Shown: piece after piece, positions 1-49,003 of the stretch
How the letters are laid out: the number at the start of each line of letters is the position of its first letter
How positions within the stretch are numbered: the stretch's first letter is position 1
Source of the DNA: Pseudomonadota bacterium
Lineage (GTDB): Bacteria; Pseudomonadota; Gammaproteobacteria; Burkholderiales; Burkholderiaceae_C
Direction: 5' to 3'
Assembly (NCBI GenBank): GCA_018261815.1
Contig: JAGTRL010000002.1
Span: forward strand, 1 to 49,003
Length of the DNA stretch: 49,003 bases
Made by a program: the position numbers and the translations under genes
Notes under the pieces: generated by a model
Seen by the model: only the letters and a program-made list of their open reading frames with translations
The model's database searches: none
What the model was told of the DNA's origin: nothing

Positions 1-1
1 G

Positions 2-2086
2 GTCGACCTGCAGTTCGACACTGTCGAGGTCGAGGCGCTGCTACAGGCCACGCCCGGTGCCGCGCAGCGCGTCGCGGCACCGCAGTTGCTGGCACGCACG
101 CAGGGCTGGGCGGTGGGCCTGCGCTTGGCGCTGAACACCCTGTCCGACGGCCGCGCCGCGGCCGGCGCGCTGCGCTCGGCCGCGCTCGACCGGCATGTCT
201 TCGACTACCTGGCGACCGAGGTGCTGCAGGACATGCCGGCCGGGCTGCGTCACTTCATGCTGCGCTGCTCGGTGCTGCCCGAGCTGAGTGCCGAGCGCTG
301 CCGGCAGGTGTCGCAGGACGCGCGCGCCGCACACTGGCTGGAGCAGATCGAGCAGCGCGGGCTGTTCATCACCAGCCTCGAAGGCCCCGAGCTGACGCTG
401 CGGCTGCACGACCTGTTCCGCGATTTCCTGGAAGACCGGCTGCTGCGCGAGCTGCCGGACGAGGTGCCTGCGCTGCTGCAGCGCGCCGCGGCCGGCGAGG
501 AGGACACCGTGCGCCGCATCGGCTACCTGCTGCGCGCCGGCGCCATCGACGCGGCCTGTACGCTGCTGTGCACCGAGGGCCCGGCCCTGATCACCCGCGG
601 CGTGATCGCACCGGTGCTGCGCATGATCGAGCAGTTCCCCCCGGCCCAGCGGGACGGCCCGCGCCTGCAGCTGCTGCGCGGACTGGGCTCGTGGGCGATC
701 TGGGACTTCGACGCCATGTGCGACGCCATGCGCCGCGCCGCCGCCGGTTACGCGCAACATGGCGACGCGCCGAACCGGCAGCTGGCGCTGGCCTACGAGG
801 CCATTGCGCTGAGTGGCGCGTCCCGCCTGCCCGCCGCCGACGCGGTGCTGGACAGCCTGCTGGCCGAGCCGCTGCACGACGAGGCGCTGGCCTGCGCGCT
901 GCGCGCGCACATGTGGCAGGCGCTGGACGGCGGGCCGCTCGATCAGGTGGCCCCGCGCTTCCACCGCGAGCTGGACGTGGTCGAGCGGCTGGACAGCACC
1001 ATCGGCTGGTACCAGGCCTCACCGGTGGCACGCTACCTGGGCTTGCCCGGCATCGTGCCGGCGCTGCAGCGTTACGTCAGCGGCGCATTGCGCCATGCGC
1101 AGGACGGCCACACGCCGCTGCGCGTGCTGGCCGTCACCGTGCAGGCCTTCCTGGAGGTGTGGGCCGGCCGGCCCGATGAAGCCGACGCCCTGCTGCGCGC
1201 GGTGGAACAAGACATCCGCTGGTTCGGCCAGACGCGCAACCTCTACACCCAGACCCAGCTGTGCCGCGCGCTGCTGCACGCGCTGCGCGGCGAGGCGCCC
1301 GCGGCGCTGGCCGCGGTGCGCCGGCCGTCGGAGCTGATGGACGAGGAACCCGATGGCCCGCGCCGGCGCCACGGCCAGAGCATGCTGCTGCTGCACGAGG
1401 CGCGGCTGGCGGCCCTGCTGGGCGACACGGCCCGGCTGCAGCAGTGCGCCACCGCGTTGGAGCGTGTACCACAGCAGGAGCTCGAAGCTCCGACGCGGGC
1501 CCAGCGCGCGCTGCTGCCGGCCTACCTGGCCGATGCCGCAAGCGACACGGCACGGGCCATCGCCGTACGCCGCTCGGCCCTGCAACAGGATGCGCTGCTC
1601 AGCCGGCTGGGCCTGGGGGTGGAAACGCGCCTGCGCCTGGCCGCGGCCCTGATGCCCACCCAAGGGCCGGCCGCGGCCCGCGCGGTACTTCACCCGGCGC
1701 TGGCGGCCACCGACGACGCCACCGAAATGGCGCCCGTGCTGCTGTCTGGCCCCGCCGTGCTGCAGGCGCTGGCCCGCGCCGACTGGGGCCGCCAGCTCGA
1801 CGCAGCGTACGTGCAGCGACTGCGCCGCTGGGCCGAGCAGGCGCAGCGGCTGCGGCAGGCTCCCGTTGCGGCCCCGGTGGCCGCGACCGGCGATGCGCTG
1901 GCCGGACTGAGCCCGCGCGAGGCCGAGGTGCTGGCGCACATCGCCGCCGGCGACAGCAACAAGCTGATCGCCCGTGCGCTGGACCTGAGCCCGCACACCG
2001 TCAAGCGCCATGTGGCCAACATCCTGGACAAGCTGGCGCTGCAGACGCGGGGGCAGGCGGCGGCCTGGTACCGGGCGCGGCGCTGA
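2..2086 (+). CDS. MalT-type LuxR-family regulator, 5' end outside window
   Basis: The reading frame is open from base 2, so the true start and the N-terminal ATPase part lie upstream. What is visible is the end of the NTPase/winged-helix part, a long TPR-like helical region and a C-terminal LuxR HTH: LSPREAEVLAHIA, then SNKLIARAL and SPHTVKRHVANILDKL, ending about five residues before the stop. This is the STAND/MalT layout: large ATP-dependent activators that oligomerise when they bind an inducer. It is clearly paralogous to the leftward gene at 3837-6506, sharing blocks such as LTLRLHDLFRDFLEDRLLR and the whole HTH. The inducer and targets cannot be read from the sequence. The neighbouring phospholipase-D lipoprotein gene is a possible target (inference). 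Confidence 0.9.
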   Translation, partial: VDLQFDTVEVEALLQATPGAAQRVAAPQLLARTQGWAVGLRLALNTLSDGRAAAGALRSAALDRHVFDYLATEVLQDMPAGLRHFMLRCSVLPELSAERCRQVSQDARAAHWLEQIEQRGLFITSLEGPELTLRLHDLFRDFLEDRLLRELPDEVPALLQRAAAGEEDTVRRIGYLLRAGAIDAACTLLCTEGPALITRGVIAPVLRMIEQFPPAQRDGPRLQLLRGLGSWAIWDFDAMCDAMRRAAAGYAQHGDAPNRQLALAYEAIALSGASRLPAADAVLDSLLAEPLHDEALACALRAHMWQALDGGPLDQVAPRFHRELDVVERLDSTIGWYQASPVARYLGLPGIVPALQRYVSGALRHAQDGHTPLRVLAVTVQAFLEVWAGRPDEADALLRAVEQDIRWFGQTRNLYTQTQLCRALLHALRGEAPAALAAVRRPSELMDEEPDGPRRRHGQSMLLLHEARLAALLGDTARLQQCATALERVPQQELEAPTRAQRALLPAYLADAASDTARAIAVRRSALQQDALLSRLGLGVETRLRLAAALMPTQGPAAARAVLHPALAATDDATEMAPVLLSGPAVLQALARADWGRQLDAAYVQRLRRWAEQAQRLRQAPVAAPVAATGDALAGLSPREAEVLAHIAAGDSNKLIARALDLSPHTVKRHVANILDKLALQTRGQAAAWYRARR

Positions 2087-2098
2087 CGGCGCATGGCC

Positions 2099-2117
2099 CG
2101 GCGGCCATGGCCCGCCG
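2099..2117. other. short GC-rich hairpin after the first LuxR gene
   Basis: CGGCGG at 2099-2104 pairs with CCGCCG at 2112-2117 around a CCATGGC centre, 12 bases after the regulator's stop codon. There is no T-run, so it is not a classical Rho-independent terminator. It may slow or end transcription, or simply reflect high GC. Confidence 0.3.
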
Positions 2118-2218
2118 GCGCTGGCGCGATGGCTCCATCGAGCGATGTGCGGCGGCGGTCCGAAGCCCAGACTTCGGGGCATCGAACGGTGCACCGACGC
2201 CGTGCCCAGGAGACCGCC

Positions 2219-3787
2219 ATGACCGCCCGCACGACCCACCGCATCCCGCTGCTCGGCGCCCTGCTGCTGGCGCTGCTGCTCGGTGCCTGTGCCAGCCTGC
2301 CCGACCTGCCGGATCTGCCGTCCCCCGCGCCGGCAGATCCGGCACCGCGCTTGCAGGACACCACCCTGGCGCGCATCGCCATCGATTCGACCCCGCCGGC
2401 CAAGCGCCACCTGTCGGGCCTGCGCCTGCTGCCCGCCGGCGACCATGCCTTCGACGCCCGGCTGGCGCTGGCCCGGCATGCCGAGCGCACGCTGGACGCG
2501 CAGTACTACGTGATCGCCGACGACGCCGCCGGCCGGCAGTTCCTCGGGGCGCTGCGCGACGCCGCACAACGCGGCGTGCGCGTGCGCTTGTTGGTGGACG
2601 ACCTGCACAGCGGCGACGTGGCCGATCTGCTGGCCGGGCTGGCGGCGCACGAGCGCGTCGAGGTGCGGCTGTTCAACCCGCTGCCCGTGCGCAGCGGCTC
2701 GCCGATGACCCGCCTGCTGCTCAGCCCGAGCCAGTTCGAGCAGCTGCATCGGCGCATGCACAACAAGCTGTTCATCGCCGACGGGCACGTGGCCGTCACC
2801 GGCGGGCGCAATGTCGGCGACGAGTACTTCATGCATGCCAGCGCAGCCAACTTCGTCGACATGGATGTCCTGGCCACCGGCGCCGTGCTGGGCCCGCTGA
2901 CACAGGCCTTCGAGCGCTACTGGAACAGCACCCATGCCTACCCGCTGCAGGCGCTGCAGGGCACTGTCGACACAGCCGCGCAGCGCGAACGCTTCGCTGA
3001 ACAGTTGCGCCGTGCCAGGCTGCTGGCCGCGCCGAGTGGGCGCGACCTGCTCGGCCATAGCGCGGTGAGCCGGCAGCTGACCGACGGCCACCTGGAACTG
3101 CTGTTCGCGCCGGTGCAGGTGCTGGCCGATTCGCCCGACAAGGTGGTGCAGACGGCAACGCTGGACGACAGCGCGCTCGGCCAGGGTCTGGGGCGGCTGC
3201 GCGAGGCGCGCTCCGAGGTGGTGATCGTGTCGCCCTATTTCATCCCGGGCGTGCGCGGCATGGCCATGCTGCGCGAGGCCACGGCGGCACGGGTGCGCGT
3301 CACGGTGCTGACCAACTCGATGGCCGCCACCGACGAGCCGATGGTGCACCACGCCTATGCGCGCTACCGCCAGCCGATGCTCGACATGGGCGTGACGATC
3401 CACGAGCTGAGCCCGCGGCTGATCCGCAAGACCGGGGTGTTCGGCGACTTCCGCTCGTCCGATGGGCGGCTGCATGCCAAGGTGGCCGTGGCCGACCGGC
3501 GCTGGGTGCTGATGGGCTCGATGAACATGGACGGCCGCTCGGCGCTGGCCAATACCGAGCTGGGCCTGCTGATCGATTCGCCCGAGCTGGCCTGGGAGCT
3601 GCGCAGCCTGCTGCAGCGCGCCCATGCCGGCAGCACCTACAAGTTGCGCCGTGCCGGCCAGGGCATCGAATGGGTGACGCGCGACGGCGCCGCCGAGCGG
3701 GTGCAGCAGCAGGAGCCCGGCGCCGACCTGGGCCTGCGGCTGAAGACCGCGCTGCTGTCGCTGTTCATCGCCGAGGATCTGCTGTAG
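2219..3787 (+). CDS. phospholipase D / cardiolipin synthase family lipoprotein
   Basis: A 522-residue protein with two HKD active-site motifs: H181-x-K183-x4-D188 followed by GGRN, and H419-x-K421-x4-D426 followed by GSMNMDGRS. Two HKD motifs define the PLD superfamily, whose members hydrolyse or exchange phosphodiesters (cardiolipin synthases, phospholipases). The N-terminus is a lipoprotein signal: basic start, hydrophobic LLGALLLALLLGAC and a lipobox Cys at 24, so the enzyme is probably anchored on the periplasmic side. The ATG at 2219 is chosen over an in-frame upstream start because AGGAGA sits just before it and the signal peptide begins there. It lies between two facing MalT-type regulators. 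Substrate is unproven; a ClsC-like phosphatidyl-transferase role is the likeliest. Confidence 0.88.
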   Translation: MTARTTHRIPLLGALLLALLLGACASLPDLPDLPSPAPADPAPRLQDTTLARIAIDSTPPAKRHLSGLRLLPAGDHAFDARLALARHAERTLDAQYYVIADDAAGRQFLGALRDAAQRGVRVRLLVDDLHSGDVADLLAGLAAHERVEVRLFNPLPVRSGSPMTRLLLSPSQFEQLHRRMHNKLFIADGHVAVTGGRNVGDEYFMHASAANFVDMDVLATGAVLGPLTQAFERYWNSTHAYPLQALQGTVDTAAQRERFAEQLRRARLLAAPSGRDLLGHSAVSRQLTDGHLELLFAPVQVLADSPDKVVQTATLDDSALGQGLGRLREARSEVVIVSPYFIPGVRGMAMLREATAARVRVTVLTNSMAATDEPMVHHAYARYRQPMLDMGVTIHELSPRLIRKTGVFGDFRSSDGRLHAKVAVADRRWVLMGSMNMDGRSALANTELGLLIDSPELAWELRSLLQRAHAGSTYKLRRAGQGIEWVTRDGAAERVQQQEPGADLGLRLKTALLSLFIAEDLL

Positions 3788-3836
3788 GCGCGGCACGCCG
3801 CGGCGGCGGCGGGCAGGCCGACCGCAGGGCTCCGGT

Positions 3837-6506
3837 TCAGCCCTGCTGCCGCCAGCGCGCGGCCGCCTGGCCGCGGGTGTCGACGCCGAGCTTGTCGAGG
3901 ATGTTGGCCACATGCCGCTTGACGGTGTGCGGGCTCAGCTGGAAGGCCCGGGCGATGAGCTTGTTGCTGTCGCCGGCGGCGATGCGTTGCAGCACCTCGC
4001 GCTCGCGTTCGGACAGCTCCTCCAGCCCAGGGGCACCCACGGCCGAGGCCGGCACCTCGGCGGCGGCCGGCCTGCTGGCGTGCCCGGGGCCGAGCAGTGC
4101 CGGCAGCTGACGCAGCAGCTCGCGCTGCGCGGCATCGAGCCGGCCGGCCCAGGGCTGCTCCGCCAGCCGCTGCAGCACGGCCACACCGGCGAACAGCGCG
4201 CCGCCCTTGTCGCCGCACTGCAGCACCTGCTGCAACCACGGGCGCAGCAGCGCGGCGGCGGCGTCCAGTGCGCCCTGCCGCGCATGGATGTCGGCCACCA
4301 TGAAACGCGCCTGCGCGCCAGCGTAGTAGCGGTAGCGCTCGATATCGTGGGCCATCGGCTCGAGCAGCGTGCGCGCCTCGTCCAGCCGGCCGTCGAGCAG
4401 CGCCACGAAGGCCCGGCTCCAGGCACGGCAGCGCGCCGCCGAGGCCCATTCCCATGGGTGGGCGGCCTCGTGCAGCAGTTGGTCGACGCGGCGCTGCGTG
4501 TCGGCGTCGCCGAGCAGCCAGGCGGCTCGCGCCCGCACCGCCAGCACGTCCGACAAGTGCACGCGGCGGTGGCTGGGCGCGCTGTTCTGGATCACATCCT
4601 GGTAGGCCTGTTGGCCGTGCCTGAAGCACGCTTCGGGCTCGCCGCGCAGCGCGTGCAGCAGCACATGCGTCAGAGCGTTGTCGGTCATCAGCAGGCGCGG
4701 ACGGCCGAGCCAGCGGCAGTCCTCGTCGGCGCGCTGCAGCCAGTCCCAGGCTTCGTCCAGCCGGCCGGCGCCGATGGCCTGACCGGCGCGCACGTGCAGC
4801 ATCGCCGCGCGCAGCTGCGACGGCGCCTGGCCGGCCACCCGCGTCACGCCCACGGCAAACCGCTCGAGCAGCGCGCCCATGCCCGGCAGGCCGACCAGCA
4901 GGCTGAGGTTGGCGCATTGCAGCCACAGGCGCACGTCGGGCATGCGTTCCAGGCAGTCGAGCATGGCGGCGACGAAGCCCACCACCTCCTCGCTGCGTTC
5001 GCCGGCGAAGGCGTCCCAGGCGCTGATGTAGAGGATGACCGCCCGCGCCGCATCGTCCACATCCAGTGCGCGCAACGCCTGGAGTTGCGTGCTGGCCTCG
5101 TCCTTGCGCCCGATGTGGTGCAGGCCGGCGCAGGCATAGGCGCTGGCCACCGCCTCGTCGCGCCGCCGCCCGGCGCCGGCATGTCCAGCGGCGGCCTGGT
5201 GCATGGCCTCGAACAGCGTGTCCCAGTCGTAGCGGCTGAAGGCCAGCAGTCCGCGCAGCAGGTGCAGGTCCGCATGGCGCTCGAACTGTGCCGGCGGGAA
5301 CAGCGCCAGCATCTGCTCCAGCCCCGGGCCACCACCCACCGCCAGCAGCTCCGGGCCGCGCTGCGCCAGCACGCGCACCGCATCGTCCCAGGCGCCGGCA
5401 CGGGCCAGGAAGCCGACGGCGCGCGACAGGTCCGGCTCGTGCTCGGCCGCGCGCTTGAGCAGCCCCGGCAGTCTGTCGGGGTGCAGGCGCAGCAGGCGGT
5501 CTTCGAGGAAGTCGCGGAACAGGTCGTGCAGGCGCAGCGTCAGCGGCTCGGTGTCGAGCACGCTGACGAACAGGCCGCGGCGCTCCACCTCCTCCAGCAG
5601 CCGGGAGGCCTGCGTGTCGCCGCTGACCTGCGCGCAGCGCTCGGCCGTGAGCTCGGGCAGCACCGCGCAATGCAGCAGAAACGCCTGCAGTGCCTGCGGC
5701 ATGTCCTCGAGCACCTCCGAGGCCAGATAGTCGAACAGGTGGCGCTGGGTGGCGCTGGCGCCGCGGCGCGGCGCCAGCGCGGATCCCGCGGCCAGGCTCA
5801 GGCGCAAGCCGGCGGCCCAGCCGTGCGTGCGCTGCAGCAGCGCGCGCGTGCGCTCGGGCTCTGCCGCCTGGCCACTCAGCGCCAGCAGCGCATCCACCTC
5901 GGCCGGGCTGAAACGCAACTGGCGCTGGCCGAATTCGGCCAGCTCGCCGGCGGCGCGCAGCCGCGCCAGCGGCAGCGGCGGCTCCACCCGGCTGGCCAGC
6001 ACCAGGCCCCAGCGCTCGGGCCAGCGCTGCAGCATGCGCTGCAGCAGCTCGAAGACCTGCGGGTCGGTGATGCGGTGCAGGTCATCGACAACGATCAGGC
6101 CGCGCGGCAGCTCGGCCGCAGCCAGCGCATTGACCAGCTCGCCGGCCACGTCGCCCAGGCCGCGTTCGCCCATCGCCAGCGTGGCCAGCGCCTCGGGCGC
6201 GACACGCCAGGGCAGGTCGAAGGGCTCCAGCGCCGCCGTCAGGCAGGCCAGGAAACGCTGCAGCGGGTCGTCCTCGTCGGCGCTGATCCAGGCCAGCGCG
6301 CAGCCTTCGGGCAGTTGGCGGATCTGCCGCGTCAGTGCGGCCGTCTTGCCGTAACCGGCCGGGGCGAGCAGCAGCGTCAGCTTGGCCTGTTGCAGCGCCT
6401 GCCCGAGCGTGCGTTCCAGCGCGTGGCGTTCGACCAGCGCGCTGCGCGGGCGCGGCGGCTGGATCTTGGCCAGCGCGAAGGCCGGCAGCGTTTCCTGCGA
6501 GGGCAT
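3837..6506 (-). CDS. MalT-type LuxR-family ATP-dependent regulator
   Basis: An 889-residue protein of the usual MalT length. Residues 48-55 form the Walker A motif (APAGYGKT). A VVDDLH Walker-B-like stretch follows, then a winged-helix/TPR-type helical region, and the C-terminal HTH contains LSEREREVLQRIAAGDSN and SPHTVKRHVANILDKL. Such proteins sense a small molecule, bind ATP and activate promoters as oligomers. The ATG at 6506 is the first start consistent with the family's N-terminus; the frame stays open further upstream, but that part has no family similarity and overlaps other genes. It is divergent from a small cupin gene and converges on the PLD gene. It is paralogous to the truncated regulator at the left edge. 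Confidence 0.92.
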   Translation of the reverse strand: MPSQETLPAFALAKIQPPRPRSALVERHALERTLGQALQQAKLTLLLAPAGYGKTAALTRQIRQLPEGCALAWISADEDDPLQRFLACLTAALEPFDLPWRVAPEALATLAMGERGLGDVAGELVNALAAAELPRGLIVVDDLHRITDPQVFELLQRMLQRWPERWGLVLASRVEPPLPLARLRAAGELAEFGQRQLRFSPAEVDALLALSGQAAEPERTRALLQRTHGWAAGLRLSLAAGSALAPRRGASATQRHLFDYLASEVLEDMPQALQAFLLHCAVLPELTAERCAQVSGDTQASRLLEEVERRGLFVSVLDTEPLTLRLHDLFRDFLEDRLLRLHPDRLPGLLKRAAEHEPDLSRAVGFLARAGAWDDAVRVLAQRGPELLAVGGGPGLEQMLALFPPAQFERHADLHLLRGLLAFSRYDWDTLFEAMHQAAAGHAGAGRRRDEAVASAYACAGLHHIGRKDEASTQLQALRALDVDDAARAVILYISAWDAFAGERSEEVVGFVAAMLDCLERMPDVRLWLQCANLSLLVGLPGMGALLERFAVGVTRVAGQAPSQLRAAMLHVRAGQAIGAGRLDEAWDWLQRADEDCRWLGRPRLLMTDNALTHVLLHALRGEPEACFRHGQQAYQDVIQNSAPSHRRVHLSDVLAVRARAAWLLGDADTQRRVDQLLHEAAHPWEWASAARCRAWSRAFVALLDGRLDEARTLLEPMAHDIERYRYYAGAQARFMVADIHARQGALDAAAALLRPWLQQVLQCGDKGGALFAGVAVLQRLAEQPWAGRLDAAQRELLRQLPALLGPGHASRPAAAEVPASAVGAPGLEELSEREREVLQRIAAGDSNKLIARAFQLSPHTVKRHVANILDKLGVDTRGQAAARWRQQG

Positions 6507-6610
6507 CGACGGATTCTGGCGCAGCCGCCGGCGTGCTGCCGAATGGCTCTTTTGGGCGATGCGCGGCGCCGCGACGCGCCGCAGACTGGGCCGACACTCG
6601 ACGCCCGCCC

Positions 6611-6958
6611 GTGCACATCGTCCACCACGCCCACCTGAAGCCGCAGCGCTGCGACGGCGAACAGCAGTTTGCGGCCGCCGACCGCAGCCTGGGGGTGCAC
6701 GGCTTCGAAGTCTGGATGCGGCGCCTGGACCCCGGTGCGCACAGCGTCGAGACCTGCCACGACGGCGAACTGGTGGTGCTGGTGCTGACGGGCTGCGGCA
6801 AGCTGCTGGTCGATGGCGGCCCGCAGCGCTTCGCCGCGCCCTGCACGGTGCTGGTGCCGCCGAAGCGTCCCTTCCAGTTCGTGAACCACGGCAGCGAGCC
6901 GATGCAGATGGTGGCGGTGAGCAGCGCTTCGCCGAGGCCGAAGAAGCCCGCGTCCTGA
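6611..6958 (+). CDS. small cupin-domain protein
   Basis: A 115-residue protein starting at a GTG (VHIVHHAHLKPQ). It has the feel of a single double-stranded beta-helix: an opening block with H, E and G (PGAHSVETCHDGELVVLVLTG), a connecting region and a second block ending in PFQFVNHGSEPMQMVAV. Such mini-cupins bind metal and/or small ligands and can be sensors or simple enzymes. It is transcribed away from the MalT-type regulator, with about 100 bases between the two starts, so it may be that regulator's target or ligand-handling partner (inference). There is no strong Shine-Dalgarno before the GTG, so the start is uncertain. A hairpin follows the stop codon. Confidence 0.72.
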   Translation: MHIVHHAHLKPQRCDGEQQFAAADRSLGVHGFEVWMRRLDPGAHSVETCHDGELVVLVLTGCGKLLVDGGPQRFAAPCTVLVPPKRPFQFVNHGSEPMQMVAVSSASPRPKKPAS

Positions 6959-6966
6959 CGCCGCGC

Positions 6967-6997
6967 GGGCCATGCGGGCGGCGCCCGCGCATGGCCC
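6967..6997 (+). terminator. GC-rich stem-loop after the cupin gene
   Basis: The arm at 6967-6979 (GGGCCATGCGGGC) pairs with 6983-6997 (GCCCGCGCATGGCCC) with a two-base bulge, starting 8 bases after the cupin stop. There is no U-tract, so termination is possible but not certain. Confidence 0.4.
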
Positions 6998-7063
6998 ATC
7001 GACCCCGACCGCGCTGGCTCCTTCGGGCGATGAAGCCAAGTCCCGCCGCGGGAACACTGCGAA

Positions 7064-7088
7064 GCATGTCGAAAGCTCTTCGACATGC
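7064..7088. promoter_or_regulatory. perfect 10-bp inverted repeat upstream of hemerythrin-like gene
   Basis: GCATGTCGAA (7064-7073) and TTCGACATGC (7079-7088) are exact reverse complements around a 5-base centre, 40 bases before the start at 7128. The position fits an operator or a 5'-UTR hairpin for the downstream gene group. No protein can be assigned to it. Confidence 0.5.
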
Positions 7089-7127
7089 CCACAAGGATCC
7101 GCAACCCACAGACGAGGAAGCACAACC

Positions 7128-7853
7128 ATGACCCCCACCCTGATCGCCAGCAAGTCGCCAGCCCAGACCGCCACAGGCAGCGCGCCGCGCGTGGACCTGT
7201 ACGCGCCGATCCACAAGGCGCTGCGCAGTTTCATGAGCGACACGCTGCTGCGTGTGGGCCGCATCGACGTGGCCGACATCGATGAGATGCAGTGCACGCT
7301 GGCCCAATGCGACGAGCTGCTGGCGCTGTGCGAAAGCCACGTGCACCACGAGAATCACTTCATGCACCCGGCCATCGAGGCGCGGCAGCCGAGCGGCTCG
7401 GTGCGCATCGCCCACGAGCACGAGGAGCACCTGCAGCACATCGGCGAGCTGCGCGACGAGTTGGCCACGCTGCGCGCCGCACCGCGCCAGGCACGGGCGG
7501 CGCTGGCGCTGCGGCTGTACCGGCACCTGGCGCTGTTCGTGGCGGCGAACCTGCAGCACATGCACATCGAGGAGACGGCGCACAACGCCGCGCTGTGGGC
7601 GCACTACAGCGATGCCGAGCTGATGCAGTTGCACGGCAGGCTGATGGCATCGATCGACCCGCGCGAGCACCTGCTGGTGGGCCGCTGGATGCTGCCGGCG
7701 CTGACGCCGGACGAGCGTGCCGCGGTCGTGCGCGGCATGCAGGCCGAGACGCCGCCCGAGGCCTTGATGGGGCTGCTGGCGCACATCCGGCCGCACCTGG
7801 ACGACAAAGCCTGGACGCAGTTGTCGCAGGCCACCTTGACCCACCCGAGCTGA
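7128..7853 (+). CDS. hemerythrin/HHE-like helical protein
   Basis: A 241-residue, mostly helical, histidine- and glutamate-rich protein. It shows repeated HxxxE-type metal-ligand candidates: ESHVHHENHFMHPAIE, HEHEEHLQHI and NLQHMHIEETAHN. These fit the hemerythrin-like HHE cation-binding family, whose members bind a di-iron centre and sense or handle O2, NO or oxidative stress. The ATG at 7128 follows a GAGGAAG ribosome site at about 8 bases; the upstream in-frame extension has no such support. It is first of three rightward genes (this, a small membrane peptide, a cytochrome c), which suggests a redox or stress role (inference). A C-terminal region of about 80 residues after the HHE part is unassigned. 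Confidence 0.8.
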   Translation: MTPTLIASKSPAQTATGSAPRVDLYAPIHKALRSFMSDTLLRVGRIDVADIDEMQCTLAQCDELLALCESHVHHENHFMHPAIEARQPSGSVRIAHEHEEHLQHIGELRDELATLRAAPRQARAALALRLYRHLALFVAANLQHMHIEETAHNAALWAHYSDAELMQLHGRLMASIDPREHLLVGRWMLPALTPDERAAVVRGMQAETPPEALMGLLAHIRPHLDDKAWTQLSQATLTHPS

Positions 7854-7895
7854 GGCTGCCCGCGCGGCGGCCGGCATGGATTGCGGAGAGACGAC

Positions 7896-8069
7896 ATGGA
7901 TACCAAGCACTTTCACTGGATCACCCTGGCCACCGCCGCGCTGGCCGCTCTGGCCGCGGCCTCGAGCCTGGCGCTGGAGGCGCAGCGCCCATCCGACGCG
8001 ACGCTGGCCGGCCCGCTGGGGGCACTGCCCGCCATCACCACCGCCGCCACCACCCCACCCAACACCTGA
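7896..8069 (+). CDS. 57-residue membrane/secreted peptide, unknown
   Basis: Starts at ATG 7896 after a GCGGAGAG ribosome site. It has one hydrophobic segment (about residues 8-28: ITLATAALAALAAASSLALE) and then a short tail rich in Ala, Thr and Pro. It may be a single-pass inner-membrane peptide or carry a signal peptide. I do not recognise the family. It lies between the hemerythrin-like and cytochrome c genes, 42 bases after the first and 11 before the second, so it is probably co-transcribed. A good ribosome site and tight spacing favour a real gene despite its size. Confidence 0.6.
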   Translation: MDTKHFHWITLATAALAALAAASSLALEAQRPSDATLAGPLGALPAITTAATTPPNT

Positions 8070-8080
8070 GGAGATGCACG

Positions 8081-8581
8081 ATGTTCAGGAAGACGAGCAA
8101 GACGAAGTTCCGCATGAACGCCACGCTGGCTGCGACCGCACTGCTGTTGCAGGCGGCGGCGCAGGCCGAGCCGGCTCAGGGGCACGACAAGAGCCTGGTG
8201 GCACGCGGCCGCTACCTGGTGCAGATCGCCGGCTGCAACGATTGCCACACCCCCGGCTACATGCAGGCCGCCGGCAAGGTCGACGAGAAGCTGTGGCTCA
8301 CCGGCGAAACGCTGGGCTGGCGCGGGCCCTGGGGCACCAGCTATGCGACCAACCTGCGGCTGTTCGCAAGCAACCTGTCGCAGGCGCAGTGGCTGCAGCA
8401 CGTGGGCACGATGCGCCCGCGCCCGCCGATGCCCTACTTCAACATGCAGGCCATGAGCGAGACCGACCGCAAGGCGATCTATGCCTACCTGAAGGCGATG
8501 GGCCCGGCCGGGCAGCCGGCGCCGGCCTGGGTGCCGCCGGGCAAGGAGCCGCCGCCGCCCTACGCGCTGTTCCCGGGCTGA
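8081..8581 (+). CDS. secreted monohaem cytochrome c
   Basis: A 166-residue protein with an N-terminal export signal (ATLAATALLLQAAAQAE, cleavage near residue 30). It has one c-type haem site, C52-N-D-C55-H56, so it should be matured in the periplasm. A Met in YFNMQAMSETD, before the closing helix KAIYAYLKAM, is a plausible sixth ligand. GAGGAG precedes the ATG. The C-terminus is proline-rich (PAWVPPGKEPPPPYALFPG). Small cytochromes of this kind carry electrons for periplasmic dehydrogenases or to terminal oxidases; no partner dehydrogenase is adjacent. The last 22 bases overlap the end of the convergent MscS gene. Confidence 0.85.
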   Translation: MFRKTSKTKFRMNATLAATALLLQAAAQAEPAQGHDKSLVARGRYLVQIAGCNDCHTPGYMQAAGKVDEKLWLTGETLGWRGPWGTSYATNLRLFASNLSQAQWLQHVGTMRPRPPMPYFNMQAMSETDRKAIYAYLKAMGPAGQPAPAWVPPGKEPPPPYALFPG

Positions 8582-9867
8582 GCCAGGGCGGGCGGCGGCG
8601 CCACAGGCGCCGCCACGGGCAGGCCGTGCAGCACCCGCTGTGGATAGGGAATCTCGATGCCGCGCTCGTTCAGCATCCGCAGCACCGCCAGGTTCACTGC
8701 CGAGCGCACGTTGCCCTGCCCGTTCTCCGGATCGGAGATCCAGAACAGCAGCGTCAGCTCCAGGCCATCGGACGCGAAGGTGGACAACTGCACGCCGGGC
8801 CCGGGGTCGGACAGCACCCGCGGCACAGCGCGGGCCACTGCCACCAGTTCGGGCATCAGCGCGTCCAGGTCGGTGCCGTAGGCCACCTGCACCACCGTGC
8901 TGACCAGCACGTTGCGGTCGGCCAGCGACAGGTTCTCGATACGCTGCGTGAGCAGCATCTCGTTGGGCACGATCGATTCGCGCCCGCTGAGCGCGCGGAT
9001 CACGGTGTAGCGCGTCTTGATGTCGGTGATGTGACCCTCGAAGCTGTCGACCCTGACCAGGTCACCGATACGCAACGAGCCCTCGGCCAGAATGACAAAG
9101 CCGCTGATGTAGTTGGCGACCAGCTTCTGCAGGCCCAGGCCGATGCCCACGCCGATGGCGCCGCCCAGCACCGACAACGCGCTGATCGGGATGCCCACCG
9201 CCGTCAACGCCACCAGCACGCCGATCACCAGCAGCATCGCGCGGGTGGCGTTGGCTGCCATCTTGCGCGCCGAGATGCTGCTGCCGACCGCACCCTTGAG
9301 CAGCTGCGACTCGATGGTGGCCGACAGCCACAGCACCAGCAGCAGCACCGCGCCGGCGCTGAGCGCGCCTTGCATCATCATCAGCAGCGAGACGCTGGCG
9401 CCGCCGATGCGCCATTGCACGGCCTCCATCTCCTCCATCAGGAAAGGCAGCGCGCCGGTGAGCCACAGCACCAGGCCGCCCCAGACCAACCAGGACACGG
9501 TGCGCTCCAGGCGGCGCACCAGCATCGAGGCCGGAAAGGCGGTGCGCAGCACCTGCACGCTCAGGCGGATGACCAACAGGCTGGTCAGGATCGGCACTGC
9601 CAGGCGCAGCAGGCCCACGGGCAGCAGGTCCTTGAGCGCCCAGCGCACGATCACGCCGACCAACAATGCCAGCATCGGGAAGAGCACGCCGTCGTACAGC
9701 CGGCGGCCGAACCAGATGCCCGGCCCGGTGCTGCCGGTGCGGCCGCGCACCAGCCAGACCAGGCCATAGGCCACGGCCAGCGCGCCACACAGCACGGCCA
9801 GCTCGATGGCGGCACCGGCCGGCGTCAGGTCGTTCAGCGCCTGCTGCAACGACTTCAGGTTCTGCAT
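8560..9867 (-). CDS. MscS-family mechanosensitive channel
   Basis: A 435-residue inner-membrane protein. Several hydrophobic helices in the first 230 residues are followed by the MscS core: a glycine/alanine-rich pore helix (LGGAIGVGIGLGLQKLVANY), then SGFVILAEGSLRIGDLV and a beta domain with SFEGHITDIKTRYTVIR and IVPNEML. Channels of this family open under membrane tension and release solutes during hypo-osmotic shock. The extra N-terminal helices make it longer than E. coli MscS (286 residues), closer to YbdG/YnaI types. The ATG at 9867 has GGAGG just upstream, so an in-frame N-terminal extension is rejected. A strong hairpin (8594-8614) lies within its 3' coding end. Confidence 0.9.
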   Translation of the reverse strand: MQNLKSLQQALNDLTPAGAAIELAVLCGALAVAYGLVWLVRGRTGSTGPGIWFGRRLYDGVLFPMLALLVGVIVRWALKDLLPVGLLRLAVPILTSLLVIRLSVQVLRTAFPASMLVRRLERTVSWLVWGGLVLWLTGALPFLMEEMEAVQWRIGGASVSLLMMMQGALSAGAVLLLVLWLSATIESQLLKGAVGSSISARKMAANATRAMLLVIGVLVALTAVGIPISALSVLGGAIGVGIGLGLQKLVANYISGFVILAEGSLRIGDLVRVDSFEGHITDIKTRYTVIRALSGRESIVPNEMLLTQRIENLSLADRNVLVSTVVQVAYGTDLDALMPELVAVARAVPRVLSDPGPGVQLSTFASDGLELTLLFWISDPENGQGNVRSAVNLAVLRMLNERGIEIPYPQRVLHGLPVAAPVAPPPALAQPGNSA

Positions 9868-9910
9868 GCGCCGCCTCCGGCACGCGGCCGCACCCCCCGG
9901 CTCGGGCGCA

Positions 9911-10846
9911 TCAGATGTCCGCCAGCACGCGCAGGTGGACGGCGACGCTGCGCGCCAGGGCGCTGAGGTTGTAGCCGCCTTCCAGGCACGAGACGATGCG
10001 CCCCTGCGCATGGCGATCGGCCAGCGCCTTGATGCGTTGGGTGATCCATTCGTAGTCGGCCTCGACCAGGCCAAGCTGGCCCAGATCGTCCTCGCGGTGG
10101 GCGTCGAAGCCGGCGGAGATGAAGACCATCTCGGGCTTGAATTCCTCCAGCCGCGGCATCCACATCATCTCGATCAGCTCGCGCACCGCGCCGCCGCGGC
10201 TGTAGGCCGGGATCGGCAGGTTGACCATGTTGGTGCCCAGCGGCGTGCCGCCGCTGAACGGGTACAGCGGGTGCTGGAAGAAGCTGACCATCAGCACCCG
10301 GTCGTCGCCGGCGATGATGTCCTCGGTGCCATTGCCGTGGTGCACGTCGAAATCGACGATGGCCACGCGCTGCAGGCCATGCACGTCCAGTGCATGGCGC
10401 GCCGCCACGGCCACGTTGTTGAAGAAGCAGAAGCCCATCGCCTGGTCGCGCGTGGCATGGTGGCCTGGCGGACGCACGGCGCAGAAGGCATTGCTGGCGC
10501 GGCCTGACAGCACCTCGTCGGTGGCCGCCACCGCCGCACCGGCCGAGCGCAGCGCGGCCTGCAGCGTGCCGGTGCCCACCGTGGTGTCGGGGTCGACCGC
10601 ATAGTGTTCGCCCTCGTCGCGCACCCGCTGCATGTGATCCAGCACCTCGGCCACGTAGCCGCTGGCATGCGCCCGACCCAGCTGCTCCAGCGTGGCCACC
10701 GGCGCGTCATGAAACTCCAACGCGATGTCCACCCCGGTAGCGCGCAGGTGGTCGGAGATCGCGTCCAGACGCTGCGGGCACTCGGGGTGGCCCGCGCCCA
10801 TATCGTGCAAACGGCACTCCGGATGACTGTAGTACGCGGTGCTCAT
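9911..10846 (-). CDS. histone deacetylase / acetylpolyamine amidohydrolase family hydrolase
   Basis: A 311-residue protein of the bacterial class II HDAC-like family. The signature elements are all present: HPECPQRL near the N-terminus, RPPGHHA with H129-H130, zinc ligands in [12 protein letters not shown] (D167, H169), AGFDAH, and a late LEGGYN with the catalytic Tyr. These enzymes remove acetyl groups from acetyl-lysine or acetylated polyamines. It sits 43 bases upstream of the MscS gene on the same strand and is divergent from the MoxR operon, so a short shared promoter region of about 38 bases controls both directions. The exact substrate cannot be told from sequence. Confidence 0.93.
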
Positions 10847-10884
10847 AAGGGGCCCGGTCGGCGTTTTGGGTTAACGTGTCGTGA

Positions 10885-11811
10885 ATGAATTCGAGTGTAG
10901 CGCGCCAGATTTCGCGCCTCGTGGACCAGATCGGCAGTGTCATCGTCGGCAAGCGCTCGCAGATCGAGGATTGTGTGGCCTGCCTGCTGGCCGGCGGCCA
11001 CCTGCTGATCGAGGACGTGCCCGGCGTCGGCAAGACCACGCTGGCCCACGCGCTGGCGGTGTGCCTGGGGCTGAAGTTCTCGCGCGTGCAGTTCACCGCC
11101 GACCTGATGCCCTCCGACCTGGTCGGCGTCAGTGTCTTCGAGCGCAGCAAGGAGGCCTTCGTCTTCCACCCCGGCCCGGTGTTCGCACAGGTGCTGCTGG
11201 CCGACGAGATCAACCGTGCCGGGCCGAAGACACAGAGCGCGCTGCTCGAGGCGATGGAAGAGCAGCAGGTGTCGGTGGAAAACGAAACCCGCGCACTGCC
11301 GAAACCCTTCTTCGTCATCGCCACCCAGAACCCGACCGACCAGCTCGGCACCTACCCGCTGCCCGAATCGCAGCTCGACCGCTTCCTGCTGCGCATCACG
11401 CTGGGCTACCCCGACCGCGCCGCCGAGCGCGCGCTGCTCACCGGTGAGGACCGGCGCGAGCTGATCACCCGCATGCCGGCGGTGATGCAGCCCGGCGAGC
11501 TGGAGCAGGCGCAGCAGGCGGTGCGCAAGGTGCTGGCCGCGGAGGCGCTGCTCGACTACCTGCAGTCGCTGATCGCGGCCACGCGTTCGGGCCAGTGGTT
11601 CGTCGAGGGCCTGAGCCCGCGCGCCGGCATCGCCGTGCTGCGCGTGGCCAAGGCGCGCGCGCTGATGGCGCAACGCGACTACGTCGCGCCCGACGACGTG
11701 CAGGCCATCCTGCCACAGGCCATTGCCCACCGGCTGCAGCCCATCCCCGGTGCGGGGCGTGGCGCCATCGAGCAGGTGCGCGCGATGGTCGAGGCGACCC
11801 CGATTCCCTAG
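10885..11811 (+). CDS. MoxR-family AAA+ ATPase
   Basis: A 308-residue AAA+ protein. Walker A is PGVGKTTL (residues 46-53) and Walker B is LLADEIN (104-110). IATQNPTDQLGTYPLPESQLDRF carries sensor-1 and the MoxR-typical arginine; the C-terminal lid follows. MoxR ATPases act as chaperones that help mature or insert partner proteins, usually encoded next to DUF58/VWA proteins as here. ATG 10885 is taken as the start; a GTG four bases earlier is out of frame. The gene is followed at 3 bases by the DUF58 gene, so the operon is tight. Confidence 0.93.
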   Translation: MNSSVARQISRLVDQIGSVIVGKRSQIEDCVACLLAGGHLLIEDVPGVGKTTLAHALAVCLGLKFSRVQFTADLMPSDLVGVSVFERSKEAFVFHPGPVFAQVLLADEINRAGPKTQSALLEAMEEQQVSVENETRALPKPFFVIATQNPTDQLGTYPLPESQLDRFLLRITLGYPDRAAERALLTGEDRRELITRMPAVMQPGELEQAQQAVRKVLAAEALLDYLQSLIAATRSGQWFVEGLSPRAGIAVLRVAKARALMAQRDYVAPDDVQAILPQAIAHRLQPIPGAGRGAIEQVRAMVEATPIP

Positions 11812-11814
11812 GGC

Positions 11815-12837
11815 GTGAGCACGCCCGTGGTCTGGCCCAAGGACGTGCCGTCGGCGCCCCGTTCGGGCTCGGCGCAGACCGGCCTGCGCGGCCGCTTCCG
11901 CCACTGGTGGCTGGCGCGTCACCCGGTCACCGACACCTGGACGCTGAATCAGCACAACATCTACATCCTGCCCACCCGCGGCGGCTGGGCCTTCGGGCTG
12001 ACGCTGCTGGTGATGCTGGTGTCGTCGATCAACTACCAGCTCAACCTGGGCTATGTGCTGACCTTCCTGCTGGCCGGCAGCGGCCTGGTGTCGATCCACC
12101 TGACGCACGGCACCCTGCGCGGGCTGACGCTGCATCTGCGTCCGGCCACACCGGTGTTTGCCGGCGAGCCGGCGCTGCTGGAGGTGGTGATGTCCAATCC
12201 GGGTGGCGCGCGCCATGGCATCGGCCTGCGCTTTCAGGAACGCCCGCACGACCCGCGCGACGCCTGGTGCGACGTGCCGGAACAGGGCCAGGCCAGCGCC
12301 AGCCTGAGCATGGTGCCGACGTCGCGCGGCTGGCATCCGGTGCCCGCGCTGTTAGTCGAAACGCGGTTTCCCTTCGGCCTGTTCCGCGCCTGGACGCACT
12401 GGCGGCCGGCCAGCCCGGTACTGGCCTATCCCCGGCCGGAACAACCGACGCCGCCGCTGCCGCTGGCGCAGAGCGCTCCCGGCGGCGCACCGCAGGCCCG
12501 TCAGGGCCAGGGCAGCGAGCTCGACGGCGTGCGCGCCTGGCGCCGCGGCGACGGGTTGCGGCAGGTGGTGTGGAAGAAGGCAGCGCGCAGCGGGCAGCTG
12601 GTCAGCCGCGAGACCACGGCCGAAAGCAGCCGCGAGTTGTGGCTGGAATGGCAGGCCACGCAGGGCGCTCACTCCGCTGGCGCCGAAGGCCGGCTGTCGC
12701 GCCTGACCGCCTGGGTGCTGGCCGCTGAACAACAGGGCCTGGTCTACGGCCTGCGGCTGCCCAGTCAGCAGTTCGCCCCCGATCGCGGCGACGCTCACCA
12801 GCGGCGCCTGTTGCGCGAACTGGCGCTGTGGCACTGA
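11815..12837 (+). CDS. DUF58 membrane protein
   Basis: A 340-residue protein starting at GTG, 3 bases after the moxR stop. Two hydrophobic helices lie near residues 60-100 (GGWAFGLTLLVMLVSS, LGYVLTFLLAGSGLVSI), followed by a beta-rich region (PVFAGEPALLEVVMSN, RFPFGLFRAW) and a DUF58-type GSELDGVRAWRRGDGLRQV(V)WK block. DUF58 proteins are regular partners of MoxR ATPases and transglutaminase-like membrane proteins; their biochemical job is not established. The last 10 bases overlap the next start, so translation is probably coupled. Confidence 0.88.
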   Translation: MSTPVVWPKDVPSAPRSGSAQTGLRGRFRHWWLARHPVTDTWTLNQHNIYILPTRGGWAFGLTLLVMLVSSINYQLNLGYVLTFLLAGSGLVSIHLTHGTLRGLTLHLRPATPVFAGEPALLEVVMSNPGGARHGIGLRFQERPHDPRDAWCDVPEQGQASASLSMVPTSRGWHPVPALLVETRFPFGLFRAWTHWRPASPVLAYPRPEQPTPPLPLAQSAPGGAPQARQGQGSELDGVRAWRRGDGLRQVVWKKAARSGQLVSRETTAESSRELWLEWQATQGAHSAGAEGRLSRLTAWVLAAEQQGLVYGLRLPSQQFAPDRGDAHQRRLLRELALWH

Positions 12838-14879
12838 GCACTCCACCAAGGGCGCTGCATCGCGCCTGGCCCGGCTGGCGGCACCTGCCGCGCGACAGCC
12901 GCGACACGCTGTTCCAGCTGGCGGTGATCGGCTGGACCATCCTGCCGCATTACGCCCACCTGGCGCCGTGGTGCATGGCGCTGACAGCGCTGATGCTGTT
13001 CTGGCGCGCGCACCTGGCCGTGACCAACGCGCCGCTGCCCAGCCGCTGGGCGGTGGCCGGCGTGCTGATGGTCGCCGCGGCGCTGACGCTGTGGTCGGAA
13101 CGCACGCTGTTCGGCAAGGAGGCCGGCGTGACCATGCTCGTCGTGCTGATGGCGCTGAAGACGCTGGAGCTGCGTGCGCGCCGCGACGCCATGGTGGTGT
13201 TCTTCCTCGGCTTCTTCCTGGTGCTGACCAACTTCCTGTACTCGCAGTCGCTGGCCACCGCGGTGGCAATGCTGCTGTCGGTGTGGGGCCTGCTGACGGC
13301 GCTGGTGCTGGCCCACATGCCGGTGGGCAAGCCTCCGCTGCGCCAAGCCGGCGCGCTGGCGGCGCGTGCCGCCGCGCTCGGAGCACCCTTGATGGTGGCG
13401 CTGTTCCTGCTGTTCCCGCGCATCGGCCCGCTGTGGGGCATGCCGCAGGATGCGGCCGGCAAGACCGGCCTGTCCGGAACGATGCAGATGGGTGCGATGG
13501 CCGAGATCGCCAACGACGACGAAGTCGCCTTTCGCATCCGCTTCGACGGCCGCGTGCCGCCGCCCGAGGCGATGTACTTCCGCGGGCCGGTACTGACACG
13601 CTTCGACGGCCGCGAGTGGACGCGCCAGCCGGGTGCCAACACCATGACGCCGCGGCTGCGCAGCGAGCTGCAGCTGCTCGGCCAGCCGCTGCGCTACGAG
13701 ATGACGCTCGAGCCGAGCCGGCTGGCCCTGCTGCCGCTGCTCGAGCTGACGCCGGACCGCAGCGATGCGGCCCCGCAGCTGGAGGGCATCAACGCCTGGC
13801 TGCGCGGCGACCTGCAATGGCAGACCGAGCGGCCGGTGGCCGAACGCTTGCGCTTCCAGGCCTCGGCCTGGCCGATGCACCGCCACGGACCGCGGCAGAT
13901 GACGCTGGCGCTGCGCGAGCATGTGGCGCTGCCGCCGGACCACAACCCGCGCACCCTCGAGTGGGCCGCGGCGCTGCGCCGCAGGACCGACCTGGCGCAG
14001 GCCGACCCGCGCACGCTGGTGGCGGCGGTGCTGCGGCACCTGCGCGACGGCGACTACCTGTACACGCTGGAGCCCGGCAGCTACGGCAAGAACGCGGTCG
14101 ACGAGTTCTGGTTCGACCGCAAGCTGGGCTTCTGCGAACACTTCGCGGCCAGCCTGGTGGTGGTGCTGCGGGCGATGGACGTGCCCTCGCGCGTGGTCAC
14201 CGGCTACCAGGGTACCGACCCCACCCCGGTGGACGGCTACTACATCGTGCGCCAGAGCAATGCCCACGCCTGGGCCGAATACTGGCAGCCGGGTGAAGGC
14301 TGGGTGCGCGTGGACCCCACCGCCACGGTCTCGCCGAACCGCATCATCCGCGGCGCCAGCCTGCTGCCGCGCCAGGGCCTGATGGCCGGTGCGCTGGGCA
14401 GCGTCAGCCCGCAGCTGCTGGCGCGCGTGCGCAGCGCGCTGGAGCTGGCCAACAACCGCTGGAACCAGTGGGTCATGAACTACTCGCGCGGCCAGCAATT
14501 CAAGCTGCTGCAAAGCCTGGGGGTCCAGGCGCCGACCTGGCAGGACCTGGCCCTGGCGCTGATCTCGCTGCTGTGCGCCGGCAGCCTGGCGGCCGCCGGC
14601 TGGGCGCTGTGGGACCGCCACCGCCAGGACCCGTGGCAACGGCTGCAGCGGCGCATCCAGCAGCGCCTCGCCCTGCTGAAGGTGCCGGTGCAGCCGCATG
14701 AGCCGCCGCGCACGCGGGCCCAGCGCGTGCGCCAGCACCTGGGCCTGGCCGGCGAAGCGCTGGCGCTGGAGCTGGAGGCGCTGGACCGTTCGCGCTATGG
14801 GCAAAGCGGCCGCCCCGGCCTCGCGCGCGGCTGGTGGAAACGCTTTGCCGCATTGGCCGCCGCGACAGGCGGCCGATAA
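12828..14879 (+). CDS. tgpA: DUF3488/transglutaminase-like membrane protein (TgpA type)
   Basis: A 683-residue protein. About six hydrophobic helices in residues 25-200 form the DUF3488 region. A periplasmic transglutaminase-like domain follows with the triad C436 (LGFCEHFA), H480 (SNAHAWAEYW) and D496 (WVRVDPTA). A further helix near 575 (LALALISLLCAGSLAAAGWAL) and a C-terminal DUF4129-like segment end the protein. Pseudomonas TgpA has this architecture and is reported to have transglutaminase activity; the specific substrate here is unknown. The GTG start at 12828 overlaps the DUF58 gene by 10 bases. The MoxR-DUF58-TgpA order is a widely conserved operon, probably acting on envelope proteins or peptidoglycan-linked processes. 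Confidence 0.92.
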   Translation: MALSTPPRALHRAWPGWRHLPRDSRDTLFQLAVIGWTILPHYAHLAPWCMALTALMLFWRAHLAVTNAPLPSRWAVAGVLMVAAALTLWSERTLFGKEAGVTMLVVLMALKTLELRARRDAMVVFFLGFFLVLTNFLYSQSLATAVAMLLSVWGLLTALVLAHMPVGKPPLRQAGALAARAAALGAPLMVALFLLFPRIGPLWGMPQDAAGKTGLSGTMQMGAMAEIANDDEVAFRIRFDGRVPPPEAMYFRGPVLTRFDGREWTRQPGANTMTPRLRSELQLLGQPLRYEMTLEPSRLALLPLLELTPDRSDAAPQLEGINAWLRGDLQWQTERPVAERLRFQASAWPMHRHGPRQMTLALREHVALPPDHNPRTLEWAAALRRRTDLAQADPRTLVAAVLRHLRDGDYLYTLEPGSYGKNAVDEFWFDRKLGFCEHFAASLVVVLRAMDVPSRVVTGYQGTDPTPVDGYYIVRQSNAHAWAEYWQPGEGWVRVDPTATVSPNRIIRGASLLPRQGLMAGALGSVSPQLLARVRSALELANNRWNQWVMNYSRGQQFKLLQSLGVQAPTWQDLALALISLLCAGSLAAAGWALWDRHRQDPWQRLQRRIQQRLALLKVPVQPHEPPRTRAQRVRQHLGLAGEALALELEALDRSRYGQSGRPGLARGWWKRFAALAAATGGR

Positions 14880-14886
14880 TCGCGGC

Positions 14887-15945
14887 ATGGCTTTGATCCC
14901 GCGCCGGCTGCTGTGGCTGGCCCTTCCCGTTCTGCTCGCGCTGCCCCACGACGCACCGGCCCGCAAGGCCAAGGCGCGCGAGGGGGCCGCCGAGGACAGC
15001 CTCAGCCCCTATGCCGCTCGACAGGACGTGCGCGATTTCGCCGCCCAGGTGGCCGAAAGGCGCCAGCTGCCGGCCGATTGGGTGCAGGCGCAACTGGCGC
15101 AGGCGCGGCGCCAGAGCGCGGCACAGCGGCTGCTGATGCCGCCACCGGCCGGCACGGCCAAGAACTGGGCCGCCTACCGTGAACGCTTCGTCGAGCCGCA
15201 GCGCATCTCCGCCGGCGCGCGCTTCTGGCAGGACAACGCCGACTGGCTGCAGCGTGCCGAGGAGCGCTTCGGCGTGCCGGCCGAGATCGTCGTCGGCATC
15301 GTCGGCGTCGAGACCTTCTACGGCCGCATCACCGGCAACTTCCGCGTCCTCGACGTGCTGGCCACGCTGGCCTTCGACTTCCCCAGCGGGCGCAGCGACC
15401 GCAGCGCCTTTTTCCGCGGCGAACTGGAAGAGTTCCTGGTGTGGAGCCGGCGCGAGGGACTGGAGCCGACCGAGCCCAAGGGCTCCTTCGCCGGCGCGAT
15501 GGGTCTGCCGCAGTTCATGCCCGGTAGCATCAACCGCTTCGCGGTGGATTTCGACGAGGATGGCCGCATCGACCTGAACGGCAGCCCCGCCGACGCGGTC
15601 GGCAGCGTGGCCAACTACCTGGCCGCGCACGGCTGGCAGCGCGGCATGGCCACCACCTTCGAGGTGGCGCCGCCGGTGGACACCAGCGCGCGGGCCACGC
15701 TGCTGCAGCCCGACATCCTGCCCAGCTTCAGCGCCGAGCAGATGCTGGCGCTGGGTGCCGAGCTCGACGACGCCGGCCGCACCCATGCCGGCCCGCTGGC
15801 GCTGGTGGAGCTGCAGAACGGCGGCGCGGCGCCGAGCTTCGTCGCCGGCACGCAGAACTTCTACGCCGTGACGCGCTACAACTGGTCGAGCTACTACGCG
15901 ATGGCGGTGATCACGCTGGGCGAGGCCGTCAAGCGCCAGCGCTGA
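14887..15945 (+). CDS. mltB: MltB-type lytic murein transglycosylase
   Basis: A 352-residue protein with an N-terminal signal peptide (LLWLALPVLLALPHDAPA). The catalytic domain contains GIVGVETFYGR, with catalytic Glu at 142, FRVLDVLATLAFD, and GSFAGAMGLPQFMPGSI, the family signature. The end (NFYAVTRYNWSSYYAMAV) is also characteristic. These enzymes cleave the MurNAc-GlcNAc bond of peptidoglycan to give 1,6-anhydro products in the periplasm. I see no lipobox Cys, so this may be a soluble form. ATG 14887 is 7 bases after the tgpA stop, and the two are probably co-transcribed. It converges with the CoA-transferase gene across 50 bases. Confidence 0.93.
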   Translation: MALIPRRLLWLALPVLLALPHDAPARKAKAREGAAEDSLSPYAARQDVRDFAAQVAERRQLPADWVQAQLAQARRQSAAQRLLMPPPAGTAKNWAAYRERFVEPQRISAGARFWQDNADWLQRAEERFGVPAEIVVGIVGVETFYGRITGNFRVLDVLATLAFDFPSGRSDRSAFFRGELEEFLVWSRREGLEPTEPKGSFAGAMGLPQFMPGSINRFAVDFDEDGRIDLNGSPADAVGSVANYLAAHGWQRGMATTFEVAPPVDTSARATLLQPDILPSFSAEQMLALGAELDDAGRTHAGPLALVELQNGGAAPSFVAGTQNFYAVTRYNWSSYYAMAVITLGEAVKRQR

Positions 15946-15995
15946 GCTCGCGCGTCTCGCGTGCGCCGCGCGGCCTGCAAGGCTGAAGCGCCGGC

Positions 15996-17969
15996 TCAAT
16001 CGTCGGCCAGGTGGGCGCGCGCCTGCTCGGCACTTTCGAAGATGTGCGGTGCCACACCGCGCTGGCGCAAGGCCTCGCCAAGCTTGACGCGCAGGAAGGC
16101 GCTGGTGGTGTAGCGGGTGACGTGCGTGTAGAAGCGCTGCGCCAGCTCGCTGACCATCTGCGAATACTCGTCCAGGACTTGCGGCGCGACATGGAAATTG
16201 TCGTAGTCGACGATCGCCGGCACCTTGTGCGGCAGCGGCGCCAGGCAGCGCTGCACCGCTTCGCGGATGGCCTCGACGTCGGCGCTGTCGCGCACCACAT
16301 GGCCTTCGAAGTTGGCGAAGAAGATGCCCTGCAGCGCGTCGTAGCTGAAGCGCCGCTGCATCGGCAGGTGCAGCAGGTCGTCGCGCAGGCCCATCGGGCC
16401 CGGCGCGAAGATGCGCGCGTCCATCAGCCGCGGCGGCGCCGGCATCAGCGGCATGAAGTCCATCTGCGCCAGCAGGTCGCGCTCCAGGTCGATGCCCGGT
16501 GCGATCTCGATCAGCTCCAGCCCCGCGTCGCCCAGGCGCAGCACGCAGCGCTCGGTGATGTACAGCGCCGGCTGGCCTCGCTGGCGCGCATGGCGACCGC
16601 TGTAGGTGCGGTGTTCGACGGCGGTAACGAACTTGCGCGTGTGGCCCTCGCGCTCGATCTGCAGCCGGCCCTGCTGCACCGCCATCTTGACGCCGCCGGC
16701 ATTGAAGGTGCCGACAAAGACCACACGCTTGGCGTTCTGGCTGATGTTGATGAAGCCGCCCGCGCCGGCCAGCCGCGGACCGAACTTGCTGACGTTGAGA
16801 TTGCCCTCGGCATCGGCCTGCGCCAGGCCCAGAAAGGCCAGGTCCAGACCGCCGCCGTCGTAGAAGTCGAACTGGTAGGGCTGGTCGATCACTGCCTGGG
16901 TATTGATGGCGGCGCCGAAATCCAGCCCGCCGGCCGGGATGCCGCCGATGACGCCGGGCTCGGCCGTCAGCGTCATCAGGTCGACGATGCGCTCCTCGCT
17001 GGCCACCCTGGCAATGCCCTCGGGCATGCCTATCCCTAAGTTGACCACGCTGTTGGCATGCAGCTCCATCGCCGCGCGGCGCGCGATGACCTTGCGCACG
17101 TCCAGCGGCATCGGCTGCATTTGGTCGACCGGCACGCGCATCTCGCCCGAGTAGCCGGGGTGGTAGCGGGTGTGGAAGGTCTGCCAGTGGTGCTCGGGGT
17201 CGGCCAGCACCACGCAGTCGACCAGCACGCCGGGCACCTTCACCTGGCGCGGCTGCAGCGAGCCGCGTTCGGCGATGCGCTCGACCTGCGCGATGACGAT
17301 GCCGCCGCTGTTGTGCACCGCTGTGGCGATGGACAGGCTTTCCAGCGTCAGCGCCTCGCGCTCCATCGTCAGGTTGCCGTCGGCATCGGCCGTGGTGGCG
17401 CGGATGATGCCCACCTGGATCGGGAAGGTCTTGTACAACAGGCAGTCCTCGCCGCCGACCTGCAGCAATTCGACCAGCGGCGCGGTGGTGCGCGAATTCA
17501 TTCGCCCGCCGCCGTGGCGTGGGTCGACGAAGGTGCCCAGGCCCACGCAGCTGAGGTGCCCGGGGCGGCCACCAGCGATGTCGCGGTACAGGCAGGAGAT
17601 GACGCCCTGCGGCAGGTTGTAGGCTTCGATCTTGTTGTCCACCGCCAGCTTGCCCAGGCCCGGCACCAGTCCCCAGTGCCCGCCGATGACACGACCGACC
17701 AGGCCTTCGTGGGCCAGGTGGTTCAGCCCCTTGTGGTGGCCGTCGCCCTGCCCGGCGGCATACACCAGCGTCAGCCCGCGCGGCGCGCCCTCGGCTTCGA
17801 AGCGCCGCTCCAGCGCGATGGCGATCTCCTCGGCGAAGCCGATGCCGACGAAGCCCGAGGTGGCGACGGTATCGCCATCGCGGATCAGGTGCACCGCCTC
17901 GGCCGCACTGACCCGCTTGCCGCTGTCCGGCGACTGCGGCGAACGTGGGCGCAGGGTCGGCGGTGGCAT
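15996..17969 (-). CDS. acyl-CoA:acetate / 3-ketoacid CoA-transferase family (YdiF-like) with extra C-terminus
   Basis: A 657-residue fused alpha-beta CoA-transferase. The first half has the [18 protein letters not shown] start and the [12 protein letters not shown] region. The second half has [13 protein letters not shown] and [15 protein letters not shown], where E337 is the expected CoA-thioester-forming Glu, then [14 protein letters not shown]. About 100 extra residues follow (from roughly 555: [13 protein letters not shown] to the end), beyond the usual 520-530. The family moves CoA between short carboxylates. It is the last gene of the leucine/isovalerate operon, 14 bases after the GST-like gene. 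A role in recycling CoA from acetoacetate or a branched acid is a reasonable inference, not shown. Confidence 0.88.
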
Positions 17970-17983
17970 GGCGCAGGCGCGGT

Positions 17984-18640
17984 TCAGGCGGCCGACGAGC
18001 CGGTAGGCACGCCCTGAGCCAGCGCCGCGCGCTTCTGCACCTGCAGCGCGCTCAGGAACGCGGGACGCTGCGACAGCCGCTGCCAATAGGCGGCGATCGC
18101 CGGCGTGAAGCGCGGCGACAGCTTCAGCACCTCCGCCAGCATCAATGCATAACCCACCGAGACGTCGGCGGCGGTGAAACGGCCCGCCGCCAGGAAGGGC
18201 GAGGCCTCCAATCGCGGCTCCAGCGTGCGCAACCGTGCCAGGAACCATTTGCCGTAGTCGTCGACCACCTGCGGGTGGCGCCGCTCGGGCGGCTCGAACT
18301 GGCCATAGCGCAGCAGCAGCGTCTGCGGGAAGGTCAATGTGGCTTCGCCAAAGTGCAGGAAGTTCAGGTAGTCGGCGAAGCCGGCTTCGTCCGGCTCGAC
18401 ATTGAGCGCGCGCGGCGAATGGCGCACCGCCAGGTACTGGCAGATGGCCGCTGATTCGGTCAGGCGCGAGTCGCCGTCGATCAGCAGCGGGATCGTGCCC
18501 AGCGGGTTGGTCTCCAGATACTCGCGCTTCAGCACCCGCGGCGGAAAGGGCAGCATGCGCAGGTCACAGGGCAGGCCCAGCTCCTCCAGCATCCACAGCG
18601 CGCGGAACGAACGCGCGCTCATGCAGTGGTACAGGATCAT
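17984..18640 (-). CDS. glutathione S-transferase family protein
   Basis: A 218-residue protein with the GST fold. An N-terminal thioredoxin-like domain ([23 protein letters not shown], then [22 protein letters not shown] with the cis-Pro and the Ser/Glu pair for glutathione) is followed by an all-helical C-terminal domain ([18 protein letters not shown]). The ATG at 18640 shares one base with the HMG-CoA lyase stop (TGATG), so translation is coupled and the GTG one codon earlier is not needed. Its place inside the leucine operon is not explained by the standard pathway; it might detoxify or transfer a reactive acyl intermediate (inference). Confidence 0.9.
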
Positions 18641-19548
18641 CACGCCGCGACTCTCGGCCGCTTGGCCAACAAGGCGCGTGCGACGCGCGACGCGGGCTCA
18701 CGGCCCATTTGAGAGCTGATCCAGGACGCCACGTCGACCAGCGCGTCCAGGTCGATGCCGGTGTCGGTGCCCAGGCCGTGCAGCAGGTAGACCAGGTCTT
18801 CGGTGGCGACGTTGCCGGTGGCACCCTTGGCATAGGGGCAGCCGCCCAAGCCGCCGACCGAGGCGTCGAAGGCGCGCAGCCCGAACAGGTAGGACGCGTG
18901 CACGTTGGCCACCGCCATGCCGTAGGTGTCGTGGTAGTGGCCGGCCAGCCGCTGCAGCGGCACGCGGACGGCGACCGCCTCCAGCATGCGCTGCACCGAC
19001 GCCGGCGTGCCCACGCCGATGGTGTCGCCCAGCGACACCTCGTGGCAGCCGATGTCGACCAGGCGCTGCGCGACTTCGGCCACCTTGGCCGGCGCCACCG
19101 CGCCTTCGTAGGGGCAGGCGATGACGCAGGACACGTAGCCGCGCACCTTGACGCCGCGATCACGCGCTTCGGCCATCACCGGCAGGAAGCGCTCTATTGA
19201 CTCGGCGATCGAGCAGTTGATGTTCTTCTTCGAGAAGGCCTCCGAGGCCGCGGCAAACACCGCCACGTAGTCGGCGCCAGCCTCCATCGCCGCGTGGAAG
19301 CCCTGCAGATTCGGCGTCAGCACCGGGTAACTCACGCCCGCGCGGCGCGGCAGCGCGCGCATCAGCGCATCATGATCACCCATCTGCGGCACCCACTTCG
19401 GCGACACGAAGGACGTGGCCTCGATCTCGCGCAGCCCGGCCGCGGCCAGGCGTTCGATCAGCTCCAGCTTGGTGGCCAGAGACACCAGCTGCTTCTCGTT
19501 CTGCAGCCCGTCGCGCGGCCCCATCTCGACAATGCGTACGCTCGTCAT
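18640..19548 (-). CDS. mvaB: hydroxymethylglutaryl-CoA lyase
   Basis: A 302-residue HMG-CoA lyase that cleaves 3-hydroxy-3-methylglutaryl-CoA to acetoacetate and acetyl-CoA, the last step of leucine breakdown. It has the GPRDGLQNE motif with the catalytic Arg (R12-D13), metal-binding GHYHDTYG (H204, H206) and the HMGL signature GLGGCPYAKGATGN with C237. Length matches the bacterial family. Its ATG overlaps the carboxylase alpha-subunit stop as ATGA. Confidence 0.96.
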   Translation of the reverse strand: MTSVRIVEMGPRDGLQNEKQLVSLATKLELIERLAAAGLREIEATSFVSPKWVPQMGDHDALMRALPRRAGVSYPVLTPNLQGFHAAMEAGADYVAVFAAASEAFSKKNINCSIAESIERFLPVMAEARDRGVKVRGYVSCVIACPYEGAVAPAKVAEVAQRLVDIGCHEVSLGDTIGVGTPASVQRMLEAVAVRVPLQRLAGHYHDTYGMAVANVHASYLFGLRAFDASVGGLGGCPYAKGATGNVATEDLVYLLHGLGTDTGIDLDALVDVASWISSQMGREPASRVARALLAKRPRVAA

Positions 19549-21533
19549 TCCACCACCTCGAAGTCCACCAGGTCGACGCCGTCGACCACCTGGTCGCCCG
19601 GCGCACAACGGAAGGCCTTGACCGTGCCGCGCTTCGGCGCGCTGATGGTGTGCTCCATCTTCATCGCCTCCAGCACCAGCAGCGGCGCGCCCTTTTCCAC
19701 GCTGGCACCGACGGCGGCGATCAGCGCAATCACCTTGCCCGGCATCGGCGCCTTCAGCCCGCCTTCGACATCCTCGCCGCCGCCGCCTTTGTTGAGCGTG
19801 TCCAGCAGCGCCAGCGGCCACGAGCGCCCTTCGAAGAACACATGCCGGCGCTCGGCGCTGACCACCACGGTCGCGTTGACGCGGCGCTCGCCCAGCTGCG
19901 CATGCAGCTGGCCGTTGGCGCCGGCCGTGCCGCGCACGAAGACCATGCGGCCGTCCAGCCCCAGCTGGTGGCCACCGACCACGCCCTGCACCGTCACCGC
20001 CTGCACCGCCTCGCCGTGGCGCAGCGTGATGGCGCGCGAGGCCTGGCCGTTGAGCCGCCAGCCGTCGAGCATGCGCCAAGGCGATTCGCGGTCGCTGGCA
20101 TGCCGTGCCGTCGCGGCCTCGCGCTGCAGCTCGGCCAGCGTGGCCAACAGCCACACCTCGTCGGGCACCGCGGTCTTGGCCGGGAACAGGTTGGCCTGCT
20201 CGCGCTCGATCAGCGCAGTGTCGAGGTCGGCATTGGCGAAGGACGGCACGCTGACCAACCGGGACAGGAACTCCACGTTGTTGGCCACGCCGGCCACGCG
20301 GTACTGCGCCAGCGCCTGGCGCATGCGTGCCAGCGCGGCCTCGCGAGTGCGGTCCCAGACGATCAGCTTGGCGATCATCGGGTCGTAGTGCGGCGTGATG
20401 GCATCGCCCTGCTCCACCCCGGTGTCGACGCGCACATGCTCGCTTTCGGCCGGCGGCGACAAGTGCAGCAGTCGGCCAGTGGAAGGCAGGAAGCCCTTGT
20501 CCGGATCTTCGGCATAGATGCGCGCCTCGATCGCATGGCCGTCGATGGCCAGCTGGTCCTGGCGCAGCGGCAGCGGCTCGCCGGCGGCGACGCGCAACTG
20601 CCATTCCACCAGGTCCAGCCCGGTGATCATCTCGGTCACCGGGTGCTCGACCTGCAGCCGGGTGTTCATCTCCATGAAGTAAAAGCTGCCGTCCTGGTGG
20701 GCGATGAACTCCACCGTGCCGGCGCCGACATAGCCCACCGCCTTGGCCGCCTCCACCGCCGCCTGCCCCATCGCGGCGCGGCGCTCGCGCGTCATGCCCG
20801 GGGCGGGGGCTTCCTCCAGCACCTTCTGGTGGCGGCGCTGCACTGAACAATCACGCTCGAACAGGTAGACACAATTGCCGTGCGTGTCGCCGAAGACCTG
20901 GATCTCGATGTGGCGCGGGCGCAGCACGTACTTCTCCACCAGCACATGCTGGTCGCCGAAAGCGTTCTTCGCCTCGCGCTGGCAGGAAGCCAATGCGACG
21001 GCGAAGTCCTCCGCCTTGTCGACGCGGCGCATGCCCTTGCCGCCTCCGCCGGCGCTGGCCTTGATCAGCACCGGGAAACCGATGTCGCGTGCCTGCGCCT
21101 CCAGGAACACCGGGTCCTGGTTGTCGCCGTGGTAGCCGGGGGTCAGCGGCACGCCGGCCTTGGCCATCAGCGCCTTGGCTGCGGACTTGCTGCCCATCGC
21201 TCGGATGGCCGAGGCCGGCGGGCCGATGAAGACAATGCCGGCCGCCGCGCAGGCCTCGGCGAAGGCATCGTTTTCCGACAGGAAGCCGTAGCCCGGGTGC
21301 ACGGCCTGCGCACCGGTGGCCTTGGCCGCGTCGAGGATCTTCTGCGCCATCAAGTAGGACTCACGCGCTGCCGGCGGGCCGATCAGCACCGCCTCGTCGG
21401 CCAGGCGCACATGGCGCGCGTTGGCATCGGCCTCGGAATACACCGCCACCGTGGCGATGCCCATTCGGCGCGCAGTCTTGATGACGCGGCAGGCGATCTC
21501 CCCGCGGTTGGCAATCAGGATCTTGGTGAACAT
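19545..21533 (-). CDS. mccA: methylcrotonyl-CoA carboxylase, biotin-carrying alpha subunit
   Basis: A 662-residue biotin-dependent carboxylase subunit. The biotin carboxylase domain spans about 1-445 (KILIANRGEIACRV, ATP-grasp loop KASAGGGGKGM, EMNTRLQVEHPVTE). A linker of about 120 residues follows, then a biotinyl domain with LVLEAMKMEHT, where K625 should carry biotin. Together with the beta subunit it converts 3-methylcrotonyl-CoA to 3-methylglutaconyl-CoA using ATP and bicarbonate. A propionyl- or geranyl-CoA carboxylase would look similar; HMG-CoA lyase and isovaleryl-CoA dehydrogenase alongside favour methylcrotonyl-CoA. It starts 8 bases after the beta-subunit stop. Confidence 0.94.
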   Translation of the reverse strand: MFTKILIANRGEIACRVIKTARRMGIATVAVYSEADANARHVRLADEAVLIGPPAARESYLMAQKILDAAKATGAQAVHPGYGFLSENDAFAEACAAAGIVFIGPPASAIRAMGSKSAAKALMAKAGVPLTPGYHGDNQDPVFLEAQARDIGFPVLIKASAGGGGKGMRRVDKAEDFAVALASCQREAKNAFGDQHVLVEKYVLRPRHIEIQVFGDTHGNCVYLFERDCSVQRRHQKVLEEAPAPGMTRERRAAMGQAAVEAAKAVGYVGAGTVEFIAHQDGSFYFMEMNTRLQVEHPVTEMITGLDLVEWQLRVAAGEPLPLRQDQLAIDGHAIEARIYAEDPDKGFLPSTGRLLHLSPPAESEHVRVDTGVEQGDAITPHYDPMIAKLIVWDRTREAALARMRQALAQYRVAGVANNVEFLSRLVSVPSFANADLDTALIEREQANLFPAKTAVPDEVWLLATLAELQREAATARHASDRESPWRMLDGWRLNGQASRAITLRHGEAVQAVTVQGVVGGHQLGLDGRMVFVRGTAGANGQLHAQLGERRVNATVVVSAERRHVFFEGRSWPLALLDTLNKGGGGEDVEGGLKAPMPGKVIALIAAVGASVEKGAPLLVLEAMKMEHTISAPKRGTVKAFRCAPGDQVVDGVDLVDFEVVE

Positions 21534-21541
21534 GGCGCGCC

Positions 21542-23155
21542 TCACATGCGGAACAGGCCGAACTGCGTCGGCAGGATCGGCGCGTTCAGTGCCGCCGCCA
21601 GAGAAAGGCCGAGCACGCGGCGCGTCTGCGCCGGGTCGACCACGCCGTCGTCCCACAGTCGCGCGCTGGCGTAGTACGGGTGGCCCTGGTGCTCGTATTG
21701 TTCGAGCAGCGGCTTCCTGAACACCGCTTCCTCCTCGGCCGACCAGGTGGCGCCCTTGGCCTCGATGCCTTCGCGCCGCACCGTGGCCAGCACCGAGGCC
21801 GCCTGCTCGCCGCCCATCACGCTGATGCGCGCGTTCGGCCACATCCACAGAAAACGCGGGCTGTAGGCGCGGCCGCACATGCCGTAGTTGCCGGCGCCGA
21901 AGCTGCCACCGATCAGCACGGTCAGCTTGGGCACCTGCGCGGTGGCCACCGCGGTGACCATCTTGGCGCCATCCTTGGCGATGCCGGCGTTTTCATACTT
22001 GCGCCCGACCATGAAGCCGGTGATGTTCTGCAGGAACAGCAGCGGCACGCCGCGCTGCGCACACAGCTCGATGAAATGCGCGCCCTTCTGGGCCGACTCA
22101 CCGAACAGGATGCCGTTGTTGGCGACGATGCCCACCGGCATGCCGTGCAGCCGCGCGAAGCCGGTGACCAGCGTGGCGCCGTAGCGCGCCTTGAACTCGT
22201 CGAAGCGCGACCCATCGACGATGCGCGCGATGATCTCGCGCACGTCGTAGGGCTTGCGCGTGTCGACAGGGATGATGCCGTAGATCTCCTGCGGGTCGAA
22301 AAGCGGCTCCTCGCTGGGCTCGAGCGTGACGGTCGTCGGCTTGCTGCGGTTGAAGCTGGCGACGATGCGCCGCGCGATGAAGAGGGCATGGCTGTCGTTC
22401 TCGGCCAGGTGGTCGGCCACGCCGGACAGGCGGGTGTGCACGTCGCCGCCGCCCAGGTCTTCGGCGCTGACCACCTCGCCGGTAGCGGCCTTCACCAGCG
22501 GCGGACCGCCGAGGAAGATGGTGCCCTGGTTGCGCACGATCACGGTCTCGTCGCTCATCGCCGGCACGTAGGCGCCACCCGCGGTGCACGAGCCCATCAC
22601 CACCGCCACCTGCGGGATGCCGGCGGCCGACATGTTGGCCTGGTTGTAGAAGATGCGGCCAAAATGGTCACGGTCGGGGAAGACCTCGTCCTGCCGCGGC
22701 AGGAAGGCGCCGCCCGAATCGACCAGGTAGATGCACGGCAGATGGTTCTGCAGCGCGATCTCCTGCGCGCGCAGGTGCTTCTTCACCGTCATCGGGTAGT
22801 AGGTGCCGCCCTTCACCGTGGCGTCGTTGGCGACGATCATGCACTCGCGGCCCATCACGCTGCCGATGCCGGTGATGACGCCCGCCGACGGCGCCTCGTC
22901 GTCGTACATGCCCAGCGCGGCCAGCTGGCCCACTTCGAGGAAGGGCGTGCCCGGGTCCAGCAGGTGCGCGACGCGGTCGCGCGGCAGCAGCTTGCCGCGA
23001 GCTTCGTGACGCGCGCGCGCCACCTCGCCGCCGCCCTGTGCCACCCCCTCGGCCTTGGCGCGCAGGTCGGCGACGATCTCGCGCATGCGCGCGGCGTTGG
23101 CGCGGAAATCTTCCGAGCGGGTGTCGATCTGGCTTTTCAGCGCTTGCATGGTCAT
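21542..23155 (-). CDS. mccB: methylcrotonyl-CoA carboxylase, carboxyltransferase beta subunit
   Basis: A 537-residue carboxyltransferase subunit with the acyl-CoA carboxylase core: [62 protein letters not shown]-region equivalents and [16 protein letters not shown] near the end. It transfers carboxyl from carboxybiotin to the gamma carbon of 3-methylcrotonyl-CoA. The ATG at 23155 overlaps the carbonic anhydrase stop (ATGA); a second ATG two codons later is possible. The gene order before mccA matches other leucine catabolism operons. Confidence 0.95.
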
Positions 23156-23814
23156 CCGTTCTCGTTCATCGACGCGAGCGTCTGGATCGACGCCTCGTGC
23201 CGCTCTTCCCATTGGCCGCGGCCGTCGACACTGATGCCCAGCGGGCGCAGCAGACCATCGTCGAGGCCGTACACCAGGCCATGCACCTCGACCTTGTCGC
23301 CGCGCTTCCACGCGTCGCGCAGGATCGTCGTGCGGCAGACGTTGGACACCTGCTCGACCACGTTCAGCTCCACCAGCCGGCGACCGAGTTCGACCGGATC
23401 GCCGTGACGGTCGAGCCGGCTCATGTGCTTGAAGGCGACATCGGCCACGTGGCGCAGCCAGTTGTCGACCAGCCCGACCAGGCGCCGTTCGACCACCGCC
23501 TGCACCCCGCCGCAACCATAGTGGCCGACGACCATCACATGCTCGACCTTCAGCACGTCGACCGCGTACTGCAGCACCGACAGGCAGTTCAGGTCGCTGT
23601 GCACCACCAGGTTGGCCACGTTGCGGTGCACGAAGACCTCGCCCGGGGCCAGGCCGAGGATCTCGTTGGCTGGCACGCGGCTGTCGGAGCAGCCGATCCA
23701 CAGGTATTTGGGCGCCTGCAGCGTGGCCAGGCGCGTGAAGTACTCGGGGTCCTCGGACACGCGCTGGTTGGCCCAGGCGCGGTTGTTGGCAAAGAGTCCG
23801 TCGAGGCTGCACAT
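23152..23814 (-). CDS. can: beta-class carbonic anhydrase
   Basis: A 220-residue beta-carbonic anhydrase interconverting CO2 and bicarbonate. Zinc ligands and dyad are evident: C42-S-D44-S-R46 ([12 protein letters not shown]), H98 and C101 ([10 protein letters not shown]). It overlaps mccB by ATGA and starts 2 bases after the isovaleryl-CoA dehydrogenase stop, so it is fully embedded in the operon. Since methylcrotonyl-CoA carboxylase consumes bicarbonate, local supply of that substrate is the obvious role (inference from position). Confidence 0.95.
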
Positions 23815-23816
23815 GG

Positions 23817-24995
23817 CTACATGGACTCCGCGTAGAGCTCGCGGCCGATCAGCATGCGACGAATCTCCGACGTGCCCGCGCCGATCTCGTAGAGCTTGGC
23901 GTCACGCCACAACCGGCCGGCCGGATAGTCGTTGATGTAGCCGTTGCCGCCCAGCGCCTGGATCGCCTCGCCAGCCATCCAGGTAGCCTTCTCCGCAGAG
24001 TACAGGATGGCGCCGGCGGCGTCCTTGCGCAGCGTGCGCGCGTGGTCGCCGCGATCGCAGGCCTGGCCCACCGCGTAGACATAGGCGCGGCAGGCCGACC
24101 AGGTGCTGTACATGTCGGCGATCTTGCCCTGCATCAACTGGAACTCGCCGATGCTCTGGCCGAACTGCTTGCGCTCGTGCACATAGGGCAGCACCACGTC
24201 CATGCAGGCGGCCATGATGCCCAGCGGCCCGCCGGACAGCACCGCGCGCTCGTAGTCCAGGCCGCTCATCAGCACCTTGACGCCCTTGCCCTCGCCGCCC
24301 AGCACGTTTTCGGCCGGCACCTCGCAGTCGTCGAAAAAGATCGGCCAGGTGTTGCTGCCGCGCATGCCCAGCTTGTCGAGCTTGGTGCCGAAGCTCAGGC
24401 CCTTGAAGCCCTTCTCGACGATGAACGCGGTCATGCCGCCGGCGCCGGCATTGAGGTCGGTCTTGGCGTAGATCACCAGCGTGTCGGCGTCGCCGCCGTT
24501 GGTGATCCACATCTTGCTGCCGTTGAGCACGTAGCGGTCGCCCTTCAAGTCGGCGCGCAGTTTCATGCTGACCACGTCGGAGCCGGCGTTGGGCTCGCTC
24601 ATCGCCAGCGCGCCGACGTGCTCGCCGCTGACCAGTTTCGGCAGGTACTTGGCCTTCTGCGCCGCGCTGCCGTTGCGGTGGATCTGGTTGACGCACAGGT
24701 TGGAATGGGCGCCATAGCTCAGGCCGACCGATGCCGAGGCTCTGGACACCTCTTCCATCGCGAGGATGTGCGCCAGGTAGCCCATCTCATTGCCGCCGAA
24801 TTCCTCGGTCACCGTCATGCCGTGCAGGCCCAGCTCGCCCAGTTTGCGCCACAGGTCGGCGGGGAACTGGTTGTCACGGTCGATGGCCTCGGCGCGCGGG
24901 GCGATCTGCTCGGCCGCGAAGGCTTGCACGCTGTCGCGCAGCATGTCGAGGGTGTCGCCCAGCGCGAAGCGCAGGCCGGTGGTCAGAGAGATCAT
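23817..24995 (-). CDS. ivd: isovaleryl-CoA dehydrogenase
   Basis: A 392-residue flavin acyl-CoA dehydrogenase. It has FAD/substrate motifs [12 protein letters not shown] and [11 protein letters not shown]. The catalytic Glu lies in the isovaleryl-type position, E249 in [15 protein letters not shown], rather than the late position used by straight-chain enzymes. The C-terminal block is [20 protein letters not shown]. It oxidises isovaleryl-CoA to 3-methylcrotonyl-CoA and hands electrons to ETF; an ETF-ubiquinone oxidoreductase gene lies 12 kb downstream on the map. It starts 16 bases after the acyl-CoA synthetase stop. Confidence 0.94.
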
Positions 24996-25011
24996 TTAGG
25001 GGACTCCAGGG

Positions 25012-26742
25012 TCAGGCGGTCTTCGCAACGCTCAGACCAAGCTCTTCGATCATCTTGTCGCGCATCACAAACTTCTGCACCTTGCCGGTGATGGTCATCG
25101 GCATCTCTTCGACGAAGCGGATGTAGCGCGGCACCTTGTAGTGGGCGATCTGCTCGCGGCAGAAGTCGCGGATCTCCTGCTCGGTGCATTGTTCACCGGG
25201 TTTCAGGGTGATCCAGGCGCAGACCTCCTCGACGTACTTCGGGTCGGGCACGCCGAAGACCTGCACCGACTGCACCTTGGGGTGGCGGAACAGGAACTCC
25301 TCGACCTCGCGCGGGTAGACGTTCTCGCCGCCGCGGATCAGCATGTCCTTGGCACGGCCGACGATGTTGCAGTAGCCCTCGGCATCGATGGTGGCCAGGT
25401 CGCCGGTGTGCATCCAGCCGTCGCGGATGGCCTCGGCCGTGCGCGCCGGGTCGCCCCAGTAACCCTGCATCACCGAATAGCCGCGCACCAGCAGCTCGCC
25501 CTTCTCGCCCACCGGCACCACCTTACCGGTAGCGGGGTCCACCACCTTGGCCTCGAGCCGCGGCTGGATTCGGCCAACGGTGGACACGCGTCGGTCCAGC
25601 GGGTCGCTGGTGCTGCTCTGGAAGGACACCGGCGAGGTCTCGGTCATGCCGTAGGCGATGGTCACCTCGTGCATGTGCATCTGCGCGACCACGCGCTTCA
25701 TGGTCTCGATCGGGCACGGCGAGCCGGCCATGATCCCGGTGCGCAGGGACGACAGGTCGAACTCGGCGAAGCGCGGATGGTCCAGTTCGGCGATGAACAT
25801 CGTCGGCACGCCGTGCAGCGCGGTGCAGCGTTCCTCGGCCACAGCCTGCAGCGTGGCCAGCGGCTCGAAGGCTTCGCCGGGGAACACCATGCGCGCGCCG
25901 CTGGACACGCAGGCCAGCACCGCCAGCACCATGCCGAAGCAGTGGTACAGCGGGACCGGGATGCAAAGCGAATCGGCCTCGCTGAAGCCCATGCACTGCG
26001 CGATGAAGCGCGCGTTGTTGAGCACGTTGTGATGTGTCAGCGTCGCGCCCTTGGGGTTGCCAGTGGTGCCGCTGGTGAACTGGATGTTGATGGCATCGAG
26101 GCAATTCAGGCCCGCGCTGAACGCATCGAGCTGCCGTGCCTGCAGGCTGGCGCGCCCGCGCTGAAGCAGCGCGTCGTAGTTGAGCATGCCAGGGGTGGCC
26201 TCTGCGCCCATGCGAACAACCCACTGCAGCGCCGGCAGCTTCGCCGCCTTCAGCGCACCTGGCGCGCAGTGCGCCAGCTCCGGTGCCAGCGTCTGCAGCA
26301 TCTGCAGGTACATCGAGGTCTTCAGCCGCTCGGCCGTGACGATGGCGCGGCACCCGGAGACATTGAGCGCGTACTCCAGCTCCGACAGTCGGTAGGCCGG
26401 GTTGATGTTCACCAGGATCACGCCGATGCGCGCGGTGGCGAACTGGGTCACCAGCCATTCGGCGCGGTTCGGCGACCAGATGCCCAGGCGGTCGCCGCGC
26501 TGCAGGCCCAGCGACAGCAGCCCCGCCGCCAGTTCGTCGACCACGGCGCCAAATTCGCGCCAGGTCCAGCGCACGCCCTGTTCGCGGAACAGCACCGCCG
26601 GCCGCTCGCCGAAGCGCGCCACCGTGTCGGCCAGCAGCGCCGGGATCGTCTGCTCGGACAGCGCGGCATGGGGCTCGCCGCGCACCCGCGACAGGCCGTC
26701 CACCGGCTCGATGCCGCCCACGCCTTCGTCTGCTGCTGCCAT
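25012..26742 (-). CDS. AMP-dependent acyl-CoA synthetase
   Basis: A 576-residue ANL-superfamily ligase with the P-loop-like [20 protein letters not shown], the A5 motif [26 protein letters not shown] and the C-terminal catalytic Lys motif [13 protein letters not shown]. It activates a carboxylic acid as an adenylate and then a CoA thioester. As first gene of the leucine/isovalerate operon it may activate isovalerate or a related branched or medium-chain acid; the substrate is inferred. ATG 26742 is preceded by AGGAGA; the longer open frame upstream overlaps the divergent araC-type gene and is rejected. Confidence 0.9.
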
Positions 26743-26836
26743 GCCGGTCTCCTGCTGCGGCCCGGCTGTCAGGCACCGGGTTCGATGGCGAAGCTTAAGC
26801 GCACAGGCCTCGCCTTTGGCGCCAGATTGGTTGCAT

Positions 26837-26856
26837 ATCGTGCCAACACGGGCCAA
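26837..26856. promoter_or_regulatory. tandem direct repeat between acyl-CoA synthetase and AraC-type gene
   Basis: Two adjacent 10-base units, ATCGTGCCAA (26837-26846) and CACGGGCCAA (26847-26856), share CGnGCCAA with a one-turn period. AraC-family proteins often bind direct repeats in the divergent promoter of the operon they control. The units are short, so this is only a candidate operator. Confidence 0.35.
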
Positions 26857-26863
26857 ACTGCGA

Positions 26864-27988
26864 ATGATGTCCAAAGCCCGTTCCGACGCAGTTCGGCCAG
26901 CCGCGCGTCAGGCCGCCACGCCCATTGCCTTCGTGCAGGCGGTGGTGCGCGGCTTCGAGCGTTATGGCGCCAACCCTGCCGATGCCCTGCAACGGGCACA
27001 AATTGCGCCTTCGTTGTTGCGGCGGCCCGAAGCCCGCGTCACCGCTGCACAGTTCGAGCTGCTCTGCGGCACGGCGATGCAACAGTTGGACGACGAGGCG
27101 CTGGGCTGGTTCTCGCGCCGCCTGCCCTGGGGCAGCTACGGACTGCTGTGCCGCGCCTCGCTGAGTGCGCCCAACCTCGGTGTCGCGCTCAAGCGCTGGT
27201 GCAGGCACCACCGGCTGTTCACCGACGACATCGTGCTGAGCCTGGACGACGACGGCCAGGTGGCCACGCTGGCCATCGAGGAACATCGCGATCTTGGCAG
27301 CTTGCGCGAGTTCTGTCTGCTCACCAGCCTGCGCTACGTGCATGGTTATGCCTGCTGGGCGGTGGACTCGCGCATCGCGCTGCGCGACACCGCCTTCCCT
27401 TTCGCCGCACCGCCCCATGCTGCCGTGTACCCGCTGCTGTTTTCGGGTGAGATGCATTTCGACGCGCCGCGCGCCGGTTTCAGCTTCGACGCGCACTACC
27501 TGGAACTTCCGCTGCGCCGCGACGAGCGGGCCCTTCGCGCCATGCTGCAGCACGCGCTGCCGCTGACGGTGCTGCAGTACCGGCGCGACCGATTGCTGGT
27601 GCAGCGAGTTCGCGAGCTACTGCACGACCCCGCCGCCGATGCGCTGCACGCCGAAGGCCTGGCGCGGGCGCTGAACGTGTCGCTGCGCACGCTGCACCGG
27701 CACCTGCAGCAAGAGGGCGCTTCGGTGCAGGCGCTGAAGGACGAGGTGCGCTGTGGCCGCGCGCAGGACCTGCTGCGCCGCACGCGTCAGCCGGTCAAGC
27801 AGATCGCGCACCAGATTGGCTACCGCAGCGAGAAGAGCTTTGCGCGCGCCTTCAGGCAGTGGACCGGCGCCGCGCCCAGCGACTGGCGCGCAGGCGGGCC
27901 TGTAACACCTTCGGACATGATTTCGCCGGCCATCTCCGGCAGAATCGGGATTCGGCCCGGGGGCCAGGGGGTGCCGGACGATGCGTGA
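26864..27988 (+). CDS. AraC-family transcriptional regulator
   Basis: A 374-residue regulator. The N-terminal two thirds resemble the arabinose-binding-like domain of OruR/FtrA-type regulators ([37 protein letters not shown]). The C-terminal AraC double HTH contains [19 protein letters not shown] and [22 protein letters not shown]. Start is ATG 26864 or the next codon, also ATG. It is divergent from the leucine/isovalerate operon with 121 bases between, making it the likely local regulator of that operon (inference). A C-terminal extension after the HTH (about 30 residues) overlaps the next gene by 8 bases. Confidence 0.9.
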
Positions 27989-28730
27989 TTTTCTGGATTC
28001 CACGCTCTGGCGTATCAGCGCCTACGAGCGCATGCGCCTGGAGCGCAGTTCCAGCGTGTTCGCGCAGCTCGGCGAGCCCACGCTGCTGCCGACCACACTG
28101 CTGTCCGACCTGCGCCACCTGGAAAGCCGCCGCGAGGACGGCGACGTGCTGGAGATCCTGGCCGCCTGCATGCGCCATCGCCAGTCAGCGCTTATCTGCC
28201 TGCAGTACGACGGCCTGGTCTGGCCGGTCACCGTGTTCCCCAGCGAGCTGGTCTACCACTCGCCGCGCGACATGACGCTGGCCACGGCCGACGGCCTGGC
28301 GGCGTTGAAGGTGCTGTCTTGCGACGCCCCCGGCATGCGCCCGCCCGGCCACTGGATGCACGAGCGGGTGGGCCGCATGGAGCACTACCACCCGCTGAAG
28401 CCGCTTCTGTGGAACCTGGCGCTGAACGGCCCGCGCAGCGAACTGCTGTCCGAGATTGCCGGCAACGCCGCCTATCGCGTGACGCTGTCGCGCGAGGACC
28501 GCCTGCTCGCCCCCGGTGCGCTCGGCCCGGCGGCCGACCGGCTGCGCAGCGAATCGGCCTCGCTGCGCGACATCGCCCGCTGGCCAGGCATGAGCACCGA
28601 CCGCGCCTGCCGGCTGCTGAACGCGCTGTACCTGACCTCGGCGCTGATGGTCATGCGCAGCCACCCGGCCGCGCGGCCCGAAGGCAGCATGCTCAGCCGA
28701 CTGATGGGCCGCGGCAAGCCGCGGCGCTAG
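27981..28730 (+). CDS. conserved-looking protein, function unknown
   Basis: A 249-residue protein starting with ATG inside the end of the AraC-type gene (8-base overlap), so it is co-translated with the regulator. I do not recognise the family. The N-terminal 60 residues are helical and charged; the middle (about 70-170) looks mixed alpha/beta (SALICLQYDGLVWPVTVFPSE). The end (about 190-225: SASLRDIARWPGMSTDRACRLLNALYLTSALMV) looks like a winged helix. No signal peptide or membrane segment is visible. Its stop codon overlaps the convergent enolase-like gene's stop (CTAG). Confidence 0.7.
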   Translation: MRDFLDSTLWRISAYERMRLERSSSVFAQLGEPTLLPTTLLSDLRHLESRREDGDVLEILAACMRHRQSALICLQYDGLVWPVTVFPSELVYHSPRDMTLATADGLAALKVLSCDAPGMRPPGHWMHERVGRMEHYHPLKPLLWNLALNGPRSELLSEIAGNAAYRVTLSREDRLLAPGALGPAADRLRSESASLRDIARWPGMSTDRACRLLNALYLTSALMVMRSHPAARPEGSMLSRLMGRGKPRR

Positions 28731-30013
28731 CGGCTCCAGCCCAAGACCCCGGCGCCGGCGAAGCGTGCGCGCTCGCCCAGGTGCTCCTCGATACGCAGCG
28801 CCTCGTTCCACTTGGCCATGCGCTCGCTGCGCGCGAAGGCACCCACCTTCAGCTGCCCCACGCCCCAGCCGAGGGCCAGGTGCACGATGCTGGTGTCCTC
28901 GCTCTCGCCCGAGCGGGCGGAGACGATGCCGGCATACCCCAGCTCGCGCGCCGTCTGCCAAGCATGCAGCGTCTCGCTCAGCGTGCCGCGCTGGTTGGGC
29001 TTGAGCAGCACGCAGTTGGCGGCGCCGGCGGCGGCAGCCTCGCGCAGCAGCGGCGCATGCGACACCAGCAGGTCGTCGCCGACGATCTGCAGCTTGTGGC
29101 CCGCCGCCTGGGTGAAGCGAGCGAAGCCGTCCAGGTCGTCCTCGGCCAGCGGATCCTCGATCGAGACGATCGGATAGCGCTCGGTCCAGCGCAGCAGCAT
29201 CTCGATCATGCCGTCGGCATCGAGCTCGCGCGATTCCAGCGCCAGCCGGTAGCGGCCGCCGTGGCCGAACTCGGAGGCCGCCACGTCGAGCGCGATGGCC
29301 AACTGCTCTCCCGGCACATAACCCGCGTCCTCGATGGCCTGCACCAGGGTCTGCAGCGCCTGCTCGTTGCTGTCGAAATCGGGCCACCAGCCACCTTCAT
29401 CGGCCACGCCATGCAGCGCGCCGCGGCGCTGCATCAATTGCCCCGCGGCGCGGTAGACCTCGGCCGTCCATTCCAGCGCCTGCGCAAAGTTCGTCGCGCC
29501 GGGGCACACGACCATGAAGTCCTGGACGTCGACCCTGCGCCCTGCATGCGCGCCACCGCCAAAAATCTGGATCTGCGGCAGCGGCAGCGTCGTCGCGGGT
29601 TCGCCGCCCAGAAGGCGGTACAGCGGCAGGCCTGCCGATGCCGCCGCCGCATGGGCGGCAGCCAGAGACACCGCCAGCGTCGCGTTGGCGCCGAGCCGGG
29701 TCTTGGCCGGCGTGCCGTCGAGCTCGATCAGGCAGCGGTCCAGAGCGACCTGGTCGGCGGCGTCGTGGCCGCACAGCGCTGCGGCGATCTCGCCGCGCAC
29801 ATGGCCCAAAGCGCGCTGCACGTCCAGGCCGCCGAAGGCCGCGCCGCCGTCGCGCAGCTCCAGCGCCTCGCGGGTGCCGGTGGACGCGCCGGCCGGCACG
29901 ATGGCGCGGCCGACGCTTGCGTCGTGCAGCGTGATCTCCGCTTCCACCGTGGGCCGGCCACGGCTGTCCCAGACGCGCCGTGCGTGGATGCGGCGGATGC
30001 GTGTGTCGGTCAT
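28727..30013 (-). CDS. divergent enolase-like protein with altered catalytic residues
   Basis: A 428-residue enolase homologue, full length, with DSRGRPTVEAE, AGASTGTREALELRDG, VADEGG (E206), LDVAASEF (D243), VSIEDP (E286), VGDDL, the Lys of LLKPNQRGTLSE (K338) and QLKVGAFARSER (K389). Two active-site positions differ from true enolase by my alignment to the E. coli protein: the Glu of IQEFM is Asp (D165 in VQDFM), and the invariant His of SHRSGET is Ala (A367 in SARSGES). The glycolytic gene is therefore expected elsewhere. Its ATG overlaps the kinase stop (ATGA), and it is last in an operon with an APH-type kinase, a ketopantoate-reductase-like enzyme and a CoA ligase. It may process a phosphorylated hydroxy acid other than 2-phosphoglycerate, or do so by modified chemistry (inference). 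Confidence 0.88.
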   Translation of the reverse strand: MTDTRIRRIHARRVWDSRGRPTVEAEITLHDASVGRAIVPAGASTGTREALELRDGGAAFGGLDVQRALGHVRGEIAAALCGHDAADQVALDRCLIELDGTPAKTRLGANATLAVSLAAAHAAAASAGLPLYRLLGGEPATTLPLPQIQIFGGGAHAGRRVDVQDFMVVCPGATNFAQALEWTAEVYRAAGQLMQRRGALHGVADEGGWWPDFDSNEQALQTLVQAIEDAGYVPGEQLAIALDVAASEFGHGGRYRLALESRELDADGMIEMLLRWTERYPIVSIEDPLAEDDLDGFARFTQAAGHKLQIVGDDLLVSHAPLLREAAAAGAANCVLLKPNQRGTLSETLHAWQTARELGYAGIVSARSGESEDTSIVHLALGWGVGQLKVGAFARSERMAKWNEALRIEEHLGERARFAGAGVLGWSR

Positions 30014-31005
30014 GCAGCGATCTCCCGGCGCCAGGCCAGCGCCACGTCATTCAAGCGGTCGACGGGCTGGGTCAGCAGCGCGCGGGCCGCGCGCCGCACC
30101 GTGCGGCGCGGCGCCTCGTCGACCAGATATTCCACCGGCGACTTGCCGTCCACCCGGGCCAGCAGCAGCCCAGGCAGCAAACGCGCTGCACGGCGCTCCG
30201 CATCGTCGACCAGCTCCCAGTCCACCTCCGCCCGGTAGGCCGTCGCCAGCGCGTCGAAGCAGGCCAGGAACCCGGGCGCCGCGGGCGGCGTCCACAGGCA
30301 CTTGAGCAGCAGGTGGTTCAGGCAGAAGGCCAGGTCGAAGGCCGGATCACCCCAGACCGCGCATTCCGCATCCAGGAACACCGGCCGATGGGCGTCGACC
30401 AGGATGTTCTTCGGGCTGACGTCGCCGTGCACCAGAGCCTTGGCCTGCGCCTGCGTGGCCTGCACCAGCGCGCGCAGTTGCGGTGCCAGGTCAGGGTGGG
30501 CCGCGGCCGTGGCCAGCAGATAGGGTTCCAGACGGATGTCGAAGAAGATCGCCTGGCTGGCGAAGTCCGCCGCCAGTGCCGGCCGCGCCGCGCTGTATGC
30601 ATGGATGCGCCCGAGCGCTCGGCCTACCGCCCGCGCGGTGTCGAGATCGGCATCGCCGTCGCGCAGCTGCTGCTTCCACAGCGCGTGCTGCGGCAGGTAT
30701 TCCATGGCCAGTACGCCCAGCTGCGGGTGCTGGCCCAGCACGCGCGCTGCGCAGCCGGGGACAGCCTCGGCCGCCACCTGCATCCAGCGTGCTTCGAAGC
30801 GGTTGCGCTCGATCGGCGCCTGCCACAGCGCCGCCACGCGCAGCGTGGGCAGCGCGCGCTTGACGCAGAGCGGTCCGGATTCGGCATCCACGCGCCAGAT
30901 GTCGGACGACACACCGCCGACGAGCGGCTCGCCCGACAGCGGCCCGGCACCGGCCAGACCCAACTCACGCAACGCCTGCGCAAAGGTCTCGGGCAGCGCG
31001 GTCAT
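30010..31005 (-). CDS. APH/choline-kinase-fold phosphotransferase
   Basis: A 331-residue kinase-fold protein. It has a lysine in the N-lobe (LCVKRALP, K49), the Brenner-type catalytic loop LVHGDVSPKNILVD (D195, N200) and the metal-binding FLDAECAVWGDPAFDLAF (D212). These belong to the aminoglycoside/choline/homoserine/hydroxy-acid kinase superfamily, which phosphorylates hydroxyl groups of small molecules. Resistance is unlikely, because the gene is translationally coupled on both sides by ATGA to a metabolic reductase and an enolase-like gene. A hydroxy-acid substrate would fit that context (inference). Confidence 0.87.
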   Translation of the reverse strand: MTALPETFAQALRELGLAGAGPLSGEPLVGGVSSDIWRVDAESGPLCVKRALPTLRVAALWQAPIERNRFEARWMQVAAEAVPGCAARVLGQHPQLGVLAMEYLPQHALWKQQLRDGDADLDTARAVGRALGRIHAYSAARPALAADFASQAIFFDIRLEPYLLATAAAHPDLAPQLRALVQATQAQAKALVHGDVSPKNILVDAHRPVFLDAECAVWGDPAFDLAFCLNHLLLKCLWTPPAAPGFLACFDALATAYRAEVDWELVDDAERRAARLLPGLLLARVDGKSPVEYLVDEAPRRTVRRAARALLTQPVDRLNDVALAWRREIAA

Positions 31006-31970
31006 GGCGCGTCGTAGCCCGATTCCACCAGCTTCACCAGCGCGTGCAGCGTGCGGTTGACTGGCGCGGGCACGCCGAGCTCAGCGCCGCGCCGGGCGAC
31101 GAAGCCGTTGAGATGGTCGATCTCGCTGGGCTTGCGCCGCGCCATGTCCTGCGCCGTGGACGACAGCTGCCTCGGCATGCCGACGGCGATCTTCGCCACC
31201 GCGTCCAGCGAGACCTGCAGCGGCAGGCTGACGCCGCACGCCGCCGCCACCGCGATGACCTCGCGCACGATGTCCTCCTGCAGTGCACGGATGTCGGCCT
31301 GCGCCGCCAAGCGCGCATAAGGCATCTGCGCCAGGGCGGAGATGGCGTTGTAGGCACAGTTGACCAACAGCTTGGCCCACAGCTCCACGGCCACGTCGGG
31401 CACGATGCGCACCGGTACCTGCGCGCTGGCAAAGAAGTCCACCAGCGTCTGCAGCGTGGGCCACTCGGGCACGGAGGACTGCGTGCCGCCGGGCATCGCG
31501 CCGATGGCCAGGTCGCCGCGGCCGAAGTGGCGCACCACGCCCGGCCCGCCCAGCGCCACCGCCACGTACACCACCGCGGGCACCACCCGGCACGGCACAT
31601 GGCGGGCCAGCGTCGCTGCGTTGTCGACGCCGTTCTGCAGGCTCATCAGCAGGGTCGCGGGATCCAGGTGCGGCGCCATCTGCAGCGCCGCGGCCTCGGT
31701 GTCGCCGGACTTGACGCAGCACAGCACCAGGTCAGCCCCGGCCAGCGCGGCCGGGTCGCTGCCGGCATCGAGCCGTACAACGTGGCGTTGCCCGCCCATC
31801 TCCAACTGCAGGCCGTCGCGCTGGATGGCCTGCACATGCGCCGGCCGGCCGATCAGCGTCACCGCATGGCCGGCACGCGCCAGCATCGCGCCGTAGAAGC
31901 TGCCGACGGCGCCGGCGCCCATCACCGCCACCTTGTGCAGCGCCGGCGGGATCTTCGCGCTGTCGTTCAT
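31002..31970 (-). CDS. ketopantoate reductase-family enzyme (PanE/ApbA-like)
   Basis: A 322-residue NAD(P)-dependent reductase. The Rossmann motif GAGAVGS lies at 18-24, LVLCCVKSGDT and LLMSLQNGVDN follow, and the catalytic Lys and Asn are in ELWAKLLVNCAYNAI (K199, N203). The C-terminal helical domain has PSEIDHLNG. PanE reduces 2-dehydropantoate to pantoate, but many paralogues act on other 2-oxo acids. It lies 10 bases after the CoA ligase stop and overlaps the kinase start by ATGA, so a pathway-specific 2-oxo acid is more likely than pantothenate synthesis (inference). Confidence 0.9.
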   Translation of the reverse strand: MNDSAKIPPALHKVAVMGAGAVGSFYGAMLARAGHAVTLIGRPAHVQAIQRDGLQLEMGGQRHVVRLDAGSDPAALAGADLVLCCVKSGDTEAAALQMAPHLDPATLLMSLQNGVDNAATLARHVPCRVVPAVVYVAVALGGPGVVRHFGRGDLAIGAMPGGTQSSVPEWPTLQTLVDFFASAQVPVRIVPDVAVELWAKLLVNCAYNAISALAQMPYARLAAQADIRALQEDIVREVIAVAAACGVSLPLQVSLDAVAKIAVGMPRQLSSTAQDMARRKPSEIDHLNGFVARRGAELGVPAPVNRTLHALVKLVESGYDAP

Positions 31971-31980
31971 GGCCCGGCCC

Positions 31981-33522
31981 TCACACGATCTTGCTGGCGT
32001 GGCCGGCCCAGTACTTGTCGCGCAGCAGCCGCTTGTAGAGCTTGCCGGTCGGGTGGCGCGGCAACTCGGCCTGGAAGTCGATCGAGCGCGGGCACTTGAT
32101 GGCCGACAGCTGCTCGCGGCAGAAGGCGATCAGCTCCTGCTCCAGCGCCTTTCCGGCCTGCGCCATGTCGCGCGGCTGCACCACCGCCTTGACCTCCTCG
32201 CCGAACTCTTCGTTCGGCACGCCGAACACCGCCACGTCCAGCACCTTGGGGTGGGTGACCAGCAGGTTCTCGGCCTCCTGCGGATAGATGTTCACGCCGC
32301 CGGAGATGATCATGTGGGCCTTGCGGTCGGTCAGGTACAGGTAGCCCTCGGCATCCATGTAGCCGATGTCCCCCAGCGTGGTCCAGCCCTTGGCATTGCG
32401 GCCCGCGGCGGTCTTCTCCGGGTCGTTGTGGTATTCGAAGACCTTGCCGTCGGAGAAGTAGACGCCGCCGTTCTCGCCCGGGGGCAGCTCGTTGCCGTCG
32501 TCGTCGCAGATGTGCAGCACGCCCACCACCGCGCGGCCCACCGTGCCGGGGTGCGTCAGCCAGTCGGTCGAGCCGACCAGCGTCATTCCCATGCCCTCGG
32601 TGCCGGCGTAGTACTCCCAGATGATCGGGCCCCACCAGTCGATCATCTGCCGCTTCACCGGCACCGGGCACGGCGCCGCCGCATGGATGGCGATGCGCAG
32701 GCTCGACAGGTCGTGCGCCAGGCGCTGTGCGTCGGGCAGCTTGAGCATGCGCACGAACATCGTCGGCACCACCTGGGTGTGGGTGATGCGGTGCTGCGCG
32801 ACCAGACGCAGGAACCCGGCCGCGTCGAAGTGCTCCATCACCACCACCGTGCCGCCCAGACGCATCACCGCCATGGCAAAGCGCAGCGGTGCCGCGTGGT
32901 ACAGCGGCCCGGGCGACAGGTACACGGTGTCAGGCCCCATCTGGAACGGCCCGATGCACACCTTGAGCAGCGAGTTGACGAAGGCGATGTCGGTGGATTC
33001 GGGCGGCACGTACACGCCCTTGGGCCGGCCGGTGGTGCCCGACGAATAGAGCATGTCGCCGCCGGCCGATTCGTCGGCGATGCGCTCGGCGGGACAGCCG
33101 GCCACTGCGGCCTCGTAGGCCTGGTAGCCGTCGATCGTGCCGTCGAGCATCAGCCGCGTCTGCACCTTCGGCGTTTGGCCCAGCAGCTCGGCGGCCTGGC
33201 CGGCCAGCGCCATCGAAGTGATGAAGACCTTGGCGCCGCAGTCGCCGACGATGTAGGCCGCCTCCCCGGCGGTCAGGCGGCTGCTGATGGCGGTGTAGAT
33301 GATGCCGGCGCGCTGTGCCGCCCAGCAGATCTCGAAGTAGCGCGGGTGGTTCTCCAGCATCAGCGCGATGCGGTCACCGACGCGCAGGCCCAGGCGGCGC
33401 AGCAGCTGTGCCAGCCGGTTCGAGCCTTCGTCGAGCTGGCGATAGCTGACCGTCAGGTCGCTGCCGGCCATGCGGTAGGCGGGCTTCTCCGGCGTCTGCC
33501 GGGCATGGATCGAAGGGTGCAT
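31981..33522 (-). CDS. AMP-dependent acyl-CoA synthetase (fatty-acyl/aryl type)
   Basis: A 513-residue ANL-superfamily CoA ligase with GGDMLYSSGTTGRPKGVYV, the tyrosine-containing A5 region WEYYAGTEGMG, GWTTLGDIGYMDAEGY and a C-terminal RHPTGKLYKRLLRD with the catalytic Lys. It should activate a carboxylic acid to its CoA thioester. ATG 33522 follows AGGAGACCCGA. It is divergent from the ferredoxin-CYP153 genes, so the alkanoic acid produced by that route is a reasonable substrate guess. It heads the operon that also holds the reductase, kinase and enolase-like genes. Confidence 0.9.
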   Translation of the reverse strand: MHPSIHARQTPEKPAYRMAGSDLTVSYRQLDEGSNRLAQLLRRLGLRVGDRIALMLENHPRYFEICWAAQRAGIIYTAISSRLTAGEAAYIVGDCGAKVFITSMALAGQAAELLGQTPKVQTRLMLDGTIDGYQAYEAAVAGCPAERIADESAGGDMLYSSGTTGRPKGVYVPPESTDIAFVNSLLKVCIGPFQMGPDTVYLSPGPLYHAAPLRFAMAVMRLGGTVVVMEHFDAAGFLRLVAQHRITHTQVVPTMFVRMLKLPDAQRLAHDLSSLRIAIHAAAPCPVPVKRQMIDWWGPIIWEYYAGTEGMGMTLVGSTDWLTHPGTVGRAVVGVLHICDDDGNELPPGENGGVYFSDGKVFEYHNDPEKTAAGRNAKGWTTLGDIGYMDAEGYLYLTDRKAHMIISGGVNIYPQEAENLLVTHPKVLDVAVFGVPNEEFGEEVKAVVQPRDMAQAGKALEQELIAFCREQLSAIKCPRSIDFQAELPRHPTGKLYKRLLRDKYWAGHASKIV

Positions 33523-33623
33523 TCGGGTCTCCTGGTCTCCTGCGCCGCAGTGTAGGACCGCCACGCCGGTGCTAGCCCCGCGCCGGGTTTTTGCCGCGAC
33601 GCAACATGACCTCGTCACGCACA

Positions 33624-33658
33624 AAACTTGAACTGAGATTCGAATTTTTCTATGATGC
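33624..33658 (+). promoter_or_regulatory. promoter/operator copy A of ferredoxin-CYP153 genes
   Basis: A 35-base element that recurs at 36113-36147 with 29 identical positions. It contains a sigma-70-like pair: TTGAAC (33628-33633) and TATGAT (33651-33656) with exactly 17 bases between, pointing at the ferredoxin gene. Conservation extends through the spacer (TGAACTGAGATTC, with TGAA and TTC half-sites), more than a bare promoter needs, so a regulator site probably overlaps it. The TetR gene at 35468-36106 is the best candidate regulator. Confidence 0.75.
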
Positions 33659-33712
33659 GCCGCAGGCTGCGGGGCCGAATGTGACCCGCCTCATCCACCA
33701 CCCGGAAACACC

Positions 33713-34033
33713 ATGCCCAGAGTCATCTTTTTCGAGCACGACGGCACGCGCCACGAGGTCGATGCCACCAACGGCATTTCGCTGATGCGCGCTGCCGTCG
33801 ACCACAGCGTGCCCGGCATCGACGCCGACTGCGGCGGCGCTTGCGCCTGTGCCACCTGCCACGTCTACGTCGACCCGGATTGGCTGGCCAGGACCGGCAC
33901 CCGCACCGAGATGGAGGAAAGCATGCTCAGCTTTGCCGCCGGCACGCAGGACAACTCGCGGCTGGCCTGCCAGATCGACATGAGCGACGCGCTGGACGGC
34001 ATCGTGCTGCGCTTGCCCGAAGGTCAACATTGA
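33713..34033 (+). CDS. [2Fe-2S] ferredoxin (P450 redox partner)
   Basis: A 106-residue putidaredoxin/adrenodoxin-type ferredoxin. Cluster ligands are C40, C46, C49 (ADCGGACACATC) and C86 (SRLACQI). The family carries single electrons from an NAD(P)H-dependent reductase to a cytochrome P450 in the cytoplasm. It precedes the CYP153 gene by 150 bases on the same strand and lies 55 bases downstream of promoter copy A, so both genes are probably one transcript. No ferredoxin reductase gene is present in the window. Confidence 0.95.
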   Translation: MPRVIFFEHDGTRHEVDATNGISLMRAAVDHSVPGIDADCGGACACATCHVYVDPDWLARTGTRTEMEESMLSFAAGTQDNSRLACQIDMSDALDGIVLRLPEGQH

Positions 34034-34043
34034 CCACCCCCGC

Positions 34044-34140
34044 AGCGCCTTCGGCGCTCCCCCTCGAGGGGGCACCGCCAACGGCCCGGCAAAGCCGGAT
34101 CCGCGGCGTCCGCTCTAAGCCTGGCGGCGCGCGCTTTGCC
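34044..34140. repeat. intergenic hairpin-rich element between ferredoxin and P450
   Basis: Three symmetric parts lie in the 150-base gap: AGCGCC/GGCGCT (34044-34049 and 34053-34058, 3-base loop); a perfect 14-base palindrome CCCCCTCGAGGGGG (34059-34072); and GGCAAAGC/GCTTTGCC (34088-34095 and 34133-34140). It looks like a dispersed intergenic repeat of the kind seen in Burkholderiales, or an mRNA-processing or stability structure that sets the ferredoxin:P450 ratio. Copy number in the genome cannot be seen here. Confidence 0.55.
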
Positions 34141-34183
34141 CCAGCAACCTTTCCCCATCGCTGAGCTGAACCTGGAGAAGCGA

Positions 34184-35464
34184 ATGAACGCACACGTCGC
34201 CCCCACGACCCACGACGCCGAACTGCAGGCCCTGGCCCGCGAGGAGGCCTTCTCGATGCCGCTCGACGACATCGACGTCAGCAAGCCGCGCCTGTTCCAG
34301 GAAGACACCATCGGCCACTACTTCGCGCGGCTGCGCCGCGACGACCCAGTGCACTTCACCGAGAACGACTTCTACGGCCGCTTCTGGTCGGTGACCAAGT
34401 ACAAGGACATCATGACCGTGGACACCAACCACGGCATCTATTCGTCCGACTACACCCAGGGAGGCATCGCGCTGTGGAACGCACCGGACGTCAAGCAGCG
34501 GCTGCACATGTTCATCGCGATGGACCCGCCGAAGCACGACGAACAGCGCAAGGCGGTCAGCCCGATCGTCGCGCCGATGAACCTGGCATCGATGGAAAGC
34601 ACGATCCGCGCGCGCACCGCCAAGGTTCTGGACGAACTGCCGCGCAACGAGGACTTCAACTGGGTGCAGCGCGTGTCGATCGAGCTGACCACGCAGATGC
34701 TGGCCACGCTGTTCGACTTCCCCTTCGAGGACCGCAAGCTGCTGACCTGGTGGTCCGACGTGGCCACCTCGGTGCCCGAGGTGGACCATCTGGTCGAATC
34801 GCAGGAGGCGCGCCTGGCCGAGCTGGGCAAGATGCTGGTCTATTTCACACGGCTGTGGAACGAGCGCGTCAACGCTCCACCGAAGAACGACTTGGTGTCG
34901 ATGCTGGCGCACAACCCGGCCACGCGCAACATGCCACCGCTGGAGTACATGGGCAACCTGGTGCTGCTGATCGTCGGCGGCAACGACACCACGCGCAACT
35001 CGATGACCGGCGGGCTGCTGGCGTTGAGTCAGAACCCCGCCGAGTGGGCCAAGCTGCGCGCCAACCCAGGCCTGGTGGACAGCATGGTGCCGGAGATCAT
35101 CCGCTGGCAGACGCCGCTGCCGATGATGCGGCGCACTGCGCTGCAGGATATCGAACTGGCCGGCAAGAAGATCCTGAAAGGCGACAAGGTGGTGATGTGG
35201 TACCTGTCGGGCAACCGCGACGAGGAGGCCATCGACAACCCCGACGCCTTCATCATCGACCGCGCACGGCCGCGCCAGCACCTGAGCTTCGGTTTCGGCA
35301 TCCACCGCTGCGTGGGCAACCGCCTGGCCGAGATGCAGCTGAAAATCCTGTGGCAGGAGATCCTCAAGCGCTTCCCGGTGATCGAGGTGACGGGGCCGCC
35401 AACCCGGCTGCTGTCGAACTTCGTACGCGGCATCAGCCACCTGCCGGTGCGAATTCCCGGTTGA
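34184..35464 (+). CDS. cytochrome P450, CYP153-type alkane hydroxylase
   Basis: A 426-residue soluble bacterial P450. The I-helix is LLIVGGNDTTRNSMTGG (about 261-277), the ExxR is EIIR (304-307), and the haem loop is HLSFGFGIHRCVGNRLAE with thiolate C376. From memory of CYP153A6-type sequences, long blocks match closely: MFIAMDPPKHDEQRK, SIELTTQMLATLFDFP, IIRWQTPLPMMRRTAL and SGNRDEEAIDNPDAFIIDRA. CYP153 enzymes hydroxylate medium-chain alkanes or similar hydrophobic chains at the terminal carbon, using ferredoxin and its reductase. Start ATG 34184 has GGAGAAG upstream. The matching ferredoxin precedes it; a TetR gene and alcohol dehydrogenase follow. Confidence 0.93.
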   Translation: MNAHVAPTTHDAELQALAREEAFSMPLDDIDVSKPRLFQEDTIGHYFARLRRDDPVHFTENDFYGRFWSVTKYKDIMTVDTNHGIYSSDYTQGGIALWNAPDVKQRLHMFIAMDPPKHDEQRKAVSPIVAPMNLASMESTIRARTAKVLDELPRNEDFNWVQRVSIELTTQMLATLFDFPFEDRKLLTWWSDVATSVPEVDHLVESQEARLAELGKMLVYFTRLWNERVNAPPKNDLVSMLAHNPATRNMPPLEYMGNLVLLIVGGNDTTRNSMTGGLLALSQNPAEWAKLRANPGLVDSMVPEIIRWQTPLPMMRRTALQDIELAGKKILKGDKVVMWYLSGNRDEEAIDNPDAFIIDRARPRQHLSFGFGIHRCVGNRLAEMQLKILWQEILKRFPVIEVTGPPTRLLSNFVRGISHLPVRIPG

Positions 35465-35467
35465 GCT

Positions 35468-36106
35468 TCAGTCCATCCCCACGGCGCCGAGGAACACACG
35501 CGTCAGCTCGGCCTCGATCTGCTTGTCGGCCAGTTTCAACGGACCGGGGTCATGCAGCACCGCGTTGACCAGCGCGCCATAGACCAGCTGCAGCGCCACG
35601 CCCACACGCAAGCGGCGCTGCCGCGCCGGCACGCGCAGCAGGTGCGCATGCAGCGCCTGGTGCACCGAGTCGGCCAGCCGCCGACCGAAGGCATGCAGTT
35701 GCGGCCAGTAGAGCTGGGAGCGCGCCGAGTCGAAGTGGGCGGCGCGGAAGATGCCGCGGTGCGCACGGTGGATGTCGACCACATGCCGCACGATCAGCGC
35801 CACCTTGCGCTCGTTCGGCGCGCGCAGCCAGCGTGCGCTGGCCAGCAGCGAGGCCGTGTCGGCGAGCACCTGCTCGCCGGTGACGCGCAGCAGCTCGGCA
35901 AACCAGGCGTCCTTGTCGGCAAAGCGCGAATAGAACGAGCCCACGGCCATGCCGGCGTCGCGCGTCAGCTGCGCCACCGACAGCGTGCCCAGGTCCTGCG
36001 TATCGAGCAGTCGCCGCCCGGCTTCGAGCAGCGCCAGGTGCTTGAGCCGGCTGCGCGACTGCTTGGCCGCACGCACGCCGCTGGACAGGCCGGGGCTGGG
36101 TTGCAT
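35468..36106 (-). CDS. TetR-family transcriptional regulator
   Basis: A 212-residue protein with the TetR N-terminal HTH (LEAGRRLLDTQDLGTLSVAQLTRDAGMAVGSFYSRFADKDAWF, about 27-70) and a variable helical ligand-binding C-terminus. It lies between the CYP153 gene, on which it converges with 3 bases between stops, and the divergent alcohol dehydrogenase gene. The promoter element shared by both flanking units (33624-33658, 36113-36147) begins 7 bases from its ATG, so it probably also represses itself. The ATG at 36106 is preferred; an earlier in-frame start at 36172 would read through that element. Confidence 0.88.
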   Translation of the reverse strand: MQPSPGLSSGVRAAKQSRSRLKHLALLEAGRRLLDTQDLGTLSVAQLTRDAGMAVGSFYSRFADKDAWFAELLRVTGEQVLADTASLLASARWLRAPNERKVALIVRHVVDIHRAHRGIFRAAHFDSARSQLYWPQLHAFGRRLADSVHQALHAHLLRVPARQRRLRVGVALQLVYGALVNAVLHDPGPLKLADKQIEAELTRVFLGAVGMD

Positions 36107-36112
36107 CGGGTG

Positions 36113-36147
36113 AAACTTGAACTGTGATTCAGATTTGACTACGATGC
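36113..36147 (+). promoter_or_regulatory. promoter/operator copy B of alcohol dehydrogenase gene
   Basis: Second copy of the 35-base element at 33624-33658 (29/35 identical). TTGAAC (36117-36122) and TACGAT (36140-36145) are again 17 bases apart and point rightwards to the dehydrogenase start at 36211. This copy holds a clean inverted half-site pair, TGAA-N6-TTCA (36118-36131). It lies between the divergent tetR and adh genes, the usual place for a TetR operator. Confidence 0.75.
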
Positions 36148-36210
36148 TATGCAGCCCGGCAAGTTGCGTCAACGTGTCGGCCGAAACCTTCCCTTGACAA
36201 AGGCCCCGCC

Positions 36211-37278
36211 ATGCAAAGCTACGACGTTGCCGAATGGGGCCAGCCCCTGCAGAAGCGCCTGCGTGACACCCCGCAGCCCGGCCCCGATGAGGTGCTGGTG
36301 CGCCTGACGCATTGCGGCGTTTGCCACTCCGACGTGCATATCCGCGAAGGCTGGTTCGACCTCGGTGGCGGTAACAAGCTCAAGCTGTCCGAGCGCGGCA
36401 CGCAATTGCCGTTGACGCTGGGCCACGAGCCGATCGGCATCGTGCAGGCCGTCGGCGCCAAGGTTACCGGTATCGCGCCGGGGCGGCACGTGCTGGTCAA
36501 CCCGTGGATCGGTTGCGGCCAGTGCTGGGCCTGCAACAGCGACCGCGACAACCTGTGCAACAACATGCGCGCGATGGGTGTCGGCATCCAGGGCGCCTTT
36601 GCCACGCACCTGCTGGTGCCGCACTCGCGCTACCTGGTCGATGCCGAGGGCCTGGACCCGGCCCGCGCTGCGGTGCTGGCCTGCTCCGGCGTCACCGCCT
36701 ACTCGGCGGTGCAGAAGTTCGGCACGCTCGGGGCCGACGACTGGGTGGCCGTGCTCGGCTGCGGCGGCGTGGGCCTGATGGCGCTGTCGGTGCTGGCCGC
36801 GATGGGCCACCAGCGCGTCATTGCCTGTGACATCGACGATGCCAAGCTGCAGGCCGCGGCCGCGGTCGGCGCCGCGGCCACGGTGAACCTGAAGACCACG
36901 CCCGGGCCGACCGAGTTGCTGAAGATCTCCGGCATCGGCCTGGCGCACATGGTCGATTTCGTCGGCGCGCCGGCGACGACACAACTGGCCCTGCCCGCAC
37001 TGCGCAAGGGCGGCCAGATGGTCGTGGTCGGTCTGTTCGGTGGCGCGCTGCCAGTACCGCTGCCGGCGCTGGCCATGCGCGAGGTGTCGCTGCGCGGCTC
37101 GGCTGTCGGCAACACCACGCAGATCCGCGAGCTGGTGCAGCTGGTGCGCGACGGCAAGCTCAAGCTGCCTGCGGTGCAGGTGCGCCCGCTGGCAGAAGCC
37201 GAGGCCGCGCTGCGCGACCTGGAAGCCGGCCGGATCATCGGCCGCGTGGTGCTGGACACGGCCGAGGCCGCGGTATAA
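36211..37278 (+). CDS. adhA: zinc-dependent alcohol dehydrogenase
   Basis: A 355-residue medium-chain dehydrogenase. Catalytic zinc site: C38 (CGVCHSD), H72-E73 (GHEPIG). Structural zinc: C102, C105, C108, C116 (GCGQCWACNSDRDNLC). The NAD-binding Rossmann motif is VLGCGGVGLMA. These enzymes oxidise primary alcohols to aldehydes in the cytoplasm. A promoter element shared with the ferredoxin-CYP153 genes lies upstream, so it probably oxidises the alkanol formed by the P450 (inference). It converges with the ETF-QO gene; the 61 bases between hold nothing recognised. Confidence 0.93.
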   Translation: MQSYDVAEWGQPLQKRLRDTPQPGPDEVLVRLTHCGVCHSDVHIREGWFDLGGGNKLKLSERGTQLPLTLGHEPIGIVQAVGAKVTGIAPGRHVLVNPWIGCGQCWACNSDRDNLCNNMRAMGVGIQGAFATHLLVPHSRYLVDAEGLDPARAAVLACSGVTAYSAVQKFGTLGADDWVAVLGCGGVGLMALSVLAAMGHQRVIACDIDDAKLQAAAAVGAAATVNLKTTPGPTELLKISGIGLAHMVDFVGAPATTQLALPALRKGGQMVVVGLFGGALPVPLPALAMREVSLRGSAVGNTTQIRELVQLVRDGKLKLPAVQVRPLAEAEAALRDLEAGRIIGRVVLDTAEAAV

Positions 37279-37339
37279 GTGGACGCCGGACCGCCGCCCC
37301 GAGACCTGCTTGCGGCGCGCAGCCGCTGCGTGTACCGGC

Positions 37340-39025
37340 CTACATGCCCGCGTAGTTCGGCCCGCCGCCGCCTTCGGGCGTGACCCAGACGATGTTCTGC
37401 GTCGGGTCCTTGATGTCGCAGGTCTTGCAGTGCACGCAGTTCTGCGCGTTGATGACCAGTCGGTCCGAGTTGTCGTCGTTCTTCACGAACTCGTAGACGC
37501 CGGCCGGGCAGTAGCGTGACTCCGGCCCCGCATAACGCGCCAGGTTGATGGACACCGGCACGCTGGCGTCCTTCAGCGTCAGGTGCGCGGGCTGCTGTTC
37601 CTCATGGTTGGTGTTGCTGATGAACACGCTGCTCAGCCGGTCGAAGGTGAGCTTGCCGTCGGGCTTGGGATAGGAAATCGGCGTGCACTCGGCTGCCGGC
37701 TTCAGAAACAGGTGATCGGCCTGCGTGCGGTGGATCGTCCACGGCGGGCTCTTGAAGCCCAACCGGGGCAGCAGCCATTGTTCGACGCCGGTCATCAGTG
37801 TGCCCACCAGGCGGCCCTTCTTGAACCACTGCTTGAAGTTGCGCGATCGGTCCAATTCCTCGTGCAGCCAGCTGGCCTTGAAGGCTTCGGCAAAGGCGCT
37901 CAGCTCGTCCTGCGCGCGCCCGGCTTGCAGCGCCGCGAACGCGGCTTCGGCGCACAGCATGCCGGTCTTCATCGCCGCATGGCTGCCCTTGATGCGGCTG
38001 GCGTTCAGGAACCCTGCATCGCAGCCGATCAGCGCACCGCCGGGAAACACCAGCTTGGGCAGGCTGAGGATGCCGCCGGCGGTGATGGCGCGCGCGCCGT
38101 AGCCGATGCGCTTGCCGCCTTCGATGTGCGCGCGGATGCTGGGGTGCGTCTTCCAGCGCTGCATCTCCTCGAAGGGGCTGAGCCAGGGGTTCTTGTAGTC
38201 CAGCCCGACCACGAAGCCGAGCGTGACCTTGTGGTCCTCCTGGTGGTAGAGGAATCCGCCGCCGTAGGTGTGGTCGTCCATCGGCCAGCCGGCGGTGTGC
38301 ACCACCAGCCCGGGCTTGACCTGCGCTGCGCTCACTTCCCACAGCTCCTTGACGCCGATGGCATAGGTCTGCGGGTCGCGCCCGGCATCGAGCTGGAACT
38401 TCGCGATCAGCTGCTTGCCCAGGTGACCGCGCGCACCTTCGGCGAACAGTGTGTACTTGCCGAGCAGCTCCATGCCGAGCTGGAAGCTGTCCATCGGCTC
38501 GCCGTCCTTGCCGATGCCTTGGTTGCCAGTGGCCACGCCACGCACCGCGCCCTTGTCGTCGTACAGCACTTCAGCCGCGGTGAAGCCGGGGAAGATCTCC
38601 ACACCCAGCGCTTCGGCCTGAGCACCCAGCCACTTGGTCACTGCGCCCAGGCTGATGACGTAGTTGCCTTCGTTGTGCATGCAGTCGGGGACGAAGAAGT
38701 CGGGCACGCGCGCGGCGCTGTCAGGGCGCAGCATCAGCACGTCGTCGCCGCTGACTGGCTGCAGCAGCGGTGCGCCCTGTGCCTTCCAGTCGGGGAAGAG
38801 TTCGGCCATCGCGCGCGGGTCCATGACCGCGCCGCTGAGGATGTGGGCGCCGGGCTCGGAGCCCTTTTCCAGCACCACCACCGACACCTCCTTGCCCGCG
38901 GCGGCGGCCAGTTGCTTGAGCTTGATGGCCGCCGACAGCCCCGCCGGACCGGCCCCGACCACGACCACGTCGTACTCCATCGATTCGCGCGGACCGTAGG
39001 TCTCCAGGATCTGCTGCGGGTTCAT
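37340..39025 (-). CDS. etfD: electron transfer flavoprotein-ubiquinone oxidoreductase
   Basis: A 561-residue ETF-QO. The N-terminal FAD motif is VVVVGAGPAGLSAAI, then EKGSEPGAHILSGAV and GCDAGFLNASRIKGSHAAMKTG. The C-terminal ferredoxin-like domain has Cys ligands in YCPAG and NAQNCVHCKTCDI for one [4Fe-4S] cluster. It passes electrons from ETF, reduced by acyl-CoA dehydrogenases such as the isovaleryl-CoA enzyme here, to ubiquinone at the membrane. ATG 39025 follows CTGGAGACCC; the longer frame upstream would run through an operator-like site and is rejected. Confidence 0.95.
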   Translation of the reverse strand: MNPQQILETYGPRESMEYDVVVVGAGPAGLSAAIKLKQLAAAAGKEVSVVVLEKGSEPGAHILSGAVMDPRAMAELFPDWKAQGAPLLQPVSGDDVLMLRPDSAARVPDFFVPDCMHNEGNYVISLGAVTKWLGAQAEALGVEIFPGFTAAEVLYDDKGAVRGVATGNQGIGKDGEPMDSFQLGMELLGKYTLFAEGARGHLGKQLIAKFQLDAGRDPQTYAIGVKELWEVSAAQVKPGLVVHTAGWPMDDHTYGGGFLYHQEDHKVTLGFVVGLDYKNPWLSPFEEMQRWKTHPSIRAHIEGGKRIGYGARAITAGGILSLPKLVFPGGALIGCDAGFLNASRIKGSHAAMKTGMLCAEAAFAALQAGRAQDELSAFAEAFKASWLHEELDRSRNFKQWFKKGRLVGTLMTGVEQWLLPRLGFKSPPWTIHRTQADHLFLKPAAECTPISYPKPDGKLTFDRLSSVFISNTNHEEQQPAHLTLKDASVPVSINLARYAGPESRYCPAGVYEFVKNDDNSDRLVINAQNCVHCKTCDIKDPTQNIVWVTPEGGGGPNYAGM

Positions 39026-39078
39026 GACGGGTCTCCAGGGATGCAAAGAGTGCGGCGATTCTAGCTGCGCCGAGATAA

Positions 39079-39100
39079 AAATAGAACGATCGTGCTTTTT
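39079..39100. promoter_or_regulatory. near-palindromic operator between ETF-QO and SDR genes
   Basis: A 22-base symmetric, locally AT-rich site centred on ACGATCGT (39086-39093), with AG/CT and AAA/TTT flanks; nine of eleven base pairs are symmetric. It is 53 bases from the ETF-QO start and about 100 from the SDR start. The form (TAGAACGATCGT core) is typical of TetR-type operators of lipid-catabolism genes; the regulator cannot be named from the window. Confidence 0.6.
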
Positions 39101-39200
39101 AGAGATGTCCCCGCGAGGGCGAGCCTGCCGCGGGTCGGTGCAAGGCAGGCGCGTCGCAGGCTGCGTGCTATCGTGGACGCGAGCTTTTCGAGGAGGATTC

Positions 39201-39983
39201 ATGAGCTACAACATCGATCTGTCGGGCCGCGTCGCGCTGGTCACTGGGGCGTCGAGCGGGCTGGGCGCGCAGTTCGCGCGCACGCTGGCCAAGGCCGGTG
39301 CCGGGGTGGTGCTGGCAGCGCGGCGCATCGAGCGGCTGAAGACGCTGCGCGCCGAACTCGAGGCCGAAGGCGGCGACGCGCACGTGGTCACGCTCGACGT
39401 GACCGACAACGACAGCATCAAGGCCGCGGTGGCCCATGCCGAGACCGAGATGGGCACGATCGACATCCTGGTCAACAACTCCGGCGTGAGCACCACGCAG
39501 AAGCTGATCGACGTCAGCCCCGAGGACTACGACTACGTGATGGACACCAACACCCGCGGCGCCTTCTTCGTTGCACAGGAAGTGGGCAAGCGCATGATCG
39601 CGCGCTCGCGCGGCGCCGCCCCGGGCACCTTCATTGGCGGGCGCATCGTCAACGTGGCCTCGATGGCCGGGCTGCGCGTGCTCGGCCAGATCGGCGTGTA
39701 TGCGATGAGCAAGGCCGCAGTGATCCACATGACACGGGCCATGGCGCTGGAATGGGGCCGCTTCGGCATCAACGTCAACGCGCTGTGCCCGGGCTACATC
39801 GACACCGAGATCAACCACCATCACTGGCAGACCGAGGCCGGCCATAAGCTGATGCAGATGCTGCCGCGCAAGCGCGTCGGCCAGCCGCAGGACCTGGACG
39901 TCGTGCTGATGATGCTTTGCGCCAACCAGAGCCACTTCATCAACGGCGCGGTCATATCCGCGGACGATGGCTATGGTGTCTGA
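39201..39983 (+). CDS. short-chain dehydrogenase/reductase
   Basis: A 260-residue classical SDR: cofactor motif VTGASSGLGAQ (about 14-24), NNSG, catalytic Ser in VNVASMAG, Y-x3-K in GVYAMSKAAV, and the ALCPGYIDTEI loop. It reduces or oxidises a hydroxyl/keto group with NAD(P). AGGAGG stands just before the ATG. The substrate is unknown; the operator upstream shared with ETF-QO suggests a fatty-acid or branched-acyl role (inference). The next gene starts 3 bases after its stop. Confidence 0.92.
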   Translation: MSYNIDLSGRVALVTGASSGLGAQFARTLAKAGAGVVLAARRIERLKTLRAELEAEGGDAHVVTLDVTDNDSIKAAVAHAETEMGTIDILVNNSGVSTTQKLIDVSPEDYDYVMDTNTRGAFFVAQEVGKRMIARSRGAAPGTFIGGRIVNVASMAGLRVLGQIGVYAMSKAAVIHMTRAMALEWGRFGINVNALCPGYIDTEINHHHWQTEAGHKLMQMLPRKRVGQPQDLDVVLMMLCANQSHFINGAVISADDGYGV

Positions 39984-39986
39984 AGC

Positions 39987-40634
39987 GTGAGGGCACTGAC
40001 CCCGCTGGAAGCCCGCGTGCTCGGCGTGCTGGTCGAGAAGCAGCACACCGTGCCCGACACCTATCCGCTGTCGCTGAACTCGCTGGTCGCCGGCGTCAAC
40101 CAGAAGACCGCACGTGACCCGGTCATCAACGCCACCGAGGCCGAGGTGCTGACCGCCGTCGACGGCCTGAAGAGCCTGAGCCTGGCGTTCGAAGGCAGCG
40201 GCAGCCGCGTGGTGCGCTTCGAGCACAACATGGCGCGCGTGTTCAGCCTGCCCGCCGCTTCGGTGGCGCTGCTGACGATGCTGATGCTGCGCGGAGCGCA
40301 GACCTCGGCCGAGCTGCGGCTGCACTGCGAGCGGCTGCATCGCTTTGCCGACATCTCCTCGGTCGAAGGTTTCCTCGAAGAGCTGGCCGGCAAGGAGCCA
40401 GCGCGGGTGGTCAAGCTTCCGCGCGCGCCCGGTGCGCGAGAGGCGCGCTGGGCTCATCTGCTGTGCGGTGAGGTAGCCTTCGAGGCGGCTGCGGCAGCGG
40501 CCCCGGATGGCGGTGTCTCTGCCGGCGAGATTGCCGCTCTCAAGGCAGAGCAGTCGCGTCTGGCGGCCGAGTTGGCGCAACTGCGCGCGCTGGTGCAGCG
40601 CATGGCCGCCGAGCTGGGCATCGACGCCGGCTGA
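39987..40634 (+). CDS. yceH: YceH-family (DUF480) winged-helix protein
   Basis: A 215-residue protein with the opening block ALTPLEARVLGVLVEKQHTVPDTYPLSLNSLVAGVNQKT that marks DUF480/YceH, two winged-helix-like repeats (second around MLMLRGAQTSAELRLHCERLHRF) and a C-terminal coiled coil (IAALKAEQSRLAAELAQLRALVQRM). The family's function is not established. The start is a GTG 3 bases after the SDR stop, so co-transcription is likely. Confidence 0.92.
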   Translation: MRALTPLEARVLGVLVEKQHTVPDTYPLSLNSLVAGVNQKTARDPVINATEAEVLTAVDGLKSLSLAFEGSGSRVVRFEHNMARVFSLPAASVALLTMLMLRGAQTSAELRLHCERLHRFADISSVEGFLEELAGKEPARVVKLPRAPGAREARWAHLLCGEVAFEAAAAAAPDGGVSAGEIAALKAEQSRLAAELAQLRALVQRMAAELGIDAG

Positions 40635-40654
40635 TCCGCAGGCAGGCCATCGCC

Positions 40655-41074
40655 ATGCGCTTCGACATCCCCGAACAGAAGAAGCTGGTCCACGAGATGG
40701 CGATGCCCATCCGCTGGGGCGACATGGACGCGATGGGACATGTCAACAACACGCTGTACTTCCGCTACATGGAGATCATCCGCATCGACTGGCTGCACGG
40801 CGTGGGCGGCCCGCCGGACATGAACGGCGAGGGCTTCGTCATCGTCAATGCCTTCTGCAACTTCATCCGCCAACTGAGCTATCCGGGCGAGGTGCTGGCC
40901 AGGATGTATGCCACCAACGCCGGGCGCAGCAGCTTCGACACCTACGTCACGCTGGAGCGCAGCGATGAGCCCGGCGTGTTCTACGCCACCGGCGGGGCGA
41001 CTACGGTGTGGTTGAACATCCCGCAAGGCAAGGCCGTGCCCATCCCGGACTGGTTGCGCAAGCTCATCACATGA
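40655..41074 (+). CDS. 4-hydroxybenzoyl-CoA-thioesterase-like acyl-CoA thioesterase
   Basis: A 139-residue hot-dog fold protein with the active-site block [22 protein letters not shown], including the catalytic Asp of the 4HBT/YbgC group. It hydrolyses acyl-CoA thioesters; chain preference is unknown. It starts 20 bases after the yceH stop, and its stop overlaps the next ATG (ATGA), coupling it to the PLP-enzyme gene. Confidence 0.9.
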
Positions 41075-42201
41075 GCGCCAGCGCCGGCTTCGAGCGACGC
41101 CGCGCCTGGGTGCGCGAGGCCATCCGCCGCATCGAGGCCGACTACCAGCGCAGCAGCGACACGCACCTGATCCCGCTGCCGCTGCCCGGCTTTACTGGCG
41201 TCGAGCTGTACCTGAAGGACGAATCGAGCCACCCTACCGGCAGCCTGAAGCACCGCTTGGCGCGCAGCCTGTTCCTGCATGCGCTGTGCAACGGCTGGCT
41301 GCACGAAGGCGCCCCCGTGGTCGAGGCCTCCAGCGGCTCCACCGCGGTGAGCGAGGCCTACTTCGCACGGTTGCTCGGGCTGGGCTTCGTGGCCGTGATG
41401 CCGCGCGGCACCAGTCCACAGAAGATCGCCGCCATCGAGTTCCAGGGCGGCCGATGCCACCTGGTCAGCGACCCGACGGCCCTGCATGCCGAAAGCCAGC
41501 GCCTGGCCGGTGAGCTGAAGGGCCACTACATGGACCAGTTCACCTACGCCGAACGGGCCACCGACTGGCGCGCCAACAACAACATCGCTGAAAGCATCTA
41601 CCTGCAGATGCAGCAGGAAATGCATCCCTGCCCGGCGTGGATCGTCGCCAGTGCCGGCACCGGCGGCACGCTGGCCACGATTGGCCGCTACGTGCACTAC
41701 CGCCGCCACGACACGCGGGTATGCGGCGTCGATGCCGAACATTCGGTGTTCTTCGACCACTACATCAGCGGCAATGCGAGCTTGACACTGGACCGCGGCT
41801 CGCGCATCGAGGGCATCGGCCGGCCGCGCGTCGAGGCCTCGTTCGTGCCCGGCGTGCTGGATGCGATGGTCAAGGTGCCCGACCTGTGGAGCCTGGGCGC
41901 GATGCATGCCTTGAGCGTGCGCCTGGGCCGGCGCGTCGGCGGCTCCACCGGCACCAACCTGGTGGCCGCGCTGGCCTGCGCGCAAAGCCTGAAGCAGCGG
42001 GGGATGGACGGTTCGGTCGTCACGCTGCTGTGCGACGACGGCCAGCGCTACTGCCACAGCTATTTCGACCACGACTGGCTGCGCCAGAACGAGCTGGAAT
42101 GCGAAGCGCAGAGTGGCGCCATCGACGCGCTGATCGACCGCGGCGAATGGCCCTCCGAGCTGCGCCGCACCTGGCGGCTGGCCGGCGACCTGAGCCTGTA
42201 G
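41071..42201 (+). CDS. cysteine synthase/desulfhydrase-like PLP enzyme
   Basis: A 376-residue fold-type II PLP enzyme. The cofactor lysine is K60 in HPTGSLKHR, an [19 protein letters not shown] block follows, and the phosphate-binding loop is [13 protein letters not shown]. It is longer than CysK/CysM (about 310) and matches the Cds1-type group reported to release sulfide from cysteine. The actual direction (synthesis or desulfuration) is unproven. Its start overlaps the thioesterase stop. Confidence 0.87.
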
Positions 42202-42233
42202 TCGCACAACATATCCAACAGGAGACCCCACGC

Positions 42234-43694
42234 ATGACCGACCTGGCCCTGCTACCCGCCACCGAACTCGCCCTGCGCCTTCGCCGGCGCGAGCTGTCGT
42301 CACTGGAACTGCTGCAGCACCACCTGCGGCGCATCGAACGCCTCAACCCGGCGCTGAACGCGGTGGTCGTGTTCGACACCGACGTGGCCTTGCAGCGCGC
42401 TCGCGATGCCGACGCCGCACTGGCTCGCGGCGAATACTGGGGCCCGCTGCACGGCCTTCCCATGACGGTGAAGGAATCCTTCGACCTGGCGGGCCTGCCC
42501 ACCACCTGGGGCTTCGAGTCGATGCGCGGCAACATCGCCACGCAGACGGCGGTGAGCGTGCAGCGCCTGCTGGATGCAGGCGCGCTGATCTTCGGCAAGA
42601 CCAACCTGCCGGTAGCGATGGCGGACTGGCAGACCTTCAATCCGGTGTACGGCACGACGAACAACCCCTGGGACGTCACGCGCACGCCGGGCGGTTCTTC
42701 TGGCGGCTCGGCCGCGGCGTTGGCCGCGGGCCTGACGGCCCTGGAGCTGGGCAGCGACATCGGTGCGTCAATCCGCAACCCGGCGCACTACTGCGGCGTG
42801 TGGGGCCACAAGCCGACCTGGGGCGTGGTGCCGCAGCAGGGCCAGCAGCTGCCCGGCATGGAGTGTGTGGACACCATCGACATCGGCGCGGCCGGGCCGA
42901 TGGCGCGCAGCGCGCACGACCTGACGCTGGCGCTGGACGTGCTGAGCACGCCGCTGCGCAGCTTCGGCCCGCTGGGCTGGCAGCCGGCCGCGTGGCGTGA
43001 TGCCGGCGTGCCGGCGCGGCGGCTGCGTGTCGCGGTGGTCGCCGACGATGCTCTGGCCGAGGTTGACGCCAGCGTCGGCAAGGCCATCGCCTCTTTGGTG
43101 CGCTTCCTGCGCGAAAGTGGCGTGGCGGTCGACGAGCAGGCGCGCCCGGTGGACAGTGTCGAGGCCTGGAGCACCTATGTGCCGATGGTGCGCGCCGCGC
43201 TGATCGGCGGCATCAGCGACGACGAACACCGGCAGGCCGTGAGCGAGGCCGCCAAGTGGCCGGAAGGCAGCCTGGAGTTCCCGGCGCTGCATTGGCGCGG
43301 CCGCTCGCTGAGCCACCGCGACTGGCTGCGGCTGGAGGAAGTGCGCAGCAAGCTGCGGAGGCAGTGGGCGGCCTTCTTCGAGCGCGTCGACCTGCTGATC
43401 TGCCCGGTGGCCACGACGCCGGCCTTCAAGCACAACCCGCAGGGCTGGCGCTGGGAGCGAATGATTCCGGTCAACGGCCACCAGCAGCCCACCACCACCT
43501 CGCTGTTCTGGGCCGGCTACACCAACTTGTGCGGTCTGCCGGCCACCGCCGTGCCGCTGGGGCTTTCGGACGACGGACTGCCGATCGGCGCCCAGGTCTG
43601 TGGTCCGGTCTTCGCCGACCCGGTGTGCCTGCGCTTCGCGCGCTGGCTCGAGGCCGAGTACCGCGCCTTCGTGCCGCCGCCGATGGCCGCCTGA
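42234..43694 (+). CDS. amidase-signature family amidase
   Basis: A 486-residue amidase with the Ser-cis-Ser-Lys triad: K80 (MTVKESFD), cis-Ser in GGSSGGSAAAL (about 155-156) and nucleophile S179 (GSDIGASIRNPAHYCG). It hydrolyses an amide to acid and ammonia; the substrate cannot be predicted. A good AGGAG lies upstream of ATG 42234, 32 bases after the PLP-enzyme stop. In the 165 bases that follow it I see no gene or clear terminator. Confidence 0.92.
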   Translation: MTDLALLPATELALRLRRRELSSLELLQHHLRRIERLNPALNAVVVFDTDVALQRARDADAALARGEYWGPLHGLPMTVKESFDLAGLPTTWGFESMRGNIATQTAVSVQRLLDAGALIFGKTNLPVAMADWQTFNPVYGTTNNPWDVTRTPGGSSGGSAAALAAGLTALELGSDIGASIRNPAHYCGVWGHKPTWGVVPQQGQQLPGMECVDTIDIGAAGPMARSAHDLTLALDVLSTPLRSFGPLGWQPAAWRDAGVPARRLRVAVVADDALAEVDASVGKAIASLVRFLRESGVAVDEQARPVDSVEAWSTYVPMVRAALIGGISDDEHRQAVSEAAKWPEGSLEFPALHWRGRSLSHRDWLRLEEVRSKLRRQWAAFFERVDLLICPVATTPAFKHNPQGWRWERMIPVNGHQQPTTTSLFWAGYTNLCGLPATAVPLGLSDDGLPIGAQVCGPVFADPVCLRFARWLEAEYRAFVPPPMAA

Positions 43695-43859
43695 CGCCTG
43701 AGCGCGGGCGGAGTGACGCGTGGCGCGCGTGGCGCGGGAGACGCAAGTGATGACGCTGGTCAATGAAGGGGGCCGCGCCGACACTAGGATCGGTGCCGGC
43801 AACACCAATGCCGCCGTTGCTCGGTTGTACCGGGCGGGCGGCGAGTGCCGGAGACCGCA

Positions 43860-45326
43860 GTGAAGACCTATCCCATGTCGGCTGCCGATGCAGCCTGGTT
43901 CCACAACGACGGCCCTGCCAACCTGGCCATCGTGATGGGCGTCGTGCTGACGAAAAAGCCGCTCGACTTCGAGCGCGTGCGCAAGATCTACAACGAGCGC
44001 ATCGTCAGCTTCGATCGCTTCCGCCAACGCGTGGTCGAGGCGGGCTTTCCGCTGGCCACGCCGCATTGGCAAGACATGCCGAACTTCAGCATCGACCAGC
44101 ACCTGCACCACATCGCGCTGGCGGCGCCGCACGACGAGGCGGCGTTGGTCGAGCTGGTCAATGACCTGGCCAGCATGCCGCTGGATCATTCGATCCCCTT
44201 GTGGCAGGCCTATGTGGTGGACGACGTCGAAGGCGGCAGCGCGCTGATCACCCGCGTGCACCACTGCATGGCCGACGGCACGGCGATGATGACCGTGACG
44301 CAGCGGCTGTACGACCCCGCCCCCGGAGCCAAGCCGCCGCCGCCGCCGCGCGCCCGCGGGGCGAGCATCGGCATGGCGGCCGGCAAGGGCCTGTTCGCCC
44401 CCGCGATCGACGTCATCACCGAAGCCGCGCGCGACGCCCTCGCGCTGGCCGGCGGCGCGGGCATGCTGGTGCGCGAACTGCTGCGCTCCGACGACCCGCC
44501 GTCGCCGTTGAAGGGCGATTTCGCTCTTGGCAAGCGGGTGGCCTGGTCGCAGCCGGTGGCCCTGCGCGACATCAAGGCCATCGGCAAGCGTTTCGACGCC
44601 AAGGTCAACGACGTGCTGGTGGCCGCGATGAGCGGCGCGCTGCGCACCTACCTGAAGGACCGCGGCGTCGACGTGGACCACACCACCGTGCGAGCCATGG
44701 TGCCGGTCGATCTGCGCCCGCCCGAGCGCATCGGGCAGCTGGGCAACGAATTCGGGCTGGTGCTGCTCGATCTGGCCGTGACCAAGGCGCGCGCCGACCA
44801 CCGCCTGGCGCTGACCAAGGCGCGCATGGACGCGCTGAAGCACTCGCCCGAGCCGCTGGCCACGAAGGCACTGCTCAACCTGCTGGGCCGCGGACCGAAG
44901 CTGCTCGAGGACATTTCCAACGACCTGTTCGGCCGCAAGGCCAGCGTGGTCATGACCAATGTGGTCGGGCCACCCGACGTGCTCTATCTGGCCGGCGTAC
45001 CGATCGAACGCATCCTGCCCTGGGCGCCGCACCCGGGCAAGCAGCTGGGCATGGCGGTCAGCATCCTGAGCTACCGCGGCACGGCCTCGCTGACGGTGAT
45101 CGGCGATGCCCGCCTGGTGCCCGACCCCGAACGCATCACGGCCGAGTTCAATCGCGAGTTCCAGAAGATGCTGAAGTACACGACGGCCGGGGCCAAACAG
45201 ACGGCTGCCGCGAAAGTCCCGGTCCGCAAGACCCCGGCCAGGAAGCCGCCCTCCAGCAAAGCCGTGGCACGCAAGACAGCGGCGGCCCGAGCACCGAACA
45301 CGCGGGCGCGAAGCGTCAGCCGCTGA
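43860..45326 (+). CDS. wax ester synthase/diacylglycerol acyltransferase (WS/DGAT) with basic tail
   Basis: A 488-residue WS/DGAT-type enzyme. The catalytic HHxxxDG motif is HHCMADG at 134-140. The C-terminal half has VNDVLVAAMSGALRTYL, MVPVDLRPPE, NEFGLVLLDL, VVMTNVVGP and GMAVSILSYRG. The family esterifies fatty acyl-CoA with fatty alcohols or diacylglycerol, making storage lipid. GTG 43860 is chosen because GGAG lies about 7 bases upstream; a GTG five codons earlier and an ATG five codons later are alternatives. After the last family block, about 45 residues are Lys/Arg/Ala/Pro-rich (KTPARKPPSSKAVARKTAAA), like the tails of PHA granule-DNA proteins. The stop overlaps the convergent LuxR-type gene. 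Confidence 0.9.
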   Translation: MKTYPMSAADAAWFHNDGPANLAIVMGVVLTKKPLDFERVRKIYNERIVSFDRFRQRVVEAGFPLATPHWQDMPNFSIDQHLHHIALAAPHDEAALVELVNDLASMPLDHSIPLWQAYVVDDVEGGSALITRVHHCMADGTAMMTVTQRLYDPAPGAKPPPPPRARGASIGMAAGKGLFAPAIDVITEAARDALALAGGAGMLVRELLRSDDPPSPLKGDFALGKRVAWSQPVALRDIKAIGKRFDAKVNDVLVAAMSGALRTYLKDRGVDVDHTTVRAMVPVDLRPPERIGQLGNEFGLVLLDLAVTKARADHRLALTKARMDALKHSPEPLATKALLNLLGRGPKLLEDISNDLFGRKASVVMTNVVGPPDVLYLAGVPIERILPWAPHPGKQLGMAVSILSYRGTASLTVIGDARLVPDPERITAEFNREFQKMLKYTTAGAKQTAAAKVPVRKTPARKPPSSKAVARKTAAARAPNTRARSVSR

Positions 45327-45879
45327 GCAGCTTGTTGACCAGTTCGGCGGTGCTGGCCGCGCCCGCCTTGCGCATCAGCCGGGCGCGGTAGACGTCCACC
45401 GTGCGCGGGCTGATGTCCAGGCGCTTGCCGATCAGCTTGCTCGTCAGCCCGTCGATCAGCAGCGCGGCGATCTCGCGCTCTCGCGCGGTGAAATCCACCT
45501 TCAGCGCGCGCCGCGACGACAGGTCCTCGAAGGCCCAGATGCCGGCGGCATGCGGCTGCCGCGGGTCCAGCGCACGGCCGCTGACATGGCACCAGAAGAG
45601 CTCGCCGGCTCGGCTGCTGCCCAGGCGCTTCATCACCCGGTCGTCGGCATACCAACCGCTGGCATCCAGGCTCGCGACGATGCGTTGGCCGGTGCGCTCG
45701 TACTCGGCCTGCGTCGGGTACAGGCATTCGAAGGACTGGCCCACCATCTGCTCGCGCGTGGCGCCGAAGATCGCCAGCGCCTGGCGGTTGCAGTCGATCA
45801 TCAGCCGCTGGCGCGACAGCACCAAGCCGATCGGCGCCAGCTCGAAGGCGGTTCGGTAGTCCAGCTGGCCGGTGTTCAC
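45316..45879 (-). CDS. PAS-LuxR transcriptional regulator
   Basis: A 187-residue protein: an N-terminal PAS domain (about 8-125: FELAPIGLVLSRQRLMIDCNRQALAIFG) and a C-terminal LuxR HTH (FTAREREIAALLIDGLTSKLIGKRL and SPRTVDVYRARLMRK). The start is GTG 45879, sharing GTGA with the upstream thioesterase stop, so the two are coupled. PAS-LuxR proteins sense a ligand or redox cue. The divergent CoA-transferase promoter with its inverted repeat (46336-46366) is a plausible target. The last 11 bases overlap the WS/DGAT gene. Confidence 0.9.
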   Translation of the reverse strand: MNTGQLDYRTAFELAPIGLVLSRQRLMIDCNRQALAIFGATREQMVGQSFECLYPTQAEYERTGQRIVASLDASGWYADDRVMKRLGSSRAGELFWCHVSGRALDPRQPHAAGIWAFEDLSSRRALKVDFTAREREIAALLIDGLTSKLIGKRLDISPRTVDVYRARLMRKAGAASTAELVNKLLSG

Positions 45880-46304
45880 ACCAGCGCGTAGGTGGTGGTA
45901 GCGTGCGCCGCCAGCTCGCCGCGCGCGTCCAGGATCTGAATCTCACCGAACACCAGCTTGCGGCCCATGCGCAGCACGCGTGCCACGACGCGCGCCGTGC
46001 CCGAATCGCCGGGGATCGGGCGCAGGAAGCTGGTCTGCAGCTGCACCGTGGTCATCGGCTGGAAGCGGCCCAGGTGCGTGCAGATGGCCAGGATCATCGC
46101 CGTGTCGGCCGCGGCCATCATCGACTGGCCGCAGAGTACGCCGCCGCCGTGCACATGCCTGGGCGCCACCGGCAGCACCAGCACCACCTCGCCCAGGCTT
46201 GCCTGCTGCAGCTGCAGGTCCAACTCGGCCACCCACGGCGCCACCACCGAGGCGAGAATGCCATGCAGGGCGTCGCGGTCGATGGCGGGGGCGGCGGTCG
46301 TCAT
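45876..46304 (-). CDS. PaaI-type acyl-CoA thioesterase
   Basis: A 142-residue hot-dog fold protein with the PaaI-like HVHGGGVLCGQSMMAAADTAM block and TVQLQTSFLRPIPGD. It probably hydrolyses short or aromatic acyl-CoA in the cytoplasm. It is divergent from the CoA-transferase genes (101 bases between) and coupled to the PAS-LuxR gene. Confidence 0.88.
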   Translation of the reverse strand: MTTAAPAIDRDALHGILASVVAPWVAELDLQLQQASLGEVVLVLPVAPRHVHGGGVLCGQSMMAAADTAMILAICTHLGRFQPMTTVQLQTSFLRPIPGDSGTARVVARVLRMGRKLVFGEIQILDARGELAAHATTTYALV

Positions 46305-46335
46305 GCAGCAGGCTCCGGCAGTGGATTAATCAATT

Positions 46336-46366
46336 CTACGTAATGACTACTTAAGGCATTACGTAG
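46336..46366. promoter_or_regulatory. perfect 10-bp inverted repeat in divergent promoter
   Basis: CTACGTAATG (46336-46345) and CATTACGTAG (46357-46366) are exact reverse complements around 11 bases, in an AT-rich patch between the thioesterase and CoA-transferase genes. The centre-to-centre spacing of 21 bases is two helical turns, as expected for a dimer operator. The co-located PAS-LuxR regulator is the first candidate to bind it. Confidence 0.7.
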
Positions 46367-46405
46367 TACGCTGCGCGGCTGCGACAACGCGTGAAGGACC
46401 CAGGC

Positions 46406-47116
46406 ATGAGAAAGATCTATCCCAGCGCGGCCGAGGCGCTGAAGGGCATCGTCCAGGACGGGCAGCTGATGGCCGTGGGCGGCTTCGGCCTGTGCGGCAT
46501 TCCCGAGGCGCTGATCGCCGCATTGCGCGACAGCGGCGTCAAAGGGCTGACGGTGATTTCCAACAATGCCGGCGTCGACGGCTTCGGCCTCGGCCAGTTG
46601 CTGGAGACACGCCAGATCAAGCGCATGATCTCCAGCTACGTCGGCGAGAACAAGGAATTCGAGCGCCAGTACCTGGCGGGCGAACTGGAGCTGGAATTCA
46701 CCCCGCAGGGCACGCTGGCCGAGAAGCTGCGCGCCGGCGGCGCCGGCATCCCGGCCTTCTTCACCCGCACCGGTGTGGGCACACTGGTGGCCGAAGGCAA
46801 GGAGACGCGCGAGTTCGACGGCAAGACCTACGTGATGGAGCTTGGCCTGGTGCCCGACGTGTCGCTGGGCAAGGCCTGGAAGGCGGACCAGAGCGGCAAC
46901 CTGATCTTCCGCCGCACCGCACGCAACTTCAACCCGGCCGTGATCATGGCCGGCAAGATCAGCGTGGTCGAGGTCGAGGAGATCGTGCCCACCGGCAGCT
47001 TCGATCCGGATGCGATCCACCTGCCCGGCATCTACGTGCACCGGCTGGTGCTGAACGCCACGCCGGAAAAGCGCATCGAGAAGCGCACCACCAAGCAGAA
47101 CCCGAAGGGAGCCTGA
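46406..47116 (+). CDS. scoA: 3-oxoacid CoA-transferase subunit A
   Basis: A 236-residue alpha subunit: [14 protein letters not shown] near the N-terminus, [12 protein letters not shown], and [22 protein letters not shown]. With the beta subunit it moves CoA from succinyl-CoA to a 3-oxo acid such as acetoacetate; a 3-oxoadipate-type substrate is possible. ATG 46406 has AAGGA 7 bases upstream, favoured over a GTG five codons earlier. HMG-CoA lyase in the same window makes acetoacetate, a natural link. Confidence 0.93.
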
Positions 47117-47117
47117 C

Positions 47118-47756
47118 ATGCCTTGGACCCACGATCAGATGGCCGCGCGCGCGGCCCAGGAACTGCAGGACGGGTACTACGTCAACCTGGGCATCGGCTT
47201 GCCGACGCTGGTGGCCAACTTCGTCAGCCCCGACATCGAGGTCTGGCTGCAGAGCGAGAACGGCATGCTCGGCATCGGCCCCTTCCCGGACGACGCCGAC
47301 GTCGACCCCGACCTGATCAACGCCGGCAAGCAGACCGTGACCACGCTGCCTGGCACCAGCATCTTCGGCAGCCACGACAGCTTCGGCATGATCCGCGGCG
47401 GCAAGATCAACATGGCCATCCTGGGCGCGATGCAGGTCACCGACAAGGGCGACCTGGCCAACTGGATGATTCCCGGCAAGATGGTCAAGGGCATGGGCGG
47501 CGCGATGGATCTGGTGGCCGGTGTGAAGAGCGTGGTCGTGCTGATGGAGCATGTGGCGCGCAAGAAGGACGGCGGCTTCGACCTGAAGATCCTGCCCAAG
47601 TGCACGCTGCCGCTCACCGCGGTGGGCGCGGTCGACCGCATCATCACCGACCTCGCGGTGATGGACGTTACGCCGCACGGCCTGAAGGTGGTGGAGATGG
47701 CGCCGGGCGTAACGCGCGAGGAACTGCAGACCAAGACCGGCGTGCCGCTGCAGTAG
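47118..47756 (+). CDS. scoB: 3-oxoacid CoA-transferase subunit B
   Basis: A 212-residue beta subunit with [14 protein letters not shown] and the catalytic SENG motif (E47 in [11 protein letters not shown]), where Glu forms the CoA thioester. [19 protein letters not shown] also matches the family. It starts 1 base after the scoA stop, so the subunits are made together. No clear terminator follows. Confidence 0.94.
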
Positions 47757-48000
47757 CGGTCCGGCGCGCAGGCCCTTGAAGCTGGCGGCGCGCTTGCACC
47801 GTCTTGCGGCGCCGGGCTCGGCGGCCCTGCTGGCGGCCTGCACGACAGCTCCCCCGGCCGGCGTTCCGCTGCCCTAGCCCCAATACTGTCCAGATGGAGG
47901 GATTTCGCCGACGGTCCGCCTCCATCGAAACTTCGGTTGTGGTGCACGATGGCGAGAACGCGCAAGGCGCTACCGGCGCAGGTTGACGTCGCCCATCTGA
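47757..48000. other. intergenic stretch, no gene seen
   Basis: I see no convincing gene in these 244 bases. Short open frames lack ribosome sites and family features. The stretch separates the CoA-transferase genes from the broken-gene region on the right. Confidence 0.5.
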
Positions 48001-48203
48001 TCAGTCGGGCCAGGCTTGGCGCATGCACTCGCGCATCTGGCGGTCGTCAGCCGCGGTGTCGACCATGAACCCGCTGGCGCCCAGGTATTCGGCCAGCAGC
48101 CCACGCAACGCTGGGTCGTCGTCGACCACCAGCACGCGGGGACGGTCGGGGCTCTCCCTGCGGGGCAGTCTGCTGTCGGCCCCGGCGCGTCGCCGTCAGC
48201 CAT
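48001..48203 (-). pseudogene. response regulator receiver fragment, frameshifted and truncated
   Basis: Read leftwards, one frame gives PRVLVVDDDPALRGLLAEYL, then GASGFMVDTAADDRQM and a stop (TGA at 48003-48001) after AWPD. This is the start of an OmpR/NarL-type receiver domain, with the acidic DDD pocket, cut before the phospho-accepting Asp. The likely start ATG (48203, MADGDAP) is in another frame; one base missing in the G-run near 48180 would join them. No continuation of the receiver is found past the stop. It is a non-functional remnant. Confidence 0.65.
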
Positions 48204-48450
48204 GAAACGTGCTGAAACGGATTGACACGCTGCGGCGGTCCATTGAAATCCTCACACGCCGCCATGCTCCTACAGTGTCCGGTAACCACTGCACGCGGCC
48301 AGGCAGGGCGTGTGTCCCTCCGCCAGAGACCGGTTCCAGAACATCCCAGAACGTCCGAAACAGAGCCACTTTGCGGGCGCTTTCATAGGTAGTTCTGTCG
48401 GATCACGTCCTATGGTGTTTCACAGCGTGCCTTGACAGCCCAGCCTTAGA
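48204..48450. other. intergenic stretch before integrase remnant
   Basis: There is no gene, tRNA or clear attachment site that I can recognise in these 247 bases. Base composition is visibly less GC-rich than in the preceding 47 kb, which fits the border of acquired DNA. Confidence 0.45.
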
Positions 48451-48495
48451 AGGGGCACATTTGGGGGCACAAATGCCGAACTGCTGGGGGCACAT
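48451..48495 (+). promoter_or_regulatory. three GGGGCACA repeats, candidate integrase arm sites
   Basis: AGGGGCACAT (48451-48460), GGGGGCACAA (48463-48472) and GGGGGCACAT (48486-48495) are same-orientation repeats directly before the integrase start. Short direct repeats beside an int gene are where the N-terminal arm-binding domain of tyrosine integrases docks. Confidence 0.5.
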
Positions 48496-48511
48496 CCCGG
48501 CAGAGCCAGAA

Positions 48512-48713
48512 ATGCCGCTGGCTGATGCTCAATGCCGCAATGCCAAGTGCCCGGCCCAACGAGCACGCGCGCGCTACGCAGACAGCCATGGCCTCTATCT
48601 CGAGGTACTGCCTGGCGGTGGGAAGTACTGGCGGCTGAAGTACCGTTTTGGCGGCAAGGAGAAGCGACTCGGTCTTGGCGTCTATCCGACCGTATCGCTG
48701 GCCAGAGCCCGCC
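48512..48713 (+). pseudogene. P4-type tyrosine integrase, N-terminal fragment
   Basis: From ATG 48512 the frame encodes the arm-DNA-binding (DUF4102-type) domain of P4-like integrases: PLADAQCRNAKCP, YADSHGLYLEVLPGGGKYW, RLKYRFGGKEKRLGLGVYP and TVSLARAR. Similarity stops at about residue 67; the frame continues open but reads into insertion-sequence DNA on its antisense strand. The core-binding and catalytic (R-H-R-Y) domains are absent here, so it is disrupted; they may lie beyond the element outside the window. Confidence 0.8.
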
Positions 48714-48719
48714 TGTCGC

Positions 48720-48767
48720 GAGTCGGCATAAATCGGCCACCCGGAGTCGGCATATACCGGCCACTTG
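48720..48767. repeat. tandem 24-base terminal repeats of the insertion sequence
   Basis: Two adjacent units, 48720-48743 and 48744-48767, both begin GAGTCGGCATA and contain CGGCCAC; 20 of 24 positions agree. A partial third (GAGTGGC) follows. IS21-type elements use such repeated end motifs as transposase sites. Confidence 0.75.
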
Positions 48768-48809
48768 GAGTGGCGCCGAAGGGCATCTCGAAGGACCTTG
48801 TGGACGGCG

Positions 48810-49003
48810 CTATTTTGCCGTGTGTTCGGACCCCTTTGCGGGGCTCTTGTCGAGGCCTTTTGCCAGTCCCCTTTTGGGTGCCGGCGGGACCTTCGGATCG
48901 CGGTAGGACGGCCCGTCGAGTTCCAGGCAGTAGGCGTTGTGGCGCAGCCGATCCAGCGTGGCGGAGGCCAACAGTTGGTTGGTGGCGAAGGCCTGGTCCC
49001 ATT
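48810..49003 (-). CDS. istB: IstB-like ATPase of IS21 family, C-terminal part
   Basis: Only the last 64 or so codons are inside the window; the N-terminus with the Walker motifs is to the right. Visible: WDQAFATNQLLASATLDRL, then RHNAYCLELDGPSYRDPK, the characteristic IstB end, followed by a Lys/Pro/Ala-rich tail and stop TAG (48812-48810). IstB is the AAA+ helper that directs the IstA transposase to target DNA. Confidence 0.85.
   Translation of the reverse strand, partial: WDQAFATNQLLASATLDRLRHNAYCLELDGPSYRDPKVPPAPKRGLAKGLDKSPAKGSEHTAK

Follow-up and report, generated by a model that had tools for sequence, protein, structure and literature searches.

Organization of the locus

The window, i.e., the whole stretch of 49,003 nucleotides that was analysed, harbors a gene for a 2Fe-2S ferredoxin (33713..34033, plus strand; Pfam Fer2, 37.9 bits at a cut-off of 21) and, downstream on the same strand, a gene for a cytochrome P450 of the CYP153 type (34184..35464; Pfam p450). 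The best solved relative of the P450 was CYP153A7 (E 2.8e-177), and this match, together with the Fer2 ferredoxin encoded upstream, places the protein in CYP153; terminal alkane hydroxylation is predicted from the sequence. The minus strand carries a gene for a TetR-family repressor of 212 aa (35468..36106; Pfam TetR_N, 31.2 bits at a cut-off of 24, and TetR_C_15, 33.1 bits at a cut-off of 26.8), which is followed on the plus strand by a zinc-dependent alcohol dehydrogenase gene (adh, 36211..37278; Pfam ADH_N and ADH_zinc_N). On the other side of the ferredoxin gene, a FadD4-like acyl-CoA synthetase gene is divergently oriented (31981..33522, minus strand; Pfam AMP-binding); its NCBIfam FadD4 score of 647 bits was below the cut-off of 850. 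This gene adjoined the operon in all six orthologous loci. The identities of the ferredoxin, CYP153-type P450, TetR and zinc alcohol dehydrogenase genes were the same as in a preliminary description of this DNA.

The assignment to the TetR family was based on the two Pfam domains, on an all-helical fold and on a palindromic operator at its own and neighboring promoters, recognized by comparison. The structure model (pLDDT 91.4) had the TetR fold. By Z score, its best structural match was EthR (Z 19.8, rmsd 2.5 over 194 residues), and FadR with stearoyl-CoA was also matched (Z 16.8); the top Foldseek match was DesT with palmitoyl-CoA. DesT and FadR are acyl-CoA-responsive TetR proteins, and the fold is common to them, EthR and the TetR protein studied here, although the identity is only 13-20%. 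The model makes a long hydrophobic ligand plausible, but a shared fold alone shows neither ligand nor operator.

A repeated palindrome before two genes of the locus

It had been claimed that positions 33624-33658 (copy A) and 36113-36147 (copy B) agree at 29 of 35 bases, and this was borne out. No other 35-base alignment of the two intergenic regions scored higher; dinucleotide-shuffled pairs gave a mean of 18.8 and a maximum of 24, and none of 2000 reached 29. In a repeat search, the similarity ran over 42 bases (79% identity). The promoter-like hexamers were also found where they had been described: TTGAAC (33628-33633), N17 and TATGAT (33651-33656) in copy A, and TTGAAC (36117-36122), N17 and TACGAT (36140-36145) on the plus strand of copy B. 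When the source assembly (4.35 Mb, 85% complete, 460 contigs) was scanned, TTGAAC-N17-TAYGAT had exactly two matches, which were copies A and B; there was no spread of unrelated copies, and the control had no matches.

Inside both copies lies a 24-bp inverted repeat, AAAYYYGAAY-N4-RTTCRRRTTT, with a half-site identity of 7/10 in each. It reads AAACTTGAAC-TGAG-ATTCGAATTT in copy A (33624..33647, putative operator A) and AAACTTGAAC-TGTG-ATTCAGATTT in copy B (36113..36136, putative operator B). These were the two positions of the window with 0 mismatches to the pattern; no position had 1-5 mismatches, and four had 6.

Conservation of the palindrome across genomes

The pattern was derived from six sites: two in the window, two in genome G778 and one each in G805 and G662. 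Applied after it had been fixed, the pattern turned up six further sites, in G826, G828 and G834; these sites are independent of it and had 0, 1, 0, 1, 0 and 0 mismatches. Among the 81 genomes of the genus set, TetR was detected in six, with at most 38 candidates per genome scored at E <= 1e-30, so that a TetR-positive genome could be overlooked. All six TetR-positive genomes carried operator sites in the CYP153-tetR locus, 11 in total. The palindrome was nearly confined to this locus: each of the 10 matches with one mismatch or none over the 81 genomes fell in a CYP153-tetR locus.

At up to two mismatches, the genome-wide scan returned two sites in the source genome (A and B), two in G778 and one each in G805 and G662, all beside a TetR gene; the backward control pattern gave 0, 1, 0 and 0 matches, respectively. 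Over the genus set, the two-mismatch level added one site of the locus, copy B of G778, and single matches in 9 of the 75 genomes in which TetR was not detected. Since the backward control also matched 6 of the 81 genomes, two-mismatch matches alone mean little, and copy B of G778 is credible by its position only. The other genome samples, from larger groups, comprised 369, 399 and 60 genomes.

Association of the palindrome with TetR

In G662, the TetR ortholog was 53% identical, and the palindrome preceded a different P450, with 23% identity to the CYP153 protein over the aligned part. All 13 CYP153 loci without a detected TetR homolog, one of them the second CYP153 copy in the source genome, had 5-7 mismatches at the best match to the pattern; 11 of these loci were represented by flanks of only about 1.5 kb, from which a TetR gene farther off would escape.

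More distant homologs were also considered. A single TetR query gave no matches in the search of genome contigs, and a four-sequence TetR alignment used as the query gave 61 loci. Four of them (L038-L041) were judged by length to be contigs already included with G828, G778, G834 and G805 and were counted once; the other 57 (L042-L098) were scored. In the 300 bp upstream of these tetR homologs, 8 loci exceeded all 200 shuffles and 16 reached p <= 0.05, where the shuffles keep base composition only and the scoring matrix was built from 12 sites. The remaining 41 loci (p > 0.05) had no such palindrome in this stretch. Four of five further distant homologs of the same family (G757, G524, G843 and G854) exceeded all shuffles, G843 and G854 sharing one site sequence; all these scores are descriptive and not clean probabilities, because related species (e.g., the Limnobacter loci; G843 with G854) are non-independent. 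The fifth, G447, again had none within 300 bp. Examples of the palindromes upstream of distant homologs are AAACCAGAATCTCGATTCTGTTTT and AAAATAGAATAAGAATTCTAATTC, and the core often present just upstream of these genes is GAAT-N4-ATTC. In 34 sequences, residues V55, G56, F58, Y59, R61, F62, D64 and K65, located in or just after the presumed recognition helix, were invariant, which is in keeping with a common core.

The preliminary description had guessed that the repeat serves as a TetR operator. Comparison now backs this role through the co-occurrence over 81 genomes, the G662 locus, the 13 loci without a detected TetR homolog and the distant homologs, and the repeat is very probably the operator of the neighboring TetR protein. 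TetR homologs with an identity of 24-36% were also present in 9 plasmid records.

Predicted promoters at copies A and B

The predicted ferredoxin-CYP153 promoter, TTGAAC-N17-TATGAT (33628..33656, plus strand), overlaps operator A, and the combination of TTGAAY-N17-TATGAT with the operator preceded the ferredoxin and CYP153 genes in 6/6 loci. Over these six loci, 16 of the 20 arm positions, 1 of the 4 central positions and 8 of the next 11 positions downstream (the -10) were invariant; the flanks had a single invariant position among 50 on the left and another among 55 further right. Conserved arms around a variable center are the look of a dimeric repressor's operator. Judged from this alignment, copy A is a conserved predicted promoter plus operator for the ferredoxin and CYP153 genes. 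Operator control of the acyl-CoA synthetase gene, a possible further member of the regulon, was also considered; the 50 bp to the left of operator A contained no conserved candidate for a divergent promoter.

As had been described, copy B lies next to the start of the TetR gene, 6 bp from its start codon (36106-36104, minus strand). A predicted tetR promoter, TTGACG (36172-36167)-N17-TAGCAT (36149-36144), occupies 36144..36172 on the minus strand. It was the sole match in the window, and it read into tetR with identical hexamers and spacing, and with the operator just past the -10, in 5/5 loci with a site B (the source genome, G778, G828, G834 and G826). In a gapless comparison of copy B, 13 of the 20 arm positions and none of the 4 central ones were invariant, as were 4 of 50 in the left flank and 2 of 55 far to the right; a one-base shift in G778 hides the tetR promoter from such a comparison, and this promoter was checked by pattern instead. 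An operator upstream of tetR was present in 5 of 7 loci and absent in G805 and G662; therefore, autoregulation would not be universal.

The claim of a duplicated promoter/operator stood in part. A shared TetR-linked element does precede the ferredoxin and CYP153 genes, but what is duplicated appears to be mainly operator and not promoter, because the arms are conserved and the N4 center is variable. A plain duplicated promoter was rejected, since copy B conserves the arms and not the plus-strand hexamers.

Proposed regulation and alternative explanations

We consider it highly probable, from the comparison of sequences, that the TetR protein binds the 24-bp repeat, represses the ferredoxin-CYP153 operon and its own gene, and would be released by a compound of the pathway. 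The comparative evidence lends strong support to operator control of CYP153 and tetR. Without an inducer, a TetR dimer or a pair of dimers would occupy both inverted repeats. At site A, the ferredoxin-CYP153 promoter would have its -35 and spacer covered, and RNA polymerase would be blocked; at site B, the protein would lie over the predicted start of the tetR transcript and block this gene, i.e., act by negative autoregulation. In the source genome, a possible adh promoter on the opposite strand overlaps site B, and TetR may cover its -35 and spacer as well. The inducer that frees TetR from both sites would be hydrophobic, either a substrate or a product of the pathway: an alkane, an alkanol, a fatty acid or an acyl-CoA. 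The binding, the sign of regulation, the transcript starts, the inducer and the control of adh are what we infer.

The preliminary description had proposed a two-promoter regulon in which a promoter/operator was duplicated before the CYP153 and adh genes, with adh as the main target of copy B. The site is real, and adh-pointing hexamers overlap it in the source genome (TTGAAC-N17-TACGAT, 36117..36145, plus strand) and in G834 (TTGAAC-N17-TAGGAT). An adh ortholog with 84% identity adjoined tetR in G778 and G834. However, G778 had no adh-ward -10 at 17 bp, so that this element was present in 2 of 3 adh-bearing loci, whereas the promoter conserved in all five site-B loci points to tetR; in the source genome, the -10 of the possible adh promoter overlaps that of tetR. 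Copy B and the tetR promoter were, moreover, kept in G828 and G826, in which no close adh ortholog was found: the best adh matches of G828 and G805 had 43-44% identity and lay elsewhere in the genome, and nothing passed E 1e-60 in G826 and G662. As far as the compared loci indicate, of the two directions of copy B the preliminary description had picked the less conserved one. That adh is the main target of copy B is a reading to which we give slightly less than an even chance, and operator control of adh, although plausible, falls a little short of an even chance as well.

Repression by the linked TetR protein also has to be weighed against two other explanations. The sites could be bound by another regulator, or serve an activator, with the TetR gene merely traveling with the locus. 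Experimentally supported regulators of CYP153 are AraC-type activators according to the available text of a review (PMC8784404), and the binding of TetR here is predicted from sequence. Nevertheless, in G662 the site and TetR occurred together beside a different P450, the site was missing at CYP153 loci without a detected TetR homolog, palindromes with the same core preceded distant tetR homologs, and its position over the -35 and spacer and over the tetR start fits a repressor; another regulator is accordingly regarded as improbable. It is more improbable still, to the point of being hardly credible, that the copies are just mutually similar sigma-70 promoters with no operator. Both copies do contain -35- and -10-like hexamers at 17 bp, but the conserved bases form two arms that extend beyond the hexamers around a variable N4, and copy B of G778, G828 and G826 kept the arms despite a degraded plus-strand hexamer pair.

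Relation to known regulators

As stated in the accessible part of PMC4482099, TetR genes usually lie divergent from their targets and are accompanied by palindromic motifs. According to the available text of PMC8784404, AlkX of Dietzia sp. DQ12-45-1b (PDB 5ydp) is likewise a TetR repressor located by an alkane hydroxylase gene whose promoter carries an operator of the inverted-repeat type; AlkX represses alkW1, is autoregulated and is relieved by fatty acids. For AlkX of M. tuberculosis, palmitic acid lowers DNA binding (PMC9430723, available part). Unlike the system described here, AlkX controls the alkB-type alkW1 and not CYP153, and it belongs to Actinobacteria; the same part of PMC8784404 describes TetR control of alkB as apparently unique to that group. 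Its linkage of TetR with an alkB-rubredoxin operon also differs from the present locus, where the neighbors are ferredoxin-CYP153 and adh. AlkX and the TetR model are comparable in fold, with AlkX at Foldseek rank 46 (TM 0.51, 17% identity); it was not among the best 60 profile matches listed, nor among the best 50 structural matches listed by Z, an absence which in the latter case shows nothing.

By profile, the best solved relative was Rv0078 (EthR2) of Mycobacterium tuberculosis (PDB 5wm9 and 6c31; E 3.4e-13). Its operator is described in the available text of PMC6016246 as two 10-bp inverted repeats across two divergent gene starts, bound by two dimers, and this layout is the same as that of copy B. 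In contrast, the operator is of 21 bp, the probe published in that text lacks GAAT-N4-ATTC, and the target is not a P450.

As reported in the accessible sections of PMC8784404, the AraC-type activator CypR of Alcanivorax borkumensis and Dietzia acts on the ferredoxin-CYP153 promoter in response to n-alkanes. The promoter regulated is of the same kind as here, but CypR is an AraC activator and the protein proposed here a TetR repressor; in the window, an acyl-CoA synthetase gene occupies the divergent position, and the regulator linked to the operon is TetR. Mycolicibacterium chubuense NBB4 has a TetR-like gene beside fdx-CYP153, as in the present locus, whereas control there is ascribed to a divergent AraC-like gene in the same sections (PMC8784404). 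The alkane genes of Dietzia maris include a tetR gene, for which the accessible part of PMC4267283 gives no operator.

No description of a TetR operator for a betaproteobacterial CYP153 was found in the part of the open-licence literature that was surveyed. The repeat is thus real, well conserved and very probably a two-site TetR operator, new in its particulars as far as that survey shows and ordinary in kind. If true, the finding would place a TetR repressor and its defined 24-bp operator at a betaproteobacterial CYP153 operon, adding a type of regulator and a possible alkane-sensor part, and the exact motif would be usable to find which compound of the pathway is sensed.

More tentatively, and with the balance somewhat against it, a widespread TetR clade might read GAAT-N4-ATTC and have been coupled repeatedly to P450s; in the genus, the adjacent adh would then have been captured by the autoregulatory operator with no new site. 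The P450 couplings of the clade would comprise CYP153 in the genus, another P450 in G662 and a CYP153-like gene next to a distant homolog in a deltaproteobacterial assembly (L064).

Palindrome and TetR at other loci

A second CYP153 gene was found in the genome from which the window originates (L028:8150-9370, on contig C123), and it was approximately 66-67% identical. In the vicinity of this gene, neither a homolog of the window TetR nor the operator palindrome was detected. In a deltaproteobacterial assembly (L064:4900-6936), a gene encoding a distant TetR homolog was directly followed by a CYP153-like gene, which was 52% identical, and the palindrome TATTCAGAATAAGAATTCTGATTC was located upstream. 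In genome G662 (L026:7549-8940), the TetR ortholog and the same putative operator type appeared to serve a different P450 (23% identity over the aligned part).

Palindromes with the same core were also located upstream of tetR genes at three other loci, L061, L062 and L075. Judged from sequence without a family search, the neighbours of these tetR genes read like TRAP-transporter-type genes and, at L062 and L075, also like sulfatases. These loci read like other pathways with the same putative operator core. An identical two-mismatch match to the operator pattern, AAGCTCGAACCCTCGTTCAAGTTG, was present in three genomes of the genus (G829, G775 and G837, at L115, L118 and L121, respectively), in none of which TetR was detected; this match could lie within coding sequence.

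Conserved stretch upstream of the acyl-CoA synthetase gene

Between the start of the acyl-CoA synthetase gene (31981-33522, minus strand) and operator A (33624-33647), the stretch CAGTGTAGG at positions 33548-33556 was kept in all six orthologous loci. Its minus-strand sequence is CCTACACTG, which may contain the -10 element (TACACT) of a separate synthetase promoter.
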